This document shows, one piece after another, positions 1-64,000 of a DNA stretch of 64,000 nucleotides (positions within the stretch are counted from its first letter, which is position 1; the number at the start of each line of letters is the position of its first letter). Made by a program: the position numbers and the translations under genes. The stretch spans positions 1-64,000 of the forward strand of contig JADLHW010000053.1 in the NCBI GenBank assembly GCA_020848615.1, in the 5' to 3' direction. The notes beneath the pieces are model-generated. The model saw nothing but the letters and a program-made list of their open reading frames with translations, made no database searches and was not told the origin of the DNA. The DNA comes from Thermoleophilia bacterium. GTDB lineage: Bacteria; Actinomycetota; Thermoleophilia; Miltoncostaeales; Miltoncostaeaceae.

Positions 1-660
1 CTACAGCAGGGCGGCGAAGCCCTCGGCCTTGCGGGTGGCGCCGAACACCACCACCAGGTCGCCGAGGTTGAGGACGGTGTCCTGCGTGGCGTACGTGAAC
101 TTGCCGCCGGGGCGCTTCACGCACAGCACCGTCACCTCGAACCGCTGCCGCACCTGGGCGGCGGCGATGCTCTTGCCCGCCAGCTCCCGCGGCACCGTGG
201 TCTCGATGAGGACGAACTCGTCGTCGAGCTCCACGTAGTCGATGGTGCGGCCGATCATCGTGTGGGCGACGCGCACGCCCATGTCGCGCTCCGGGAACAC
301 CACCCGGTGGGCGCCGACGCGCTGCAGGATCGCCCCGTGCTGGGCGGTGATGGCCTTCGCCCAGATGCGCGGGATGCCGAGGTCCACCAGGCTGAACGTC
401 GCCATGATGCTCGCCTGGATGTCGTTGCCGATGGCGACGACGGCGGTGCGGAACTGGTCGGCGCCCACCTGACGCAGGGCCTCCGGCGAGGTCGCGTCGG
501 CGGTCACCACATGGGCGAGGTCGCCGCTGCACGCCTGGCACACGCGGGCGTCCGCGTCGATCGCCAGCACGTCGTGGCCCAGGCCGGTGAGCGTCTGGGC
601 GAGGGCCTGGCCGAAGCGCCCCAGGCCGATGAGCAGGATGTCGTCCTTGCGGCTAGCCAA
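1..660 (-). CDS. trkA: TrkA/KtrA-type potassium uptake regulatory subunit
   Basis: Cytosolic NAD(H)-binding RCK subunit that gates a Trk/Ktr potassium channel. An N-terminal Rossmann motif (LIGLGRFGQALAQTL, GxGxxG) starts near residue 9. A TrkA-C-like domain covers roughly the last 80 residues. A TTG at 658-660 is the best start: it has a GGAGGAG Shine-Dalgarno about 10 bases upstream and overlaps the stop of the upstream channel gene (653-655), giving 219 residues, normal for KtrA. The longer open frame back to 750 only adds low-complexity shadow sequence. It is the last gene of the operon channel 2, channel 1, TrkA, and its stop lies at the window edge (1-3), so the gene is complete. Translation is probably coupled to the channel gene. 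The family call is firm; TrkA versus KtrA naming is a convention. Confidence 0.9.
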   Translation of the reverse strand: MASRKDDILLIGLGRFGQALAQTLTGLGHDVLAIDADARVCQACSGDLAHVVTADATSPEALRQVGADQFRTAVVAIGNDIQASIMATFSLVDLGIPRIWAKAITAQHGAILQRVGAHRVVFPERDMGVRVAHTMIGRTIDYVELDDEFVLIETTVPRELAGKSIAAAQVRQRFEVTVLCVKRPGGKFTYATQDTVLNLGDLVVVFGATRKAEGFAALL

Positions 661-1981
661 CGAGCGGGCGCTCCTCCGGGAAGGTGAACAGGCGGTCCCG
701 TTCGCGGGCCGCCAGGGCGACGGCCAGGGTGAGGGGACCGACGCGGCCAAGGTACATCAGGGCGACCAGCACCGACTGGCCGAAGTCACCGAGGTCGGCG
801 GTGATGCCCGTGGACAGGCCCACCGTGCCGAACGCCGAGGTCACCTCGAACAGGCACTGGCTGAGGCTGTACGGGGTGGCGGCCAGCAGGGCGATGGTGC
901 CGAAGGTGACGGCGTTGATCGCCAGGAACGCGATGGCCAGGCTCTGGCGCAGGACCGCGGTGGGCAGGGTGCGGCCGAACGCCTCCGCCTGCCGGCCGCC
1001 CCTCGCCTCCCCGATGACCATGAGCAACAGCACCGCGAACGTGACGACCTTCACGCCGCCCGCGGTGGACCCGGAGCCGCCGCCCACGAACATCAGCATG
1101 TCGCTCACCAGCAGCGACTCGTCGTGCAGCCCGGACTGGCTGATGGAGTTGAAGCCCGCCGTGCGGGTGGTGACCGACTGGAAGAAGGCGCTGAGGACCT
1201 TCGCGTGTCCGTCCAGGGGCTCCAGCGTCGCCGGGTTCCCGAACTCCATCACCAGGAACGCCAGCGTGGCGCCGAACAGCAGGATCCCCGTCGCGGTGAG
1301 CGTGAGCTTGGTGTGCAGCGTCCACCGCGCGGCGCGGCGCGGGTTCTTCCTGAGGTCCAGGAACACCGGGTAGCCGATGCCGCCCACGATGATCCCGAGG
1401 GCGATCGGCATGATCACGAACCAGTCGCTCGCGAACCCCACCAGGTTGTCGCTGAACAGCGCGAACCCCGCGTTGTTGAACGAGGACACCGCGTGGAAGG
1501 CGCCGCGCCACACGGCCGTGCCGAGCGAGGCGTCCTCCGAGAACCGGGCCGCGAGCGCCACCGCGATGACCGCCTCGCAGGTCAGCGAGAAGGCGATCAG
1601 GCCGAGCAGGATGCGCCGGACGTCGCTGAGGTTCACCACGCCGGCCTCCTCGGCGGCGATCATCCGGCGTCGCAGGCCCATGCGGCGCCCCGCGAGCATG
1701 AACACCACCAGCGCGGCGGACATGATCCCCAGGCCGCCCAGCTGCACCAGCAGCATGATCACCGCCTGACCGAAGACGGTCCAGTACGTGGCGGTGTCCA
1801 CCACCGAATGCCCGGTCACGCAGACGGCCGAGGTGGAGGTGAACAGCGCCTCCATGAACGAGGCGTGCCCGGCGCCGGTCTTCGCCGCCGGCAGCATGAG
1901 CAGACCGGTGCCCGCGAGGATCGCCGCGGCGAAGGCGAGCATGACCACCTGGGCCGGCCGCAGCGCGCGGCCGCGCCTCAC
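653..1981 (-). CDS. trkH: TrkH/KtrB-type potassium channel subunit (copy 1)
   Basis: Integral membrane potassium-translocating subunit, 442 residues, as usual for KtrB/TrkH. The four pore loops are recognisable from their glycine filter segments: SAVCVTGHS, SSFNNAGFAL, TTRTAGFNS and SAFGTVGLSTGI. The conserved FVGGGSGSTAGGVKVVTF block precedes the last M1-P-M2 unit, and the C-terminus has the usual MYLGRVGPLTLAVAL helix. GTG start at 1979-1981. Overlaps the TrkA start downstream and lies 40 bases after copy 2, so all three are likely co-transcribed. About half identical to copy 2 by eye, which suggests an old duplication. Confidence 0.92.
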   Translation of the reverse strand: MRRGRALRPAQVVMLAFAAAILAGTGLLMLPAAKTGAGHASFMEALFTSTSAVCVTGHSVVDTATYWTVFGQAVIMLLVQLGGLGIMSAALVVFMLAGRRMGLRRRMIAAEEAGVVNLSDVRRILLGLIAFSLTCEAVIAVALAARFSEDASLGTAVWRGAFHAVSSFNNAGFALFSDNLVGFASDWFVIMPIALGIIVGGIGYPVFLDLRKNPRRAARWTLHTKLTLTATGILLFGATLAFLVMEFGNPATLEPLDGHAKVLSAFFQSVTTRTAGFNSISQSGLHDESLLVSDMLMFVGGGSGSTAGGVKVVTFAVLLLMVIGEARGGRQAEAFGRTLPTAVLRQSLAIAFLAINAVTFGTIALLAATPYSLSQCLFEVTSAFGTVGLSTGITADLGDFGQSVLVALMYLGRVGPLTLAVALAARERDRLFTFPEERPLVG

Positions 1982-2021
1982 GATGAGCGTTCCGTGGCCT
2001 GAGACGGGCAGAGCGGGCTCC

Positions 2022-3371
2022 TCAGCCGATGAGCAGCTGCTCTTCGGGGTAGTCGTACAGCCGCTGACGCTCGCGCAGCGCCAGGGCGACGACCAGTGTC
2101 AGGGGACCGACGCGTCCCATGAACATCAGCCCGGTGAGGATGAGGTGGCTCGCGGTGGACAGGTCCGCCGTGATGCCCGTCGAGAGCCCGACGATCGAGA
2201 ACGCGCTGATCACCTCGAACAGGATCCGCGCGAAAGGCTGCGGCTCCAGGATCATGAGGGCGAGGGTCGCGAACACGATCACGTTCACCGCGAGGAACGC
2301 CACGGACAGCGCCTGCCGGATGACCGAGTTGGGGATCGTGCGGCCGAACGCCTCCGCCTGCCGGCCGCCGCGCGCCTCGCTCACCACGATGAGCACCAGC
2401 ACGATGAACGTGACGACCTTGATGCCGCCCGCGGTGGAGCCGGTGCCGCCGCCCACGAACATCAGCATGTCGGTGACCAGCCAGGTCTCCTCCTTCATGC
2501 CGCCCACGTCCACCGTGGAGAACCCGGCGGAGCGGGCGCTCACCGAGTGGAACCACGAATCGAGCACCCTCGACGGGACGTCCACCGCCCCGAGCGTCCT
2601 GGGGTTCGTCCACTCCAGCAGCGCGAAGGTGGCCGCGCCGAACGCCATGAGCGACCATGTCCCCACCACCGTGAGCTTGGTGTGCAGCGACCACCGGCTC
2701 GGGCGGCGGCGGTTGCGGCGCACCTCGAACAGCACGGGGAAGCCGATGCCGCCGATCACGATGCCGACGCCCACCGGCACCAGCACGAGGGCGTCACCGG
2801 CGAACCCGGCGAAGCTGTCGCTCTGCAGGGCGAACCCGGCGCCGTTGAAGGCCGACACCGCATGGAACGCGCCGTTCCACAGCGCGTCGCCGAACGCGTA
2901 CCCGTGGCCCGTCATGAAGCGGGCGGTGAGCACCGCCGCCACCGCCCCCTCCACCGTGAACGTGACCACGAACACCCCGGCCAGCACGCGGCGCACATCC
3001 CGCGGGGACATCGCGCGGGCCTCGCTCTGGGCGACCATGCGGGCGCGGAGCCCGATGCTGCGGCCCGCGATCACCAGGACGATCGACCCGGCGGTGAGGA
3101 TCCCCAGCCCGCCCACCTGGATGAGCACCAGGATCACCACCTGCCCGAACGTGCTCCAGTACTGCGGAGTGTCGACGATGGTGTGCCCGGTGACGCACAC
3201 CGCCGAGGCGGACGTGAACAGGGCCTCCACGAAACCGGCCCGGCCGGGCCCCTCACGGCTCACCGGCAGCAGCAGCAGGATCGTGCCGACGAGGACGGCC
3301 GCACCGAAGCCGGCCACCACCAGCTGGCCTGGCCTGATGGCGCGGGATGGTCGAGGTGGACGTGGCGGCAC
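2022..3371 (-). CDS. trkH: TrkH/KtrB-type potassium channel subunit (copy 2)
   Basis: First gene of the potassium operon, 449 residues. Pore filters: SAVCVTGHT, SAFNGAGFAL, SARSAGFST and SAFSIVGLSTGI. The GGGTGSTAGGIKVVTF segment is also present. Eight or more hydrophobic helices in the KtrB arrangement. The GTG start (3369-3371) has no obvious Shine-Dalgarno and is followed by a Pro/Arg-rich stretch; no better in-frame start precedes the first membrane helix, so the start is uncertain by a few residues. Two adjacent channel subunits share one regulatory subunit. Heteromeric channels, or two channels of different affinity served by one TrkA, are both possible. Confidence 0.92.
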   Translation of the reverse strand: MPPRPPRPSRAIRPGQLVVAGFGAAVLVGTILLLLPVSREGPGRAGFVEALFTSASAVCVTGHTIVDTPQYWSTFGQVVILVLIQVGGLGILTAGSIVLVIAGRSIGLRARMVAQSEARAMSPRDVRRVLAGVFVVTFTVEGAVAAVLTARFMTGHGYAFGDALWNGAFHAVSAFNGAGFALQSDSFAGFAGDALVLVPVGVGIVIGGIGFPVLFEVRRNRRRPSRWSLHTKLTVVGTWSLMAFGAATFALLEWTNPRTLGAVDVPSRVLDSWFHSVSARSAGFSTVDVGGMKEETWLVTDMLMFVGGGTGSTAGGIKVVTFIVLVLIVVSEARGGRQAEAFGRTIPNSVIRQALSVAFLAVNVIVFATLALMILEPQPFARILFEVISAFSIVGLSTGITADLSTASHLILTGLMFMGRVGPLTLVVALALRERQRLYDYPEEQLLIG

Positions 3372-3494
3372 GGCGGAATGGGATCGCGCCCGGCGGCGCG
3401 GAGGCCGCCCACGCTACTCCCGCGCCGGGCCGCCCGCACCTCCATCGGCGCCAGGCGCCGCCGCCACCGTGACCGGTGCTACGGTTCGCCGGTC

Positions 3495-3640
3495 CGCAAG
3501 GGGAGTATCCCGGGAGCGGCGACGTCGTCAGTACGGCCGATGTGGCCCGGCGCCGCCGGCCCCGTCACGGGGCGGGAGAGACCTTCGGGGAACGGGGCTC
3601 CGGGTACGGGGCCGTGACCGGCGTTTCCTTCGAAGGGTGT
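3495..3640 (+). ncRNA. yybP-ykoY manganese riboswitch upstream of TerC gene
   Basis: The leader of the TerC gene carries the signature elements of the yybP-ykoY aptamer in the right order: GGGGAGTA at 3500-3507, CGTCGTCAGTACG at 3523-3535 (the conserved CGTCNNTACG core) and GAGACCTTC at 3578-3586. GC-rich helices lie between them, for example around GGCCCCGTCACGGGGC. This class binds Mn2+ and commonly controls TerC/Alx and UPF0016 transporters, so the downstream gene fits. The remaining 60 bases before the GTG start presumably form the expression platform. The exact boundaries are approximate. Confidence 0.85.
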
Positions 3641-3646
3641 GAACGG

Positions 3647-4591
3647 GTGGCGATTCCCCTCTGGGCCTGGTTTGCGCTCGCCGCGCTCGTGGCGGTGCTC
3701 ATCGCCGTGGACCTCTTGGCGTTCGGCCGCGGCGACCACGAGGTGTCCATCAAGGCCGCCCTGACCTGGAGCGTCATCTGGACGGTGCTGGGCGTCGCGT
3801 TCGCCGTGGTGATCCTGGTGTGGCACGACCGGGCGCAGGCCGGCGAGTACCTGTCGGGCTACCTCATCGAGCGGACCCTCTCGATGGACAACCTGTTCGT
3901 GTTCGCCGTCATCTTCGGCTACTTCGCCGTGCCGTACGGCCTGCAGCCCACGATCCTGATGTACGGCATCGTCGGGGCGCTGATCCTGCGCCTGGCGTTC
4001 ATCCTCGCCGGGGCCGCCCTGCTGGACGCGTTCCACTGGGTGATCTACGTGTTCGGGGCGTTCCTCATCTACACCGCCTACCGCCTGCTGAACGCACACG
4101 GGGAGTCGGTGGAGCCGGACAAGAACCCGGTGCTCAGGCTCATCCGGTCGCGGATGAGGGTGACCGACGGCTACCACTCCACCAAGGTGTTCACCCGCAT
4201 CGACGGCGTGCGCTACGCCACCCCGGTGCTGGCGGTGCTCGCGGTGGTCGCCACCACCGACGTGGTGTTCGCCATCGACTCCATCCCCGCGATCTTCGCG
4301 GTCACCCGCGAGCCGTTCATCGTGTTCGCCGCGAACGCCTTCGCGATGATGGGCCTGCGGGCCCTCTACTTCCTGCTGGCCGGCGCGATGCAGCGGTTCG
4401 AGTACCTGAGCCACGGCCTCGCCCTGCTGCTGAGCCTCGTGGGCCTCAAGATGCTGCTCTCCGGCGTGTTCCACCCGCCGGTGTGGGCGACGCTGGTGGT
4501 GATCACGGCGGTGCTGGGCGGCGCGGTGGCGTACTCGCTGTGGGTCACGCGGCCGGGCGCCAAGCACGGCCCGCCCCCCGCCGCGGTCTAA
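3647..4591 (+). CDS. TerC/Alx family integral membrane protein, likely Mn2+ exporter
   Basis: 314-residue polytopic membrane protein of the TerC family. The signature SMDNLFVFAVIFGYFAVP lies near residue 83 and the second TTDVVFAIDSIPAIFAV segment near residue 208; these acidic helix motifs are the proposed metal path. GTG start at 3647-3649 with AAGGG upstream; the extra upstream residues in the open frame are riboswitch sequence and are rejected. Alx-type members export manganese and are switched on by the Mn2+ riboswitch, exactly as arranged here. The stop codon overlaps the convergent stop of the HD-like gene. Tellurite resistance, the historic name, need not apply. Confidence 0.93.
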   Translation: MAIPLWAWFALAALVAVLIAVDLLAFGRGDHEVSIKAALTWSVIWTVLGVAFAVVILVWHDRAQAGEYLSGYLIERTLSMDNLFVFAVIFGYFAVPYGLQPTILMYGIVGALILRLAFILAGAALLDAFHWVIYVFGAFLIYTAYRLLNAHGESVEPDKNPVLRLIRSRMRVTDGYHSTKVFTRIDGVRYATPVLAVLAVVATTDVVFAIDSIPAIFAVTREPFIVFAANAFAMMGLRALYFLLAGAMQRFEYLSHGLALLLSLVGLKMLLSGVFHPPVWATLVVITAVLGGAVAYSLWVTRPGAKHGPPPAAV

Positions 4592-5112
4592 CGGATCGGC
4601 GCCGCCGGGGCGACGGACTCCACCAGGGCCCGGGCGCCGGGGTCCTCCCCCAGCCGGGTCACCAGCGCCACCATCGCCCGCACCTCGGGGTCCGCCGGCC
4701 CCACGCGCTCCACCAGGCCGCGCAGGCACCGGGCGGGTGAGGCGGGCGCGCCGTCCTCGTCGGTGGTGACACCGGCGATGTCCAGCAGCATCAGCAGGCC
4801 CTCGTCGGCCCCGGTGGGGACCGGGAACTCGCCCTCCAGCGGCACCTCGCCGCGGATCCCCGCCGCCATCGCCGCGAAGCCCGCGTGGGCGACGATGCGG
4901 GCCAGCTCCTCCTGCCCGGCGGCCCGCAGCCGCCGGGCCGTGTCCCGCGGCGCGCCCAGGCGGTGCAGCCACGCCGCGCACAGCAGGCGCGCCCGGCGGT
5001 CGCGCTCCAGGCGGCCGGACCGGGCGATCCGCGCCGCCCGCTGGGCCACCCCGCGGGTGCGGGCGTACCCCGCCTCGTCCAGCAGCCGCACGGCGAGGTC
5101 ATGGGCACACAC
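4588..5112 (-). CDS. Degenerate HD-domain protein (probably catalytically dead)
   Basis: About 174 residues from a GTG at 5110-5112; a slightly earlier start is possible. The fold signature resembles small bacterial HD phosphohydrolases: the segment YARTRGVAQRAARIA sits where these enzymes have WAHTRGVAARAREIA. LLCAAWLHRLGAP replaces the usual LLVAAALLHDIGYAP, and LLMLLDIAGVTTDEDG matches the late LLTYADMTTGPDG region. The first His is Arg and the HD doublet is HR, so two metal ligands are lost, while IVAHAG and the late Asp remain. It follows AcuC by 47 bases and is last in a minus-strand run. Function unknown; a binding or regulatory role for a nucleotide is a guess. Confidence 0.6.
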   Translation of the reverse strand: MCAHDLAVRLLDEAGYARTRGVAQRAARIARSGRLERDRRARLLCAAWLHRLGAPRDTARRLRAAGQEELARIVAHAGFAAMAAGIRGEVPLEGEFPVPTGADEGLLMLLDIAGVTTDEDGAPASPARCLRGLVERVGPADPEVRAMVALVTRLGEDPGARALVESVAPAAPIR

Positions 5113-5159
5113 CGGCTGGTGCGCCCCGCGCCACGCCTGGGGCAGTGTCCGGGGCGCGC

Positions 5160-6314
5160 TCAGCGCCGCAGGATGAGCGCCTGGTCGATGACCTGGTGCC
5201 CCTCGGCGTCCGCGCGGGCGCGCTCCCCCTCGGGGACCTCGGGCTCCGGGTCCCCCAGGAGCGTCGCCGTGAGCCCCTGCCCCGCCCGTTCCTGCGCCCG
5301 CCGCACCCACGCCTCCGGCAGGTCGGGGGCGAGCTCGGCACCCACCATCTCCGCGAGCAGCATGGTCCAGGCGCGCGGCACCACGTCGGTGTTGTACCCG
5401 CCGCCGCCCAGCGCGATCCACTTCCCGTCGCACGCCTGCGCGGCCAGTTGGTGCAGGCTGCGGTACAGCCGCGGGAAGGCCGCCATCGTGACCTGCAGGT
5501 GCGCCAGCGGGTCCTGGTGGTGGGGGTCGGCGCCGTCCTGGGTGACGATGACCTCGGGGGCGAAGTCCAGCACCGCCGGGCAGATGACCTCCTCCACGGC
5601 CCGCAGGTACGGGGCGTCGCCCGCGTACGGGGGCAGCGGCACGTTCACCGCGGTGCCCGTCGCCTCGCCGACGCCGCGCTCGGCGAGGCTGCCGGTGCCG
5701 GGGAACAGGTACCGCCCGCTCTCGTGCACCGAGCACGTGAGCACCCGCGGGTCCTCGTAGAAGATCCACTGCGTGCCGTCGCCGTGGTGGACGTCCACGT
5801 CGATGTACGCCACCCGCTCCGCGCCGGCGTCCAGCAGGGCGTGGATCGCCACCGCGGGGTCGTTGAAGATGCAGAACCCCGCGGCCTTGTTGGCGAACGC
5901 GTGGTGCAGTCCCCCGCCGGCGCTGAACGCCTGGTCGGCGCGGCCCTCCCACACCTCCATGGCGGCGGCGACCGACGCGCCGCACACCAGCGCCGCGGCC
6001 TCGTACATCCCGGGGAACGCGGGGGTGTCGCCACCCGGGGCCAGCCCCCACTGGGCGGCCTCGAAGCCGTGGGCGAGCATCGGGTTCGCGCTCATCCGCT
6101 CCACGGCCTTCACGTACGCCGGGGCGTGCGACCGCTCGATCTGCGCGCGCGTCGCCGGATGCGGCTCCACGGTGTACACGCCGGGCCAGTCCAGCAGCCC
6201 GTACGCCCGCATGAGATCGACGGCCAGCAGGCGCCGCAGCGGCGACAGCGGGTGCTCGTCGCCCAGGTCGTACGCGGCGGTGGCCTCGGAGGTGACGAAC
6301 GCGGTCCTGGTCAT
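5160..6314 (-). CDS. acuC: AcuC-type histone deacetylase family protein
   Basis: Zn-dependent deacetylase of the class I HDAC-like AcuC family (384 residues), which in Bacillus deacetylates and activates acetyl-CoA synthetase. Visible motifs in order: GGGLHHAF (tandem His), FNDPAVAIHALL, DVDVHHGDG (Zn ligands), CSVHESGRYLFPGTG, and a late GGGGYN. ATG at 6312-6314; the upstream 19 codons of the open frame lack a good site and are excluded. Starts 25 bases after the beta-helix gene and is followed by the HD-like gene, so the group may be one transcript. No acetyl-CoA synthetase lies nearby, so the physiological substrate is not shown by context. Confidence 0.9.
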   Translation of the reverse strand: MTRTAFVTSEATAAYDLGDEHPLSPLRRLLAVDLMRAYGLLDWPGVYTVEPHPATRAQIERSHAPAYVKAVERMSANPMLAHGFEAAQWGLAPGGDTPAFPGMYEAAALVCGASVAAAMEVWEGRADQAFSAGGGLHHAFANKAAGFCIFNDPAVAIHALLDAGAERVAYIDVDVHHGDGTQWIFYEDPRVLTCSVHESGRYLFPGTGSLAERGVGEATGTAVNVPLPPYAGDAPYLRAVEEVICPAVLDFAPEVIVTQDGADPHHQDPLAHLQVTMAAFPRLYRSLHQLAAQACDGKWIALGGGGYNTDVVPRAWTMLLAEMVGAELAPDLPEAWVRRAQERAGQGLTATLLGDPEPEVPEGERARADAEGHQVIDQALILRR

Positions 6315-6339
6315 GCGGTCATCGTCGCACAGGCCGGCG

Positions 6340-7953
6340 TCACCGGACGCCGAGCCGCACCCGCGCGCCACGCAGCAGGAACGTGTTGCCGCTGCGGTCG
6401 GCGGCGCTCACCACCACCCGGTACCGCGCGCGGATGCGCGGCACCGTGAGCGGCACGGTGAGCAACGTGCGGCGGGTGGTGGTGCGGCGGATCACCGCGC
6501 CGGTGTTCACCCAGCGGGTGCCGGCGAGGCGCTGCAGGCGGATCGTGACCGTCGCGGCCTCCGCCACCGACACGCGCAGACGCAGGGTGGGTTTCAGCAG
6601 CAGGCCGCCGCGCAGGCGCGGCGGGGTGAGGTCCACCGGTGCCGACGAGGTCACGGTGGGCGTCGTCGTCGTGCCGGTGCCGGGGTCCTCCGGGGTCGTC
6701 ACCGTCGGGGTGGTGACCGCGACGGCCGGGGCCTCGACGGCGCCCAGGTCCACCACGGCCCTGCCGTCCCCGTCGCCATCCAGGGCGCGCACGGTGCCGA
6801 CGAGGTCGGTCACGCCGGTGAGCGCCTGGGCCGGGTCGCCGGCATCGATGAGCGGGGAGCCCGCCTGCGGGGTGAAGTCCCCCTGCACCGGGTTCACGAA
6901 GGTCGCGGGGTGGGTGGTGACATGGTCGCTCGCGTCGATCGCGCCGGTGCCGCCCGAGGTGTTCTGGTCGACGTTGCCGGTGGCGGGCACGTTCGTCCAC
7001 CGCAGGGTCACGTTCGCGGACCGGCCGCCCGCGGCCTCGCGGCGCACCGGCACCGCAACCCCCGCGATGATGCCGCCCTCCACGGTGACCGACGCCGTCT
7101 CGGTGCCGTCGTCGGCGGCGGCGGACACCCCGGTCTGACCGGCCGCGCCGTCGCCCGCGATCGTGACGCGGCTCAGGGAGATCCGGATGGCATCGGTGCC
7201 GGCGCCCGTGTTCCGGGCGCGTGCGCCGACCCCGTCGTCGCCCACCGGGCGGATCACCGAGTCGCGCACCGCCGCCCCTCCGCTGTCGGCACTGAGACCC
7301 ACGGCCGCCCGGATGCGCGTGCGCTCCACCACCGCCTGGGAGCCGGACAGCCGGATCCCCGTGCCGTCCGTGGAGATGCCGGAGTCACGGATCGTGCACG
7401 CGCAGGGGGCCAGCACCGCATCGGCGCCCGCCGCGCCCTCCTGCACCACCTGCACGTGATCCAGCGTCGCGGAGCCGCCCATCACGACCCCCTGGGCGGC
7501 GATGCCGACCTCGTTGGTCACGAGGACGTCCCGCATGACGCTGCCGGCGAACCGCACGCCGCGCCGGTCGGCCGTGCCCACGAACACATCGAGGTCCCGC
7601 ACCACGTGGGGACCGTTGACGACGGTGAGGGCGGCCCCGTCCGCGCCGAGCCCGGGGCCGGTGGCGATGATCGTGGCCTCACCCGGGTTGCCGGCGATCT
7701 CCACCGGCGACGTCGCGTCGTACGTGAAGCCCGCGGCCCCGGTGCGGGCGTACGTGCCGGGGCCGATGAGCACGCGGTCCGCGCCCGAGAACGCGGCGGC
7801 GGCATTGAGCGCGGCCTGGAGGTCTCCGGTGAACGTCCTGCCGGCGTCGCACCCGCCGCGGTCCACGCAGAAGTCCGCGGCCGACGCGGCGCCCGCCGTT
7901 GCGAGGACGGCCCCCAGGGAGGCGGCGAGGATCGGCAGGCTGCGGCGGCGCAT
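6340..7953 (-). CDS. Secreted right-handed beta-helix protein (choice-of-anchor Q type)
   Basis: 537 residues, exported by an N-terminal signal peptide (MRRRSLPILAASLG..., likely cleavage after GAASA). It resembles parallel beta-helix surface proteins: an early DLQAALNAAAA...DRVLIGPGTY segment is typical of pectate-lyase-like helices, followed by many short valine/glycine-rich turns (VVRDLDVF, IRDSGIST, VRDSVIRP), then the ..GSPLIDAGDP...LVGTVRALDGDGDGRAVVDLGAVE block that marks choice-of-anchor Q proteins. After a Thr-rich linker, the C-terminal 100 residues form an Arg-rich Ig-like module ending RVRLGVR. ATG at 7951-7953. No catalytic residues could be assigned; adhesion or polysaccharide binding is plausible. 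Confidence 0.78.
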   Translation of the reverse strand: MRRRSLPILAASLGAVLATAGAASAADFCVDRGGCDAGRTFTGDLQAALNAAAAFSGADRVLIGPGTYARTGAAGFTYDATSPVEIAGNPGEATIIATGPGLGADGAALTVVNGPHVVRDLDVFVGTADRRGVRFAGSVMRDVLVTNEVGIAAQGVVMGGSATLDHVQVVQEGAAGADAVLAPCACTIRDSGISTDGTGIRLSGSQAVVERTRIRAAVGLSADSGGAAVRDSVIRPVGDDGVGARARNTGAGTDAIRISLSRVTIAGDGAAGQTGVSAAADDGTETASVTVEGGIIAGVAVPVRREAAGGRSANVTLRWTNVPATGNVDQNTSGGTGAIDASDHVTTHPATFVNPVQGDFTPQAGSPLIDAGDPAQALTGVTDLVGTVRALDGDGDGRAVVDLGAVEAPAVAVTTPTVTTPEDPGTGTTTTPTVTSSAPVDLTPPRLRGGLLLKPTLRLRVSVAEAATVTIRLQRLAGTRWVNTGAVIRRTTTRRTLLTVPLTVPRIRARYRVVVSAADRSGNTFLLRGARVRLGVR

Positions 7954-8093
7954 TCGGGCACGCTCCGGGTCGTCGGGCGGGGAGGTCGTCCGGACCTCTT
8001 CGGCCCCGGCCGTCGGGCCCCTCCCGCCTCCCGCCGGCCGGGCGGCATCACCGGGGGCCCCCGGCACGGGCGGCGTCGCGGACGGCGGAGGGC

Positions 8094-8798
8094 TCAGGCG
8101 TCCGGCAGCACGGCGAGCACCCGTGCGGGCGCGCCCGATCCGCCCACCAGCGGCAGCACGCCCACGAACAGCAGCGCCCCGCGGTGCGGCAGGGCGGCGA
8201 GGTTCACGAGCCCCTCGAGGTGCCACACCCCGGCCGGCAGGGTCACCCGCCCGTGCACGGGGAAGTCCGTCGCGGCCCCCCGGTCCACGCTGAGGGTGTC
8301 GATGCCGACACCCACCACGCCGCGGGCCACCAGGAGCTCCGCCGCGTCCACGGCCACGCCGGGGAAGTCCAGGGCCCCGACGTACCGCGCCGGGTCGTCC
8401 AGGTGCCGGTCCCAGCCGGTCCTGACCAGGACGGCGCAGCCGGCCGGCACCCGGCCGCGGGCCGCCTCGTCCGCGCGGACCGCCGCGGCGGTGAGCGCGC
8501 CGTCCGGCGATCCGGGGGCGTCGAGCACCACGGCGGGCACCACCAGCCGGTGCGGCGGGATCGCGTCCGGCCCGGCACGACCGGCGACGAAATGGGCGGG
8601 GGCGTCGAGGTGCGTGCCGGTGTGCTCCGACATCCCCACCCGGCGGGTGAAGAACCCGTCGCGCGCAAGGTCGGACTCCACGGCGGCGGCCGGAGGGGCG
8701 CTGCCGGGCCACATCGGGGTGGCCGGCGAGAGCGGCTGGGTGAGGTCGATCACGCGGAACCCGGGCGGCGGCGCGCCCGAGGGGAGGGACTCCGGCAT
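8094..8798 (-). CDS. Cyclase family / kynurenine formamidase-like metal hydrolase
   Basis: 234 residues. Contains the family metal motif EHTGTHLDAPAHF (HxGTHxDxPxHF) near residue 55, and the opening VIDLTQPLSPATPMWPG typical of cyclase/formamidase proteins. Later segments AELLVARGVVGVGIDT and LPAGVWHLEGLVNLAAL also fit. Members hydrolyse N-formylkynurenine, isatin or related cyclic amides, or act in polyketide cyclisation. No tryptophan-degradation gene is adjacent, so the substrate is open. ATG at 8796-8798. It is the first gene of the minus-strand group and diverges from the first giant gene; 140 bases separate it from the beta-helix gene. Confidence 0.88.
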   Translation of the reverse strand: MPESLPSGAPPPGFRVIDLTQPLSPATPMWPGSAPPAAAVESDLARDGFFTRRVGMSEHTGTHLDAPAHFVAGRAGPDAIPPHRLVVPAVVLDAPGSPDGALTAAAVRADEAARGRVPAGCAVLVRTGWDRHLDDPARYVGALDFPGVAVDAAELLVARGVVGVGIDTLSVDRGAATDFPVHGRVTLPAGVWHLEGLVNLAALPHRGALLFVGVLPLVGGSGAPARVLAVLPDA

Positions 8799-9035
8799 GA
8801 GCAGAGCGTAGACAGCCCCGGCGTGCGCGGACGCACGATTCTGGCATCACTCCACCTTAACCTGAGCCTGAGTCCAGCGGCGGCGGGCCTGGGCGAAATC
8901 TCACGGATGCTGGATCCGGCGGGCCCGGTGCCGATGCAGTTCCTGACGTACGTCCCGGAGACGGATCTCACGGACCAGACGCTTCGACAGCCCCACCGCA
9001 GGCACACCCGGCGCGCGCATCCCGCGGTGCAATCG
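8799..9035. promoter_or_regulatory. Divergent intergenic region upstream of the first giant gene
   Basis: 237 bases without a convincing gene. It contains a 10-bp direct repeat ATCTCACGGA at 8898-8907 and 8965-8974, and a GGGCGAAA half-site at 8891-8898 that resembles half of the dyad found near amt and the GGDEF gene. A GCCGATGC at 8930-8937 looks like a sigma28 -10 element but lacks a good -35. In-frame ATGs at 8907 and 8934 would add an Arg/His-rich leader in front of the signal peptide, so they are not preferred. Confidence 0.35.
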
Positions 9036-12000
9036 ATGGCGGCTGCCCCGAAGTCGGCGCCGGGCGGCCCGGAAACGAGCCGCCGGCCGGGCACGCTCGG
9101 GCTGCTGCTGCCACTCCTGGCGCTGCTGGTCGCCCTGATCGTGGCGCAGCCCGCGGCGGGTGCGATCGCCCAGGTCCAGGCCAGCCCCACCGGCAGCGGG
9201 AGCGGCGCCTCGGTCACCGCCACCTTCGGTACCGCGACCGCGGCCCGCAACCTGCTGGTGGCGACGGTGATGGACGTGAACGGCAGCTGCTCGACCACCA
9301 CGTTCACGGCGCCCGTCGGATGGGTGCGGGCGGCCTCGGTGTGCCGCGGCGCCAACGGACCCATCGAGATCTGGTACCGCTCGAACGCGCCGGCCGGCAT
9401 CACGGGCGTCACGTTCGGCACCGGCCACACCGGCGCGAACTCGCGTCTGCAGGTCACCGAGTGGAGCGGGGCCGCGATGGCCGGCGCGCTCGACCGCACC
9501 GGCACGAGCTCGAGCGCGACCTCGGGCACCGCGCCGTCGGTGTCCACCTCGGGAAACGTGTCCGAGAGCGGCGAGCTCGCGATCACCACCTTCCAGACCA
9601 GCGGGGGGCTCACGAGCCTCACGCCGGGGACCGGCTGGACGAACATCGGCTCCAGCGCCGCCACCGGGTTCATCGCCGACCACCGCATCGACCCCGCGTC
9701 CGGCGCCGCGCTGTCGGAGACGGTGACCGCGAGCCCGGGCACCACGTGGGGCGCCGCGATCGCGACCTTCCGGGCCGCGGAGACCACCGCGCCGAACGCG
9801 GCGGACGCCGTCGGCGGGCCCGCCGACTGGCAGAACACGGCATCGCAGACGATCTGGGCGAGCCGCGGCGACGACTACGGCTCCACCGGCGCATCCACGA
9901 GCCAGACCGCGCGGTACGAGTTCGACGCCGGCTCGGGGAGCACCGTCGCCGACCGCTCCGGCAACGGGTACACGCTGTCCCTCGCCGGATACACCTGGAC
10001 CACGGACCGCTTCGGGAACCCGGCCTCGGCGATGGCGTTCGGCAGCGGCGGCTACGGCGACATCCAGGGCGACCTCAGCACCGGCGGCACGATGTCCGTC
10101 GCCATGTGGGCGAAGTTCGACACCCTCAACGGCAACTGGTCCCGACTGTTCGACTTCGGCGGCACCGACGCCACCGGATCGCTGAACAACTTCACCCTCT
10201 CCAAAGAGGGCGCGGGGAGCGACGACCTGCGCCTGGTGGTCGAGGACTGGGACTCGTCACCCACCTACGTCGACGCGATCTCCGCCACGGACGTCATCCA
10301 GGCGGGCAGGTGGCAGCACTATGCCGCGACCATCGACGCCACCGGGCTCATGAAGCTGTACGTGGACGGCGCCCTGGTCGCATCGGGCGGCTCCCACCCG
10401 CTGCAGACCGGCGTCCGCGACAACCACTACTTCGGCAGGTCCAACTTCGTCGCGGACGACGGGCTCCAGGGGGCGATCGACGGCGTCGTGGTGACCGACA
10501 CCACGCTGTCGGCCGCCGACGTCGCCGCCGTGGCCGGCGCCTCGGGCGTGAAGCGGTACGAGTACCGCACCTCAACCGACGGCGGTGTCACGTGGGGCCT
10601 CGCGACCACGGGGTCCTCGCGCACCGTGACGGCCCAGGGCGAGACCCAGGTGCAGTACCGCGTGGTGGACAACCACGACCTCGCGGGGGCCTGGGGCCCC
10701 ACCTCCCCGACGTCGGCCTCCACCGCCCGCATCGACCGCACCTCCCCCGGCACGCCGGGGGCCGCGGGCGGCAGCACCACATGGTCGAACGCGAACTCGG
10801 CGACGGTCACGGCCCAGCCGGGCACCGACACGGGCCCCACCGGTCTGAGGGGCAGCTACTTCAACAACCTGACCCTCTCCGGGTCGCCGGTCCTCACGCG
10901 CACCGAGGGCGTGGACGTCAACTGGGGTGCCTGGACGGCGCCGGACCCCCTGGTGAACGCCACCGGGTTCTCGGTGCGGTGGGAGGGCACCGTGACGGCC
11001 CCCACCACCGGCACGTACACCTTCCAGACCCAGTCCGACGACGGCGTCCGCCTGTGGATCGACGGGCAGCAGGTCATCGACGACTGGACCAACCGCACCA
11101 TCACCACCGACACCGCCGCCCCCGTGACGCTCACCGCGGGGCGGGCATACCCGGTCGTGATGGAGTACTTCGAGAACGGCGGCGTGGCCGAGGCGCACCT
11201 GCTGTGGCACACGCCGACATCGGGGGGCTTCGTCGCGGTCCCGAGGGCGCAGCTCTCCCCGCTCACCCACGAGTACCGGCTGAGCACCGACGGCGGGACC
11301 ACGTGGTCGCCCACCCCCGTGAGCGGCCCGCAGGCGACCGTCCTCGAGCAGGGTCAGACCCTGGTGCAGTTCCGCGCCACCGACGCCGCCGGGAACGTGT
11401 CGGGCTGGGGACCGGCCGCGGGCACGGCCGGCGCAACGGTGCGCCTGGACCGCACGGGCCCCGGCGGGAACCCCAGCGGCAACCTGGTGAGCAACGGGAC
11501 GTTCGAGTCACCGGCCATCGGCTCCGGCTTCCAGAACGGCACCACCGGACAGGCCTACGGGGCCTGGAGCATCACCGCGGGCAACGTCGACCTGGTGGCC
11601 TCCACCGGGGTCGGCGTCTGGAACGCGGCGGACGGCAGCCAGTCCCTGGACATGAACGGCACGGGGCCGGGCACCATCAGCCAGACCCTGGCGACCACGC
11701 CGGGCACCGTCTACCGCATCACGTTCGCCCTCGCCGGCAACCCCGGCGTGGCGGGCGTCCGGGAACTGGCGGTCGGGTGGGGCGGGTCGACGCTCCGGAC
11801 CGTCCGGTTCGACACCACCGGCCGCACCGGGACGTCCATGGGCTGGACCACCGTGACGCTGGAGGCGACCGCGACCTCCGGCAGCACTGCCCTCACGTTC
11901 CAGAGCCTCACCGCATCCGGCACGTACGGGCCGGCGATCGACAGCGTGTCCGTCGTCCCCCAGTCCGGTCCCACCGTGAGCGGCGGCTCGCTGTCCTGGC

Positions 12001-15000
12001 AGCCCGTCGCGTCGGTCGCGGTGACCGGCGCGTCGGCGACGGACGCGCTCTCGGGGATGTCGGGCTACGAGTACCGCACGAGCACCGACGGCGGCGCGAA
12101 CTGGGGTTCCGCCACCCCCGGGACCACCGCCGCGATCACCGCCGAGGGCGAGACGCTCGTGCAGTTCCGCGGCGTCGATGCCGCCGGGAACGCCGGCCCG
12201 TGGGCGCCGTCGATCCCCACGGCGGGCAACACGGTCCGGATCGACCGCACCATCCCCACCGACCCCACCGTCTCCGGCGGGTCGCTGAGCTGGCAGGGCG
12301 TCCCGGGCGTCACGTTCGGCGCCACCGGATCGGACGGCGGCCCGAGCGGCCTGGGGAGCTACGGCTACCGCACCAGCACCGACAACGGCGGCACCTGGAG
12401 CGCCCCGATCGTCGGCGGCCTCTGGGGCGCCGACGTCTGGGTGTCGGCCGTCGGCCCGTCCGCGGACGTCCCGCAGGTGGGGGTCGACTCCGCCGGCAAC
12501 GCCGTGGCGGTGTGGCGGCAGTCCAACGGCGTCAACTTCGTCATCTACGCGGCCGACCGCCCCGCGGGCGGCGCGTGGAGCGCCCCCACCGCGCTCACCT
12601 CAGGGGGCCCGGACCCACAGGCACCGGTGCTCGCGGTGGCCGCCGACGGCACCGCCGTCGCCGCATGGGTCCGCTCCGACGGGGGGGCGATCCGCATCCA
12701 GACGGCCGTCCGCAGCGCCTCGGGCACGTGGGGGGCCACCACGTACGCCTCCGTGGGGCCGGGCGCGAACAACCCGGTCGTCGCGATCGACGCGTCGGGC
12801 AACGCCGTCGCCGCCTGGGAGCAGAACGGCATCCTGTCCGCCCGGTACTCCGGCGGGTCCTGGAGCACCCCCGTGCCGGTGGGCGCCTCGGGCGCACAGC
12901 AGGCCGCCATCGCGATGAACGCCGGCGGCGAGACCGTGGTCGCGTGGAAGCGGACGGACGGCGCCAAGACCCGCATCGAGACCGTCAACCGCTCCGGCGC
13001 CGGCGCCTGGAGCGCCGTCACGATCCTCTCCGCGGCGGGACAGGACGCCCAGCAGCCGGACGTCGCGGTGAGCCCCGCCGGCGCGATGACCGCCGCGTGG
13101 AGCCGTTCCGACGGCACGAACCTCGTCATCCAGACCGCCGAGCGGCCCGCCGGCGGCGCCTGGGGCCCGGCGACCACGCGGTCCGCCGCAGGGGGGGACG
13201 CCGTCGTTCCGCGCCTCGCGGCGCACGCCGACGGCGCCGTCGTCGCCGCGTGGTCACGGAACGACGGCACGGCGAACCGCGTGCAGGTCATCGAGCGCAG
13301 CGCCGACGGCGCGTGGGGGCCGGTGGCGACCATGTCCGATCCCGGCCAGCCCGCCTGGGCCGCGAAGGTCGCCACGTCGGCCAACGGCGACGCGATCCTG
13401 TCCTGGTACCGGTGGGACGGCTCCCGCTACCGCGTGCAGTCGCGCGTGAAGCCGTCGGGCGGCACGTGGGGCGCCACCACCACGCACTCCGACGGCGGCG
13501 CCACGGCCTACCAGGTGCAGCCCGCGATGGCGCCCGACGGCACGGCGATCCTGGTGTGGCAGTACTTCGGCTCCCCCGGCCGCATCCAGTCGGCGGTGCG
13601 CACCGCCGACGTGCGGGCCACCGTGACGGGCGAGGGCACCACCCTGGTGCAGTTCCGGGCCACCGACGGCGCGGGCAACGTGGGGAACTGGGCCCCGGCG
13701 TCGGCCGTGGCGGGGAGCACCGCGAAGATCGACCGCACGGCACCCACGGGGCTCACGCTCACCGGCGGGTCGCTCCTCTGGCGCAGCGTGTACTCGGCGT
13801 CCATCACCGCCTCGGCGGCGTCCGACCCCCTGTCCGGCGTGTCCGGCTACGAGTACCGGACCTCCACGGACGGCGGCACGACGTGGAGCACGGCGACCTC
13901 CGGGGCCACGGCCACCGCCTCGGCGAACGGCGAGACCCTCGTGCAGTTCCGCGCCACCGACACCGCCGGCAACGCCGGGGCGTGGAGCCCGTCCTCGGCC
14001 GGCGCCACGAACACCATCCGCATCCAGCGCGGCACCATCGTCCTGCGCGGCCGGACCTCCACCGTGAACGGCGGCGGCGCGAGCATCGCGATCGCCGTCC
14101 CGCCGGGCACCGAGGCCGACGACCTGCTGCTCGCGCAGGTTGCGGCCGACGGCGGGGCGGGCACGACGATCACCCCGCCGGCCGGGTGGACCCTGATCGG
14201 CCGGACCGACACGGGGTCCACGGCGCACGCCACCTACCGGCGCACCGCGACGGGCTCCGAGCCGGGGTCCCACACGTGGACGTTCGGCGCCGGCGTCGGG
14301 GCGTCCGGCGGCATGGTGGGCTACTCGGGCGTGGAGCCGTCGTCCCCGACGACGGCGAGCACCAGCACCTCCGGGACCGGCACGCCGTTCAGCGTCACGG
14401 CACCCACCGTCACGGTCGCGGACTCGATGCTGGTGATCCTCCTCGCGCAGGACGCCGACGGCGCGCTCACGGCGCCCCCGACGATGTCCCAGCTGTACCA
14501 GTCGGCGTACCCGGGCCCGCGGCCCGGGGTCATCGCCCTCGACGAACCGCGGCCCACCACCGGCCTGCCGGGCGTGAAGGCGACCGCCGCCGCCCCGGGC
14601 GTGGCCTTCAACGCGCGGTCGCTGATCCTGCGGCCGCGCGACACGACGCCTCCCACCGACCCCATCGTGAGCGGCGGGAGCCTCGGCTGGCAGAACGGCA
14701 CCTCGGTGACGGTGTCGCCCTCCGGCTCGACCGACGACAACACCGGGGTCGCCGGATACGAGCACCGGACCTCCATCGACAACGGGTCCACATGGACCGC
14801 GCCCACCGCCGGGTCGTCCGTGGCGGTCACCGCCGAGGGCACCACCCTCGTGCAGTTCCGCGCCGTCGACGCGGCCGGGAACGCCGGCGCGTGGACCCCG
14901 TCGACCCCCGGGGCCGGCAACACCGTCAAGCTCGACCGCACCCTCCCGGCCACGCCCACCCTCACCGGCGGATCCCTGAGCTGGCAGAGCGCCACCTCGG

Positions 15001-18000
15001 TCGCGATCACCGCGACCGGCGGCTCCGACGCCCTCTCCGGGGTGAGCGGCCACGAGTACCGCACCAGCACCGACGACGGCGTCACCTGGGGCACCCCCAC
15101 CGCGGGCGCCACCGCCGTGGTGACCGCCGAGGGCCAGACGCTCGTGCAGTTCCGCACCGTCGACGGCGCCGGCAACACCTCCGCCTGGACGCCGCCCGCC
15201 TCCGATGCCACGAACACGGTCCGCCTGGACCGCACCGCTCCTTCGGCGCCCACCGTGAGCGGCGGTTCGCTGTCCTGGCAGAGCGCCGCATCGGTGACGG
15301 TGACCGCCTCCGGGGGCACCGACGCCGGCGGCTCGGGTCTCGCCGGCTACCAGCACCGCACCTCCACCGACGCCGGTGCCACCTGGTCGTCCACGGCCAT
15401 CGCGGGCAACGCGGTGAGCGTGACCGAGCAGGGACAGACCCTCGTGCAGTACCGCTCGGTCGACGGGGCCGGCAACGTCGGCGCATGGGCGCCGGCAGGT
15501 CCCACGGCCGGCGGCACCGTGCGACTCGACCGCACCGCCCCGGGCGGCAACGGCGGCGAGGAGCTCGTCTCCAACGGCGGGTTCGAGACGCCCGCCATCG
15601 GCGGCGCCTTCGTGAACCAGACCTCGTCGTTCGGAGGCTGGACCCTCGCTTCCGGCAACGTGGACCTGGACAGGGCCTGGAATGCGCCGGCTTCCGGGAG
15701 CCAGTCGCTGGACCTCAACGGCACGATCCCCGGAAGCATCAGCCAGATCGTGAAGACCACCCCGGGGGCGACATATCGCATCAGCTTCGCGCTGGCCGGG
15801 AACCCGGGGCTCCCGGTCGTCAAGGAGGCGCTGGTCCACTGGGACGGCGCGCCCCTGCGGACGGTCCGGTTCGACACGACCGGCAAGAGCACGTCCGCCC
15901 CCGGGTGGACGACCGTGACCCTCGAGGCGACCGCCACGAACCCCACCGCGGTCCTGCGGTTCGAGGCGCGCTCGACCGGGAACGTGGGCGTGCTGCTCGA
16001 CGACATCTCGGTGACCGAGCAGACCGGTCCCGCCGTGAGCGGCGGGTCCCTCGCCTGGCGGAGCGCGGCGTCCACCACGGTCACCGCAGCGGGCGCCACG
16101 GACGCCCACTCCGGGGTGTCCGGCCACCAGCACCGCACCTCCACGGACGGGGGTGCCACATGGGGCCCGGAGACCGCCGGATCCTCGGCGGCGATCACCG
16201 CCGAGGGCGAGACGCTCGTCCAGTTCCGGGCCGTGGACGACGCCGGCAACGAGGGCGCCTGGCGGCCGGCGGCGGCCACCGCCGGCTCCACGGTCCGGCT
16301 CGACCGCACCGCCCCCACCGCACCCACCGTGAGCGGCGGGTCGCTCGCCTGGCAGCGCGTGGCGTCGGTCACCATCACGCCGTCGGGCGCCACCGACGCC
16401 GGCGGTTCGGCGCTCGCCGGCCACGAGTACCGGACATCCACGGACGGAGGGGCCGGCTGGACCGGCGCCACCGCCGGCGCGTCGCATGCCGTGACCGCCG
16501 AGGGCGAGACCCTCGTCCAGTACCGCAGCGTCGACGGGGCCGGGAACACCAGCGACTGGGCCCCGGCCGTCGCAACCGCCGGCGCCACCGCCCGCATCGA
16601 CCGCACCGCGCCGACCGCGCCCACCGTGAACGGCGGGTCGGCGACGTGGCAGAGCGTGGCCTCGGTCACGGTGACCGCCTCCGGAGGGACGGACGCCGGC
16701 GGCTCCGCCCTCGCGGGCCACCAGCACCGGTGGTCCACCGACACCGGCACCACCTGGACGGCCCCGGTGGGCGGGTCGTCGATCGCGGTGAACGGCGAGG
16801 GCGAGACCCTCGTGCAGTTCCGCAGCATCGACGACGCCGGCAACACCGGCGCATGGACACCCGCGTCCCCCGCCGCGGGCTCGAAGGTCCGGATCGACCG
16901 CACCGCGCCCACCGACCCCACCGTCTCGGGCGGGTCGCTCAGCTGGCGGTCCGTGCCCTCGGTGACCGTCACCGGCGGCGGGAGCACCGACGCCCTCACC
17001 GCCGTGGCCGGCCACGAGCACCGGGAATCCACCGACGGCGGGACCACCTGGACCCCCGCCGCGGCCGGCACCTCCGTGGACGTGACGGCGGAGGGCGAGA
17101 CCCTCGTGCAGTTCCGGGTGACCGACACGCCGGGCAACACCGGCCCGTGGACGCCCGCGTCCCCCACCGCCGGCTCCACGGTGCGCATCAACCGCAGCGG
17201 CCCCACCGCGCCCACGGCCTCCGGCGGCTCGCAGGCCTGGCAGAACGCCACGTCGGTCACCGTCACGGGCTCCGGCGCCACCGTCGCCGCCGGCACGATC
17301 GCCGGGTACGAGCACCGCACGTCCGCCGACGGCGGCACCACCTGGAGCGCCCCGGCCGCCGGCGCCTCCGTCATCGTGACCGCCGAGGGCGAGACCCTCG
17401 TGCAGTTCCGCGCCGTCGACGACGCCGCGAACGCCGGCCCCTGGGGCCCGTCGTCACCCACCGCCGGATCGATGGTGCGGATCGACCGGACGAACCCCGG
17501 TGCCCCCACCGCCTCCGGTGGCTCGGCCAGCTGGCAGAGCGTGGCATCGGTGACCCTCAGCGCGGTGGGCGCCACCGACACCCCGGGCGGCATCGCGAGC
17601 CACGAGTACCGCGAGAGCACCGACGGCGGCGCCACGTGGAGCACCGCCGCAACGGGCGCCATGCGGATCGTGAGCACCGAGGGCGAGACCCTCATCCAGT
17701 TCCGCGCCGTCGACGCCGCCGGCAACACCGGACCGTGGAGCGCCACCGGCCTCGCCCGCATCGACCGCACCGCCCCGGCGGACGCCACGGTGACCGGCGG
17801 ATCGCCGAGCTGGCAGAGCGTGGCCTCCGTCACCGTCGGCGGGACCACCACCGACGCCGGCGGGTCGGGCCTGTCCGGCCTCGAGCGCCGGAGCTCGACG
17901 GACGGCGGCGCCACCTGGAGCGCGGGGACCCCGGGCACGCCGGCGACCGTGACCGAGCAGGGCGAGACCCTCATCCAGTTCCGCGGCGTCGACGGCGCGG

Positions 18001-21000
18001 GGAACGCCGGAGCCTGGGCACCCGCCCCACCCGGCGCGGGCGGCACCGTGCGCATCGACCGCACCGGCCCCGGCGGGAACCCCGGCCCCGAACTGGTCGC
18101 CAACGGGGACGCGGAATTCCCGGCGATCGGCGCCGGGCCCATGGACACCGTCGCGCCCGCCGTGTTCGGCCCCTGGAACCTCACCGCCGGATCCGGCATC
18201 GGGATCGGCACCGCGTGGCAGGCGGGGAGCGGCGTCCAGGCGATCGCGCTCAACGGCTCCGCCGGGCCGGCCACCCTGTCGCAGGCCATCCCGACCTCGG
18301 CCGGGGCCGTCTACCGGATCCGGTTCCTGCTCGCCGGCGACCCGACCGGCGGTCCCGCCGTGAAGGCGCTCGGCGTGAGCTGGGCCGGGACGGTGCTCCG
18401 CACCCTGCGATTCGACACGACGGGGCGCGGCACCGCCGACATGGGCTGGACCGTCGTCACGCTCGAGGCGACCGCGGGCTCGGCCTCCACCGCGCTGGAG
18501 TTCCAGAGCCTCACGCCCGGGTCGCACGGCCCGGCCATCGACGACGTGTCGGTGACCGAGCAGTCCGGTCCCACGGTGAGCGGCGGGTCCCTCGCCTGGC
18601 GGAACCAGGCCTCCACGACCGTCACGGGCTCCGGCGCCACCGACGCGCTCTCAGGGGTCGCCTTCCACGAGCACCGCACCTCGACCGACGGCGGCACCAC
18701 CTGGGGCGCCCCCGCCGCGGGAGGCGCGGTCACCGTGACCGCCGAGGGCGAGACCCTCGTGCAGTACCGCGGCGTCGACGCCGCCGGCAACGCCGGCCCC
18801 TGGGCACCGGCCACCGGCACCGCGGGCTCCACCGTGCGCCTGGACCGCACCGCCCCCACCGCCCCGAGCGTGGGCGGCGGGTCGAACGGCTGGCAGAGCG
18901 TGGCCTCGGTCACCGTGACCGGCTCGGGCAGCACCGACGCGGTGTCCGGCGTCGCGTCCCACGAGCACCGCACCAGCACCGACGGCGGCACCACCTGGGG
19001 CACCCCGGCGTCCGGCGGCGCGGTCACCGTGACCGGCGAGGGCGAGACCCTGGTCCAGTTCCGCACCGCCGACCAGGCGGGCAACACGAGCGCCTGGGCA
19101 CCCGCCACCGCGACCGCCGGCTCCACGGTGCGCATCAACCGCACCGGCCCCTCCGCACCGACCGTGAGCGGCGGGGCCGTGGGCTGGCAGAGCGTCGCCT
19201 CGGTCACCGTGGCCGGCTCCGGCGCGACGGTCGTGGGCGGCGCGATCACCGGGTACGAGCACCGCGCATCGGTCGACGGCGGCACCACCTGGGGGACCGC
19301 GGCCGCCGGGGCGACCCTCGACGTGACCGACGAGGGGCAGACCCTCGTCCAGTTCCGGGCCACCGACGACGCCGGCAACACCGGCCCGTGGGGTCCGTCC
19401 TCGCCCACCGCCGGCTCCACGGTGCGCATCGACCGCACCGACCCCACCGCCCCCGCCGTCACCGGCGGCTCGGCGAGCTGGCAGAACGCGGCCTCGATCA
19501 CGGTTTCCGGGTCCGGCGGCAGCGGCGGGGTGAGCGGCCTCACCGGGTACGAGCACCGCACGTCCACCGACGGCGGCGCCACCTGGGACACGCCCGCGTG
19601 GGGCCCATCCTTCACCGCCACCGCCGAGGGCGAGACCCTCGTCCAGTTCCGCAGCGTCGACAACGCCGGCACCGCCGGCGCCTGGACACCGGCGTCCGCG
19701 ACGGCCGGCTCCACCGCCCGCATCGACCGCACCGACCCGACGGACCCCACCGTGAGCGGCGGGTCGCTCGCCTGGCGGAGCGAGGCCTCGGTCACCGTGA
19801 CCGCCACCGGCGGCACGGATGCGGTCTCGAGCGTCACCGGATTCCAGCACCGCGAGTCAACCGACGGCGGCACCACCTGGGACACCGCGGCCGCCGGCGA
19901 CACCGTCGACGTGACGGCGGAGGGCGAGACGCTCGTGCAGTTCCGCAGCGTCGACGCCGCCGGCAACACCGGCGCCTGGACACCCGCGACGGCGACGCCG
20001 GGGTCGACGGTCCGCATCGACCGCGGCCTGCCCACGGTTCCCACCGTGAGCGGCGGATCGCTCGCCTGGCAGAACATCGCGTCCATCGCGCTCACCGGCG
20101 GCGGCAGCACCGACGACCTCGGTGCCGTCACCTACGAACACCGCACCAGCACGGACGGCGGCACCACGTGGAGCACCCCGGCTTCCGGCGACACCGTCGG
20201 CGTGACCGCCGAGGGCGAGACGCTCGTGCGGTTCCGCGCCCTCGACGACGGCGGGAACGCCTCCGCATGGTCCGCGGCGGCGACGGCCCGCATCGACCGC
20301 ACGGTCCCCACCGCCCCGAGCGTGGACGGCGGGTCCCTCACCTGGCGGAACATCGCATCCGTGGCGGTCACCGGCTCCGGGAGCACCGACGCGGTGTCCG
20401 CCGTCGCCGCCTACGAGCACCGCACCAGCACCGACGGCGGCACCACCTGGAGCGCCGGCGCCACCGGGGGCGCGGTCACGGTGACCGACGAGGGCGAGAC
20501 CCTGGTGCAGGTGCGCAGCGTGGATGCCGCGGGGAACACCGGCGCCTGGACGCCGGCCGCCGCGACCGCGGGGTCCACGGTCCGCATCGACCGCACGGAC
20601 CCCACGGCACCCACCGCCGGCGGCGGGTCACTCGCCTGGCAGAGCGTCGCCTCGGTGACCGTGAGCGCATCCGGCGCCACCGACGGCGTCTCGAGCGTCG
20701 CCTCCCACCAGCACCGCACCTCCACCGACGGCGGCACCACGTGGTCCGCCCCGGCCGCGGGCGCCTCCGCGGACGTCACGGCCGAGGGCGAGACCCTCGT
20801 GCAACTGCGCGCCGTCGATGCCGCCGGCAACACCTCCGCGTGGAGCGCCTCCGGCACCGTCCGCATCGACCGCACCGCCCCCACCGACCCAACGGTGAGC
20901 GGCGGCAGCCTGAGGTGGCAGGGGCTCGACCAGGTGACGGTGGATGCCACCGGGAGCACGGGCGGGCCCAGCGGCCTGACCGGCCACGAGCACCGCTCCA

Positions 21001-24000
21001 GCACCGACGGCGGCGCCACCTGGAGCGTGGCGGCGGGCGGGTCGTCGGTGACCGTGACGCACATCGGCGAGACGCTCCTCCAGTTCCGCGGCGTCGACGG
21101 CGCCGGCAACCGCGGCGCCTGGGTGCCGGCCCACGCCGGGTCCCCGGACGCGGTGGGCACCGTGCGCCTCGGGGAGCTGGAGATGGGCCCGCAGCAGCGG
21201 ATCTCCACCACCGGCCCCGACGGCAACGCCGGCTGGGACGCCATCTGGCCGGACGTCGCCCACAACCCGGACCGCAACGAGTACCTGGCGGTGTGGACCG
21301 CCGACACCGGCACCGCCCGGGAGGACGAGGTGTGGGCGCGCCTGGCCGACGGCTCCGGGTCCTGGACCGGCTCCGCGTTCCGGGTGAGCGACATGGGCCC
21401 CGACGGCTCCGCCCTGTACACCGCGTGGGAGCCCCGGGTCACCTACAACCCCGACGCCCGCGAGTACGTGGTGGTGTGGAGCGGCGACGACAACACCGCC
21501 CCGCTGGTCGACAACGAGAACGAGATCTTCGCGCAGCGGATCTCCGCCGCCGGCGCCGAGGTGGGCGCCAACGACGTCCGCATCAGCGACATGGGCCCCG
21601 ACGGCAACGCCGCCTACGACGCCCTCAACCCGCGCATCGCCTACAACGGCGCCGCCCACGAGTACCTCGTGGTGTGGGAGGGCGACGACAACACCGCCCC
21701 GCTGGTCGACAACGAAACCGAGATCTTCGCGCAGCGCCTGTCCCCCGCCCTCGCCGAGGTGGGCGCCAACGACGTCCGCATCAGCGACATGGGCGCCGAC
21801 GGCAACGCCGCCCACGACGCGTCCCGCCCGGACGTCGCCTGGAACCCGGTGGCCGGCGAGTACCTCGCGGTGTGGAGCGGCGACGACGACACCGGCCCGC
21901 TGGTCGACAACGAGAACGAGATCTTCGCGCAGCGCCTGTCCGGCGCCCTCGCCCAGACCGGCGCCAACGACGCGCGCATCAGCGACATGGGCGCCGACGG
22001 CGCCACCACCGCCGCCGCGCTCACCCCCGCCGTCGCGGTGAACCGGGCCGACGGCGGGTACCTGGTCGCCTGGAGCGGTGACGACGCCTCCGGCGGCACG
22101 GTGGACGACGAGTTCGAGATCCACGCGCAGATCCTCACCCCGGCGGGTGCGGAGACGGGCGTCAACGACCGGCGCATCAGCGGCATGGGCCCGGACGGCT
22201 CCGCCGTGTACCGCGCCCTCACGCCCGACGTCGCCTGGAGCGACGCCGCCGACCAGTACCTGGTGACCTGGACCGGAAACGACGACGCCGCGGGCCTGTC
22301 CGACAGCGAGACCGAGGTCTACGCCCAGCGGCTGCTGGCGACCGGCGCCGAGCACGGACCCGACGACCTGCGGGTGTCGGTGATGGGCGCCGACGGCGAC
22401 CCCGCCGACACCGTCGGCCGGCCCGCGGTGGCCGCGCCGGACGGCCGCCTGGCCTTCCTCGCGGTGTGGGACGGCAGCAACAGCTCCCCCGGTGGCATGG
22501 CCGCCGGCGAGAACGAGATCTTCAGCCGGCTGATCGCCGTCGACGTGACGGCGCCGACCGCCCCGTCCGTCGCCGGCGACAGCGCCGCCTGGCAGAACCT
22601 CGCGTCCATCACGCTCACCGCCTCCGGCGCCACGGACGCCGAGAGCGGCGTGGTGCGGTACGAGCACCGCACGAGCACCGACGGCGGCACGACCTGGACG
22701 GCGATCGCCACGGGCCCGGCCGTCACCGCGACCGCCGAGGGCGAGACGCTCGCCGAGTTCCGCGCCGTGAACGGCGACGGCAACGGCAGCGCATGGGTGC
22801 GCGCCACCGCCCGGATCGACCGCACCGCGCCGGCCGAACCCGTCGCGGCCGGCGGGTCGCTCGCATGGCGGAACGCCGCGTCGGTCACCGTCACCGCCTC
22901 GGGTTCCTCCGGCGGCCCGTCCGGGCTGGCCTACGAGCACCGCACCAGCACCGATGGCGGCACCACGTGGACCACGGGCACCGCCGGCGGGTCCGTTGCG
23001 GTGACCGCCGCCGGCGAGACCCTCGTGCGGTTCCGGGCGGTCGACGGAGCCGGCAACGCCAGCGCCTGGGCCCCCGCCGCCGGAACCGCCGGCGCGACCG
23101 TCCGCCTGGACCGGACCGCCCCCACCGCGCCCACCGTGTCCGGCGGATCCCTCGCCTGGCAGAACGTCCCGTCGGTCACGGTCACCGCCACGGGGTCCAC
23201 CGACACCGGCGGCTCGGGGCTGTCCGCCTACGAGCACCGCACCAGCGCCGACGGCGGCACCACGTGGACCGCCGGCGCGGCCGGGGGCTCCGTCGCCGTG
23301 ACGACCGAGGGCGAGACCCTCGTGCAGTTCCGCAGCACCGACGGCGCCGGCAACGCCGGCGCGTGGACCCCCGCCGCGCCCGCGGCCGGCGCCACCGTGC
23401 GCATCGACCGGGGCCCGCCCCCGCAGGTCACCGGCGTGACCGCCCCGGCGGACACCAACCTCCCGCCGGCGATCTCCTGGAGCCCCGCCGCCGACGCGGT
23501 GAGCTACGTCGTGACCCGCGATGGGAACGAGGTCGGCACCGTGTCCTCCGGCACCGTGTTCACCGACACCGGCGTGCCCGCCGAGGGCACCTACGTGTAT
23601 CGGGTGATCGCGGTGGACGGCTCCGGCAACCGCGGGGCGGCGTCCGCGCCGGTGACGGTGACCTACGACACCACCCCGCCGGCGGCCCCCGCGGCCGGGG
23701 GCCTCTCCGGCGGCGGCGGCGCCTGGACGAACGCGGCCTCGGTGACGGTGACCGCGACGCCGCCCGGCGGCACCACCCTCGAGCACCGCACGTCCACCGA
23801 CGGCGGCACCACCTGGAGCGCCCCGGCCGCCGGGGCCGCGGCGACGGTGACCGCCGAGGGCGAGACCCTGGTGCAGTTCCGCAGCGTCGACGCCGCGGGC
23901 AACGCGGGGGCCTGGGTGCCGGCCACCGCGAGCCCGGCGACGACGGTCCGCATCGACCGCACCCCGCCCGACGCCCCCACGGGCCTCACCGGCGGCGGCA

Positions 24001-26273
24001 CCGTCACCGACGACCCGGTCGTCGGCTGGACGGCGGTGCCCGGCGCGGTGGCCTACACCGTCCTGCGCGACGGCGCCGCCATCGGCACCGCGACCGGCAC
24101 GAGCTTCACCGACACCGACGTCGCGCTGCCCGGCACGTACGTGTACCGCGTGGTCGCCACCGACGCGGCCGGCAACGACTCGGCGAGCTCCGGGCCGGTC
24201 ACCGTGACCTTCACCCCCGCCGACACCATCGCCCCGAACACCACCATCGGCGGGGCGCCGGAGGGCGGCACCAACGTGCCGCTGGTCACCCTCACCCTCA
24301 CCGCCGGCGAGCCGTCCACGTTCCAGTGCCGCATCGACGGCGGCGCATGGACCGCGTGCCCCGCCACGTGGGTCGCGGGCCCGCTGAGCGAGGGCGTCCA
24401 CACCCTGGAGGCGCGCGCCACCGACACGGCCGGGAACACCGACCCCTCCCCCGCATCGGTGAACGTGACCGTCGACACCACCGCCCCGCCCGCACCGGGC
24501 ATCACCGCGACCGCCGACGCGGGCCTCCCGCTGGGCTCCCGCGCCGGAGCGGTGCTGCTGGCCACCACCATGAGCGGCGACGCCGTCCGCGTGGTGGTGA
24601 CCGAGGGCGCGCGGGTGGTGGCCGACGGTCCCGCCGGCCCGCTCACCGACGCCGGCCTCTCCGACGACACCGCGTACGGGTACTCCGCGGTCGCCCACGA
24701 CGCGGCGGGCAACGCCTCGGCGCCGGCGACCGCGACGGCGACGACCCCCGACCGCACCCCGCCGGCCCAGCCGGCACCGCCCACCGGCAGCGGCTACCCG
24801 ATCGCCGTCACGTGGCCCTCGGTGCCGGGTGCCGCCACCTACGTGCTGGCCCGGGACGGCAGCACCGCCGCCACGGGCACCGGGACCTCCGCGACGGACG
24901 CCGCGGCGGTGGACGCCGCCGCGCCGCCCGCCCCCACGGGCCTGGCCGCCACCGTCGGCACGGACGGCACCGTCGGCCTGTCGTGGGCGCCGGTGACCGA
25001 CCGCGGCACCGACTACACCATGGCCGTCCGGGCCGTCGACGCGATCGGGAACGCCAGCGTGTTCTCCCCCGGCACCACGATGACCGCCCGCTCCGGCGTG
25101 AGCGCCTACCGGGTGATCGTGGACGGCACGCCGGTCACCGACACCCCCTCCACGGCCTTCGGGGTCACCGGGCTCAGCCGCTCCGCCGACCACGTCATCA
25201 CGGTGGTCGCGCTCGACCACGCCGGCAACGCCTCCCCGGCGTCCACGGGGGTGACCGTGAACATCCCCGCCCCGTCCGCGGGACCCGTGACGCTGCGGAT
25301 CACCGCCGGCGACCGGTTCGTGCAGCCCGGCAAGCCCGTCACGTTCAGCGCGGTGCTGGACGGCGTGAGCGCACCGGTCACCTGGACGCTGGACTCCGGC
25401 GTCAGTGCCGGGGGCATGTCCGTGCAGCACACCTACACCGAGCAGGGCAAGCGGCTGGTGCGCGCCACCGCGTCGGTGTCCGGGACGACCGTCGCCACGG
25501 CGATCGTGGAGATCGTCGTGGACGGCACGCCGCCGGTCGTCGACCTCACCGCGGGCGCCATCTCGGTGGCCGTGAGGGCCTCCGACCCCGAGAGCGACAT
25601 CGACCGCATGGAGTGGTCCGACGGCGGCGGCGCCCCGCAGGCCGTCGACCCCGTCGCCGGCATCCCCCTGAGGCCCGGCGCGAACCGCATCACCATCCGC
25701 GCCTGGAACCGCGCCGGCCTCATGACCGAGGTGGTCCGCGACGTGGCCCGCGACACCGCCAAGCCCGTCCTGCGCGTGAGGGTCCCGGCGATGGTGGTGG
25801 GCCGCAAGGCCACCATCACCCTCACGGGCGCCGACGCCGGGTCGGGCTTCGCGCACTTCGAGTACGGCACCAGGCGCTTCACCGCCCCCACCATGAAGAT
25901 GGTCGTGCCCAGCGGCCGGCGGATCTTCGTGGGCGCCGTCGACCGCGCCGGCAACCGCGCCGTCGCGTCCTTCACGGTGCAGCGCGCCAAGAACGTCCCG
26001 AGGTCCACCCGCATCGCCTGGACCCCGGGCCAGCCGCGCCTGAAGGGGCGGCAGGCGATCCTGCTCCGCAGCGTCCAGGACCAGCTGAAGCTCCTCAGGA
26101 AGCTGCCCGTCAGGGCGAAGCCGGTGGACCGGTACACGAAGCGGCTGGCCGCGACGGTCACGAAGTACCAGCGGAAATCGAAGCTGAGGGTCACGGGCGC
26201 CGTCGACTGGCCCACCCGCGCACGGCTCATCCGCGACCTCGCGAAGGTCACGCTCACCGTCAACGGGGGCTGA
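9036..26273 (+). CDS. Giant secreted multi-domain repeat protein 1 (about 5,745 aa)
   Basis: Surface protein with a signal peptide (hydrophobic core LGLLLPLLALLVALIVAQ, cleavage near PAAGA). Modules by residue: PAGW-type beta-sandwich 42-249, LamG/concanavalin-like domain 289-506, PA14 602-742, choice-of-anchor C-like modules 815-979, 2174-2332 and 3017-3179, eight-repeat propeller 1129-1527, second PAGW module 1667-1869, and seven-blade VWSGDD propeller 4049-4502. Twenty-eight Ig-like (OmpL47-like) repeats run between them, each with a RTSTDGG..W and an EGETLVQFR..D.AGN half. The C-terminus has FN3-like modules from about 4792, a PKD-like domain 5416-5499 and a peptidoglycan-binding-like domain 5662-5745. 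ATG at 9036 was chosen because it sits directly before the signal peptide. No LPXTG motif. Probably a wall-attached adhesin or matrix protein. Confidence 0.88.
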   Translation: MAAAPKSAPGGPETSRRPGTLGLLLPLLALLVALIVAQPAAGAIAQVQASPTGSGSGASVTATFGTATAARNLLVATVMDVNGSCSTTTFTAPVGWVRAASVCRGANGPIEIWYRSNAPAGITGVTFGTGHTGANSRLQVTEWSGAAMAGALDRTGTSSSATSGTAPSVSTSGNVSESGELAITTFQTSGGLTSLTPGTGWTNIGSSAATGFIADHRIDPASGAALSETVTASPGTTWGAAIATFRAAETTAPNAADAVGGPADWQNTASQTIWASRGDDYGSTGASTSQTARYEFDAGSGSTVADRSGNGYTLSLAGYTWTTDRFGNPASAMAFGSGGYGDIQGDLSTGGTMSVAMWAKFDTLNGNWSRLFDFGGTDATGSLNNFTLSKEGAGSDDLRLVVEDWDSSPTYVDAISATDVIQAGRWQHYAATIDATGLMKLYVDGALVASGGSHPLQTGVRDNHYFGRSNFVADDGLQGAIDGVVVTDTTLSAADVAAVAGASGVKRYEYRTSTDGGVTWGLATTGSSRTVTAQGETQVQYRVVDNHDLAGAWGPTSPTSASTARIDRTSPGTPGAAGGSTTWSNANSATVTAQPGTDTGPTGLRGSYFNNLTLSGSPVLTRTEGVDVNWGAWTAPDPLVNATGFSVRWEGTVTAPTTGTYTFQTQSDDGVRLWIDGQQVIDDWTNRTITTDTAAPVTLTAGRAYPVVMEYFENGGVAEAHLLWHTPTSGGFVAVPRAQLSPLTHEYRLSTDGGTTWSPTPVSGPQATVLEQGQTLVQFRATDAAGNVSGWGPAAGTAGATVRLDRTGPGGNPSGNLVSNGTFESPAIGSGFQNGTTGQAYGAWSITAGNVDLVASTGVGVWNAADGSQSLDMNGTGPGTISQTLATTPGTVYRITFALAGNPGVAGVRELAVGWGGSTLRTVRFDTTGRTGTSMGWTTVTLEATATSGSTALTFQSLTASGTYGPAIDSVSVVPQSGPTVSGGSLSWQPVASVAVTGASATDALSGMSGYEYRTSTDGGANWGSATPGTTAAITAEGETLVQFRGVDAAGNAGPWAPSIPTAGNTVRIDRTIPTDPTVSGGSLSWQGVPGVTFGATGSDGGPSGLGSYGYRTSTDNGGTWSAPIVGGLWGADVWVSAVGPSADVPQVGVDSAGNAVAVWRQSNGVNFVIYAADRPAGGAWSAPTALTSGGPDPQAPVLAVAADGTAVAAWVRSDGGAIRIQTAVRSASGTWGATTYASVGPGANNPVVAIDASGNAVAAWEQNGILSARYSGGSWSTPVPVGASGAQQAAIAMNAGGETVVAWKRTDGAKTRIETVNRSGAGAWSAVTILSAAGQDAQQPDVAVSPAGAMTAAWSRSDGTNLVIQTAERPAGGAWGPATTRSAAGGDAVVPRLAAHADGAVVAAWSRNDGTANRVQVIERSADGAWGPVATMSDPGQPAWAAKVATSANGDAILSWYRWDGSRYRVQSRVKPSGGTWGATTTHSDGGATAYQVQPAMAPDGTAILVWQYFGSPGRIQSAVRTADVRATVTGEGTTLVQFRATDGAGNVGNWAPASAVAGSTAKIDRTAPTGLTLTGGSLLWRSVYSASITASAASDPLSGVSGYEYRTSTDGGTTWSTATSGATATASANGETLVQFRATDTAGNAGAWSPSSAGATNTIRIQRGTIVLRGRTSTVNGGGASIAIAVPPGTEADDLLLAQVAADGGAGTTITPPAGWTLIGRTDTGSTAHATYRRTATGSEPGSHTWTFGAGVGASGGMVGYSGVEPSSPTTASTSTSGTGTPFSVTAPTVTVADSMLVILLAQDADGALTAPPTMSQLYQSAYPGPRPGVIALDEPRPTTGLPGVKATAAAPGVAFNARSLILRPRDTTPPTDPIVSGGSLGWQNGTSVTVSPSGSTDDNTGVAGYEHRTSIDNGSTWTAPTAGSSVAVTAEGTTLVQFRAVDAAGNAGAWTPSTPGAGNTVKLDRTLPATPTLTGGSLSWQSATSVAITATGGSDALSGVSGHEYRTSTDDGVTWGTPTAGATAVVTAEGQTLVQFRTVDGAGNTSAWTPPASDATNTVRLDRTAPSAPTVSGGSLSWQSAASVTVTASGGTDAGGSGLAGYQHRTSTDAGATWSSTAIAGNAVSVTEQGQTLVQYRSVDGAGNVGAWAPAGPTAGGTVRLDRTAPGGNGGEELVSNGGFETPAIGGAFVNQTSSFGGWTLASGNVDLDRAWNAPASGSQSLDLNGTIPGSISQIVKTTPGATYRISFALAGNPGLPVVKEALVHWDGAPLRTVRFDTTGKSTSAPGWTTVTLEATATNPTAVLRFEARSTGNVGVLLDDISVTEQTGPAVSGGSLAWRSAASTTVTAAGATDAHSGVSGHQHRTSTDGGATWGPETAGSSAAITAEGETLVQFRAVDDAGNEGAWRPAAATAGSTVRLDRTAPTAPTVSGGSLAWQRVASVTITPSGATDAGGSALAGHEYRTSTDGGAGWTGATAGASHAVTAEGETLVQYRSVDGAGNTSDWAPAVATAGATARIDRTAPTAPTVNGGSATWQSVASVTVTASGGTDAGGSALAGHQHRWSTDTGTTWTAPVGGSSIAVNGEGETLVQFRSIDDAGNTGAWTPASPAAGSKVRIDRTAPTDPTVSGGSLSWRSVPSVTVTGGGSTDALTAVAGHEHRESTDGGTTWTPAAAGTSVDVTAEGETLVQFRVTDTPGNTGPWTPASPTAGSTVRINRSGPTAPTASGGSQAWQNATSVTVTGSGATVAAGTIAGYEHRTSADGGTTWSAPAAGASVIVTAEGETLVQFRAVDDAANAGPWGPSSPTAGSMVRIDRTNPGAPTASGGSASWQSVASVTLSAVGATDTPGGIASHEYRESTDGGATWSTAATGAMRIVSTEGETLIQFRAVDAAGNTGPWSATGLARIDRTAPADATVTGGSPSWQSVASVTVGGTTTDAGGSGLSGLERRSSTDGGATWSAGTPGTPATVTEQGETLIQFRGVDGAGNAGAWAPAPPGAGGTVRIDRTGPGGNPGPELVANGDAEFPAIGAGPMDTVAPAVFGPWNLTAGSGIGIGTAWQAGSGVQAIALNGSAGPATLSQAIPTSAGAVYRIRFLLAGDPTGGPAVKALGVSWAGTVLRTLRFDTTGRGTADMGWTVVTLEATAGSASTALEFQSLTPGSHGPAIDDVSVTEQSGPTVSGGSLAWRNQASTTVTGSGATDALSGVAFHEHRTSTDGGTTWGAPAAGGAVTVTAEGETLVQYRGVDAAGNAGPWAPATGTAGSTVRLDRTAPTAPSVGGGSNGWQSVASVTVTGSGSTDAVSGVASHEHRTSTDGGTTWGTPASGGAVTVTGEGETLVQFRTADQAGNTSAWAPATATAGSTVRINRTGPSAPTVSGGAVGWQSVASVTVAGSGATVVGGAITGYEHRASVDGGTTWGTAAAGATLDVTDEGQTLVQFRATDDAGNTGPWGPSSPTAGSTVRIDRTDPTAPAVTGGSASWQNAASITVSGSGGSGGVSGLTGYEHRTSTDGGATWDTPAWGPSFTATAEGETLVQFRSVDNAGTAGAWTPASATAGSTARIDRTDPTDPTVSGGSLAWRSEASVTVTATGGTDAVSSVTGFQHRESTDGGTTWDTAAAGDTVDVTAEGETLVQFRSVDAAGNTGAWTPATATPGSTVRIDRGLPTVPTVSGGSLAWQNIASIALTGGGSTDDLGAVTYEHRTSTDGGTTWSTPASGDTVGVTAEGETLVRFRALDDGGNASAWSAAATARIDRTVPTAPSVDGGSLTWRNIASVAVTGSGSTDAVSAVAAYEHRTSTDGGTTWSAGATGGAVTVTDEGETLVQVRSVDAAGNTGAWTPAAATAGSTVRIDRTDPTAPTAGGGSLAWQSVASVTVSASGATDGVSSVASHQHRTSTDGGTTWSAPAAGASADVTAEGETLVQLRAVDAAGNTSAWSASGTVRIDRTAPTDPTVSGGSLRWQGLDQVTVDATGSTGGPSGLTGHEHRSSTDGGATWSVAAGGSSVTVTHIGETLLQFRGVDGAGNRGAWVPAHAGSPDAVGTVRLGELEMGPQQRISTTGPDGNAGWDAIWPDVAHNPDRNEYLAVWTADTGTAREDEVWARLADGSGSWTGSAFRVSDMGPDGSALYTAWEPRVTYNPDAREYVVVWSGDDNTAPLVDNENEIFAQRISAAGAEVGANDVRISDMGPDGNAAYDALNPRIAYNGAAHEYLVVWEGDDNTAPLVDNETEIFAQRLSPALAEVGANDVRISDMGADGNAAHDASRPDVAWNPVAGEYLAVWSGDDDTGPLVDNENEIFAQRLSGALAQTGANDARISDMGADGATTAAALTPAVAVNRADGGYLVAWSGDDASGGTVDDEFEIHAQILTPAGAETGVNDRRISGMGPDGSAVYRALTPDVAWSDAADQYLVTWTGNDDAAGLSDSETEVYAQRLLATGAEHGPDDLRVSVMGADGDPADTVGRPAVAAPDGRLAFLAVWDGSNSSPGGMAAGENEIFSRLIAVDVTAPTAPSVAGDSAAWQNLASITLTASGATDAESGVVRYEHRTSTDGGTTWTAIATGPAVTATAEGETLAEFRAVNGDGNGSAWVRATARIDRTAPAEPVAAGGSLAWRNAASVTVTASGSSGGPSGLAYEHRTSTDGGTTWTTGTAGGSVAVTAAGETLVRFRAVDGAGNASAWAPAAGTAGATVRLDRTAPTAPTVSGGSLAWQNVPSVTVTATGSTDTGGSGLSAYEHRTSADGGTTWTAGAAGGSVAVTTEGETLVQFRSTDGAGNAGAWTPAAPAAGATVRIDRGPPPQVTGVTAPADTNLPPAISWSPAADAVSYVVTRDGNEVGTVSSGTVFTDTGVPAEGTYVYRVIAVDGSGNRGAASAPVTVTYDTTPPAAPAAGGLSGGGGAWTNAASVTVTATPPGGTTLEHRTSTDGGTTWSAPAAGAAATVTAEGETLVQFRSVDAAGNAGAWVPATASPATTVRIDRTPPDAPTGLTGGGTVTDDPVVGWTAVPGAVAYTVLRDGAAIGTATGTSFTDTDVALPGTYVYRVVATDAAGNDSASSGPVTVTFTPADTIAPNTTIGGAPEGGTNVPLVTLTLTAGEPSTFQCRIDGGAWTACPATWVAGPLSEGVHTLEARATDTAGNTDPSPASVNVTVDTTAPPAPGITATADAGLPLGSRAGAVLLATTMSGDAVRVVVTEGARVVADGPAGPLTDAGLSDDTAYGYSAVAHDAAGNASAPATATATTPDRTPPAQPAPPTGSGYPIAVTWPSVPGAATYVLARDGSTAATGTGTSATDAAAVDAAAPPAPTGLAATVGTDGTVGLSWAPVTDRGTDYTMAVRAVDAIGNASVFSPGTTMTARSGVSAYRVIVDGTPVTDTPSTAFGVTGLSRSADHVITVVALDHAGNASPASTGVTVNIPAPSAGPVTLRITAGDRFVQPGKPVTFSAVLDGVSAPVTWTLDSGVSAGGMSVQHTYTEQGKRLVRATASVSGTTVATAIVEIVVDGTPPVVDLTAGAISVAVRASDPESDIDRMEWSDGGGAPQAVDPVAGIPLRPGANRITIRAWNRAGLMTEVVRDVARDTAKPVLRVRVPAMVVGRKATITLTGADAGSGFAHFEYGTRRFTAPTMKMVVPSGRRIFVGAVDRAGNRAVASFTVQRAKNVPRSTRIAWTPGQPRLKGRQAILLRSVQDQLKLLRKLPVRAKPVDRYTKRLAATVTKYQRKSKLRVTGAVDWPTRARLIRDLAKVTLTVNGG
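12420..13615 (+). repeat. Eight-repeat propeller inserted inside one Ig-like unit
   Basis: Eight repeats of about 50 residues with the core P.VAVD..GNAVAAW.R.DG..RIQTA.R..GGAW, like sialidase/BNR-type propeller blades. The tryptophan strands read AVAVWRQ, AVAAWVR, AVAAWEQ, TVVAWKR, MTAAWSR, VVAAWSR, AILSWYR and AILVWQY. The array begins after YRTSTDNGGTWSAPIVGG and ends before TGEGTTLVQFRATDGAGN, which are the two halves of a single Ig-like unit. Confidence 0.75.
21181..22545 (+). repeat. Seven-blade VWSGDD / RISDMG propeller (giant 1)
   Basis: Seven repeats of about 65 residues: R(I/V)S.MG.DG......P.VA.N....EYLVVWSGDD......ENEIFAQR....GAE.G.ND. The middle blades are nearly identical at the DNA level (DNENEIFAQR recurs). 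The same seven-unit module opens the second giant, which shows that the two genes share modules. Confidence 0.75.
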
Positions 26274-26282
26274 GGCCGGGAC

Positions 26283-26298
26283 GCCCCCCCGGGGGGGC
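26283..26298. other. 16-bp perfect palindrome between the two giant genes
   Basis: GC7G7C palindrome (16 bases, no loop) 10 bases after the first giant's stop codon. It could weakly terminate or slow transcription, but there is no T-run and a hairpin would need to open central pairs. Only 113 bases separate the two genes. Confidence 0.3.
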
Positions 26299-26325
26299 AT
26301 CTCCTCCACGAATGTTGCGGGAAGC

Positions 26326-26353
26326 TCACAACGGCCCCCCGGGACGCCGATGA
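26326..26353 (+). promoter_or_regulatory. Possible sigma28 (FliA/WhiG)-type promoter of the second giant gene
   Basis: GCCGATGA at 26346-26353 matches the -10 core GCCGATAA. TCAC at 26326-26329 could be the -35, with a 16-base spacer (consensus TAAA, 15). Transcription from here would start before both candidate start codons (26387 and 26420). The -10 is good and the -35 is poor, so this is tentative. It resembles the better site in front of the GGDEF gene. Confidence 0.35.
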
Positions 26354-26386
26354 CACGGATGCCCCAGGGGAGGACGTCCGTACATC

Positions 26387-29300
26387 GTGGATGGGAAGAC
26401 CGACACGGCAGGGAATGCCATGCGGGCGCTGATGCGGCGCCTGTGCCGGCTCGCCGTTCCCATCGCGCTCCTGCTTGCGGTCACCGGGACGGCGGCGGCG
26501 GGCGTGACGCCCGCGCCGCAGCTGCGGGCATCGGTCACCGGCGCCGACGGGACCGCCACCTGGGACGCGACCGACGCCGCCGTCGCCCACGACACGCGCC
26601 GGGACCGGTACCTGGTGGTGTGGGCGGCCTCGAGCTCCGACCCGGACGAGATCGAGATCTTCGGGCGGGTGGCGGACCGCCTGGGACGGTGGACCGGCCC
26701 GGCAACGCGGCTCTCGCAGATGGGGCCGGAGGGGAACGCCGCGTTCGACGCCGACACCCCGGACGTCGCCTACAACGCGGCCACCGACCGGTACCTGGTC
26801 GTGTGGAGCGGGGACGACGCCCACGACGGCGAGTTCGACGTCTACGCACAGCAGGTCGACCCGAACGGCGGGGAGGTCGGCGGGGACATCCGCCTCTCGA
26901 CCGCCGGTGCGCCCGGTGACCTCACGCGGCGCGCCGACGCCCCGGCCGTCGTCCACAACGCCGTGGCGAACGAGTTCCTCGTCGTGTGGAGCGCGGACGA
27001 CACCGGCGCCGACGACGAGTTCGAGGTCTACGCGCAGCGCGTGAGCGCAAACGGTGCCGAGCTCGGCACCGACGACATGCGGATCTCGGACATGGGGCCC
27101 GACGGGAACGCCGCCTACGACGCGGTGGCCCCGGACGTCGCGGTGTCCGCGGCGGGCGGGTACTCGGTGGTGTGGGAGGGAGATGACGACACCGCTCCCC
27201 TCGCCGACGACGAGCGCGAGATCTTCCTGCAGCGCCTCACCGCGACGGGCGCCGAGACGGGCACCAACGACGTCCGGATCTCGGACATGGGCACCAACGG
27301 CAGCACCCTCTATGCGGCGAGGACCCCGGCGATCGCCTACAACGACGCGTCCGGTGAGTTCTTCGCGGTCTGGTCCGGCGACGACAACATCCTGGGCCTC
27401 GCCAACGACGAGCGGGAGATCTTCGGCCAGCGCCTGTCCACCGCCGGAGGCCAGCTCGGCACCAACGACCAGCGGATCAGCGACATGGGTCCCGACCGGT
27501 CGACGGCCTTCGGGGCCTCCGATCCCGACCTGGCGTACTCCCCCGCCGCGAACGAGTTCCTGGTGACCTGGCGCGGCGACGACGACACCGGCGGCCTGGT
27601 GGACGACGAGCAGGAGGTGTTCGCCCAGCGGCTCGGTCCCGGTGCCGCCGAGATCGGCACGAACGACATGCGCGTCTCCCGGATGGGGGGCACCGGCACC
27701 CCGGCCACCGGCCGGGAGGCCCTTGCGCCCGCCGTCGCCGCCGCGACGAGCACCCGCCGCTGGATGATCGCCTGGCACGGCGACGACGACAGCGGGAGCC
27801 TCGCCGACGGCGAGTACGAGGTGTACACCTCGCTGGTCGGCTGGGAGCCGTCGATCGACCTGGGGACGGCCGGGAACCTCCGCATCCGCATCGACGGGGC
27901 CGCGGCCGGCGCGGAGACCGGCTCCACGGTCACCGATGCCGGTGACGTGAATGGCGACGGGATCGGTGACGTGCTGGTCGGCGCGCCGTCGGCCACGGCG
28001 GGCGGCGTGAACCGGGCGTACGTGGTGTGGGGCACCGCCGGCAGCGCGAACGTCACCGTCGACCTCGCCGGCCTCGGCACCGCGGGCTTCGCCATCACGG
28101 GCCTCGGGACCGGGCAGCGCACGGGCCTCGCGGTGACCGGCGTCGGGGACCTCGACGGGGACGGCCGTGCCGACATCGCCGTCGGCACCGACGACGACCG
28201 CAACGGCCGCACCGACTCCGGCTCCGTCCACGTGATCTTCGGCAAGACGACCAGCACCGCGGTCGACCTCACCGCGCTCGGCGCCGGCGGGTTCCGCATC
28301 GACGGCCCCGAGGCGGGCGCCCTGGCCTCCCGCGCCCTCGCCGCGGGGGACGTGAACGGCGACGGCCGGGCCGACCTCGTGATCGGCGCGCCGGGCACGG
28401 ACGACGCGTCCGGTGCCGACGCGGGCGCCGTCTACGTGGTGTACGGCACCGCCGGCGCCGCCGACATCGACCTCGCCGCCCTGTCGCCCGCCCACGGGTG
28501 GCGCATCACCGGGCCGGTCGCCGGGGTCCGCGCGGGCGTGTCGGTCGCCGCCGGCGACATCGACGGGGACGGCGACGCCGACGTCGTGCTCGGCACGGGC
28601 CTGGCGGACAACAACGGGCGCACCGACTCGGGGTCCGCATGGGTGGTGTTCGGCGGCCCCTCCGGCGGGGACGTGGACCTGGCCGACCTGGGGTCGCGCG
28701 GCTTCCGGATCGACGGGGCCGCGGCGGGTGACGGGGCGGGGCCCGTCGCCGTCGCCGGCGACATGAACGACGACAACCGTGCCGAGGTCGTGGTGGGCGC
28801 GCCGGGCGCGGACCCGTCGCGACGCTCCGGCGCCGGGACGGTCGCCGTGGTGTTCGGCACGGATGGCACGACCACCCACGACCTCGGCGCGCTCGGTTCC
28901 GGCGGCTTCCTCGTCGCCGGGGCGGCGGCGGGCGACGGCCTGGGCACCACGGTCGCCGCGAGCCGCGACGTGGACGGCGACCGGCGCGGCGAGGTGATCG
29001 CCGGCGCACCCGGTGCCGACCCGTCGGACCGCGTCGACGCGGGCTCCGAGTACGTGATCTTCGGCCAGGCGACCACCGATGACATCGACGCCGGGGGCCT
29101 CGGGGCCCGCGGCCTGCGCCTCGACGGGGCGGCCGCCGGGGATGCGCTGGGCGGGCGGGGCGGCACCATCGCCGACGTCACCGGCGACGGACGCCCCGAG
29201 GTGCTCGCCGGGGCACCGTTCGCGGACCCCGCGGCCCGGACCTCGGCGGGACGCGCGTACGCGGTGTCCCCCGCCCTGCTGATGCCGGGCGCCGCCACGG

Positions 29301-32300
29301 CACCGGCCACCGGGGTCCTTCCCGCGGGTGCCACGCTGAACGGGGTCGTGTCCCCGCGGGGCCAGGTCACCCGGTACTGGTTCGAGTACGGCACCACCGC
29401 GGCCTACGGCACGGCGACGACCCCGGCGAGCGCCGGGTCCGGCACCTCGCAGGTGCCGGTCTCCGCCCCGGTGTCCGGACTGCCGGGCGACACCCTGCAC
29501 CACTTCCGGCTGGTCACCGAGAACGCCGACGGCCTGCGCGCCCACGGTGCCGACACCACGGTCACCACCGACGCCACGCCGCCCACGACCCCCACCGCGA
29601 ACGGCGGGAGCCTGTCCTGGACCTCCGCCGCGTCGGTCACCATCACCGGGTCGGGCGCGACCGACGCGCTCACCGGGATCGCCCGCTACGAGTACCGCAC
29701 CAGCACCGGCGGCGGCGCTTGGAGCGGGGCGGTCACGGGCTCGTCGGTCGCGGTCAGCACCGCCGGTGAGACCGTCGTGCAGTTCCGGGCGACCGACGGC
29801 GCGGGCAACCAGTCCGCATGGGGTCCCCCCGTGGGCACCGCGGCGGGCACCGTCAGGATCGACCGGACCGCCCCGTCGCTGCCGACGGTCACCGGCGGGA
29901 GCACGTCCTGGCAGAGCGTCGCGTCGGTGACCGTGTCGGCATCCGGCAGCACCGACGCCCAAGCCGGCCTCGCCGGCTACGAGTACCGCACCGTGGCGAA
30001 CGCCACCGTGGTGCCCGGCGCCGCGGCGACCGTCACCTCCGAGGGCGAGACCATCCTGCGCTTCCGCGCGGTCGACGCCGCCGGCAACGCCTCGGCGTGG
30101 ACGTCGGCCACGGCGGACGGGCCGAACACCGTCCGGATCGACCGGACCGGGCCCACGGTCCCCGGCGCCACCGGCGGCGGTGACGCATGGCAGAACATCG
30201 CGTCCCTCGCGATCTCGCGCACCGCGGCCACCGATGCCGGCGCGGGCGTGGCCTCGTACCAGTCGCGCACCAGCACCGACGGCGGGGCGAACTGGACGGC
30301 GCCGGTCACCGGGGTCACGGTGACGGTGACCGCCCAGGGGGAGACGCTCGTGCAGTTCCGGGCGATCGACGGCGTCGGCAACATCTCCGACTGGGGCCCG
30401 TCGCACACCCCGGGCCCGACCACCGCGGGCACCGCCCGCATCGGCACCCAGTTCGGCGTGGACCTCGCGAACACGTTCAACGTCCACCTGCGCATCGACG
30501 GGGCTGTGGCCGGCGACCGCATCGGGCTGGGGGCGCTCGCGCCCGCCGGGGACGTCAACGGCGACGGGATCCAGGACGTGCTCATCGGGGCGCGGTCCGC
30601 CGACCCGGTCTCGCGGACCGACGCCGGCGCCGCCTACGTGGTGTTCGGCCGCGCCACCCCCGGGGTCGTCGACCTGGCGAACCTCGGGACCGGCGGCTAT
30701 GCCATCCGCGGTGCCGCCGCGGGCGACGCGGCGGGCACCGCCGTCGCATCCGCCGGGGACGTCAACGGCGACGGCCTCGCGGACGCGCTCATCGGCGCGC
30801 CCGGTGCCGACCCCCTGTCCCGCTCCAACGCGGGCGCCGTGCACGTCGTGTTCGGCTCGGCCGGCACCGGGACCATCGACCTCGCGGCACCCGGGTCGCG
30901 CGGCTACCTCATCGCGGGGGCCGCCGCGGGGGACGCGGCGGGCACCGCCGTCGCATCCGCCGGGGACCTCGACGGGGACGAGCGTCCCGACGTCGCCGTC
31001 GGCGCGCCCGGCGCCGACCCGTCGTCCCGGGCCGACGCCGGTGCCGTGGCCGTCGCCCACGGCCAGGCCGGCACGGCGACCATCGACCTGGGCACGGCCC
31101 CCGGCCCGCGCGTGTCCGGGGCGGCGGCCGGCGACCACACGGGCACGGCACTGGCGGGGGTCGCCGACATGAACGCCGACGGCCGCCCGGATCTGGTCAT
31201 CGGAAGCCCGGACGCCGGCCCCGTGTCGCGCGCCGGGGCCGGCACGGCGTTCGTGCTGTTCACGCCGCCGACGGGCACCGTCGACCTCGCGAGCCCCGGG
31301 ACGTCCGGGTTCGCGGCGCACGGCGCCGCCGCGGGTGACCGCCTGGGCGCCGCCGTCGCATCCGCCGGCGACGTGAACGACGACGACCTGCCGGACGTGG
31401 TGGTGGGGGCACCCGCCGCGGACCCGTTCAACCGGTACGACGCCGGCGCCGCGTACGTCCTGTACGGCGGGGCCGCCACCGCCACCCGTGACGCGGCGTC
31501 CCTCGCCGGCACCGGGTACCGCATCACCGGCGCCACGGCGGGCGGCGGGCTGGGCGGGTCCGTGGGCCCCGCCGGCGACGCGAACGGCGACGGGCGGGAC
31601 GACGTCCTGATCACCGCCGCCGGCGAGGGCTACCAGGCGCGCTCCGGCGCGGGGGCCACCTGGCGCGTGCACGGCCTGGCCGCCCCCGCCGACGTCGACC
31701 TGCGCGTGCTGGCCGCCGCGGGCGGGACCCGCATCGACGGGCTCACCGCCGGCGACGGCACCGCACCCGCCTCGGGCCTGCTGGACCTCGACGCCGACGG
31801 CCGCCCGGAGGTGCTCGCCGGCGCACCCGGCGGCGACGCCAACAACCGCACGGACTCGGGCTCCGTGCGGGTCGTCATCCCCTCGGACGCGCCGAGCGTC
31901 CCGGTCGTGAGCGGCGGGTCGCTCGCCTGGCGCTCGGTGGCCTCCACGGCGATCGGCGCCCGCAGCTCCACCCCCACCGCCGCGGCGGCACCCGTGGGCT
32001 ACCAGTACCGGACCAGCCGTGACGGCGGCGCGACCTGGGGCGCGCCGGCCACCGGCGCGACCGCCACGATCACCGACGAGCAGGAGACGCTCGTGCAGTT
32101 CCGGGCGGTCGACGCGGCCGGCCGGACATCCTCCTGGGTCCCCGACCACCCCTCCGGCCAGCCGGCCGCCGCCGGCACCGTCCGCCAGGACCGCACCCTC
32201 CCCACCGTCCCGTCGGTGAGCGGCGGCAGCGCCGCCTGGTTCGCGTCCCCCGCATCGCGGTCGGTCACGGCGACCGGATCGACCGATACCGGCGGCTCCG

Positions 32301-35300
32301 GGTTCAGCGGCTACCAGTACCAGACCAGCACCAACGGGGGGACGTCCTGGGCGCAGGCATCCGGCTCGGGCGTGAGCATCGCGGCCGTCGGCGAGACGCT
32401 GGTGCAGTTCCGGTCCGTCGACGGAGCGGGCAACGTCTCGGCGTGGGCGCCCACCCACCCCTCCGGGGATCCGGTCCCCGCCGCGGTGGTGCGGATCACC
32501 GGCGCGGCGTCCGGCGACCTGCTGAGCCCCGCGAACATCCGCCTCACGATCGAGGGCGCGGCCGCGCAGGACGGGCAGGGCGGGCTGCGCGTCTTCCCGG
32601 CCGGCGACGTCAACGGAGACCGCATCGACGACATCGTGGTGGCCGCGCCCGCCGCGGACCCCTCCGGGCGCGACGGCGCCGGCACCGTGCACGTGGTGTT
32701 CGGCCGCACGGACCTCGCGACCGTGGACCTCGCGTCCCCCGGGTCCGCGGCGCTGCGCATCGACGGCGCCGATCGCGGCGACGCCCTGGGCACCGGTGTC
32801 GCCGCGATCGGCGATGTCGACGACGACGGCCGCGCGGACCTGCTCCTCGGTGCGCCGGGGACCGACCCCTCGGGCCGGAACGACGCGGGATCCGCGTACC
32901 TCGTGCTGGGTCCGGAGCGGGCCGACCCGATCGACCTGGCGACGCCCGGGGCGGCGGCGGTGCGCGTCGACGGCGCCGCCGCCGGGGATGCGCTCGGCAC
33001 GACCGCCGCCGCGCCCGGCGATCTCGACCGCGACGGGCGGGCGGACATGGTCCTGGGCGCGCCCGGGGCCGACCGCAACGGCCGGGCCGACTCCGGATCG
33101 GCGTACGTGGTCCACACGCCCGCACCGGGCAAGGACCTCGACCTCGCCGCGTTCTCCGGCGCGGGGTACGTCATCGACGGCACCGACGCCGGGGACCACC
33201 TGGGGACGTCCGTCGCGGGCGGCGGCGACGTCAACGACGACGGCCTGCCGGACGTGGTCGTGGGCGCACCCGGTGCCGACACGCTGAAGCGCGCCGACGC
33301 GGGCGCCGCATACGTCGTGTTCGGGGCCGCCACGCCATCCGACGTGGACACGCTCTCGCTCGGCGCCCGGGGCCGGATGCTCGCCGGGGGCACCGCGGGC
33401 GACGCGCTCGGCACCCGGGTGGCGATCGCGGGAGACCAGAACAACGACCGGCGGGCGGACATCGCCGCCACGGCCCCGGGCGCGGACGCCAACGGCCGGG
33501 CCGGATCCGGCAGCGCCGTGGTGTTGTGGGGCGCGACCTCCACCGGCACGGCCGACATGGCCGCCCTCGGGACCGCCGGGTACCGCATCGACGGCGCCAC
33601 CGCGGGCGACGCCCTCGGCGAGGGCCAGCTGTCGGCGACGCCGGACATCGACGGGGACGGGCGCCCGGAGCTCGCCGTCGGCAGCCGCACCATCGGCATG
33701 CGCGGCCGGTCCGCCTCCGGCGCCGCGTACTGGGTGTTCGGGGCCGCCACCACGACGAGCGTCGACCTGCGGACCCACGGGGGCCGCGCGCTGCGTCTGG
33801 ACGGCGCCGCGGACGGCGACGGGCTGGGCGGCGGGGTCACGGCCGTCCCGGACCTCACCGGCGACGGCCGTCCCGAGCTCGTGGCCGCGGCACCCGGCGC
33901 GGACCCGCGGTCGCGGACCGATGCCGGCGGCGTCTCGATCGTGTCCCCCACCGTCCTCATGGCGTCGGCCGAGACCCTGCCGGTCCTCGTCGCCGAGAAC
34001 GGCTCGGCGCAGCTGCGGGCCGTCGTGAACCCGCGCGGGACCGCGACGACCTGGCGCTTCGAGCACGGCGCGACCACCGGCACCCCGGTGTCGGCCGGGT
34101 CCGGCACCGCGGACGCGACGGTCACCACGACCGCCGGCCTGTTCCTCCCGACGGGGTCGACCTACAACACCCGCGTCATCGTGACGAACGCCGCCGGGTA
34201 CTCGACGTACGGGGTCAACCACACCTTCGTCCCGCGCGACGTGATCCCGCCCACCGTGCCCACCGCGAACGGCGGGTCGATCTCGTGGGTCGACCGGCCG
34301 TCCGCCACGATCACCGGGGGTGGCTCCACCGACACCGGGAACTCCGGCCTCGCGGGCTACGACCACCGCATCAGCACCGACGGCGGCAACACCTGGAGCA
34401 CCCCCACCGCGGGGGCCGCGGTGACGATCACCGCCGAGGGTGAGGCGCTCGTGCAGTTCCGCGCCCGCGACGTGGACGGCAACCTCTCCGCGTGGGGGCC
34501 CGCGACGCCCACCCCGGACTCGACGGTGCGCCTGGACCGCACCTCCCCGACGGCCCCGGCGGTCACGGGCGGCAGCACCGCGTGGCAGTCCGCCGCATCG
34601 GTCACGGTCACCGGGGCGGGCGGGACCGACGCGGCCTCCGGGGTCGCCGGGTACGAGTACCGCACCAGCACCGACGGCGGCGCCACCTGGACCCTGGAGG
34701 CCCCGGGATCCGGGATCGGCATCACCCTGGAGGGCGAGACCCTCGTCCAGTTCCGGACCGTCGACGGCGTCGGCCGCCCGTCGGCCTGGACACCCGCGAG
34801 CCCCACCGCGGGTTCCCAGGTGCGCCTCGACCGGACCGCACCGGCGGCGCCGACCGTCACGGGCGGAAGCGGCGCCCCCCAGAGCGTCCCGTCGATCGCC
34901 ATCTCGGCGACCGCGACCGACGACCTGTCCGGGCTCGCGGGCTACGAGCACCGCACGAGCACCGACGGCGGCGCCACATGGAGCACGCCGGCGCCCGGGG
35001 CGTCGCTCACGGTGACCGCCGAGGGGACCACCGACGTCCAGTTCAGGGCCACCGACACCGCCGGCAACGTGGGTGCCTGGGGTCCCGGCACCGGCGGGAC
35101 GGGACGGGCCCGCATCGACCGCACGCCCCCCGCCGCCCCCGCGAACCTCACGGGCCCGTCCCCCGCCGTCACCCCCACGCTCACCTGGCACGCCGTGGGC
35201 GACGCGGCCGGGTACGTCGTGGTCCGCGACGGCACCGAGGTGGGCGCCCCGTCCGGCGCCACGTGGGCCGACACCGGCCTCACCGGCGAGGGCACCCACA

Positions 35301-38300
35301 CCTACCGGGTGCTCGCCGTCGACGCGGCGGGCAACCGCAGCGACCCCTCCGGCCCGCACGACATCGAGCGCGACACCACCCCGGCCGCCGACCCCGTGAT
35401 CGCCGCCGGCAGCGAGGGCTCGCTCACGTGGCGCAACGTGGCCTCGGTCACCATCGCCGTGGACGCGGTCCCCGGGGCGGTCGTCCAGCACCGCACGAGC
35501 ACCGACGGCGGCGCATCGTGGAGCGCCCCGGCGGCCGGGGCATCCGTCGCGGTCACCGCGGAGGGCGAGACCCTGGTCCAGTTCCGCAGCGTCGACCCCG
35601 CGGGGAACGCGGGCGCCTGGGTGCCGTCCCACACCGGTGCGCCGGCCGCCGCCGGCACCGCCCGCATCGACCGCACGCCGCCGCCCGCCCCCACCGGCCT
35701 CGCCGGGGCCTCGCCCACCGCGGCGCCCGCCCTCACCTGGACGGCGGTGCCCGGCGCGACCGGCTACGTGGTCACCCGCGACGGCGTGGCGGTCGGCGGC
35801 CCCGCCGGCACGACGTTCACCGACAGCCCGGTGCCCGGCGAGGGCATCCACCAGTACCGGGTCGCCGCCGTCGACGCGGCCGGCAACCGGGGCGTGGACT
35901 CCGCCCCGGTCGCGATCACCGTCGACGTCACCCCGCCGCCGCCGCCCGGCGGACCCGCCGCGGGCAGCGAGGGGTCGCTCGCGTGGCGCAACGTGCCGTC
36001 GGTGACCATCGCGGTCGACCCCACCGCCGGGGCGACGACCGAGCACCGCACCAGCACCGACGGCGGCGCGACCTGGAGCACGCCCGCCACGGGCCCCTCG
36101 GTGGTGGTGACCGCGGAGGGCGAGACCCTCGTGCAGTTCCGGACCGTCGACGACGCCGGCAACCGCAGCGTGTGGACGCCGGCCATCGCCGGCGGCCCGG
36201 TCGCCGACGGCACCGCCCGCATCGACCGCACGTCCCCCGCGGCCCCGACGGGGCTCGCCGGGGCGTCGCCCACCAACGCGCCGGCGATCACCTGGACGGC
36301 GGTGCCGGGCGCGACGGCGTACGCGGTGACCCGCGACGGCGTCGAGATCGGGACCGTCCCCAGCGGCACCTCCTTCACGGACGCGCCCCCGCCGGCCGAG
36401 GCCACGTACGCGTACCGGGTCATCACGATCGACGCGGCCGGCAACCGCAGCGCCCCGTCGGCCGCGCACGCCGTGACCGTGGACCTCACCGCGCCGGCGG
36501 TTCCCGTCGTGCCCGGCGCCGGCTCGGATGCGTCGCTCACGTGGCGGAACGCGGCGGCCGCCGTGGTGACGGCCGACCCGGTCCCCGCGACCACCACCGA
36601 GCACCGCACCAGCACCGACGGCGGCGCGACCTGGAGCGCCCCCGCCGCCGGTGCGTCGGTGACCGTGACGGCCGAGGGCGAGACGCTCGTCCAGTTCCGC
36701 GCCGTCGACACGGCGGGCAACGCGAGCGGGTGGGGCCCGGCGCACGCCGCCGGACCGGACGCGACGGCGACGGTCCGCCTGGACCGCACGCCGCCGCCGG
36801 CGCCCACCGTGAGCGGCGGCTCGCTGGACCCCACCTCCGTCGCGTCCGTCCCCGTGACGGCCACCCTCGCACCCGGGACCACCGCCCGGTACCGCACCTC
36901 CACCGACGGCGGCGCGACCTGGAGCACGCCCGCGCCCGGGACGACGGTGACGGTGACGGCCGAGGGCGAGACCCTCGTCCAGTTCCAGGCGACCGACGAG
37001 GCCGGCAACACCGGCGCCTGGGGGCCGTCCCACACCCCGGCCGCCGCCGGGGCGACGGTCCGCATCGACCGCTCCGCGCCCCCGGCGCCGGTCATCACCG
37101 CGACCGCGGACGTCACGGTGCCGCGCTCGAGCGGTGCCGGACGCGTCGACCTCCTCACCACCGTCTCGGGTGACGCGCAGGCCGTCGCGGTCACCCAGAG
37201 CGGCCGCGTCGTCGTCGACGGCCCCCCCGGCGCGCACACCGACGCCGGGCTCGCGGACGACACCACCTACGCGTACGAGGCCGTCGCGCGTGACGCCGCG
37301 GGAAACCTGTCCCCGGTCGTGAGCGTCGAGGTCACGACCCCGGACCGCACGGCCCCGGCTCAGCCCGCGCCCCCGACCGGCTCGGGCTACCCGGTCGAGC
37401 TCACCTGGCCGGCAATGCCGGGCGTCGACGCCTACGAGGCGTCCCGCGACGGCGCCAGCGCCGGCACGGGGCCGGGCACGTCCCGGACGGACGCCGCGGC
37501 CGTCGACACCGCCGCGCCGCCCGCTCCGGCAGGCGTCACCGTGACCCCCACCGGCCCGGGCCGCGCGGCCATCGCCTGGGACGCGGTCACCGACCAGGGC
37601 ACGACCTACGAGTTCGCCGTGCGGGCGTCGGACGCCGAGGGCAACACGTCGGCGTTCTCCCCCGCCGCGCAGATCGTCGCCCGGTCGGGTGTCGGCCGCT
37701 ACCGCGTGCTGGTCGACGGGGTCCAGGTCACGGAGACCACGACCCCCGGGGTGGACCTGGAGGGCCTCACGCCGAACACGCCGCTGGCGGTCACGATCGT
37801 CGTGCTCGACCGGGCGGGCAACGCATCGCCGTCGTCGGCCCCCGTCTCGCTCACGGTGCCGGCCACCCCGGGAACGCCGCGCCTGCTGCTGACCGCCGAC
37901 CCGGCCTACGTCCGTCCCGGCGACCCGGTGCGATTCCAGGCGGTCGTCGACGGCCCGTCGGGCGGGGAGGTCACGTGGGACCTCGGTGACGGCAGCGCCG
38001 CCGCCGGGGCGGCGGCGCAGACACGGTACCCGGCGGCGGGACGGCGCCTCGTGGAGGCGACCGTGACGGCCCCCGACGGGACGCAGGTGCGCGCCGCGAT
38101 CCAGGTGGTCGTCGACGACGTCCCGCCGACCGTCGAGATCACGCAGGCGGGCGCGGTGGCGCAGGTCGGCGCGAACGACGACGCGTCGGGACTGGAGCGG
38201 CTGGAGTGGCTGCCCGGCGCCGGCCAGCCGGCGCGCGCGGTCCCCGGCGACGGCATCCCCCTCGCCGAGGGGCCGAACACCGTCACGGTCCGCGCGACGG

Positions 38301-38866
38301 ACCGCGCCGGCAACGTCCGGGAGGTCACCCGCACCCTCGTCGCCGACCGCACCGCCCCCACGCTCAGCGTGCGCATCCCGGCCCTGGCGATCGGCAAGAG
38401 CGGCGCCGCGGTGCTGACGGCGGCGGACACCGGGTCCGGGCTCGCCGCGATCGAGTACGCCGGCAAGCGGTTCCCGGCCCGCACCGCCAAGCTGGTGCTG
38501 CCCGCCGGCCGCCGCGTCACCGTCGCCGCGATCGACAACGCGGGCAACCGCCGGGAGGCGACGTTCACCATCCGGCGCGTCGCGAACGCCAAGCGCGGCA
38601 CGCGCCTGGTGCGGGCCCCGGGCGAGCCGAAGCTCAAGGGCGACCAGAAGGTCCTGTACACGACCACCTGGGCGCAGCTGCAGGTGCTCGGCAGGCTGCC
38701 GAAGTCCGCGAAGCCCAACGGCCGCTACACCAAGAGGATGGCCGCCGCCGTCACCAAGTACCAGAAGAAGGTGAAGCTCAAGGGCACCGGCATCGTGGAG
38801 CCGAAGACCCGTGCCCGGCTGGCGAAGGACGTCGCCAAGAAGGCCCTGGTGATCACCGGGCGGTGA
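26387..38866 (+). CDS. Giant secreted multi-propeller protein 2 (about 4,159 aa)
   Basis: Secreted paralogue of giant 1. GTG at 26387 follows GGGGAGGA; an ATG at 26420 with CAGGGAA five bases upstream gives a tidier signal peptide (MRALMRRLCRLAVPIALLL), so the start may be 11 codons later. Modules: seven-blade VWSGDD propeller about 42-490; FG-GAP propellers at about 488-965, 1359-1835 and 2045-2522, seven repeats each; FN3-like modules after the first and third; 12 Ig-like repeats, the last ones alternating with FN3 modules; PKD 3832-3912; peptidoglycan-binding-like domain about 4065-4159. FG-GAP units carry DxNxDGxxD calcium loops such as GDVNGDGIGDVLVGAP, as in integrin alpha chains. Likely a calcium-stabilised wall adhesin; ligand unknown. 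Confidence 0.88.
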   Translation: MDGKTDTAGNAMRALMRRLCRLAVPIALLLAVTGTAAAGVTPAPQLRASVTGADGTATWDATDAAVAHDTRRDRYLVVWAASSSDPDEIEIFGRVADRLGRWTGPATRLSQMGPEGNAAFDADTPDVAYNAATDRYLVVWSGDDAHDGEFDVYAQQVDPNGGEVGGDIRLSTAGAPGDLTRRADAPAVVHNAVANEFLVVWSADDTGADDEFEVYAQRVSANGAELGTDDMRISDMGPDGNAAYDAVAPDVAVSAAGGYSVVWEGDDDTAPLADDEREIFLQRLTATGAETGTNDVRISDMGTNGSTLYAARTPAIAYNDASGEFFAVWSGDDNILGLANDEREIFGQRLSTAGGQLGTNDQRISDMGPDRSTAFGASDPDLAYSPAANEFLVTWRGDDDTGGLVDDEQEVFAQRLGPGAAEIGTNDMRVSRMGGTGTPATGREALAPAVAAATSTRRWMIAWHGDDDSGSLADGEYEVYTSLVGWEPSIDLGTAGNLRIRIDGAAAGAETGSTVTDAGDVNGDGIGDVLVGAPSATAGGVNRAYVVWGTAGSANVTVDLAGLGTAGFAITGLGTGQRTGLAVTGVGDLDGDGRADIAVGTDDDRNGRTDSGSVHVIFGKTTSTAVDLTALGAGGFRIDGPEAGALASRALAAGDVNGDGRADLVIGAPGTDDASGADAGAVYVVYGTAGAADIDLAALSPAHGWRITGPVAGVRAGVSVAAGDIDGDGDADVVLGTGLADNNGRTDSGSAWVVFGGPSGGDVDLADLGSRGFRIDGAAAGDGAGPVAVAGDMNDDNRAEVVVGAPGADPSRRSGAGTVAVVFGTDGTTTHDLGALGSGGFLVAGAAAGDGLGTTVAASRDVDGDRRGEVIAGAPGADPSDRVDAGSEYVIFGQATTDDIDAGGLGARGLRLDGAAAGDALGGRGGTIADVTGDGRPEVLAGAPFADPAARTSAGRAYAVSPALLMPGAATAPATGVLPAGATLNGVVSPRGQVTRYWFEYGTTAAYGTATTPASAGSGTSQVPVSAPVSGLPGDTLHHFRLVTENADGLRAHGADTTVTTDATPPTTPTANGGSLSWTSAASVTITGSGATDALTGIARYEYRTSTGGGAWSGAVTGSSVAVSTAGETVVQFRATDGAGNQSAWGPPVGTAAGTVRIDRTAPSLPTVTGGSTSWQSVASVTVSASGSTDAQAGLAGYEYRTVANATVVPGAAATVTSEGETILRFRAVDAAGNASAWTSATADGPNTVRIDRTGPTVPGATGGGDAWQNIASLAISRTAATDAGAGVASYQSRTSTDGGANWTAPVTGVTVTVTAQGETLVQFRAIDGVGNISDWGPSHTPGPTTAGTARIGTQFGVDLANTFNVHLRIDGAVAGDRIGLGALAPAGDVNGDGIQDVLIGARSADPVSRTDAGAAYVVFGRATPGVVDLANLGTGGYAIRGAAAGDAAGTAVASAGDVNGDGLADALIGAPGADPLSRSNAGAVHVVFGSAGTGTIDLAAPGSRGYLIAGAAAGDAAGTAVASAGDLDGDERPDVAVGAPGADPSSRADAGAVAVAHGQAGTATIDLGTAPGPRVSGAAAGDHTGTALAGVADMNADGRPDLVIGSPDAGPVSRAGAGTAFVLFTPPTGTVDLASPGTSGFAAHGAAAGDRLGAAVASAGDVNDDDLPDVVVGAPAADPFNRYDAGAAYVLYGGAATATRDAASLAGTGYRITGATAGGGLGGSVGPAGDANGDGRDDVLITAAGEGYQARSGAGATWRVHGLAAPADVDLRVLAAAGGTRIDGLTAGDGTAPASGLLDLDADGRPEVLAGAPGGDANNRTDSGSVRVVIPSDAPSVPVVSGGSLAWRSVASTAIGARSSTPTAAAAPVGYQYRTSRDGGATWGAPATGATATITDEQETLVQFRAVDAAGRTSSWVPDHPSGQPAAAGTVRQDRTLPTVPSVSGGSAAWFASPASRSVTATGSTDTGGSGFSGYQYQTSTNGGTSWAQASGSGVSIAAVGETLVQFRSVDGAGNVSAWAPTHPSGDPVPAAVVRITGAASGDLLSPANIRLTIEGAAAQDGQGGLRVFPAGDVNGDRIDDIVVAAPAADPSGRDGAGTVHVVFGRTDLATVDLASPGSAALRIDGADRGDALGTGVAAIGDVDDDGRADLLLGAPGTDPSGRNDAGSAYLVLGPERADPIDLATPGAAAVRVDGAAAGDALGTTAAAPGDLDRDGRADMVLGAPGADRNGRADSGSAYVVHTPAPGKDLDLAAFSGAGYVIDGTDAGDHLGTSVAGGGDVNDDGLPDVVVGAPGADTLKRADAGAAYVVFGAATPSDVDTLSLGARGRMLAGGTAGDALGTRVAIAGDQNNDRRADIAATAPGADANGRAGSGSAVVLWGATSTGTADMAALGTAGYRIDGATAGDALGEGQLSATPDIDGDGRPELAVGSRTIGMRGRSASGAAYWVFGAATTTSVDLRTHGGRALRLDGAADGDGLGGGVTAVPDLTGDGRPELVAAAPGADPRSRTDAGGVSIVSPTVLMASAETLPVLVAENGSAQLRAVVNPRGTATTWRFEHGATTGTPVSAGSGTADATVTTTAGLFLPTGSTYNTRVIVTNAAGYSTYGVNHTFVPRDVIPPTVPTANGGSISWVDRPSATITGGGSTDTGNSGLAGYDHRISTDGGNTWSTPTAGAAVTITAEGEALVQFRARDVDGNLSAWGPATPTPDSTVRLDRTSPTAPAVTGGSTAWQSAASVTVTGAGGTDAASGVAGYEYRTSTDGGATWTLEAPGSGIGITLEGETLVQFRTVDGVGRPSAWTPASPTAGSQVRLDRTAPAAPTVTGGSGAPQSVPSIAISATATDDLSGLAGYEHRTSTDGGATWSTPAPGASLTVTAEGTTDVQFRATDTAGNVGAWGPGTGGTGRARIDRTPPAAPANLTGPSPAVTPTLTWHAVGDAAGYVVVRDGTEVGAPSGATWADTGLTGEGTHTYRVLAVDAAGNRSDPSGPHDIERDTTPAADPVIAAGSEGSLTWRNVASVTIAVDAVPGAVVQHRTSTDGGASWSAPAAGASVAVTAEGETLVQFRSVDPAGNAGAWVPSHTGAPAAAGTARIDRTPPPAPTGLAGASPTAAPALTWTAVPGATGYVVTRDGVAVGGPAGTTFTDSPVPGEGIHQYRVAAVDAAGNRGVDSAPVAITVDVTPPPPPGGPAAGSEGSLAWRNVPSVTIAVDPTAGATTEHRTSTDGGATWSTPATGPSVVVTAEGETLVQFRTVDDAGNRSVWTPAIAGGPVADGTARIDRTSPAAPTGLAGASPTNAPAITWTAVPGATAYAVTRDGVEIGTVPSGTSFTDAPPPAEATYAYRVITIDAAGNRSAPSAAHAVTVDLTAPAVPVVPGAGSDASLTWRNAAAAVVTADPVPATTTEHRTSTDGGATWSAPAAGASVTVTAEGETLVQFRAVDTAGNASGWGPAHAAGPDATATVRLDRTPPPAPTVSGGSLDPTSVASVPVTATLAPGTTARYRTSTDGGATWSTPAPGTTVTVTAEGETLVQFQATDEAGNTGAWGPSHTPAAAGATVRIDRSAPPAPVITATADVTVPRSSGAGRVDLLTTVSGDAQAVAVTQSGRVVVDGPPGAHTDAGLADDTTYAYEAVARDAAGNLSPVVSVEVTTPDRTAPAQPAPPTGSGYPVELTWPAMPGVDAYEASRDGASAGTGPGTSRTDAAAVDTAAPPAPAGVTVTPTGPGRAAIAWDAVTDQGTTYEFAVRASDAEGNTSAFSPAAQIVARSGVGRYRVLVDGVQVTETTTPGVDLEGLTPNTPLAVTIVVLDRAGNASPSSAPVSLTVPATPGTPRLLLTADPAYVRPGDPVRFQAVVDGPSGGEVTWDLGDGSAAAGAAAQTRYPAAGRRLVEATVTAPDGTQVRAAIQVVVDDVPPTVEITQAGAVAQVGANDDASGLERLEWLPGAGQPARAVPGDGIPLAEGPNTVTVRATDRAGNVREVTRTLVADRTAPTLSVRIPALAIGKSGAAVLTAADTGSGLAAIEYAGKRFPARTAKLVLPAGRRVTVAAIDNAGNRREATFTIRRVANAKRGTRLVRAPGEPKLKGDQKVLYTTTWAQLQVLGRLPKSAKPNGRYTKRMAAAVTKYQKKVKLKGTGIVEPKTRARLAKDVAKKALVITGR
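27870..33960 (+). repeat. Three blocks of seven FG-GAP repeats
   Basis: Blocks at about 27870-29275, 30460-31885 and 32525-33960. Each block has seven repeats of about 68 residues: (V/I)DLA.LG..G.RIDGAAAGD..G..VA.AGDVNGDG..D.(L/V)(V/I)GAPGADP..R.DAG.AYVVFG. The aspartate loops fit the Ca2+ site of integrin-type propellers. Seven is the number needed to close one propeller, so three complete propellers are predicted. Ig-like units sit between the blocks. Confidence 0.82.
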
Positions 38867-38891
38867 CCACCGGGGTGGCCACGGCGTGGCC

Positions 38892-39092
38892 TCATGCCGC
38901 CCGGGCGTCCCGCCGCGCGGGACCGGTGACCACCACGGCACGCTGCCCGACGCCGAGGCAGGAGGGGCAGGCCCGCCGTTCCATCGCCCCGGCGCCGGGC
39001 GTGCGCGTCCAGATGACGCGCTGGCCCCAGCAGCCGCCGCAGGGCTCCCAGACGGTGTCGAGCTCCTCGGACATCTCGGGCGGACTTCCCAT
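38892..39092 (-). CDS. Small CxxC...CxxC zinc-ribbon protein
   Basis: 66 residues. Two cysteine pairs, EPCGGCWGQ near residue 17 and ACPSCLGVGQ near residue 41, form a probable zinc ribbon resembling DnaJ-type CxxCxG fingers. The start is well supported: ATG at 39090-39092 with GAGGAGG five bases upstream. It lies 160 bases downstream of the YciI gene on the same strand and converges with the second giant. Small size, high positive charge at the C-terminus and the finger suggest binding to a nucleic acid or protein, but no specific role can be read. Confidence 0.68.
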   Translation of the reverse strand: MGSPPEMSEELDTVWEPCGGCWGQRVIWTRTPGAGAMERRACPSCLGVGQRAVVVTGPARRDARAA

Positions 39093-39252
39093 CACGGCCT
39101 CCTCGGCGGGAGCGGCATGCGCGGATCGATGTCCCAGGATCGGGCACCCGGCGCCGTGAGCGGATGGACCGCGGGACAGGATTCCCGCCGGCGGCGTTGT
39201 CCACGTGTCCGGGCCGTGCCCGAGAGCCGCGCGGGCCGCCCGACGGGACCCG

Positions 39253-39537
39253 CTACGCGGGAAGGGGCGTCACCACCGTCCAGGGGACGATGGCGCGCGA
39301 CACCACCAGCCCCGCGGCGACGTACGGGTCCTCGGCGGTGAACGCCTCCGCCTGGGCCGCGTCCCGGAACACCAGGAGCCCGCGGGCGGGCGGATCCCCG
39401 AGGGCCCCCGCGATGACGATGCGCCCGTCCGCGTGCCACGCGGCGATGAGGGCGAGGTGCCCGTCCCGGTACGGCGCGCGGCGCTCCTGCATGTCCGGCG
39501 GGTACTCGTAGTGCAGGGCGCTGAGGATCTCCGGCAT
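39253..39537 (-). CDS. YciI family protein
   Basis: 94 residues with the ferredoxin-like YCII fold pattern: HYEYPPDMQERRAPYRDGHLALIAAW near the start, then GRIVIAGALGDPPARGLLVF and a late DPYVAAGLV. The His-Asp pair of the family is represented by RDGHLAL and AEDPYVAAG. Members are small putative dehalogenase-like or detoxification enzymes with few known substrates. ATG at 39535-39537; begins only 9 bases after the subtilase stop, so it is the third gene of the nadE, subtilase, yciI transcript. Confidence 0.85.
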   Translation of the reverse strand: MPEILSALHYEYPPDMQERRAPYRDGHLALIAAWHADGRIVIAGALGDPPARGLLVFRDAAQAEAFTAEDPYVAAGLVVSRAIVPWTVVTPLPA

Positions 39538-39546
39538 CCGCGGAGC

Positions 39547-41250
39547 CTACCGCTGGCGCCGCACCCGCAGCGTGTAGCCGGTGGTGCCGCGGGCCGCCCG
39601 CACGTCCACGTACACGCGGCCGTCGCGGGCCGCCCGCACGACGGCCACCTGCCGCTTGCCGGGGCGGCGGGACAGCGCGAGCAGGTTGCGCGCCGCGTTC
39701 CCGGCCACGCGGGTGGACACGGTGGTCGTGCGGGGGCCCCACAGCGACAGCTCGAGCCGACCGGCCGGCGCGGTGAGCTCCACCCGCACGCGCTGCCCGC
39801 GGCGCACCCGCACCGCGTACACGTCGTGCGGGTCGTCCTGCTGGTCGACGTCGGCCTCCAGCACCAGCGGCGCGGTGGCGCTGGAGAGGTCGGTGGCGTT
39901 GCCGAGGTACGCGACGTCGTCGTTCACCTCGCCGCCGTCGTCCGGCGGCACGGGGGTGGTCACGGCCCTCGCGACGTCGATGACGCCCCAGCCGCTGCGG
40001 TCGTCGCGGCCCTTCGGGCCGACGTCCCGCGCGGTGACCTCCAGCTGCCGGGCCACCTGGTACGGGGTGAGGGCGTTGCCGTTGGCGGCCTGCACCAGCG
40101 CGGCGACCCCCGCCACGTACGGCGCCGCCATGGAGGTGCCGTCACGGAAGGCGTAGCCGGGGGCGACCTCGTCGTCGGCGACCTCCCTGGGGACCGTCGA
40201 CAGGATGTCGACGCCCGGCGCGATGATGTCGACGGAGCGGTTGTGCTGGCTGAACGCCGCCACCCCCAGCGGGGTGCGGCAGTCGGGCGTGCGGTCCGGG
40301 CCGCACTGCGCGCCCACGCCCAGCACCCGCCGGTACGCGGCCGGGTAGAGCAGCTTGTTCTCGCCGTCGCCCTCGTTGCCGACGGCGGCGACGATGAGGG
40401 CGCCGTGCCGGGTCGCCCAGTACACGACCCGCTGGAACGCGTAGGTGTCGCCCGGGCCGCCGGCGGAGATGTTGATGACCCGTGCGCCGTTGCGGACCGC
40501 CCACCGGATGCCGGCGATCATGTCCTCGTCCAGGAACTCCCCGTCGCGGGACGCGACCTGCACCGGCATGAGCCGCGACTGGGCGGATGCGGGGGCGACG
40601 CCCACCACGCCGATGCCGTTCGCGGGCGCGGCCGCGACGCCCGCAACGTGCGTGCCGTGGCCGGTGCGCCCCCAGTCGTCCACGTTCAGGGGGTTCCGGC
40701 CCGGGATCACGCTGTGCGGCGCGACGATGACCGCCGCGTTCGCGCCGCTCCACTCCGGGTGCTGCAGGTCGAGGCCGCCGTCGAGGACGGCGATGATGGG
40801 GCGCGGCTCCCGCCCCACCAGCTGCGGGTCCCACCCGTCGTGCTGCAGGCCCCACTGCCCGCCGCTCTGGGTGTCGGTGAGGGGCGCCAGCGGGATGGGC
40901 GCGAGCGGCGACGCGGGCGCGGTGCGCTCCGCGGAGCGGCGCACCAGGGGCCACTCCGCCGCCCGCACCCGCGTGCGGCGCAGCACGGCGTCGCGGATGC
41001 CGGCCCGGCGGGCCGGGGCGAGCCGCCACACGCCGGCGCCGGGCGCGAGGGGCGTGACCTCACCCAGGCCGCGCAGGCGGGCCGCCGCGGCCGCCGCGCC
41101 GGGCACGTCGGTGAACGTGACCATGAGCCCGCGGGCGGCGGGCGAGGTCTCGCCGAACGCGCGGGCCGGGGTGGCCTGCGCCCCCGCGGCGGCCGGGGCG
41201 GCCACCGCCAGGGCCCCGGCGGCGAGCGCGATGAGCCTACGGAGCGACAT
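39547..41250 (-). CDS. Secreted subtilisin-like S8 serine peptidase
   Basis: 567 residues with signal peptide (MSLRRLIALAAGALAVAAPAAAGA). A propeptide-like segment with VTFTDVPGAAAAAARLRGLG precedes the catalytic domain. Triad: Asp in IIAVLDGGLDLQHP, His in GHGTHVAGVAA, Ser in DGTSMAAPYVAGVAALV; the oxyanion Asn is in AAVGNEGDGENK. After the catalytic domain an acidic linker leads to a PPC-like beta-sandwich (roughly residues 460-567) ending TGYTLRVRRQR. ATG at 41248-41250, overlapping the upstream nadE stop by 14 bases. Probably released or loosely wall-bound; it could process the surface proteins encoded nearby, but that is inference. Confidence 0.93.
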   Translation of the reverse strand: MSLRRLIALAAGALAVAAPAAAGAQATPARAFGETSPAARGLMVTFTDVPGAAAAAARLRGLGEVTPLAPGAGVWRLAPARRAGIRDAVLRRTRVRAAEWPLVRRSAERTAPASPLAPIPLAPLTDTQSGGQWGLQHDGWDPQLVGREPRPIIAVLDGGLDLQHPEWSGANAAVIVAPHSVIPGRNPLNVDDWGRTGHGTHVAGVAAAPANGIGVVGVAPASAQSRLMPVQVASRDGEFLDEDMIAGIRWAVRNGARVINISAGGPGDTYAFQRVVYWATRHGALIVAAVGNEGDGENKLLYPAAYRRVLGVGAQCGPDRTPDCRTPLGVAAFSQHNRSVDIIAPGVDILSTVPREVADDEVAPGYAFRDGTSMAAPYVAGVAALVQAANGNALTPYQVARQLEVTARDVGPKGRDDRSGWGVIDVARAVTTPVPPDDGGEVNDDVAYLGNATDLSSATAPLVLEADVDQQDDPHDVYAVRVRRGQRVRVELTAPAGRLELSLWGPRTTTVSTRVAGNAARNLLALSRRPGKRQVAVVRAARDGRVYVDVRAARGTTGYTLRVRRQR

Positions 41251-42949
41251 ACCCGTTCGTGATCGGCATGCGGCGGTCCTTCCCGAAGGCCCTCGGGGTG
41301 ACCTTGATGCCCACGGGCCCCTGCCGGCGCTTGTACTCGGCCCGGTCGATCATGCGCAGCACGCGCCGAACCGTGGGCGCGTCGTGGCCGCGGGCGACGA
41401 GGTCCTCGGCGTCCAGGTCGTCCTCCACGTACCCCTCGACGATGGGGTCGAGCAGTTCGTACGGCGGCAGGCTGTCGGTGTCCAGCTGGTCAGGGCGGAG
41501 CTCCGCGGTGGGCGGGCGTTCGATGGTGGCCTCAGGGATGACCTCCCGGCCCGCCTCGGTGTTACGCCAGCGGCACAGCCGGTACACCCAGGTCTTGGAG
41601 ATGTCGCGCAACGGCGCGAACCCGCCCACCATGTCGCCGTACAGGGTGCTGTACCCCACGGACATCTCGCTCTTGTTGCCGGTCGCGAGCACCAGCGCCC
41701 CGCGCTTGTTGGAGAGCCCCATGAGCAGCGTGCCGCGGGCGCGGGCCTGGAGGTTCTCCTCGGTCACGTCGCGGGCCGCGCCGGCGAAGGCCCCTGCCAG
41801 GACCGCCTCGAAGGCGGCCACCACGTCGGCGATGGGCAGCGTGATGAGCTCGATGCCGAGCGCCGCCGCCAGGGCCGCCGCGTCGTCCTCGCTGCGGCGG
41901 CTGGTGTACACCGACGGCATCGACACGCCGAGCACCCGGTCCCCGCCCAGGGCGTCCACGGCGAGCGCCGCGGTGAGCGCGGAGTCGATGCCGCCCGACA
42001 GGCCGATCACCACCCCGCCGAAGCCGTTCTTGCCCACGTAGTCGCGGATGCCGGTGACCAGGCCCTCCCACACCTCGGCCTCCGGGACCGGCGGCGTGGC
42101 GAGCACCGCCGACACCGGCTCGGCGGGACGCGACGGCAGGACGCCCTCGATCTCGACCGCCCGCGCGTTGGCGGCGCGGGGCAGGCGGCGGCCGAGGGGC
42201 TCCCGCAGGCGCCGGCGCACGGCGAGGTCGCGGTCGACGTCGGCGACCATGAGCACCTCGCTGAACTGCGGGGCCCGTGCGGTGACCAGCCCGCTGGCGT
42301 CGGCCACCAGGGAGCGTCCGTCGAACACCAGCTCGTCCTGCCCGCCCACCAGGTTGCAGAAGGCCAGCGCCGCCGCGGAGTCCGCGGCGCGCGTGGCGAG
42401 CATCCGCTCGCGGGCGTCGGCCTTGCCGCGGTGCCAGGGGGACGCCGAGATGCAGGCGATGAGGTCCACGCCCGCCGCGGCGAGGTCGCTGGCGACGGGC
42501 GACGGGTACCAGATGTCCTCGCAGATCGCGATGCCCACGCGCATCCCGGCGATCTCGACCACCAGGGGGGCGTCGCCCGCGGCGAAGTACCGGGCCTCGT
42601 CGAACACCCCGTAGTTGGGCAGGAACCGCTTGCGGTACACCGCCTGCACGCGGCCGTCCGCGACGACCGCCGCCGAGTTGAAGCAGTCGCCGTCCCACTC
42701 CGGGAACCCGATGACCGCGGCGCCGCGGGTGACGCCCGCCGCCAGCTCCTCCACGGCCCTCCGGCAGTCGCGCGCGAAGCGCGGGCGCATGAGCAGGTCC
42801 TCGGGCGGGTAGCCCGAGATCGCGAGCTCCGGGAACAGCACCAGGCCGGCGTCGGCCTCCCCGGCCGCCGCGAGGGCGTCGGCGATGCGGCCGGCGTTGC
42901 CCTCGATGTCGCCGACGACGGTGTTCAGCTGGGCCAGCGCGAGGCGCAT
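41237..42949 (-). CDS. nadE: Glutamine-dependent NAD+ synthetase
   Basis: 570 residues, the two-domain enzyme that converts nicotinate adenine dinucleotide to NAD+ with glutamine as nitrogen donor. The N-terminal nitrilase-type amidase has the triad Glu (ELAISGYPPEDLLMRP), Lys (YRKRFLPNYGVFDE) and Cys (VGIAICEDIWYP). The C-terminal synthetase has the ATP pyrophosphatase loop GLSGGIDSALT and the NaAD-binding segment TGNKSEMSVGYSTLYGD. Length and order are normal for this class. ATG at 42947-42949. It leads the transcript that continues into the subtilase and YciI genes, an apparently chance pairing. Confidence 0.96.
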   Translation of the reverse strand: MRLALAQLNTVVGDIEGNAGRIADALAAAGEADAGLVLFPELAISGYPPEDLLMRPRFARDCRRAVEELAAGVTRGAAVIGFPEWDGDCFNSAAVVADGRVQAVYRKRFLPNYGVFDEARYFAAGDAPLVVEIAGMRVGIAICEDIWYPSPVASDLAAAGVDLIACISASPWHRGKADARERMLATRAADSAAALAFCNLVGGQDELVFDGRSLVADASGLVTARAPQFSEVLMVADVDRDLAVRRRLREPLGRRLPRAANARAVEIEGVLPSRPAEPVSAVLATPPVPEAEVWEGLVTGIRDYVGKNGFGGVVIGLSGGIDSALTAALAVDALGGDRVLGVSMPSVYTSRRSEDDAAALAAALGIELITLPIADVVAAFEAVLAGAFAGAARDVTEENLQARARGTLLMGLSNKRGALVLATGNKSEMSVGYSTLYGDMVGGFAPLRDISKTWVYRLCRWRNTEAGREVIPEATIERPPTAELRPDQLDTDSLPPYELLDPIVEGYVEDDLDAEDLVARGHDAPTVRRVLRMIDRAEYKRRQGPVGIKVTPRAFGKDRRMPITNGYVAP

Positions 42950-43081
42950 GCGTCCCTTCGGGGCGAGGTGGAGATGGGCGCGTCCCGGCTCCCGCCGCCG
43001 CGTCGCGGTAGGCTGGGGTGCCGCGTGTGAACGATACGCCCTGGGCAGTACGGCCCGACCGGCCGCGCCCTGGCGGGAAGG

Positions 43082-43513
43082 ATGGTTCCGAGGATGAGCA
43101 GTCTGCCGCCGCAGCGTTCGGGTCCGGGTGGTCTCCAGGGCGGAGGCGGCCGGGGCGGTCCCGGACAGCAGTCCGTCCCCCGCGGCATGTCACCCGCGCA
43201 GGGCGCGCAGGAGGCCGAGCGCCGCCTGGGCATCCCCTGCTTCCACGTGGGCCAGCGCGTGTCCGGCCTGTTCGGCTGCGTCGCCTGCCAGTTCCAGATC
43301 CGGAACCGCAAGGGCCTGCCCACCTGCCCGCAGTGCGGGGAGATCATCTGGGGGTACCTCGAGGACGGCCCCCGGCCGGTGCCGGAGGGCGAGGAGGCGG
43401 TGCAGGTGCCGGACCCCGCCGCCGGGCAGCAGCCGGTCTCGGTGGAGGAGGGCGTGGACCTGGGCGGCGGCGCGCCCGAGGTGGTGGTCGAGGAGGGCGT
43501 GAAGCTCGAGTAG
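43082..43513 (+). CDS. Zinc-ribbon protein with Gly/Pro-rich N-terminus and acidic tail
   Basis: About 143 residues (139 if the ATG at 43094 is used; GGGAAGG abuts the first ATG and is 12 bases from the second, so the later start is at least as likely). Central zinc ribbon: GCVACQFQIRNRKGLPTCPQCGEIIW, with two CxxC pairs 16 residues apart, preceded by LGIPCFHVGQRVSG. The N-terminus is a flexible Gln/Gly/Pro segment and the last 50 residues are acidic with EEGVDL/EEGVKL echoes. No export signal, so cytosolic. The function is not recognisable. Confidence 0.75.
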   Translation: MVPRMSSLPPQRSGPGGLQGGGGRGGPGQQSVPRGMSPAQGAQEAERRLGIPCFHVGQRVSGLFGCVACQFQIRNRKGLPTCPQCGEIIWGYLEDGPRPVPEGEEAVQVPDPAAGQQPVSVEEGVDLGGGAPEVVVEEGVKLE

Positions 43514-43559
43514 GCCCGCCCCCCATCCGGGGAGGAGAGCCCATCCGGAGCGGGGGGTA

Positions 43560-43581
43560 TTCACGCTTTCTTCACATTCGC
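43560..43581 (+). promoter_or_regulatory. 11-bp tandem direct repeat, OmpR/PhoB-type operator candidate
   Basis: TTCAC occurs at 43560-43564 and again exactly 11 bases later at 43571-43575, the spacing bound by tandem OmpR-family regulators (compare the Pho box). TTCACA at 43571-43576 followed 17 bases later by TTACGA could form a -35/-10 pair, so the repeat would overlap the -35. It lies about 60 bases before a secreted protein gene that precedes an OmpR-family regulator. Confidence 0.5.
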
Positions 43582-43639
43582 CGTAGGAAACGCTTACGAC
43601 TGACGCAGGCTCCGGCTCACGAACCTGGCGCACGATCCG

Positions 43640-44266
43640 ATGTACGGGCGAAGGACCGCCCGCCGTGCCGTCCGGATTCGAGGTGCCGTGCCCCGCGCCC
43701 TGCGCGTTCTCCTGGTGTCGCTCATCGCGCTCGCCCTCGTCGCGGCGACCGCCTCCGCGGCCTCGCGCGCCCGCCAGCCGCGCCTGCAGGACCTGCAGGC
43801 CCAGCAGTTCCAGGCCCAGGGCAACGGCACCGTCAGCCTCGACGGCGGCTTCTCGGCGATCGGCTGGATCACGGCCTCCCGGCGCACGGTCATCCGCCTG
43901 GTGGACCGCGCGGGCGACGCCAAGCTCATGCTGAACGGCCGCGACGTCCCGCTGCGGCGGCGTCAGGTCAAGCTCACGGGCGCCGGCGGCCGCTACCTGG
44001 TCACCGGCACCCGCTACACGCTCGAGGTTCGCGGGGTGCAGGGGCTGGAGGCGTCCGGCGTCGGCTACGTCCGGTTCCAGGGCCGCGGCCAGTACAACAT
44101 CGCCGGCGGCAACTCGGGCGTGTGGAACGCCCTCCGGATCCTCATCGGCTCCAGCCCGAACGGTGGCGGCGGGAACGGCGGCGGTGACAGCCAGCGCCGC
44201 CGCGCGGGTGCGCTGGCCGCGCCCGACGCCACGCCGGTGGCAGCCCCCTCAGGGGTCGCCGAGTGA
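43640..44266 (+). CDS. Small secreted beta-rich protein, homologue A, next to a two-component system
   Basis: 208 residues from ATG 43640; an in-frame GTG at 43688 with GAGG five bases upstream would give a cleaner signal peptide starting before LRVLLVSLIALALVAATASA. The mature part has a beta-rich domain of about 120 residues: GNGTVSLDGG..IGW, VIRLVDRAGDAKLMLNGRDV, QVKLTGAGGRYLVTG, VRFQGRGQYNIAGG, VWNALRILIG. The same motifs occur in the gene after the histidine kinase. The C-terminus is a Gly/Arg/Ala/Pro linker-like tail. It ends about 60 bases before the response regulator. I do not recognise a named family. Confidence 0.75.
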   Translation: MYGRRTARRAVRIRGAVPRALRVLLVSLIALALVAATASAASRARQPRLQDLQAQQFQAQGNGTVSLDGGFSAIGWITASRRTVIRLVDRAGDAKLMLNGRDVPLRRRQVKLTGAGGRYLVTGTRYTLEVRGVQGLEASGVGYVRFQGRGQYNIAGGNSGVWNALRILIGSSPNGGGGNGGGDSQRRRAGALAAPDATPVAAPSGVAE

Positions 44267-44325
44267 CCACCGTCCCGGTCGCGGGACTTCCAGGTGCGCC
44301 GGTACGGGGGTTAGCATCGTCGGCG

Positions 44326-45027
44326 ATGGCCGACTCCACCGCCGACCACGTCCTCATCATCGAGGACGAGGCGAACATCTCCTCCTTCGCCCGCATGTAC
44401 CTCGAGGCCGCCGGCTTCCGGGTGTCCGTCGCGGAGCGCGGCGACGACGGGCTGCGGATGGCGACCGAGGAACGCCCGTCCCTCGTGCTGCTGGACCTCA
44501 TGCTGCCCGGCATGGACGGCTACGAGGTCACGCGGCGCCTGCGGGCCGAGGGCAACCTGCCCATCATCATGCTCACCGCCAGGGACGACGCGGTGGACAA
44601 GGTCGTGGGCCTCGAGCTGGGCGCCGACGACTACGTCACCAAGCCGTTCAACCCGCGTGAGCTGGTGGCCCGCGTCCGCGCGGTGCTGCGGCGCACCGAC
44701 GAACGGCAGGTCGAGCCCGCCGGTCCCGAGGACACGGTGCTGGAGCTCGGCAGCCTGCGCATCGAGGTGGGCGGCCGCGAGGTGTTCGCCGACGAGGAGC
44801 GCGTCGCCCTCACGCCCAAGGAGTTCGACCTCCTGGTCACCCTCATCGAGAATCGGGGGATCGTCCTCACCCGCGAGCAGCTGCTGGAGCGGGTGTGGGG
44901 CTTCACCTTCCTGGGCGACTCGCGCACGATCGACGTGCACGTGCGCCAGCTGCGCCGCAAGCTCGGAGACGCGTGCCCGATCCAGACCGTGTGGGGAACC
45001 GGCTACAAGGTGGCCGCGAAGCGGTGA
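44326..45027 (+). CDS. OmpR-family response regulator
   Basis: 233 residues from ATG 44326. Receiver domain: acidic pair in HVLIIEDEANI, phospho-acceptor Asp in LVLLDLMLPGMDGYEV, switch Thr in IIMLTARDD, Lys in ADDYVTKPFNPRE. Winged-helix output domain about residues 135-233 with VALTPKEFDLLVTLIENRG, REQLLERVWG and the recognition helix SRTIDVHVRQLRRKLG. A longer frame starts at 44263, overlapping the previous stop, but the extra residues are not receiver sequence. The stop overlaps the histidine kinase start (GTGA), so the two are translated together. Confidence 0.92.
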   Translation: MADSTADHVLIIEDEANISSFARMYLEAAGFRVSVAERGDDGLRMATEERPSLVLLDLMLPGMDGYEVTRRLRAEGNLPIIMLTARDDAVDKVVGLELGADDYVTKPFNPRELVARVRAVLRRTDERQVEPAGPEDTVLELGSLRIEVGGREVFADEERVALTPKEFDLLVTLIENRGIVLTREQLLERVWGFTFLGDSRTIDVHVRQLRRKLGDACPIQTVWGTGYKVAAKR

Positions 45028-46556
45028 CCTCCGGGGGCACCGCCCCCGGCGCGCCGCCGTCGCGGCGCCGGCGGCGCCTGCCCCCGTGGCGCACCCTGCG
45101 CGGGCGCCTCGCCCTGGGCGCGCTCGCCGGCCTGTTCGCGGCCGCCCTGGTGTTCGGGGTGGTGTCGTCGAGCCTGGTGCGCACCGAGAGCTCCCGTCAG
45201 GGCCGTGAGGACTTCGACCAGCTCACGGTGCGGCTGGCGGCCCTCATCACCGTCCGGCTCGAGCGCCAGGCCCTGGAGGGCGGCTGCAACGCGTTCCGGC
45301 GGGCGGACCTCGAGGCGTACCTGGGCCGTGGGGCCCGGCTGTACGTCCTGGACGGCTACAACGCGTTCTGCGTCGGCAGCGTCCTGCGGTACGGCGACAT
45401 CCCCATCGCCCAGCGCCCCCAGCTCGACGAGGGCGAGATCCAGACCAACGGCTTCGAGCGCCTCGACGAGGCGTTCGCCGCGGCGGGCGCGGACCGCGTG
45501 GCGACCGCGGCGATGGTCACGCTCGACAACCGCCCATGGACGTACATCGTCCTCTCCAAGCCGCGCAGCGCCGTGTCCACGCAGTGGAAGGACGTGGCGC
45601 CCAGCCTCATCATGGCGGCCCTCATCGGGTTCGTGCCGGCGCTGCTGCTCACGCTGCTGCTCACGGCGCGGGTGACCCGGCCCCTGGAGGAGATGGAGGC
45701 GGCCGCCGACCGCGTCGCCGGCGGCGACCTGTCGGCCACCGTGCCGCCCGCGGGCACCGCGGAGCTCGACCACCTGGGTGCCGCGTTCAACGGCATGGTC
45801 ACGCGGCTGCGGGAGCGGGAGGACAGCACCCGCGAGTTCCTCATGAAGGTCACCCACGACCTGCGCACGCCGCTCACGGCGATCCGCGGCCACGCCGCGG
45901 CCCTCGCGGACGGCATCGTCCCGGAGCAGCAGGTGCCGCGGTCCCTCGCCGCGATCGAGGGTGAGGCCGGCCGCCTGGAGGCCATGGTCGCCGACCTGCT
46001 GGACCTGGCCCGCATCGATGCCCGCCGGTTCCGGATGGACCACGGCCCCGTGGACCCGGAGGAGGTGCTGCAGCAGGCCTTCGACGCCCTCGCGCCCGAC
46101 GCCACGCGCCGCGAGGTCACCTACACGCGCCGCATCGCCCCCCTGCCGGTCATCGTGACCGACCCCGCGCGCCTGCGGCAGATCGTCGCGAACCTGCTGG
46201 ACAACGCGCTGCGGTGGGTCCCGGAGGGCGGCCTGGTGGTGATGGAGGCGGAGCCCGGCATCAACGGCGGCCTGCGCGTGCGCGTGGGCGACAGCGGCCC
46301 CGGCGTCACGCCGGCCCTGCGCGAGGAGATCTTCCAGCCGTTCCGTTCGCACGAGACCCCGGACGGCCGCACCGGCGTGGGCCTGGGCCTGGCGATCTGC
46401 CGGCAGCTCGCCCGTGAGCTGGGCGGTGAGGTGAGCGTGGACGACGCCCCCGAGGGGGGCGCCCGGTTCGAGCTGCGCCTTCCCGCCGCGCCGCCGGGTC
46501 ACGCGCCGCCGAACGGCCCGCTCCTGCGGACGCCCGCGACAATGGGAAATTCCTAA
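45024..46556 (+). CDS. Membrane histidine kinase, partner of the upstream regulator
   Basis: 510 residues, GTG start inside the regulator stop. TM1 about 29-50, extracytoplasmic sensor about 51-190, TM2 about 192-215 (LIMAALIGFVPALLLTLLL), HAMP, then HisKA with phospho-His in KVTHDLRTPLTAIRGHAAAL and a HATPase with N box NLLDNALRWV, G1 DSGPGV and G2 GVGLGLAICRQLA. The sensor carries only two cysteines, C88 (in CNAF) and C116 (in NAFC), which could form a disulfide. Signal unknown; the flanking secreted proteins are candidate partners. Confidence 0.92.
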   Translation: MTSGGTAPGAPPSRRRRRLPPWRTLRGRLALGALAGLFAAALVFGVVSSSLVRTESSRQGREDFDQLTVRLAALITVRLERQALEGGCNAFRRADLEAYLGRGARLYVLDGYNAFCVGSVLRYGDIPIAQRPQLDEGEIQTNGFERLDEAFAAAGADRVATAAMVTLDNRPWTYIVLSKPRSAVSTQWKDVAPSLIMAALIGFVPALLLTLLLTARVTRPLEEMEAAADRVAGGDLSATVPPAGTAELDHLGAAFNGMVTRLREREDSTREFLMKVTHDLRTPLTAIRGHAAALADGIVPEQQVPRSLAAIEGEAGRLEAMVADLLDLARIDARRFRMDHGPVDPEEVLQQAFDALAPDATRREVTYTRRIAPLPVIVTDPARLRQIVANLLDNALRWVPEGGLVVMEAEPGINGGLRVRVGDSGPGVTPALREEIFQPFRSHETPDGRTGVGLGLAICRQLARELGGEVSVDDAPEGGARFELRLPAAPPGHAPPNGPLLRTPATMGNS

Positions 46557-46586
46557 CACCGGCACCGCACCGGCATCACCGGTGTT
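46555..46586. promoter_or_regulatory. Inverted repeat between kinase and second secreted protein
   Basis: AACACCGG (46555-46562) and CCGGTGTT (46579-46586) form perfect 8-bp arms around a 16-base centre, starting inside the kinase stop codon and ending 15 bases before the next start. It could be an intercistronic hairpin or an operator. There is no T-run, so a strong terminator is unlikely. Confidence 0.4.
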
Positions 46587-46601
46587 GCCCACAATGCGGT
46601 C

Positions 46602-47093
46602 ATGCCCACCCTCGTCCACGTGCTGATCGCCGGTGCCGTCCTCGCGGTCCCCACCGTCCAGCCGGCCGTCGCCGCCATCGTTCCGCAGGGCATCCTCGGG
46701 GCGAGCGGCAGCGGCGTCTTCGTCCTGGACGGCGACGCCGCGGTGCTGGGCGTGGTGCGCGGCCCCGCGGTGATCCTGCTGCAGGACCGCGCGGGCGACG
46801 CCAGCCTCCGCGTGGCGGGTCGCGTCGTGCGTCCCACACGCACCCGCGCGGGCTCCCCCTTCGTCACGGTGCGGCGCATCAAGCTGGGCAGCGTCCGCCG
46901 GCGGTTCCTGGTGTCGGGCTCCAACATGCGCCTGCGCGTGGAGTCCGCCGACATGACCGTGAACGCCTCGGGCCGCTTCCGCGTGCGGCTCACCGGCCAG
47001 GGCAGCTACACCGTCGACGACGGCTCCCCGCAGGCGTGGGTGGCGGGGGCGGTGGTGAAGGTCGGGCTCGCCAAGAAGCGCCGCCGCGGCTGA
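46602..47093 (+). CDS. Small secreted beta-rich protein, homologue B
   Basis: 163 residues with a signal peptide (MPTLVHVLIAGAVLAVPTVQPAVAA). The mature domain aligns by eye with homologue A along its length: LGASGSGVFVLDG, VILLQDRAGDASLRVAGRVV, RRIKLGSVRRRFLVSG, VRLTGQGSYTVDDG, AWVAGAVVKVG. It lacks the C-terminal tail of A and ends KKRRRG. It sits 45 bases after the histidine kinase with an inverted repeat in the gap, and is followed by a strong bidirectional terminator. No catalytic residues are evident; the domain looks like a binding or structural unit. Confidence 0.75.
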   Translation: MPTLVHVLIAGAVLAVPTVQPAVAAIVPQGILGASGSGVFVLDGDAAVLGVVRGPAVILLQDRAGDASLRVAGRVVRPTRTRAGSPFVTVRRIKLGSVRRRFLVSGSNMRLRVESADMTVNASGRFRVRLTGQGSYTVDDGSPQAWVAGAVVKVGLAKKRRRG

Positions 47094-47117
47094 CGGCCGG
47101 CGGCCGCGTGGAACGAC

Positions 47118-47145
47118 GCGGGGCCCGGCATCCGCCGGGCCCCGC
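47118..47145. terminator. Bidirectional terminator hairpin
   Basis: Perfect 12-bp arms GCGGGGCCCGGC / GCCGGGCCCCGC around an ATCC loop. It lies between two convergent stops (47093 plus, 47163 minus), the expected place for a shared terminator. No T-run, common in very GC-rich actinobacteria. Confidence 0.8.
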
Positions 47146-47162
47146 CGATCGCGCGGACCCGT

Positions 47163-47528
47163 CTACGCGGTGGCCTCCTCCGGGTGCGGGGCGAGCACGA
47201 CGTCGCCGCGCTCCCCGGTCCGCACGCGCACGGCCTCCTCGACGGGGATGATGAAGATCTTCCCGTCCCCCGGCTCGCCCGTGTGGGCGAGCTCGAGGAT
47301 CGTGTCGACCGCGCGGTCGAGGTCGGCGTCGTCGACGACCATCTCCAGCTTCAGCTTGGGACGTAGGAAGATGGTGGTCTTCGAGCCCCGGTAGCTCTCG
47401 GTGAACCCCTTCTGCCGGCCCGAGCCCTTGACCTCGCTGATGCTCATGGACGGCAGGCCCATGGCGGCGAGGCGGTCTCGGATGGCGTCGAAGGCCTCGT
47501 GGCGGATGAACGCCTCGATCTTCTTCAC
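47163..47528 (-). CDS. glnK: P-II nitrogen signalling protein (GlnK/GlnB family)
   Basis: 121 residues: KKIEAFIRHEAFDAIRDRL at the start, T-loop EVKGSGRQKGFTESYRG, and the second signature TGEPGDGKIFIIPVEEAVRVRTGE. GTG at 47526-47528 with GGAG nine bases upstream; earlier codons in the frame lie in the intergenic gap. It follows the ammonium transporter gene by 14 bases, the standard amt-glnK pair, so it should bind and block the transporter when nitrogen is plentiful. The T-loop has Y46 but Thr at position 51, where the uridylylated/adenylylated Tyr normally sits. The last dozen residues (VVLAPHPEEATA) form a short extension. Confidence 0.94.
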   Translation of the reverse strand: MKKIEAFIRHEAFDAIRDRLAAMGLPSMSISEVKGSGRQKGFTESYRGSKTTIFLRPKLKLEMVVDDADLDRAVDTILELAHTGEPGDGKIFIIPVEEAVRVRTGERGDVVLAPHPEEATA

Positions 47529-47542
47529 GATGACCAGCTCCC

Positions 47543-49027
47543 TTACGACGCGGTGGCGGGCGACGTGGCCGGCGATCCCGGCGCGGACACGCTGATGGCG
47601 GCGGCCGGCGAGTTCTCGGGCGTGGCGCCCGGCACGTCGATGAACTGCTCCGGGTACCCGAACATACCGTGCTCGGAGATGTCGAGACCGGACGTCTCGT
47701 GCTCCTCGCTCACGCGCAGGCCCACGGTGTACTTGATGGCCAGGAACACCACGGCGGTGAGGCCGCCGGTGAAGCCGACCGTCGCGGCGATGCCGTAGAA
47801 CTGGACCCACAGCTGGCCGAGGCCGCCGCCCACCAGGAGCCCCTCGCGGGAGTCGAGGCCCACCAGGTTCACGATCACCCCGTCCATGCGCTCGGAGGTG
47901 CCGAACAGGCCGATTGCCAGGGTGCCCCAGATGCCGGACACGCCGTGCGCGGCGAGGGCGCCGAGCGGATCGTCGATCTTCAGCTTCTCGACGGCGACCA
48001 CGACCAGCGGGATGAGCAGCCCGGCGACGAGGCCCACCACGATGCCCGCCCAGTAGTCGATGAACGCGCACGGCGCGGTGATGGCGACCAGGCCGCCGAT
48101 CGCGCCGTTGCCCATCTGCGAGACGTCGAGCGTCTTGAAGAGGGCCAGGGACATCACGGTGGCGCCGATGATGCCGGCGGCGGCGGCCAGGTTCGTGTTG
48201 ACGATCACGTCGACGAAGTCGAGGTTGTTCGCGAGGAGGCTGGAGCCGCCGTTGAAGCCCATCCAGCCGAACCACAGGATGATCACGCCGGTGATGGCCA
48301 GCGGGATGGAGTGACCCGGGATCGGGATCGGCTTGCCGTTGCGGAACTTGCCGATGCGCGGACCCAGGATGAGCGCCCCCATGAGTGCACCGAGGGCACC
48401 CTGCAGGTGGACGATCGAGGAGCCGGCGTAGTCGAGGAAGCCGTCCTTGAACAGCCAGCCGCCGCCCCACGTCCAGTGGGCGACCACGGGGTAGATGAAC
48501 CCGGCGAACGGGATCGCGAACAGGACGTACCCGATGAACTTCGTGCGGTCCAGCATCGAGCCGAACACGATCGCGAGCGACACGGCGCAGAACACGACCT
48601 GGAAGAACCAGAGGCTGGTGATGCTCGCCGTCGCCGCCGAGTACACGTAGTCGGCGGACGTCGGGAAGCCCGTGCTGGAGAAGAACCAGCCGGCCGTCCC
48701 CCAGAAGTCGTTGCCGTTCCCGTAGGCCAGCGCGAAGCCCGTGGCCCAGAACATGAGGATGGCGATCGACATGTTGATGAGGATCTTCGCCATCACCGCG
48801 CCGGCGTTCTTCATGCGCGAGAGACCGACCTCGAGGAGGGCGAAGCCCGCCTGCATGAGGAGCACGAACGCGGCGGCGACCGCGACCCACACCGTGTCCA
48901 CGGCGGTGATGAGCGTCCCGATGCTCGTGGCGAGCTCGTCGGTGGTGGGCGGCGCGTCCTGCGCCGCGGCCTGGACGGGCGTCACCATGAGCAGCAGCAG
49001 GGCCAGCCTGAGTGCCTTGGATCGCAT
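47543..49027 (-). CDS. amt: Ammonium transporter (Amt family)
   Basis: 494 residues with a signal-like first segment (MRSKALRLALLLLMVTPVQAAAQ) and 11 further membrane helices. Family marks: VLLMQAGFALLEVGLSRMKN, GFIYPVVAHWTWGGGWL, the first pore His in SIVHLQGALGALMGALILGP, and the second in AAHGVSGIWGTLAIGLF. The cytosolic tail (SEHGMFGYPEQF...) is of the type bound by GlnK, encoded just downstream. ATG at 49025-49027 with AAGGAGA upstream. Diverges from the P460 gene; a strong dyad lies in the shared promoter region and could regulate both. Confidence 0.95.
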   Translation of the reverse strand: MRSKALRLALLLLMVTPVQAAAQDAPPTTDELATSIGTLITAVDTVWVAVAAAFVLLMQAGFALLEVGLSRMKNAGAVMAKILINMSIAILMFWATGFALAYGNGNDFWGTAGWFFSSTGFPTSADYVYSAATASITSLWFFQVVFCAVSLAIVFGSMLDRTKFIGYVLFAIPFAGFIYPVVAHWTWGGGWLFKDGFLDYAGSSIVHLQGALGALMGALILGPRIGKFRNGKPIPIPGHSIPLAITGVIILWFGWMGFNGGSSLLANNLDFVDVIVNTNLAAAAGIIGATVMSLALFKTLDVSQMGNGAIGGLVAITAPCAFIDYWAGIVVGLVAGLLIPLVVVAVEKLKIDDPLGALAAHGVSGIWGTLAIGLFGTSERMDGVIVNLVGLDSREGLLVGGGLGQLWVQFYGIAATVGFTGGLTAVVFLAIKYTVGLRVSEEHETSGLDISEHGMFGYPEQFIDVPGATPENSPAAAISVSAPGSPATSPATAS

Positions 49028-49113
49028 GGCTCTCCTTGACGAGGTGTTTTCCGGACCGGCCCGCACGGGGGCCCAAGGTGCCGTGAATGTAGGAACGGGA
49101 CCCCCTCCGGGGC

Positions 49114-49163
49114 TTTGGCCCGCGGGAGAAGGTCCCGGCGCCCGTCTTCTCCCTCGGGCGAAA
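49114..49163. promoter_or_regulatory. 18-bp-arm inverted repeat in the amt/P460 divergent promoter
   Basis: TTTGGCCCGCGGGAGAAG (49114-49131) and its near reverse complement CTTCTCCCTCGGGCGAAA (49146-49163) pair at 16 of 18 positions around a 14-base centre. Each arm is itself an imperfect dyad TTTSGCCC-NN-GGGNNAAR. A matching single copy lies upstream of the GGDEF gene at 52669-52686. It reads as a pair of operator sites or as a structured leader for both genes. Confidence 0.55.
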
Positions 49164-49199
49164 CGGGCGGTCCGGTCCGGCGCGTCGTAGGCTTTCCGG

Positions 49200-49733
49200 A
49201 TGCGGTCCGGCGTCCGGTGGTCCACCACAATCGCGGGAGCGGTCGTCGCGTCCCTCCTCGCGGCCGGCTGCGGCGGGGCGGCGGACGACGACGCCACCGT
49301 CTCGGCGCCGGCGACGACCGGGGTCGCGCCCACGCCGGGCCTGCCCCCGCAGACCGCGGGCTTCGCGACGTGGCCGCGGCTGAACTCCCGGCCCATCGCC
49401 GAGTCGCCGGACACCCCGCACGGCGACGACAAGGTGGTGCGGCTCAACCGCGACCTGTCACGGGTGGTGCGCGACGGGCGGCTGGTGACGCCCCTGCCGC
49501 CCGGGACGGTGGTGCTGAAGACGGGGAGGCGGGGGTCCGACGCCATCGCCTTCGTCTCGGTGATGGAGAAGGTCCCGGACTACGACCCGCAGCACGGCGA
49601 CTGGCGGTTCACCGAGTACGCGCGGACCGCACCGGACGCCGCCTACACGCCCCTCGCGGAGGCGTCGGCGTGCTGGGACTGCCACGCCTCGGTGGCGAAG
49701 GATCGCGACTGGGTCTTCACCGAGCCGGACTGA
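49200..49733 (+). CDS. Cytochrome P460-like haem lipoprotein
   Basis: 177 residues. Lipobox LLAAGC with Cys24 predicts a membrane-anchored lipoprotein. The mature domain resembles cytochrome P460 family proteins: TWPRLNSRPI near the start, a GTVVLKTGRRG..IAFVSVMEK strand pair, DWRFTEY and a haem-attachment site CWDCH at 158-162. P460 enzymes oxidise hydroxylamine in nitrifiers, but many bacterial homologues have no known role. Being divergent from amt-glnK suggests a link to reduced nitrogen or nitrosative stress, which is inference. ATG at 49200. Converges with the AIM24 gene through a hairpin. Confidence 0.83.
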   Translation: MRSGVRWSTTIAGAVVASLLAAGCGGAADDDATVSAPATTGVAPTPGLPPQTAGFATWPRLNSRPIAESPDTPHGDDKVVRLNRDLSRVVRDGRLVTPLPPGTVVLKTGRRGSDAIAFVSVMEKVPDYDPQHGDWRFTEYARTAPDAAYTPLAEASACWDCHASVAKDRDWVFTEPD

Positions 49734-49740
49734 GCTGAGC

Positions 49741-49770
49741 GCGGCGGGCCCGGGGCGCTCGGCCCGCCGC
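49741..49770. terminator. Bidirectional terminator hairpin after P460 and AIM24 genes
   Basis: Perfect 10-bp arms GCGGCGGGCC / GGCCCGCCGC with a 10-base loop, 7 bases after the P460 stop and 7 before the stop of the convergent AIM24 gene. Confidence 0.75.
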
Positions 49771-49777
49771 TCGACGC

Positions 49778-50455
49778 TCAGGAGCGGCTGCCGACGCCCG
49801 TGGCGATCCAGTCCAGGAGCCAGGAGGGGTTGCGGCTCTGGGTCCACACCTCGCCGGGGCCGGTGAACTCGAACACGAAGCCCTCGCCGCTCTTCAGCGA
49901 GTGCATGGTGGAGGCCACCCGCCGGAGGATGCTGCTCACCGTCTCGTCGTAGGCCACCATGTGGCCGGAGTCCACGACGATGGTCTCGCCGGGGGCGAGG
50001 GCGACGCGGTCGAGCGCCCCGTAGCAGGACAGCAGCACCGTCCCGTTGCCGGAGGCGCGGATCATGAACCCGCCCTCCCCGCCGAACAGGTTCTTGAAGC
50101 CGCCCCACTTGGCGTCGATCTCGACCCCGGCCTCGGAGGCGAGGTACGAGCCGCGCTGGATGAACAGCGCCCGTTCGGGCAGTACCTCGCGCTCGATGAC
50201 GTCCCCCGGGAGGTTCGCCGCCACGTCGACCCATCCGCCGCCGTCCGGCGCCGTGAAGGTCGTCACGAACAGGGACTCGCCGCCCAGGACCCCGCGCTTG
50301 AGCGACTTCATGAGGCCGCCCTCCATGCGGGCCTCCACCGCGACCCCGGGCGATGTCGCCATCATCGCGCCGCTCTCGGCCCGGACGCGTTCGCCGGACG
50401 CCAGCCCGCAGCGGGCGACGGCGAACGCGGGGGAATGCCGGATGCTGATCTCCAT
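49778..50455 (-). CDS. AIM24 family (TIGR00266-like) protein
   Basis: 225 residues of mostly beta structure. The family features are readable: ISIRHSPAFAVARCGLASGERVRAESGAMMATSPGV at the start (split here by function: the AIM24 E..AM..M pattern), GGLMKSLKRGVLGGESLFVTTF, LFIQRGSYLAS and IVVDSGHMVAYDETV. Bacterial members are cytosolic trimeric beta-structures of unknown function; the yeast namesake is mitochondrial. ATG at 50453-50455. Only about 65 bases follow the GGDEF gene stop upstream, so it could be co-transcribed with it. Confidence 0.87.
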   Translation of the reverse strand: MEISIRHSPAFAVARCGLASGERVRAESGAMMATSPGVAVEARMEGGLMKSLKRGVLGGESLFVTTFTAPDGGGWVDVAANLPGDVIEREVLPERALFIQRGSYLASEAGVEIDAKWGGFKNLFGGEGGFMIRASGNGTVLLSCYGALDRVALAPGETIVVDSGHMVAYDETVSSILRRVASTMHSLKSGEGFVFEFTGPGEVWTQSRNPSWLLDWIATGVGSRS

Positions 50456-50519
50456 GGTGCCTCCCGGTCGTGTGCTGACCCGGGGATCGTAGGCCGCGCC
50501 GCGGGCGGGCGTCGGCGGC

Positions 50520-52571
50520 TCAGGCGGCGGGGGCGCCGGCGGGATCGCCGTGCACGCGCACGGTGTCGCGGCCGCCGCGCTTGGCGGCGTACAGCGCGAC
50601 GTCGGCCCGTTCGTAGAGCTGCTCCGGCCGCACCCCGGCGTCCACCGCGCAGACCCCCGCGGAGCACGTGACGGACCCCACCTGGGGGTGCGGTTCCGCC
50701 CGCATGCCCTCCAGCAGGCGGGCGACGGCGATCCGGGCGCCGTCGGTGCCGGTGCCGGGCATGATCCACGCGAACTCCTCCCCGCCCACCCGGAACACCA
50801 GGTCGGACCCGCGGGCCGCGGTCCTGATGCGGGCGGCGACGTCGCGCAGCACCTCGTCGCCCACCGCGTGGCCGTGGGTGTCGTTCACGCGCTTGAAGTG
50901 GTCGATGTCGAGCAGCACCAGGCCGGCGGGCGTGCCGCGGTCCGCCGCGGCGGCGACCGTCCGCAGGGCGTCCCAGAACACGCCGCGGTTCCCGAGGCCG
51001 GTCAGCTCGTCGCGCTCCGCCCGTTCGGTGAGGGCGGCGCGGGCGTCGGCGGCGGTGCGGGCCATCGACAGGAGCTCCGCGAGCCGTGCGGCGAACGCCG
51101 GGTCGTCGTCGCCGCCCGGGACCTCCGCGCGCGCCGCGCGGGCGGCGTCCACGACGACGTCGAACCCCCGGCCGGTGGCGGCGGCCGCCGCCACCCGGGC
51201 GAGCGCCCGCTCCCGCAGCTCCCGCACGTGCTCGTCGGTGACGTCGGTGACGGTGCACAGGTGACGCCGTTCGTCTCCCGCCCCGGAGGGCACCGCCTGC
51301 ACGCGCAGCCGGACGCGCTGGCCGTTGGGGTATGCGACCCACGCCGCGTCGGCGAAGCGGTTCCCGGTGGCGAGCGCGGACATGAGTCCCCCGGCGAGGC
51401 GGGCACGGCCCTCGGGCTCCAGCGCCGGCCGCAGCAGCGTCTCCCCCACGAGCCCGGCGACGGACACTCCCAGGAGCTCCGCGCACCGCTGGTTCGCGAA
51501 CTCCACGGTCCCGCCGGCCGTGAGGATGCAGATGCCCACCGGGATCTCCTGGGCGAGCGCCCGGAACCGGTCCTCCCGCAGCCGGGCCGCGGCCTCCGCG
51601 GCGTCCCGCGCCACCGACTGCCGGTACAGCGCCGCCCGCACCTCCCGCTCGCGCCGGCCCGCCTGGAGCAGCACCAGCACGGTGAGCCCCCCGATCGCCA
51701 GCGAGGCCGCCGTCACCGAGGCCGGCAGCACCCAGCGCGCCCTCGGGGGCGGGGTGACGTGCACGTGCAGGGTCCGCCCGGTGACGCCGGCCGGCACCGG
51801 TGTCCCGCCGTTCCCCGGGCCGCGGCGGTGGACCTCGATGGACGCCCGGGCCCCCTCCGGGAGCGCCGCCTCCACCCGGTCCTCCAGCGCCGCGACCGGC
51901 ACCGTGAGGCTCACGAGCCCGGCGAGCGCGCCGGCATGCCCCGTCCCGGGGGACGTCCCGCCGGCGCCGGAGACGGGGACGACCAGCACGATGCCCTCCG
52001 GCCGCGACGGCACGGGCAGCGGGACCGGCGGTGACATCGCGAGCCCGCCGCCCGCGATCGCCCGCCGGGCGGCCTCGGCGCGTGCGGGGTCGGACAGCAG
52101 GTCCACGCCGACGCCCCACGCCGCCCCGGGGCGGGCCGCCATGGCGCCCGGCAGGTACGTGTCCCGGTCGGGCGCGCGAACCCGGGCGCCGGATGCGTCG
52201 ACGGCGACGACGGGGGCCACGGCCCGTTCGAACGCCGCCCGTCCGGCGCGGCGCACCACGGGGTGCCAGACCGCGTCGCCGGCGTCGCCGACCGCGAGGG
52301 CCCCGAAGCGCCGGAACCCTCGCGGGTCGACGTCCCGGCTCGCGGTGATGAGGCCGCGGGCGCCCTGCAGGGCCGTCTCCCGCACCGCGAGCTCCCGCTC
52401 CAGGGCGTGCACGGCGGCGGCCGTCGACGTGTCGCGGAGGTCGGCCTCGGCGCGCGCCTCCAGCACCACGGATGCGCCGCTCGCCGCGAGGACCGCGGCG
52501 ACGATGCCGGCCACGGCCACGCCGCGCCGGAGGCGCGGGACGTGCGGGGTGTCGTTGAGGAGGCGCGGCAT
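50520..52571 (-). CDS. CHASE-PAS-GGDEF diguanylate cyclase
   Basis: 683 residues, inner-membrane enzyme making c-di-GMP. TM1 about 17-35 (GVAVAGIVAAVLAASGASVV), extracytoplasmic CHASE domain about 45-270, TM2 about 285-305, PAS about 330-450 with CILTAGGTVEFANQRCAELLG, and a GGDEF domain over the last 170 residues: DELTGLGNRGVFWD, LLDIDHFKRVNDTHGHAVGD and the active GGEEF. An inhibitory I-site RGSD lies five residues before GGEEF, so product inhibition is expected. ATG at 52569-52571 (MPRLLNDTPH) was chosen over the longer frame, whose start lies upstream of the predicted promoter. Confidence 0.9.
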   Translation of the reverse strand: MPRLLNDTPHVPRLRRGVAVAGIVAAVLAASGASVVLEARAEADLRDTSTAAAVHALERELAVRETALQGARGLITASRDVDPRGFRRFGALAVGDAGDAVWHPVVRRAGRAAFERAVAPVVAVDASGARVRAPDRDTYLPGAMAARPGAAWGVGVDLLSDPARAEAARRAIAGGGLAMSPPVPLPVPSRPEGIVLVVPVSGAGGTSPGTGHAGALAGLVSLTVPVAALEDRVEAALPEGARASIEVHRRGPGNGGTPVPAGVTGRTLHVHVTPPPRARWVLPASVTAASLAIGGLTVLVLLQAGRREREVRAALYRQSVARDAAEAAARLREDRFRALAQEIPVGICILTAGGTVEFANQRCAELLGVSVAGLVGETLLRPALEPEGRARLAGGLMSALATGNRFADAAWVAYPNGQRVRLRVQAVPSGAGDERRHLCTVTDVTDEHVRELRERALARVAAAAATGRGFDVVVDAARAARAEVPGGDDDPAFAARLAELLSMARTAADARAALTERAERDELTGLGNRGVFWDALRTVAAAADRGTPAGLVLLDIDHFKRVNDTHGHAVGDEVLRDVAARIRTAARGSDLVFRVGGEEFAWIMPGTGTDGARIAVARLLEGMRAEPHPQVGSVTCSAGVCAVDAGVRPEQLYERADVALYAAKRGGRDTVRVHGDPAGAPAA

Positions 52572-52599
52572 TCGGCGGGTGCGCACGGGGGTCCTTCGG

Positions 52600-52625
52600 C
52601 ATCGGCGGCGCCCCGCCGGTCTTGA
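52600..52625 (-). promoter_or_regulatory. Sigma28 (FliA/WhiG)-type promoter of the GGDEF gene
   Basis: On the minus strand TCAA (52625-52622) is followed by exactly 15 bases and then GCCGATGC (52606-52599). The consensus is TAAA-N15-GCCGATAA. The -10 core ends about 27 bases before the ATG, a normal 5' leader. One mismatch in the -35 and two in the -10. Confidence 0.6.
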
Positions 52626-52668
52626 GGGCCGGTGGACCCGCGGCCCGGCCGAACATCCGGGCCGGATC

Positions 52669-52686
52669 TTTCGCCCGAGGGCCAAG
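52669..52686. promoter_or_regulatory. Single copy of the TTTSGCCC-NN-GGGNNAAR dyad
   Basis: TTTCGCCCGAGGGCCAAG differs from the amt-side arm at 49146-49163 (minus strand) in only two of 18 positions. It lies about 45 bases upstream of the predicted -35 of the GGDEF gene, a position usual for an activator. Confidence 0.5.
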
Positions 52687-52828
52687 GAGCCGGACGCCGC
52701 ACGCCGGGCACACTCGCCCTGCGAACGCGGTGGAGTGCACTGCCCACCCGGTCAGCCGCCGTTCGCGAACGGCACGGGAACGCGTGCGGGTCGGGGGCCG
52801 TCCCCTCCCCGGCCCGCCGCCGACCGCG

Positions 52829-53548
52829 TCACGCGACGGCCCGGGCGGCCTCCACGAGACTCCCGATGACCCGGCTCGCCGGGTCCGCCTCCGGGTGCCA
52901 CTGCACCCCCAGCAGCCACCCGCCCTCGCCCTCCACGGCCTCCACGACCCCGTCGTCGGAGTACCCGGTGGAGATGAGCCCGGGGCCCAGGTCCCGGATC
53001 CCCTGGTGGTGGTGCGACACCACGGTGTGCCGTGTCTCCCCGGCGGCCCGCGCGGCGAGCGACCCGGGGGTGAGGTCCACCGGGTGCTCGTTGCCGGCGA
53101 ACGCCCCGAGGACGCGCCGGTGCTCCTGCGTGCCGTGCGTCTCGGGCAGGTGCTGCCACAGGGTCCCGCCGAACGCGGTGTTGATGACCTGCAGGCCGCG
53201 GCAGATGCCGAGCACCGGCAGTCCCCGCGCCGCCGCGTCGCGCACCAGGGCGATCTCCACGCCGTCCCGGGTGGTCTGCGCCGCCTCGGCCGTCGCGTGG
53301 GGCTCGTCGCCGTACCGGCACGCCTCGATGTCCGCGCCGCCCACGAGCAGCAGCCCGTCGACGAGGCCGGTGAACGACCCGGGGTCGGCCTCCACCGCGG
53401 GGTCCGGCGGCAGGAGCAGCGTCCGCCCGCCGGCGTCCCACACGGCCCGCAGGTAGTTCGCGGCCACCAGGGCCGCGGGCATGTCCCACACCGCCCACCG
53501 AGCGCGCTCCAGCGGCGTGCACACCCCGATCACCGGTGCTTTGGTCAT
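52829..53548 (-). CDS. Class I glutamine amidotransferase, gamma-glutamyl-GABA hydrolase type
   Basis: 239 residues of the peptidase C26 / PuuD-like family. Nucleophile Cys in PVLGICRGLQVIN, catalytic His/Glu in GVQWHPEAD, and VDGLLLVGGADIEACRYG ahead of them. Stand-alone members of this size cut gamma-glutamyl amides, for example in putrescine breakdown, but no puu or polyamine genes are adjacent. The ATG (53546-53548) overlaps the J-domain stop (ATGA), so it is the last gene of the five-gene minus-strand operon that begins with the response regulator. Confidence 0.9.
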   Translation of the reverse strand: MTKAPVIGVCTPLERARWAVWDMPAALVAANYLRAVWDAGGRTLLLPPDPAVEADPGSFTGLVDGLLLVGGADIEACRYGDEPHATAEAAQTTRDGVEIALVRDAAARGLPVLGICRGLQVINTAFGGTLWQHLPETHGTQEHRRVLGAFAGNEHPVDLTPGSLAARAAGETRHTVVSHHHQGIRDLGPGLISTGYSDDGVVEAVEGEGGWLLGVQWHPEADPASRVIGSLVEAARAVA

Positions 53549-54138
53549 CCCGTCCTCCACCCCATGTCCGTGAGGCGCCCGTGCACCACCACGTACTTCG
53601 CGCCCCGTCCGCGTCCGCCGAATACCACCGACACGGTCTCGCCCTCCGCCAGCGCCAGCTCCGGCGGGAGGCGCCGCGCCGCCGCGGTCGCGATGCGGCC
53701 GTCGGCGGACCGCACGTGCAGCAGGTGCCGGCCGCCGAGGTACCGGGCCTCCAGCCGGGGCCGCCCGACCATCACCCCGCCCACCACCGCGTCGAACGTG
53801 TGCGAGCACGCCGGGCACTTCACGCTCACCATCCGGCCCGCCTGGTCCGGCACCGCGGACAGCGTCGAGCACACCGGGCACGGCAGCTCCCGCAGCCGCG
53901 GGCCCTCGTCCCGCCGGGACCGCCGTCCCCGGTCGTACCGGGACCGCTCCGCCGCGTCCCCCAGCACCTGCCACGCGGCGTTCACGCGCTTGGCCATCAG
54001 CTCCGCGCGTTCCCGCTGCACCTCGTTGGAGAACCGGTCCGGGTGGAACGCCATGAGCTGGAACCGCCACGCCTCGTGGATCTGCTCCAGCGTGGCGTCC
54101 TCATCCACCCCCAGGGTGGCGTAGTGATCCGCGTCCAC
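53545..54138 (-). CDS. J-domain protein with zinc-ribbon
   Basis: 197 residues. The N-terminal J-domain (YATLGVDEDATLEQIHEAW, HPD in MAFHPDRFSNEV, then RVNAAWQVLGD) should stimulate an Hsp70 ATPase. A zinc ribbon follows (CPVC at about residue 86 and CPAC about 20 residues later). The C-terminal 90 residues are a beta-rich domain with RYLGGRHLLHVRSADGRIATAAARRLPP. It lacks the G/F and CxxCxGxG regions of DnaJ, so it is a specialised type C co-chaperone. GTG start at 54136-54138, 22 bases after the Ser/Thr kinase. Confidence 0.85.
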   Translation of the reverse strand: MDADHYATLGVDEDATLEQIHEAWRFQLMAFHPDRFSNEVQRERAELMAKRVNAAWQVLGDAAERSRYDRGRRSRRDEGPRLRELPCPVCSTLSAVPDQAGRMVSVKCPACSHTFDAVVGGVMVGRPRLEARYLGGRHLLHVRSADGRIATAAARRLPPELALAEGETVSVVFGGRGRGAKYVVVHGRLTDMGWRTG

Positions 54139-54160
54139 GGCGGGAGGATAGGGCGAGGGC

Positions 54161-55621
54161 CTACCCTCGGCCCAGGATCGAGCACGGGTCGATGGCGACG
54201 GCGGTCTGGAAGAGCTGGACGTTGCCGTCGCCGTCGACGACGAAGCAGCCGCCCTCCGGGGACATGACGTCGCCGAGGTACTCGCCCTGGCCGTCCTGTC
54301 CGGCGCGGACGATGCGGAACGCGCCGGGGTCGGCGTCCGGGACCTGCCGGCCCTCGGCGAGGCCCGCGGCCCTGCCCTCCGCCACGCCCTGGGCCTTCCC
54401 CTCCCTGTGGCCCTGGGCGAGACCGGTCTTCAGGCCCTTGGCGGTGCCGTCCTTGGTGCCCTGCGCCTTGCCGTTGCGGAAGCCGTTCTTGTACGCCTGG
54501 CCACGGGCCGCCTCGGCGTCGTGGACGCGGTCCTCGGAGTACGTCCACCCGCCGTACGCGCCGCCCGCGGCGGCCGCCAGCAGCACGATGGCGCCGCCCG
54601 CGGCCCAGCGGCCGCGGCGCCTGCGGCGACGGGGGGCGACGGGCGCTCCGGGCGGCGGGGGTGGCGGCTTGGCGCCCTTCACGCGGGTGGGGGCGTCCAT
54701 CACCCGCGTGCCGCCCGCGCCCTCGTCGCCGGTGGTGAAGCGGCGCAGCACGCCCGTGAGTCCCTCGGCCCCGGCGTCGGACGGCGTGAGGGCCGGGGGC
54801 TGCCACCCGGCCAGCGCCGAGCGGAGGTCCGCGACGAGGTCGCGGGCCTGCCGGGGCCGCGCGTCCGGGTCCTTCGCGAGGGCGCGCGCCAGGGGCGCGT
54901 CCAGGGAGGTCGGGAGCACCGGGTTCGCCGCGGTCACCGACGGCGGCCGCTCGCGCACGTGGGCGAGCACCACGGCGCTCGGCTGGCGGTGGACGAACGG
55001 CGGGCGGCCGCACAGCACCTCGTAGGCCAGCACCCCGAAGGCGTAGATGTCCGACGCCTTCGTCGCCGCGTGCCCCGCGGCCTGCTCCGGCGAGATGTAC
55101 TCGACGGTGCCGAGCCACTCGCCGCGGTGGGTCATCCCCGGCTGGTCGAGCAGCCGCGCGACGCCGAAGTCGGTGAGGAACGCCCGGTCCTCGCTGTCCA
55201 GCAGGACGTTCGCGGGCTTGATGTCCCGGTGGATCACGTTGTGGCGGTGGGCGGCGTCCACGGCCTCGGCGATGTCGTCGAGGATCGCCAGGGCCCGGTG
55301 CGGTGCGATGGGACCGTCCAGGGACACGACCTGCCCCAGCGACAGGCCCACCACCAGCCGCATCGCGATGAACGGCACGCCGTCCACGTCGCCCGACTCG
55401 TAGACCGTCACGATGCGCGGGTGCTCGACGCTGGCGGCGGCGACGGCCTCACGCTTGAACCGGGCGAGGGCCGCGGCGTCCTCGACGTGCGTGAAGACCT
55501 TCAGCGCGACGGCGCGCTCGGTGCCCACCTGCCGCGCCCGGTACACGGCCGCCTGCCCGCCGCTGCCGAGCGGCGACTCCACCACGTAGGTGCCGAAGCG
55601 ATCCCCGGGGACCAGTTGCAC
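54161..55621 (-). CDS. Membrane Ser/Thr protein kinase with extracellular glycine-tetrad tail
   Basis: 486 residues from a GTG at 55619-55621 with GGAGGA six bases upstream. Kinase domain about 1-265: P-loop LGSGGQAAVY, Lys in VALKVF, catalytic HRDIKPANVLL, TDFGVAR and GTVEYISPEQ, all intact. A Pro/Arg juxtamembrane linker precedes one TM helix (AAGGAIVLLAAAAGGAYGG, about 350-368). Outside lies a run of eleven perfect Gxxx tetrads (residues 380-423), then a small C-terminal domain with two cysteines (GCFVV and DPCSIL). There is no PASTA domain. It lies after the histidine kinase, separated by a hairpin. Confidence 0.9.
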   Translation of the reverse strand: MQLVPGDRFGTYVVESPLGSGGQAAVYRARQVGTERAVALKVFTHVEDAAALARFKREAVAAASVEHPRIVTVYESGDVDGVPFIAMRLVVGLSLGQVVSLDGPIAPHRALAILDDIAEAVDAAHRHNVIHRDIKPANVLLDSEDRAFLTDFGVARLLDQPGMTHRGEWLGTVEYISPEQAAGHAATKASDIYAFGVLAYEVLCGRPPFVHRQPSAVVLAHVRERPPSVTAANPVLPTSLDAPLARALAKDPDARPRQARDLVADLRSALAGWQPPALTPSDAGAEGLTGVLRRFTTGDEGAGGTRVMDAPTRVKGAKPPPPPPGAPVAPRRRRRRGRWAAGGAIVLLAAAAGGAYGGWTYSEDRVHDAEAARGQAYKNGFRNGKAQGTKDGTAKGLKTGLAQGHREGKAQGVAEGRAAGLAEGRQVPDADPGAFRIVRAGQDGQGEYLGDVMSPEGGCFVVDGDGNVQLFQTAVAIDPCSILGRG

Positions 55622-55664
55622 GCCCACTCCTCCACCGACTGCGGAGGATGGTAGGGGAACGGGC

Positions 55665-55692
55665 CGCCGCGCCGGGGAACCCGGTCGCGGCG
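55665..55692 (-). terminator. Hairpin between histidine kinase and Ser/Thr kinase genes
   Basis: On the minus strand, two bases after the histidine kinase stop: arms CGCCGCGCCGGG and CCCGG-T-CGCGGCG with a GAA loop and one bulged base. It may partly terminate the regulator/kinase transcript or separate it from the Ser/Thr kinase genes. No T-run. Confidence 0.55.
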
Positions 55693-55694
55693 CG

Positions 55695-57062
55695 TCAGGC
55701 GGCCGGCAGGCGCACCTCCGCCACCAGGCCGCCGCCGTCCCGGGCCCGCAGGGTCGCCGTTCCGCCGGATGCCCGGGCGAGGCGCTCGACGATGGCGAGA
55801 CCCAGGCCGGAGCCCTCACGGCCGCGCGTCGTCCAGAACCGCTCGAACGCCGAGGCGATCTGCTGCGGGGTCATGCCGGGGCCCCGGTCCGCGACCGTGA
55901 TCACGACCCAGCCGTCCTCCCGCGCCATGCCCACGCGCACCTCCCCGTGCGCACCGCTCGCGAGCAGCGCGTTGTCGAGGAGGTTGTCGAGGATCTGCTC
56001 CACGGATCCGGCGACCGCGCGGGCCCGCACGGACCCCTGGGGGGCGTCCAGCTCCATGCGGACGGACTCCTCCTCGGCGAGCGGCGTCCATGCCGCCACG
56101 CGCTCCCGCACGGCCTCCCCCACCTCCGTGGCGACGGGGGCCCCCTCCGCGCGGTCGGCCCGCACGAGGGTGAGCAGCCCCTCCACCAGCCTGCCCAGCC
56201 GGTCCGCCTCGCCCAGGGCGCCGTCCAGGTCCTCCCGTCCGCCCGGTGGGATGTCGCTCTCCAGGTTCTCCAGCCGCAGCCGCAGGGCGGTGAGCGGGGT
56301 GCGGAGCTGGTGGGAGGCGTCCGCGACGAAGTCGCGGTGCGACGCGAGGAGCGCCTCCAGCCGGGCGGTGGAGACGTTGAAGCGGCGGGCGAGCTCGCGC
56401 ACCTCCGCGGGGCCGCGGTCCTCGTGCGCCCGCACGGTCAGGTCCCCGTCGCCGGCCCGGCTCGCCGTCGCGCCGAGATCCTCCAGGGGACGCGCCACCG
56501 AACGGGCCAGCAGCCACCCGATGACCGCGACGGCGGCGAGCACGACGGCCGCGATGCCCACCAGGGCGAGCCGGTACCGCAGCACACGGTCGTCGAGCTC
56601 GCCGGCGCTCACGCTCACCCGCACGGCGCCGTGCACGCGCCCGCCGGAGGCCGATGGCACCGCCACGTAGACGATGCGGTGCCCGAGGGTCTCGGACCTC
56701 CGCTCCCCCACCGCGGGCCGTCCCGTGAGCGCGGTCGCGATCTCCGGCCGGCTGCTGAACGACCGGCCCTCCGGGCGGGTCGTGTCGGTGTCGACCAGCA
56801 GGGTGCCGTCGCGGTCGACGATCACCGCCCGGGAGTCGGTGCCGGCCGCGTACCGGTCCACGATCACACGCAGGTCGTCGTACGGTCCGCCGCGTTCCAG
56901 GAGGTCCTCGCTGATCGACGCGAGCGCCACCGCGTCCCGTTCGATGCGGGACTCGAAGGCCTGCCGCTCGGTGCGGCCGTGGATGACCCCGAGGGGGATC
57001 TCCAGCGCCAGCAGCACCACCGCCGCAAGCGCCAGGTAGCTCGCGACGAGGCGGCGGGTCAC
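55695..57062 (-). CDS. Membrane histidine kinase (partner of the regulator at 57059)
   Basis: 455 residues. GTG start overlaps the regulator stop (GTGA). TM1 about 5-26, extracytoplasmic domain about 27-155 (PAS-like, with SRAVIVDRDGTLLVDTDT), TM2 about 165-187, HAMP, HisKA with the phospho-His in FVADASHQLRTPLTALRLRL, and HATPase with DNLLDNALLASG, VADRGPGM and EGSGLGLAIVERLA. The PhoR/BaeS-like layout is complete. The signal is unknown; the divergent ApbE/ferric-reductase cluster is the likeliest target through the paired regulator. Confidence 0.92.
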   Translation of the reverse strand: MTRRLVASYLALAAVVLLALEIPLGVIHGRTERQAFESRIERDAVALASISEDLLERGGPYDDLRVIVDRYAAGTDSRAVIVDRDGTLLVDTDTTRPEGRSFSSRPEIATALTGRPAVGERRSETLGHRIVYVAVPSASGGRVHGAVRVSVSAGELDDRVLRYRLALVGIAAVVLAAVAVIGWLLARSVARPLEDLGATASRAGDGDLTVRAHEDRGPAEVRELARRFNVSTARLEALLASHRDFVADASHQLRTPLTALRLRLENLESDIPPGGREDLDGALGEADRLGRLVEGLLTLVRADRAEGAPVATEVGEAVRERVAAWTPLAEEESVRMELDAPQGSVRARAVAGSVEQILDNLLDNALLASGAHGEVRVGMAREDGWVVITVADRGPGMTPQQIASAFERFWTTRGREGSGLGLAIVERLARASGGTATLRARDGGGLVAEVRLPAA

Positions 57063-57715
57063 GGTTCGCGCAGGCGGAAGCCGATGCCGCGCACCGTCTC
57101 GATGAGGCCCGGGTCGCCGAGCTTCTTCCGCAGCGCGCTGATGTGCATGTCGATGGCCTTGCTGGGGCCGTACCAGGTGGTGCCCCACACCTCCCGCAGG
57201 ATGCGGCGGCGGTCCACCGCTGCGCCCGGGTCCTCGGCGAGCAGCGCGAGGACCTCGAACTCCTTCGGCGTGAGGGGGACCTCGCGGCCGTCCACCGACG
57301 CCCGCCGGGCCCGGGTGTCCACCGTCAGGGGACCGGCCTCCAGGGTGCGGGGCTGCTCCGGCCCGGCGTCCACGCGGCGCATCACCGCGTGGATGCGCGC
57401 GATGAGCTCCCGCATCCCGAAGGGCTTCACCAGGTAGTCGTCCGCCCCCAGCTCCAGGCCCACGACCCGGTCGACCTCCTCACCCCGGGCGGTGACCATG
57501 ATGATGGGGACGCGGGACCGGGAGCGCAGCTCGCGCGCGACCTCGTAGCCGTCCATGTCCGGCAGGCGCAGGTCGAGCAGCACCATGTCGGGCTCGGGGG
57601 CCTCGAGCGCCTGCCGCCCGTTGCCGGCCCGCTGCACCTCGAAGCCCTCACGCCGCAGCCCCTCCGCGAGCGGCGCGGCGATCGCCTCGTCGTCCTCCAC
57701 GACAAGCAGCCTCAT
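57059..57715 (-). CDS. OmpR-family response regulator
   Basis: 218 residues from ATG 57713-57715. Receiver: VVEDDEAI acidic patch, phospho-Asp in MVLLDLRLPDMDGYEV, Thr in IIMVTARGEEV, Lys in ADDYLVKPFGMRE. Output domain with EVPLTPKEFEVLALLAE, RRRILREVWG and the recognition helix KAIDMHISALRKKLG. First gene of the minus-strand operon regulator, histidine kinase, Ser/Thr kinase, J-domain, amidotransferase. It diverges from the ApbE cluster with 155 bases between starts, a region that contains tandem 11-bp repeats suited to this regulator class. Confidence 0.93.
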   Translation of the reverse strand: MRLLVVEDDEAIAAPLAEGLRREGFEVQRAGNGRQALEAPEPDMVLLDLRLPDMDGYEVARELRSRSRVPIIMVTARGEEVDRVVGLELGADDYLVKPFGMRELIARIHAVMRRVDAGPEQPRTLEAGPLTVDTRARRASVDGREVPLTPKEFEVLALLAEDPGAAVDRRRILREVWGTTWYGPSKAIDMHISALRKKLGDPGLIETVRGIGFRLREP

Positions 57716-57757
57716 GGCCGGATCATTGCGCGTCGGCCCCGGCGCCGCGCGGAGCCC

Positions 57758-57801
57758 TGGACGAACCCTTACCCGCCGCTGGGGAACCCCTGGGCAACCG
57801 C
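57758..57801. promoter_or_regulatory. Tandem 11-bp repeats, candidate operator of the adjacent regulator
   Basis: TGGGGAACCCC (57780-57790) and TGGGCAACCGC (57791-57801) are adjacent 11-bp units with nine shared positions. A looser copy, TGGACGAACCC, starts 22 bases earlier at 57758, keeping the 11-bp register. A separate inverted repeat GGACGA-N8-TCGTCC lies at 57824-57843. All sit between the regulator and the ApbE cluster. Confidence 0.55.
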
Positions 57802-57870
57802 AGGGCCCCACCGGGGGCCGGCCGGACGACACTGGGATCGTCCGCTGGAACGACCCCCGGAGGTCCACCC

Positions 57871-58284
57871 GTGAACCCCGTCCACCGTCGCATCGTCGCA
57901 GCCATCGTCGGCCTCGCCGCCGTCCTCGGCGTCGTCGCCCTGTCCCGCACCGCGGCGCTCGGGCCCGGCGAATCGTCCGCGGCTCCGGCCGCGGCCGCCA
58001 CGACCACCACCACGACCACCGGGACGGGCGCCGCGGCGGCCGCGAGGGAGCTCGCGAGGGCACGCGCCGACCTCAAGCGCGCCATCGCCGAACGCGCCGC
58101 CGCCAGGACCACGCCACAGACGCGCACCGTGGTGCGGCAGGTGCCGGCGGCCACCCCGGCCGCGCAGACCTGGAGCGACGACGACCACGGGTACGACGAC
58201 GACGACCACGAGTACGGCGACGACCACCGGGACGACGACGACCACGGGCACGAGTACGACGACGATCACGGGGAGGACGACTGA
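57871..58284 (+). CDS. Membrane-anchored protein with Asp/His-rich C-terminal tail
   Basis: 137 residues, GTG start with CCGGAGG seven bases upstream. One N-terminal membrane segment (RRIVAAIVGLAAVLGVVALS), an Ala/Thr linker containing seven consecutive Thr, a charged helix (ARELARARADLKRAIAERAA) and then about 38 residues made almost only of Asp, His, Tyr, Glu and Gly, with motifs such as DDDDHEYGDDH. Such a tail should bind divalent or ferrous metal. No named family recognised. First gene of a five-gene cluster whose starts and stops overlap. Confidence 0.8.
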   Translation: MNPVHRRIVAAIVGLAAVLGVVALSRTAALGPGESSAAPAAAATTTTTTTGTGAAAAARELARARADLKRAIAERAAARTTPQTRTVVRQVPAATPAAQTWSDDDHGYDDDDHEYGDDHRDDDDHGHEYDDDHGEDD

Positions 58285-58598
58285 TGGACGCGCGCACCCT
58301 CAAGGGCTACGCCGGCGCAGTGACGGCCCTGGCCGTGACGGGCGGCTGGTTCGCGATCTCCGGGAACCCCTTCCCCGGAACGCAGGCCGCCCCCGCAGCC
58401 CCGCCGGCCGCGACCGCCGCGACGACGGTCACGGACCCCGCCGTCCGGCGCGACCTGGCGCTCGCCCGGGCGTACCGCCGGACCGCCGCCCAGGTGCGCG
58501 GCGACACCGCCGTCCGTGTCGAGGCCGCGGCGAACGCCACCCCCCGCACGGTCACGATCACCCAGGCGGCGCCCGTCGCCGCCACCCGGAGCTCCTGA
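58284..58598 (+). CDS. Small exported protein of the ApbE cluster
   Basis: 104 residues, ATG overlapping the previous stop (TGATG). N-terminal hydrophobic segment (GYAGAVTALAVTGGWFAISG), an Ala/Pro/Thr linker and a charged region DPAVRRDLALARAYRRTAAQV reminiscent of the helix in the preceding protein, ending TPRTVTITQAAPVAATRSS. No cysteines, no haem motif and no clear flavinylation sequence (SGATxT type). Its stop overlaps the ApbE start, so it is co-translated with it. Confidence 0.72.
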   Translation: MDARTLKGYAGAVTALAVTGGWFAISGNPFPGTQAAPAAPPAATAATTVTDPAVRRDLALARAYRRTAAQVRGDTAVRVEAAANATPRTVTITQAAPVAATRSS

Positions 58599-59464
58599 TG
58601 CGCACCCGCTCGTTCCGCGCGATGGGCACGGAGGTGGAGTTGCTGGTCGACGCCGCCGGCACCGTCGCCGATGTCGCCATGGGGGCCGCCGAGACGGAGG
58701 TGCGGCGGTTGGAGGAGGCGCTGTCGCGGTTCGACCCGCGCTCGGAGCTGTCCCGGCTGAACCGCCTGGGCCGGCTGGTGCCGGGCCCGGACCTGTTCCG
58801 CGTCGTGCACGCGGCGCTGGACGCCCGCGACCGCACCGGCGGGCGGTTCGACCCCACCGTCCTGCCCGCCGTGCGGGCCGCCGGCTACGACCGCGACCTG
58901 GGCGAGGTCCGGGACGCGGACCCCGGTCCCGCGGGCCCCCCGGTGCCGGGCGGCGGCGGCGTGCGGTTCGACACCCGCACGGGTGAGATCGTCCTCGGCC
59001 CCGGGGTGCAGCTCGACCTGGGCGGGATCGCCAAGGGCGACGCCGCCGACCGCGCCGTCCGGATCCTCGCCCAGGCGGGACCGGCCGTCGCCGTCGTGGG
59101 CGGGGACGTCGCCGTGAGCGGCCCGCGCCGCGGCGGCGGCGGCTGGCCCATCGCGGTGGACGGCACCGGCCTGGTGCTCAGCATCGCGAGCGGTGGCCTC
59201 GCGACCTCCGGCACCGACCGGCGGCGCTGGACCCGCGGCGGGGTGCCACAGCACCACGTCATCGACCCGGCCACCGGCGCGCCCGCCTGCACCGACCTGG
59301 TGCGCGTGACGGCCTCGGCGCCCAGCGCCACCGAGGCGGAGGCCCTGGCCACCGAACTGCTGCTGCGCGGCAGCTCCGACGGCGGGCGGCGGGCCGGGGA
59401 GCTGGGCGTGGCGGCGGTCCTCACCACCGCCGTCGGCACGGTCCTGGCGGGGGTGCTGGCGTGA
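58598..59464 (+). CDS. apbE: FAD:protein FMN transferase (ApbE)
   Basis: 288 residues. Transfers FMN from FAD onto a Thr/Ser of exported flavoproteins. Family marks: FRAMGTEVELLVD, the FDPRSELSRLN segment, TGGRFDPTVLP, VQLDLGGIAKGDAADRA, GGDVAVSG, IASGGLATSGT and QHHVIDPATGAPA (the GGxxTSG and HHIIDP-like sites). No signal peptide is obvious, so it may act in the cytosol or be exported by another route. ATG overlaps the previous stop; the next gene starts 4 bases before its end. A classical FMN-binding-domain partner is absent from the cluster. Confidence 0.94.
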   Translation: MRTRSFRAMGTEVELLVDAAGTVADVAMGAAETEVRRLEEALSRFDPRSELSRLNRLGRLVPGPDLFRVVHAALDARDRTGGRFDPTVLPAVRAAGYDRDLGEVRDADPGPAGPPVPGGGGVRFDTRTGEIVLGPGVQLDLGGIAKGDAADRAVRILAQAGPAVAVVGGDVAVSGPRRGGGGWPIAVDGTGLVLSIASGGLATSGTDRRRWTRGGVPQHHVIDPATGAPACTDLVRVTASAPSATEAEALATELLLRGSSDGGRRAGELGVAAVLTTAVGTVLAGVLA

Positions 59465-60057
59465 CGGACCCCACGTTCTGGATCGCCGCCCGGGTGACCG
59501 GGCTGGTGGCCTTCGGCCTCATGACGGCCACCATGCTGTTCGGCCTGCTGGTCGCGGGCCGTGGCCGCCCGGGGTGGGCGCGGCCCGCGGACGTCGTCGA
59601 CCTTCACCGGACGCTGTCGCTGGGGGCGCTGGTGATGACCGGGCTGCACGGGATCGCCCTGGTGCTGGACCGCGCGGTCGACATCCCCGTCACCGCCCTG
59701 CTGGTGCCGGGCATGGTGCCGTACCGGCCGCTGTGGACCTCCCTCGGCGTGGTCGCCGCGTGGGTCGCGGTGGCCGTCCACGTCTCGTTCTCGCTGCGCA
59801 AGCGGATGGGGCCGAGGGTGTGGCGCAGGCTCCACTTCGCCACCTACGGCGCCTTCGCGCTGGCGGCGGCGCACGGCCTGGCCGCGGGCACCGACAGCGG
59901 AAGGAGCTGGGCGCTGGGGCTGTACGGTGGGGCCGTGGGCTCGGTGGCGGCGGCGACGGCGTGGAGGGCCGGCGTGGAGCGGCGGAAGGCGGCCCGGCCG
60001 GCGACGCGGACGGCGCCGACGCGGAGGAACGCCCCGCCGGTCTCGGAGGCCGCATGA
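59461..60057 (+). CDS. Ferric-reductase-like (MsrQ-type) haem membrane protein
   Basis: 198 residues with about six hydrophobic segments. Candidate haem-ligand histidines sit in helices: VVDLHRTLSLGALVMTGLHGIAL, VAVAVHVSFSLR, RRLHFATYGAF and ALAAAHGLAAG. This is the pattern of the ferric reductase-like transmembrane domain that passes electrons across the membrane. It lacks NADPH and FAD domains, so electrons must come from quinol or a partner flavoprotein, consistent with the adjacent ApbE. GTG start at 59461 (GTGA-type overlap with ApbE); stop overlaps the next ATG. Confidence 0.87.
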   Translation: MTDPTFWIAARVTGLVAFGLMTATMLFGLLVAGRGRPGWARPADVVDLHRTLSLGALVMTGLHGIALVLDRAVDIPVTALLVPGMVPYRPLWTSLGVVAAWVAVAVHVSFSLRKRMGPRVWRRLHFATYGAFALAAAHGLAAGTDSGRSWALGLYGGAVGSVAAATAWRAGVERRKAARPATRTAPTRRNAPPVSEAA

Positions 60058-60356
60058 CCGCGCGCAGGCGGCGCATCGCGGCCGTCGGCCTGGGCCTGGC
60101 GGCCGCGACCGCCGCGGTCACCGCGAACCTGGTGCTGCTCGGCCAGGTCCGGCCGGAGGACCCCATGGGACGCCTGAGCCCCGCGCTGGGCACCGCCGTG
60201 CGGTCCACGGGAACCGCCCCGGCGCCGGCCGACACCCGGACGACGACGGCGCCCGCGACGACCACCACCCCGACGGTGACGACCCCGCGGGACGGCGACG
60301 ACGACAAGGACCACGACCACGACGGCACCGGCGGCGACGACCACGACGACGACTAG
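60054..60356 (+). CDS. Small membrane-anchored protein with Asp/His-rich tail
   Basis: 100 residues, ATGA overlap with the previous gene. Arg-rich start and a membrane segment (IAAVGLGLAAATAAVTANLVLLG), a Thr/Pro linker, and a terminal stretch DGDDDKDHDHDGTGGDDHDDD (21 residues, shown here as two parts DGDDDKDHDHDG and TGGDDHDDD) rich in Asp and His. The design matches the first protein of the cluster, so two metal-binding tails bracket the flavin/haem genes. Confidence 0.78.
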   Translation: MTARRRRIAAVGLGLAAATAAVTANLVLLGQVRPEDPMGRLSPALGTAVRSTGTAPAPADTRTTTAPATTTTPTVTTPRDGDDDKDHDHDGTGGDDHDDD

Positions 60357-60458
60357 GCAGGGGTTTCCCGAAGCTCAGTTCGGCGGCCGCACTGACGATT
60401 GCCTGGCCGTGCCCCTGCATCCTGTTGGGCGCCCACCGAACGGAAGGAACGCGGACCG

Positions 60459-60692
60459 ATGTCCTCGCACGTGTTCGACCTCAGTGAGACCGCCACCCAC
60501 GAGCTCGTGGCGAAGCAGCTGCACTCCCTCGCGGACCAGCTCGCCAAGGGCGAGCTCACCCTCGCGTACGACGAGTGGCACGCCCCCACGGTGGTCATCG
60601 ACCCCGTCGAGGTCGTCGTCGACCTCAAGCAGAAGCGCCACCACGTCGAGCTGCACATCGACATGCGCTGGCCCACCGAGGTCCAGCACTAA
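60459..60692 (+). CDS. amphi-Trp domain protein
   Basis: 77 residues from ATG 60459 with GGAAGGA ten bases upstream. It fits the amphi-Trp family: a helix HELVAKQLHSLADQLAKGELTL, strand pairs APTVVIDPVEVVVDLKQKRHHVELHIDMRW and the near-terminal Trp. The family is small, cytosolic and of unknown function, found often in actinobacteria and archaea. Followed by a perfect hairpin terminator, so it is probably transcribed alone. Confidence 0.82.
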   Translation: MSSHVFDLSETATHELVAKQLHSLADQLAKGELTLAYDEWHAPTVVIDPVEVVVDLKQKRHHVELHIDMRWPTEVQH

Positions 60693-60710
60693 CTCCGGCA
60701 GCACCCCCGG

Positions 60711-60738
60711 TCCCGCCCCGGCACATGCCGGGGCGGGA
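60711..60738 (+). terminator. Hairpin terminator after the amphi-Trp gene
   Basis: Perfect 12-bp arms TCCCGCCCCGGC / GCCGGGGCGGGA around an ACAT loop, 18 bases after the stop codon. It separates this gene from the Crp/Fnr gene that starts at 60786. Confidence 0.8.
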
Positions 60739-60785
60739 TACAGCCCTCCCCATCGGCGCCGGGACCTGAGGTACCGTAGGCCGCG

Positions 60786-61436
60786 ATGCAGTGGCCGCTC
60801 TTCGACGGCGTCCCCGACGCCGATGTGCAGCGCGTGCTGTCGATCGCCCGGCGGCGCGCCTTCCAGCGGGGCGAGGTCGTGTTCCACGTCGACGACCCGG
60901 CGGACACCCTCCACCTGGTGGTCTCCGGCCGGTTCGCGGTGCGCGTGCAGACGGCGGTGGGCGACATCGCCATCCTCAACGTGGTGGGCCCCGGCGAGAT
61001 GTTCGGGGAGCTCGCGCTCATCGGCGACGGACGGCGGTCCGCGACCGTGGAGGCCCTGGAGCCGGCCGAGACGCGCTCCATCCACCGGCCGGACTTCGAG
61101 CGGCTGCGGGCGGAGCACCCGGCGGTGACCGAGGTGATGGTCGCGGTGCTCGCCGCCCGCGTCTCCCGGTTGTCGCGGCACCTGCTGGAGGCCCTGTACC
61201 TGCCGTCCGACAAGCGGGTGCGGCGGCGCCTCGCCGAACTCGCCCGCGTCTACGCCCCCGGCGGCGGCGAGGCCCTCATCCCCCTGCGGCAGGAGGATCT
61301 GGCGGGGCTCGCCGGCACCTCCCGCGCCACGGTCAACCGCGTGCTGCGGGAGGAGGAGGCCCGGGGGACGGTGCTCCTGGGACGGGGCCGCACCACGGTG
61401 CTGGACGTCGCCGCGGTGGAGCGCCGCGGGCGGTAG
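60786..61436 (+). CDS. Crp/Fnr family transcription regulator
   Basis: 216 residues. Cyclic-nucleotide-binding-type beta barrel about 10-115 with VVFHVDDPADTLHLVVSGRFAV and GPGEMFGELALIGDGRRSATVEAL; the GELAL..G..RSATV phosphate cassette is close to that of cAMP-binding Crp, so cAMP or a related nucleotide is plausible. Dimer helix, then a winged-helix domain with LRQEDLAGLAGTSRATVNRVLREEEARG (recognition helix SRATVNRVL). No cysteines for an Fe-S cluster, so not Fnr-like in oxygen sensing. Stops directly against the convergent NHL gene. Targets not evident. Confidence 0.92.
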   Translation: MQWPLFDGVPDADVQRVLSIARRRAFQRGEVVFHVDDPADTLHLVVSGRFAVRVQTAVGDIAILNVVGPGEMFGELALIGDGRRSATVEALEPAETRSIHRPDFERLRAEHPAVTEVMVAVLAARVSRLSRHLLEALYLPSDKRVRRRLAELARVYAPGGGEALIPLRQEDLAGLAGTSRATVNRVLREEEARGTVLLGRGRTTVLDVAAVERRGR

Positions 61437-63065
61437 CTACCGCCGCCGCGGCGCCCGGGCGAGCGCCACGTACGTGCGGCCGGCCCTCACGCGCACGTTC
61501 CGGCGCAGCCGCAGGTCCCGCACGGTGACGGTGCCCTCGGTCACCCGGATGGTCGTGCGGTCGCAGAAGTCCGTGATCTCCCAGGCCGTGCCGTTCGCGA
61601 CGGCCACCGCGTACCTGCCGCTGGTGCGGTAGCGGCCCTTCACCTTGATGCGCAGCCGCCGCTTCTTCTTCTTCGCGGCGAGCTCGCCCGTGGCCCGCGC
61701 CGCGGTCCCGCAGTTCAGCGGCGCGTCGAGGCGGAGGTCCGCGATGGCGGTGTCCGCGATGGGCTGGACCATCAGGAAGCTCCCCAGGGAGGCCTCGGCG
61801 GTGGCGTCGGGACCGCCGTCGGGGTCGCGCACGGTGAGGCCGATGGTGCCCCCCGTGGCATCCACGCGGGAGGCGTTGGGCGCGAGGTCCGGCTCCTGGA
61901 CGGCGATGGCGGACGGGCCGCCGCGCGGGCGGACGGTGACGGTGCCACCGCCGGGCGTCACCCGGATCGTGCGCAGCGGCTCCGGCGGGGGCACCTCCCC
62001 GGTGTCGCTCACCAGCCGCACGCGGCTGTTGCCGGTGTCGCCGACCAGCAGCCCCGTGCCGCGGAACGTGAACGCCTGGGGGCTGTCGAGCTGCCCGCCC
62101 TGCGCGGGACCGCCGTCGCCGGCGAGTCCGCGGCGGCCGCCGGCGACGGTGAAGACCGCGCCCAGCGGGGTGATGCGCCGCACCCGGTCGGTGCCCGCGT
62201 CCACCACCACCAGGCCGCGGCCCAGGGGGGCGACGTCCGCCGGCGAACCCAGGGCGGCCGCGCTCGCGGGCCCGCCCTCGGCGTCGAAGCCCACGCCGCC
62301 GCCGGCGACGGTGGTGATGGTGCCGTCCGGGGCGACCTTCCTGACGCGGCGGTTGCCGGCGTCGGCCACCAGGAACCCGCCGTCGGCGGACACCGCGACG
62401 CCGCGCGGCGTGTCGAGGGCCGCGGCGGTGGCGGGCCCGCCGTCACCCGAGAAGCCCCGCACGGTGCCGGCGACGGTGCTGATCGTGCCATCGCCGGTGA
62501 TCTTCCGGATGCGGTGGTTGCCGGTGTCGGCCACCAGCAGGCCGCCGTCGGCCAGGGGGGCGAGCTCGGTGGGGGTGTCGAGGCGCGCGAGCGTCGCGGC
62601 GCCGCCGTCGCCCGCGAGCCCCCGCACGGTCCCGGCGAGCGTGGTGATCGTGCCGCCCGGGGCGATCCTCCGGATGCGGTGGTTCCCGCTGTCGGCGATG
62701 AGGATGGTCCCGTCGCCCAGCACCACGACGTCGGTGGGGGCGTTGAGCTGGGCGTTGATCGCAGGCCCGCCGTCACCGGCGAGGGCCGCGGTGCCGTCGC
62801 CGGCGATCGTGAAGATGCGGCCGTCGGGGGCGACCCGCCGGATGCGGTTGTTGCCGGTGTCGGCGATCAGCACCGACCCGTCGGCCTGGATGCCCATCCC
62901 CTCGGGGCGGTTCAGCAGGGCCAGGTCCGCGCGGTCACCGTCGCCCGCGAAGCCCGCGACCGTGCCGGCGAACGTGCTGATCGTGCCGTCGCCGCCCACG
63001 GCGGCCGGCGCCGCGGCGAGCAGCGCGGCGGCGAGGACGGCGAGGTGTCGGCGGCGAGCGGTCAT
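61437..63065 (-). CDS. Secreted NHL-repeat beta-propeller protein
   Basis: 542 residues from ATG 63063-63065 (an in-frame GTG 5 codons upstream is less likely). Signal peptide MTARRRHLAVLAAALLAAAPAAVG. Six NHL repeats of about 55 residues, each AG...G.AGDGG.A..A.L..P.......DG..L(I/V)AD.GN.R(I/V)R......G.(I/V), predict a closed six-blade propeller. The C-terminal 200 residues hold a Ser/Gly-rich linker and a basic beta-rich domain (KKKKRRLRIKVKGRYRTSGRY) like the tails of other secreted proteins here. A binding platform; no enzyme motif. Confidence 0.87.
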   Translation of the reverse strand: MTARRRHLAVLAAALLAAAPAAVGGDGTISTFAGTVAGFAGDGDRADLALLNRPEGMGIQADGSVLIADTGNNRIRRVAPDGRIFTIAGDGTAALAGDGGPAINAQLNAPTDVVVLGDGTILIADSGNHRIRRIAPGGTITTLAGTVRGLAGDGGAATLARLDTPTELAPLADGGLLVADTGNHRIRKITGDGTISTVAGTVRGFSGDGGPATAAALDTPRGVAVSADGGFLVADAGNRRVRKVAPDGTITTVAGGGVGFDAEGGPASAAALGSPADVAPLGRGLVVVDAGTDRVRRITPLGAVFTVAGGRRGLAGDGGPAQGGQLDSPQAFTFRGTGLLVGDTGNSRVRLVSDTGEVPPPEPLRTIRVTPGGGTVTVRPRGGPSAIAVQEPDLAPNASRVDATGGTIGLTVRDPDGGPDATAEASLGSFLMVQPIADTAIADLRLDAPLNCGTAARATGELAAKKKKRRLRIKVKGRYRTSGRYAVAVANGTAWEITDFCDRTTIRVTEGTVTVRDLRLRRNVRVRAGRTYVALARAPRRR

Positions 63066-63154
63066 GGCGGGATGCTGCACGGCAACCCTACTTCGGTCCG
63101 TCGCGGCGGCGACACCCGGCGTGTTCGCGTCACGACACCGTCTACTGTCCGCGC

Positions 63155-64000
63155 ATGCCGCGCGCGTCCCGCCGCCGGGTCCTGCTCATCGCCGCCATCG
63201 GCGCCCTGGCCGCCGCCCTGGCCCTGCTCGCCCGGTCGTCCGGCGTCCTGGACCGGCAGGAGCGGAACACGGTGGACGCGCGGTTCGCGGTGCGCGGCGA
63301 CCAGGGCCCGCCCGCGGACGTCGTGGTGGTGGGCATCGAGGACAGCACGACGCGGGCGCTCGGCAGATGGCCGTTCCCCCGTGACGTGCAGGCGCGCATC
63401 ATCACCGCGGTGGCGGCCGCGAAGCCCCGGGTCATCGGGTACGACATCGAGTTGCGGGACCGCACCACCGACGCCGCGGACCTCGCGATCCTGGACGCCA
63501 TCGACGCCGCCGGCCCCATCGTGCTGGCGACCACCGGTGTCGACCAGAACGGCGACGCGGACCTGTTCATCGACCCGGCCTCGCTGCGCGACGCGGGCAT
63601 CGCCGCGGGGTTCGCGGCGTTCTCGGACCGGGGCGCGCCGGGGGCGGTGGTGCGATCGGTGCCGTACGAGCTGGAGGGCCTTGCGTCGTTCGCGGTGGCC
63701 CTCGCCCGGGTCGCGTCCGGCCGGCCGGTCCCCCGCGACGGGTTCGGGGACGGCGGGGCGATCATCGACTACGCCGGCGAGGCCGGCACGGTGCGCACGA
63801 TCCCGGCCATCGACGTCCTGCGCGGCGACGCGTCGGCGGCATTGCGGGACCGCGTCGTGATCATCGGGGCGACGGACGCGCGGATCAACGACGTCAGCAG
63901 GGTCCCGGTGGGCGACCTGCCGATGCCGGGGCCGGAGGTCAACGCGAACGCCGTCGCCACGATCCTCGCCGGCGTCCCGCTGCGCGACGCGCCGGGGTGG
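63155..64000 (+). CDS. CHASE2-domain sensor protein (3' end beyond the window)
   Basis: Open to the window edge, 282 residues visible. N-terminal membrane segment (RRRVLLIAAIGALAAALALLA) followed by an extracytoplasmic CHASE2 domain: DARFAVRG near residue 46, VVVVGIEDSTTRALGRWPFPRDV, VIGYDIELRD, RSVPYELEGLASFAVALAR, IDYAGEAGTVRTIPAIDVL, DRVVIIGATDARINDV and a late PGPEVNANAVATIL. CHASE2 proteins usually continue with two or three TM helices and a cyclase, kinase or GGDEF output, which lies outside. ATG 63155 diverges from the NHL gene with about 90 bases between. Confidence 0.88.
   Translation, partial: MPRASRRRVLLIAAIGALAAALALLARSSGVLDRQERNTVDARFAVRGDQGPPADVVVVGIEDSTTRALGRWPFPRDVQARIITAVAAAKPRVIGYDIELRDRTTDAADLAILDAIDAAGPIVLATTGVDQNGDADLFIDPASLRDAGIAAGFAAFSDRGAPGAVVRSVPYELEGLASFAVALARVASGRPVPRDGFGDGGAIIDYAGEAGTVRTIPAIDVLRGDASAALRDRVVIIGATDARINDVSRVPVGDLPMPGPEVNANAVATILAGVPLRDAPGW

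Follow-up and report, generated by a model that had tools for sequence, protein, structure and literature searches.

A C-terminally tagged membrane protein as a candidate ApbE substrate in an MsrQ-like flavinylation cluster of Thermoleophilia

A five-gene cluster in a 64,000-nucleotide stretch of a Thermoleophilia genome (hereafter, the window) encodes an ApbE family member, an MsrQ-like haem protein and, directly upstream of apbE, a small membrane-anchored protein, B, that may represent a new class of ApbE substrate. On the proposed reading, to which we assign a probability of about three in four, the five genes form a flavinylation system of the MsrQ-like type: B, by means of a C-terminal tag, replaces the FMN-binding-domain protein, and its terminal serine is flavinylated by ApbE. 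Both the covalent attachment of FMN to B and the choice of the serine that would bear it are inferred.

Gene content of the cluster and its recurrence in relatives

The cluster comprises A, B, apbE, the MsrQ-like gene and C, in that order on the forward strand, and the start-to-stop overlaps reported in the preliminary description are confirmed at 1–4 bases: A/B and B/apbE overlap in TGATG, and apbE/haem gene and haem gene/C overlap by 4 bases. A (57871–58284, +) is an open reading frame with coding potential and without a Pfam match, comprising one N-terminal transmembrane (TM) segment and an Asp/His-rich tail at the C-terminus. B (58284–58598, +; 104 residues; no Pfam or NCBIfam match) comprises an N-terminal TM helix followed by an Ala/Pro/Ser/Thr-rich tether and is the proposed flavin carrier, with the C-terminal Thr-Arg-Ser-Ser (58584–58595, +) as the proposed flavinylation tag and Ser104 as the proposed FMN acceptor. 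C (60054–60356, +), an exported protein with the N-terminal sequence 'TANLVLLG...PMGRLSP', again has an Asp/His tail. Domain matches also bear out the divergent two-component system beside the cluster: an OmpR/PhoB-type response regulator (57059–57715, −; PF00072 and PF00486) and a sensor histidine kinase (55695–57062, −; HAMP, HisKA and HATPase matches in Pfam/NCBIfam), directed away from the cluster. Downstream of the cluster, genes for an amphi-Trp domain protein and a Crp/Fnr-type regulator are present at 60459–61436, and sister genome G001 (L045) retains both beside its copy of the cluster.

The product of 58598–59464 (+) matches PF02424 (FAD:protein FMN transferase, E 7e-48; 163.8 bits versus a cut-off of 25.6) and 13 solved ApbE sequences in the PDB, and is thus an ApbE family member with predicted FMN transferase activity. 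The product of 59461–60057 (+) is an MsrQ-like/Ferric_reduct transmembrane haem protein (PF01794, E 2.5e-7, above the cut-off) encoded beside apbE. Four of its histidines (H49, H63, H125 and H138) are invariant across 37 homologues, consistent with the pair of haem-binding sites reported for proteins of the MsrQ-like type. The remaining component of an MsrQ-like cluster, an FMN-binding-domain protein (PF04205), is absent genome-wide.

The same plan recurs in relatives. In particular, gene neighbourhoods compared across 40 ApbE loci repeatedly follow the order divergent two-component system, A, B, ApbE, MsrQ-like protein and C, and a scan of named genomes recovered this plan in Chloroflexota, including the complete genome of Herpetosiphon aurantiacus (kinase/regulator, acid-tail protein with two PepSY domains, B, ApbE, Ferric_reduct). 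The preliminary description's view of the cluster as an undescribed flavin/haem module is supported; the module is conserved in relatives, and its tailed proteins recur. The 3.64-Mb genome of the window has two ApbE copies, the second in a cluster on contig C24 (10956–12909; L043:5633–7586) consisting of a small exported protein ending in MRSGAS, ApbE and Ferric_reduct, with no acid-tail proteins and no adjacent two-component system. A NuoF-like partner is present in some relatives (L077).

The known ApbE substrate families searched for do not account for the cluster. The missing FMN-binding partner of the preliminary description is missing from the whole genome: a whole-genome domain search returned no FMN_bind protein (best E 0.44), ruling out a hidden one elsewhere. 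FMN_bind was likewise absent from the relatives searched in the window's family (f1) and from 27 of the 40 genomes of named loci, the complete H. aurantiacus genome among them; across 101 relatives, ApbE is present in 48 and FMN_bind in only 9, and FMN_bind, where present, adjoins a distinct, divergent ApbE. DUF2271 and DUF3570 were not found in the window genome, in B itself or in 23 tag-type genomes, 18 of which have a single ApbE. NqrB-like sequences amounted to two weak matches, both in other genomes, and these other substrate families were accordingly rejected.

The proposed C-terminal tag of B

ApbE acts on the acceptor motif D-x-x-[S/T]-G-A-[S/T] and places FMN on its final residue; ApbE prefers Thr over Ser, and engineered flavin-tags perform best at a protein terminus (PMC12052999). 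B of the window ends in A-T-R-S-S, with no Gly at −2, no Ala at −1 and no upstream Asp. Relative to the core [S/T]GA[S/T], the window B has TRSS, its counterpart in the C24 cluster has SGAS (an exact match), and the family has [S/T]-[G/R]-[G/S/A]-S. The preliminary description had seen no SGATxT-type site in the small proteins; on this point it was probably mistaken, as the C-terminus of B carries a conserved [S/T]-x-x-S motif similar to such a site.

The motif, scored as a terminal [S/T]xxS(x), is associated with the position 5′ of apbE and with the absence of FMN_bind. Specifically, it is present on the gene directly 5′ of apbE in 50/58 loci having Ferric_reduct and lacking FMN_bind, in 0/18 loci having FMN_bind, and in ~1–5% of background genes (1/172 and 11/230 in clean sets; an earlier background figure, 50/1195, included B duplicates). 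In a held-out Chloroflexota sample, drawn once the pattern was fixed, with upstream ORFs chosen by coding score alone and with a few of its genomes previously seen, the motif is present in 57/73 loci, and several of the remainder place two further residues after it (TRSSRK, TGSSKP, TSGGSGH). Among B proteins with a terminal Ser, a set that includes nine hand-added loci without a haem gene and several ORFs that the gene caller missed, position −3 is Ser/Thr in 52/52 (background 12/59; p 2e-20), position −2 is Gly/Arg in 38/52 (background 14/59), and position −1 is Gly/Ser/Ala/Thr in 44/52. Because this count is restricted to members ending in Ser, the pattern is not self-selected. Asp at −6, missing in the window B, is present in 8/72 members (e.g. 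L055, L056 and L062).

B sequences are very divergent and their endings are alike: ATRSS, TRTS, SSGAS, SSGGS and RSGAS in Thermoleophilia; TRSSR, TGGS and RSGGS in Chloroflexota; TTSGSK/R in Acidimicrobiia; and ITRGS in Alicyclobacillus. TCG, TCA, TCC and AGC codons are all used for the terminal Ser, which is kept also where B and apbE do not overlap. Since both Ser codon families are used and the residue persists without overlap, a start-site or Shine-Dalgarno artefact is ruled out. Counting against the proposal, the motif is missing from a few of the genes next to apbE (e.g. L073, L114 and L117); in two genomes, G058 (L073/L213) and G443 (L235/L214), the apbE-adjacent B has lost the tag and a second B–haem pair keeps it. 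In L217, at ~1440–1460, B stops early (VTLPR) and another frame just downstream reads LTTTRTS directly before apbE, reflecting either a sequencing error or a real frameshift.

The remainder of B has the features of a tether. In its AlphaFold2 model (pTM 0.33), the TM helix is joined by one further helix and an extended terminus, with no globular or flavin-binding fold, so that a cryptic flavin fold was rejected. Flanking charges (inside-positive) predict an N-in/C-out topology in 46/52 members, and the segment following the TM helix has a median length of 86 residues, of which 65% are Ala, Gly, Pro, Ser, Thr or Gln and almost none Cys. B is linked to apbE in genome neighbourhoods, and a search with a model of B, performed independently of ApbE, returned strong matches nearly all of which adjoin ApbE and/or the haem gene, the exception being one match at a contig end.

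Similar endings are present on other proteins. Lipoproteins preceding solitary ApbE genes (no haem gene) in the same family end in DSDSGQS, DSTSKQS, DDDSKQS or DDSSDAS, which fit the motif together with its Asp; those 5′ of haem-less apbE in L052, L062, L064, L068 and L076 end in DxxS[GKD][QA]S or SRHS; and L056 has DSFSGGT two residues short of the end. These lipoproteins are a second candidate substrate family. MsrQ-like proteins in L057 and L058 themselves have tag-like ends (IGATGAS in L057, and IAATGGS and VVATGGS), which sit on long low-complexity C-terminal extensions (L057:2423–4316, L058:879–1892).

ApbE sequences divide along the same line. In a 98-row tree, a single branch separates tag-type from FMN_bind-type ApbE (SH-aLRT 94), and the split corresponds to one change, a value that 0/500 shuffles matched, with the reservation that the two sets came from different searches, which may add to their separation. 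ApbE residue 207 (window numbering) is Asp in most TRSS-type clusters, Thr, Ala or Gln in most SGxS-type clusters, and Tyr in FMN_bind-type ApbE. As a specificity residue it was rejected: the raw association gave a Fisher p of 0.003, but its co-variation with Arg(−2) of B failed once phylogeny was considered, with no support in independent pairs, and a role in specificity is not proven because the pattern follows clades.

Proposed mechanism and alternative readings

In the proposed mechanism, ApbE would transfer FMN from FAD to the hydroxyl of Ser104 of B, and B would serve as a small, membrane-anchored, largely unfolded tether with a flavinylation tag at its end. The haem membrane protein would then connect the tethered FMN with the quinone or cytosolic side, exchanging electrons between the two, and the FMN would pass them to an extracytosolic acceptor, electron flow probably having this direction. 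The electron source may be NADH, via a NuoF-like protein and ferredoxin, in some relatives (L077), and is probably quinol in the window and others. ApbE of the window has no apparent signal peptide, as is the case for FMN_bind-type ApbE in these taxa; the same holds in all tag-type loci, though the proposed target is exported. Because ApbE lacks an apparent signal peptide and the C-terminus of B is predicted to lie outside, FMN would have to be attached before or during export, a point that weighs against the proposal.

The window B is proposed as the ApbE substrate although TRSS deviates from the acceptor motif, and the deviation counts against the assignment because Gly, Ala and the upstream Asp are missing, as does the preference of ApbE for Thr. 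This degeneracy would suit an alternative in which ApbE flavinylates the haem protein or some unlinked target, and in which B carries no FMN but is a structural subunit that docks one of ApbE and the haem protein through its C-terminus; the tag-like C-termini of the L057 and L058 MsrQ-like proteins point the same way. We regard this alternative as unlikely, however: the genomes tested contain no known substrate domain beyond the two weak NqrB-like matches, the strict Ser/Thr at −3 together with the terminal Ser mirrors the acceptor motif, and the same ending is present on unrelated lipoproteins beside solitary ApbE.

The tails of A and C bear on a further alternative, in which the cluster is an iron or copper reduction or sensing module whose Asp/His tails bind metal and feed the two-component system, flavin being secondary. 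The tails noted in the preliminary description are real and above chance: short exported acid-tail proteins occur within ~5–6 genes in 26/68 tag-type loci, Chloroflexota included, as compared to 0/20 FMN_bind-type loci (up to 6 kb flanks; the first FMN_bind controls had 1.5 kb flanks, and tails and two-component systems were recounted with longer ones) and 0/78 background short genes. Acid-tail exported proteins occupy the A position in relatives, Chloroflexota included, and homologues of C follow the haem gene in 11 related loci. In Herpetosiphon, A carries two PepSY domains (L096:3552–4523), indicating that the middle of A varies while its TM start and acidic end persist. The regulatory association suggested earlier also extends to relatives, with response-regulator and kinase homologues near 35/68 tag-type loci. 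The presence of regulator and kinase nearby would fit metal sensing, as would the resemblance of the kinase to heavy-metal sensors, among many others, and the pairing of iron transporters with some MsrQ-like clusters (PMC8238504). Nevertheless, many clusters with B and ApbE have no such tails, or have tails rich only in Gly and Asp, the window cluster has no metal transporter, and the kinase match to heavy-metal sensors is far under the family cut-off, making a metal module quite improbable as the main function. The metal role first suggested for the tails is neither borne out nor contradicted: the tails are acidic without being particularly rich in His, and many related clusters have weak tails or none; they may dock partners or bind cations, and the two-component system may have a role in the cluster.

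That ApbE acts only as an FAD pyrophosphatase supplying non-covalent FMN, an activity known for Treponema Ftp (PMC4767422), with the B ending unrelated, is very remote, as it leaves unexplained both the acceptor-like ending of the adjacent gene and the split of ApbE by partner type.

Flavinylation of the C-terminal tag of B thus remains our preferred reading, and its extension beyond the window appears likely: widespread natural ApbE substrates without a folded flavin domain, among them short tethers anchored in the membrane, some lipoproteins and the tails of some haem proteins, would bear a C-terminal Ser-FMN in Chloroflexota, Thermoleophilia, Acidimicrobiia and some Bacillota, which would explain many genomes with orphan ApbE.

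Relation to known flavinylation systems

MsrQ-like clusters with FMN_bind, substrates of the DUF2271, DUF3570, Flavodoxin_4 and FMN_red types, and a remainder of orphan ApbE have been described in open papers, and ~4% of ApbE genomes had no known substrate (PMC8238504). Text searches of the open, non-subscription literature returned no report of C-terminal-tag ApbE substrates or of such a cluster. Tagged B offers a specific, conserved and easily tested candidate substrate for a large share of orphan ApbE clusters, and tag-type clusters include that of a cultured organism with a complete genome, H. aurantiacus. If the proposal is correct, a flavin borne by a bare, flexible peptide with no folded domain can serve in extracytosolic electron transfer, and natural minimal flavin-tags exist with altered sequence preference (TRSS, SGGS).

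The closest known systems are the MsrQ-like flavinylation clusters of Actinobacteria (Meheust et al. 2021, PMC8238504), which likewise place ApbE beside a PF01794 six-helix di-haem membrane protein and include a NuoF-like partner, as in L077; the window differs in having tagged B in place of any FMN_bind protein in cluster or genome, and adds the acidic-tail proteins A and C and the two-component system. DUF2271 and DUF3570 substrates (PMC8238504) resemble B in lacking FMN_bind and in being encoded next to an orphan apbE, and they carry an [S/T]GA[S/T]-type site, as B may; they are folded domains with internal sites, whereas B has no recognised domain and its proposed site is at the extreme C-terminus. 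FMN_red proteins (PMC11334425) carry a flavinylation motif on an unstructured C-terminal extension, as proposed for B, but keep a folded flavin-binding core that B lacks. The C-terminal flavin-tag engineered by Tong et al. (2021; reviewed in PMC12052999) is a short terminal peptide recognised by ApbE, as the end of B would be; that tag is man-made, whereas the tag of B would be natural and conserved.
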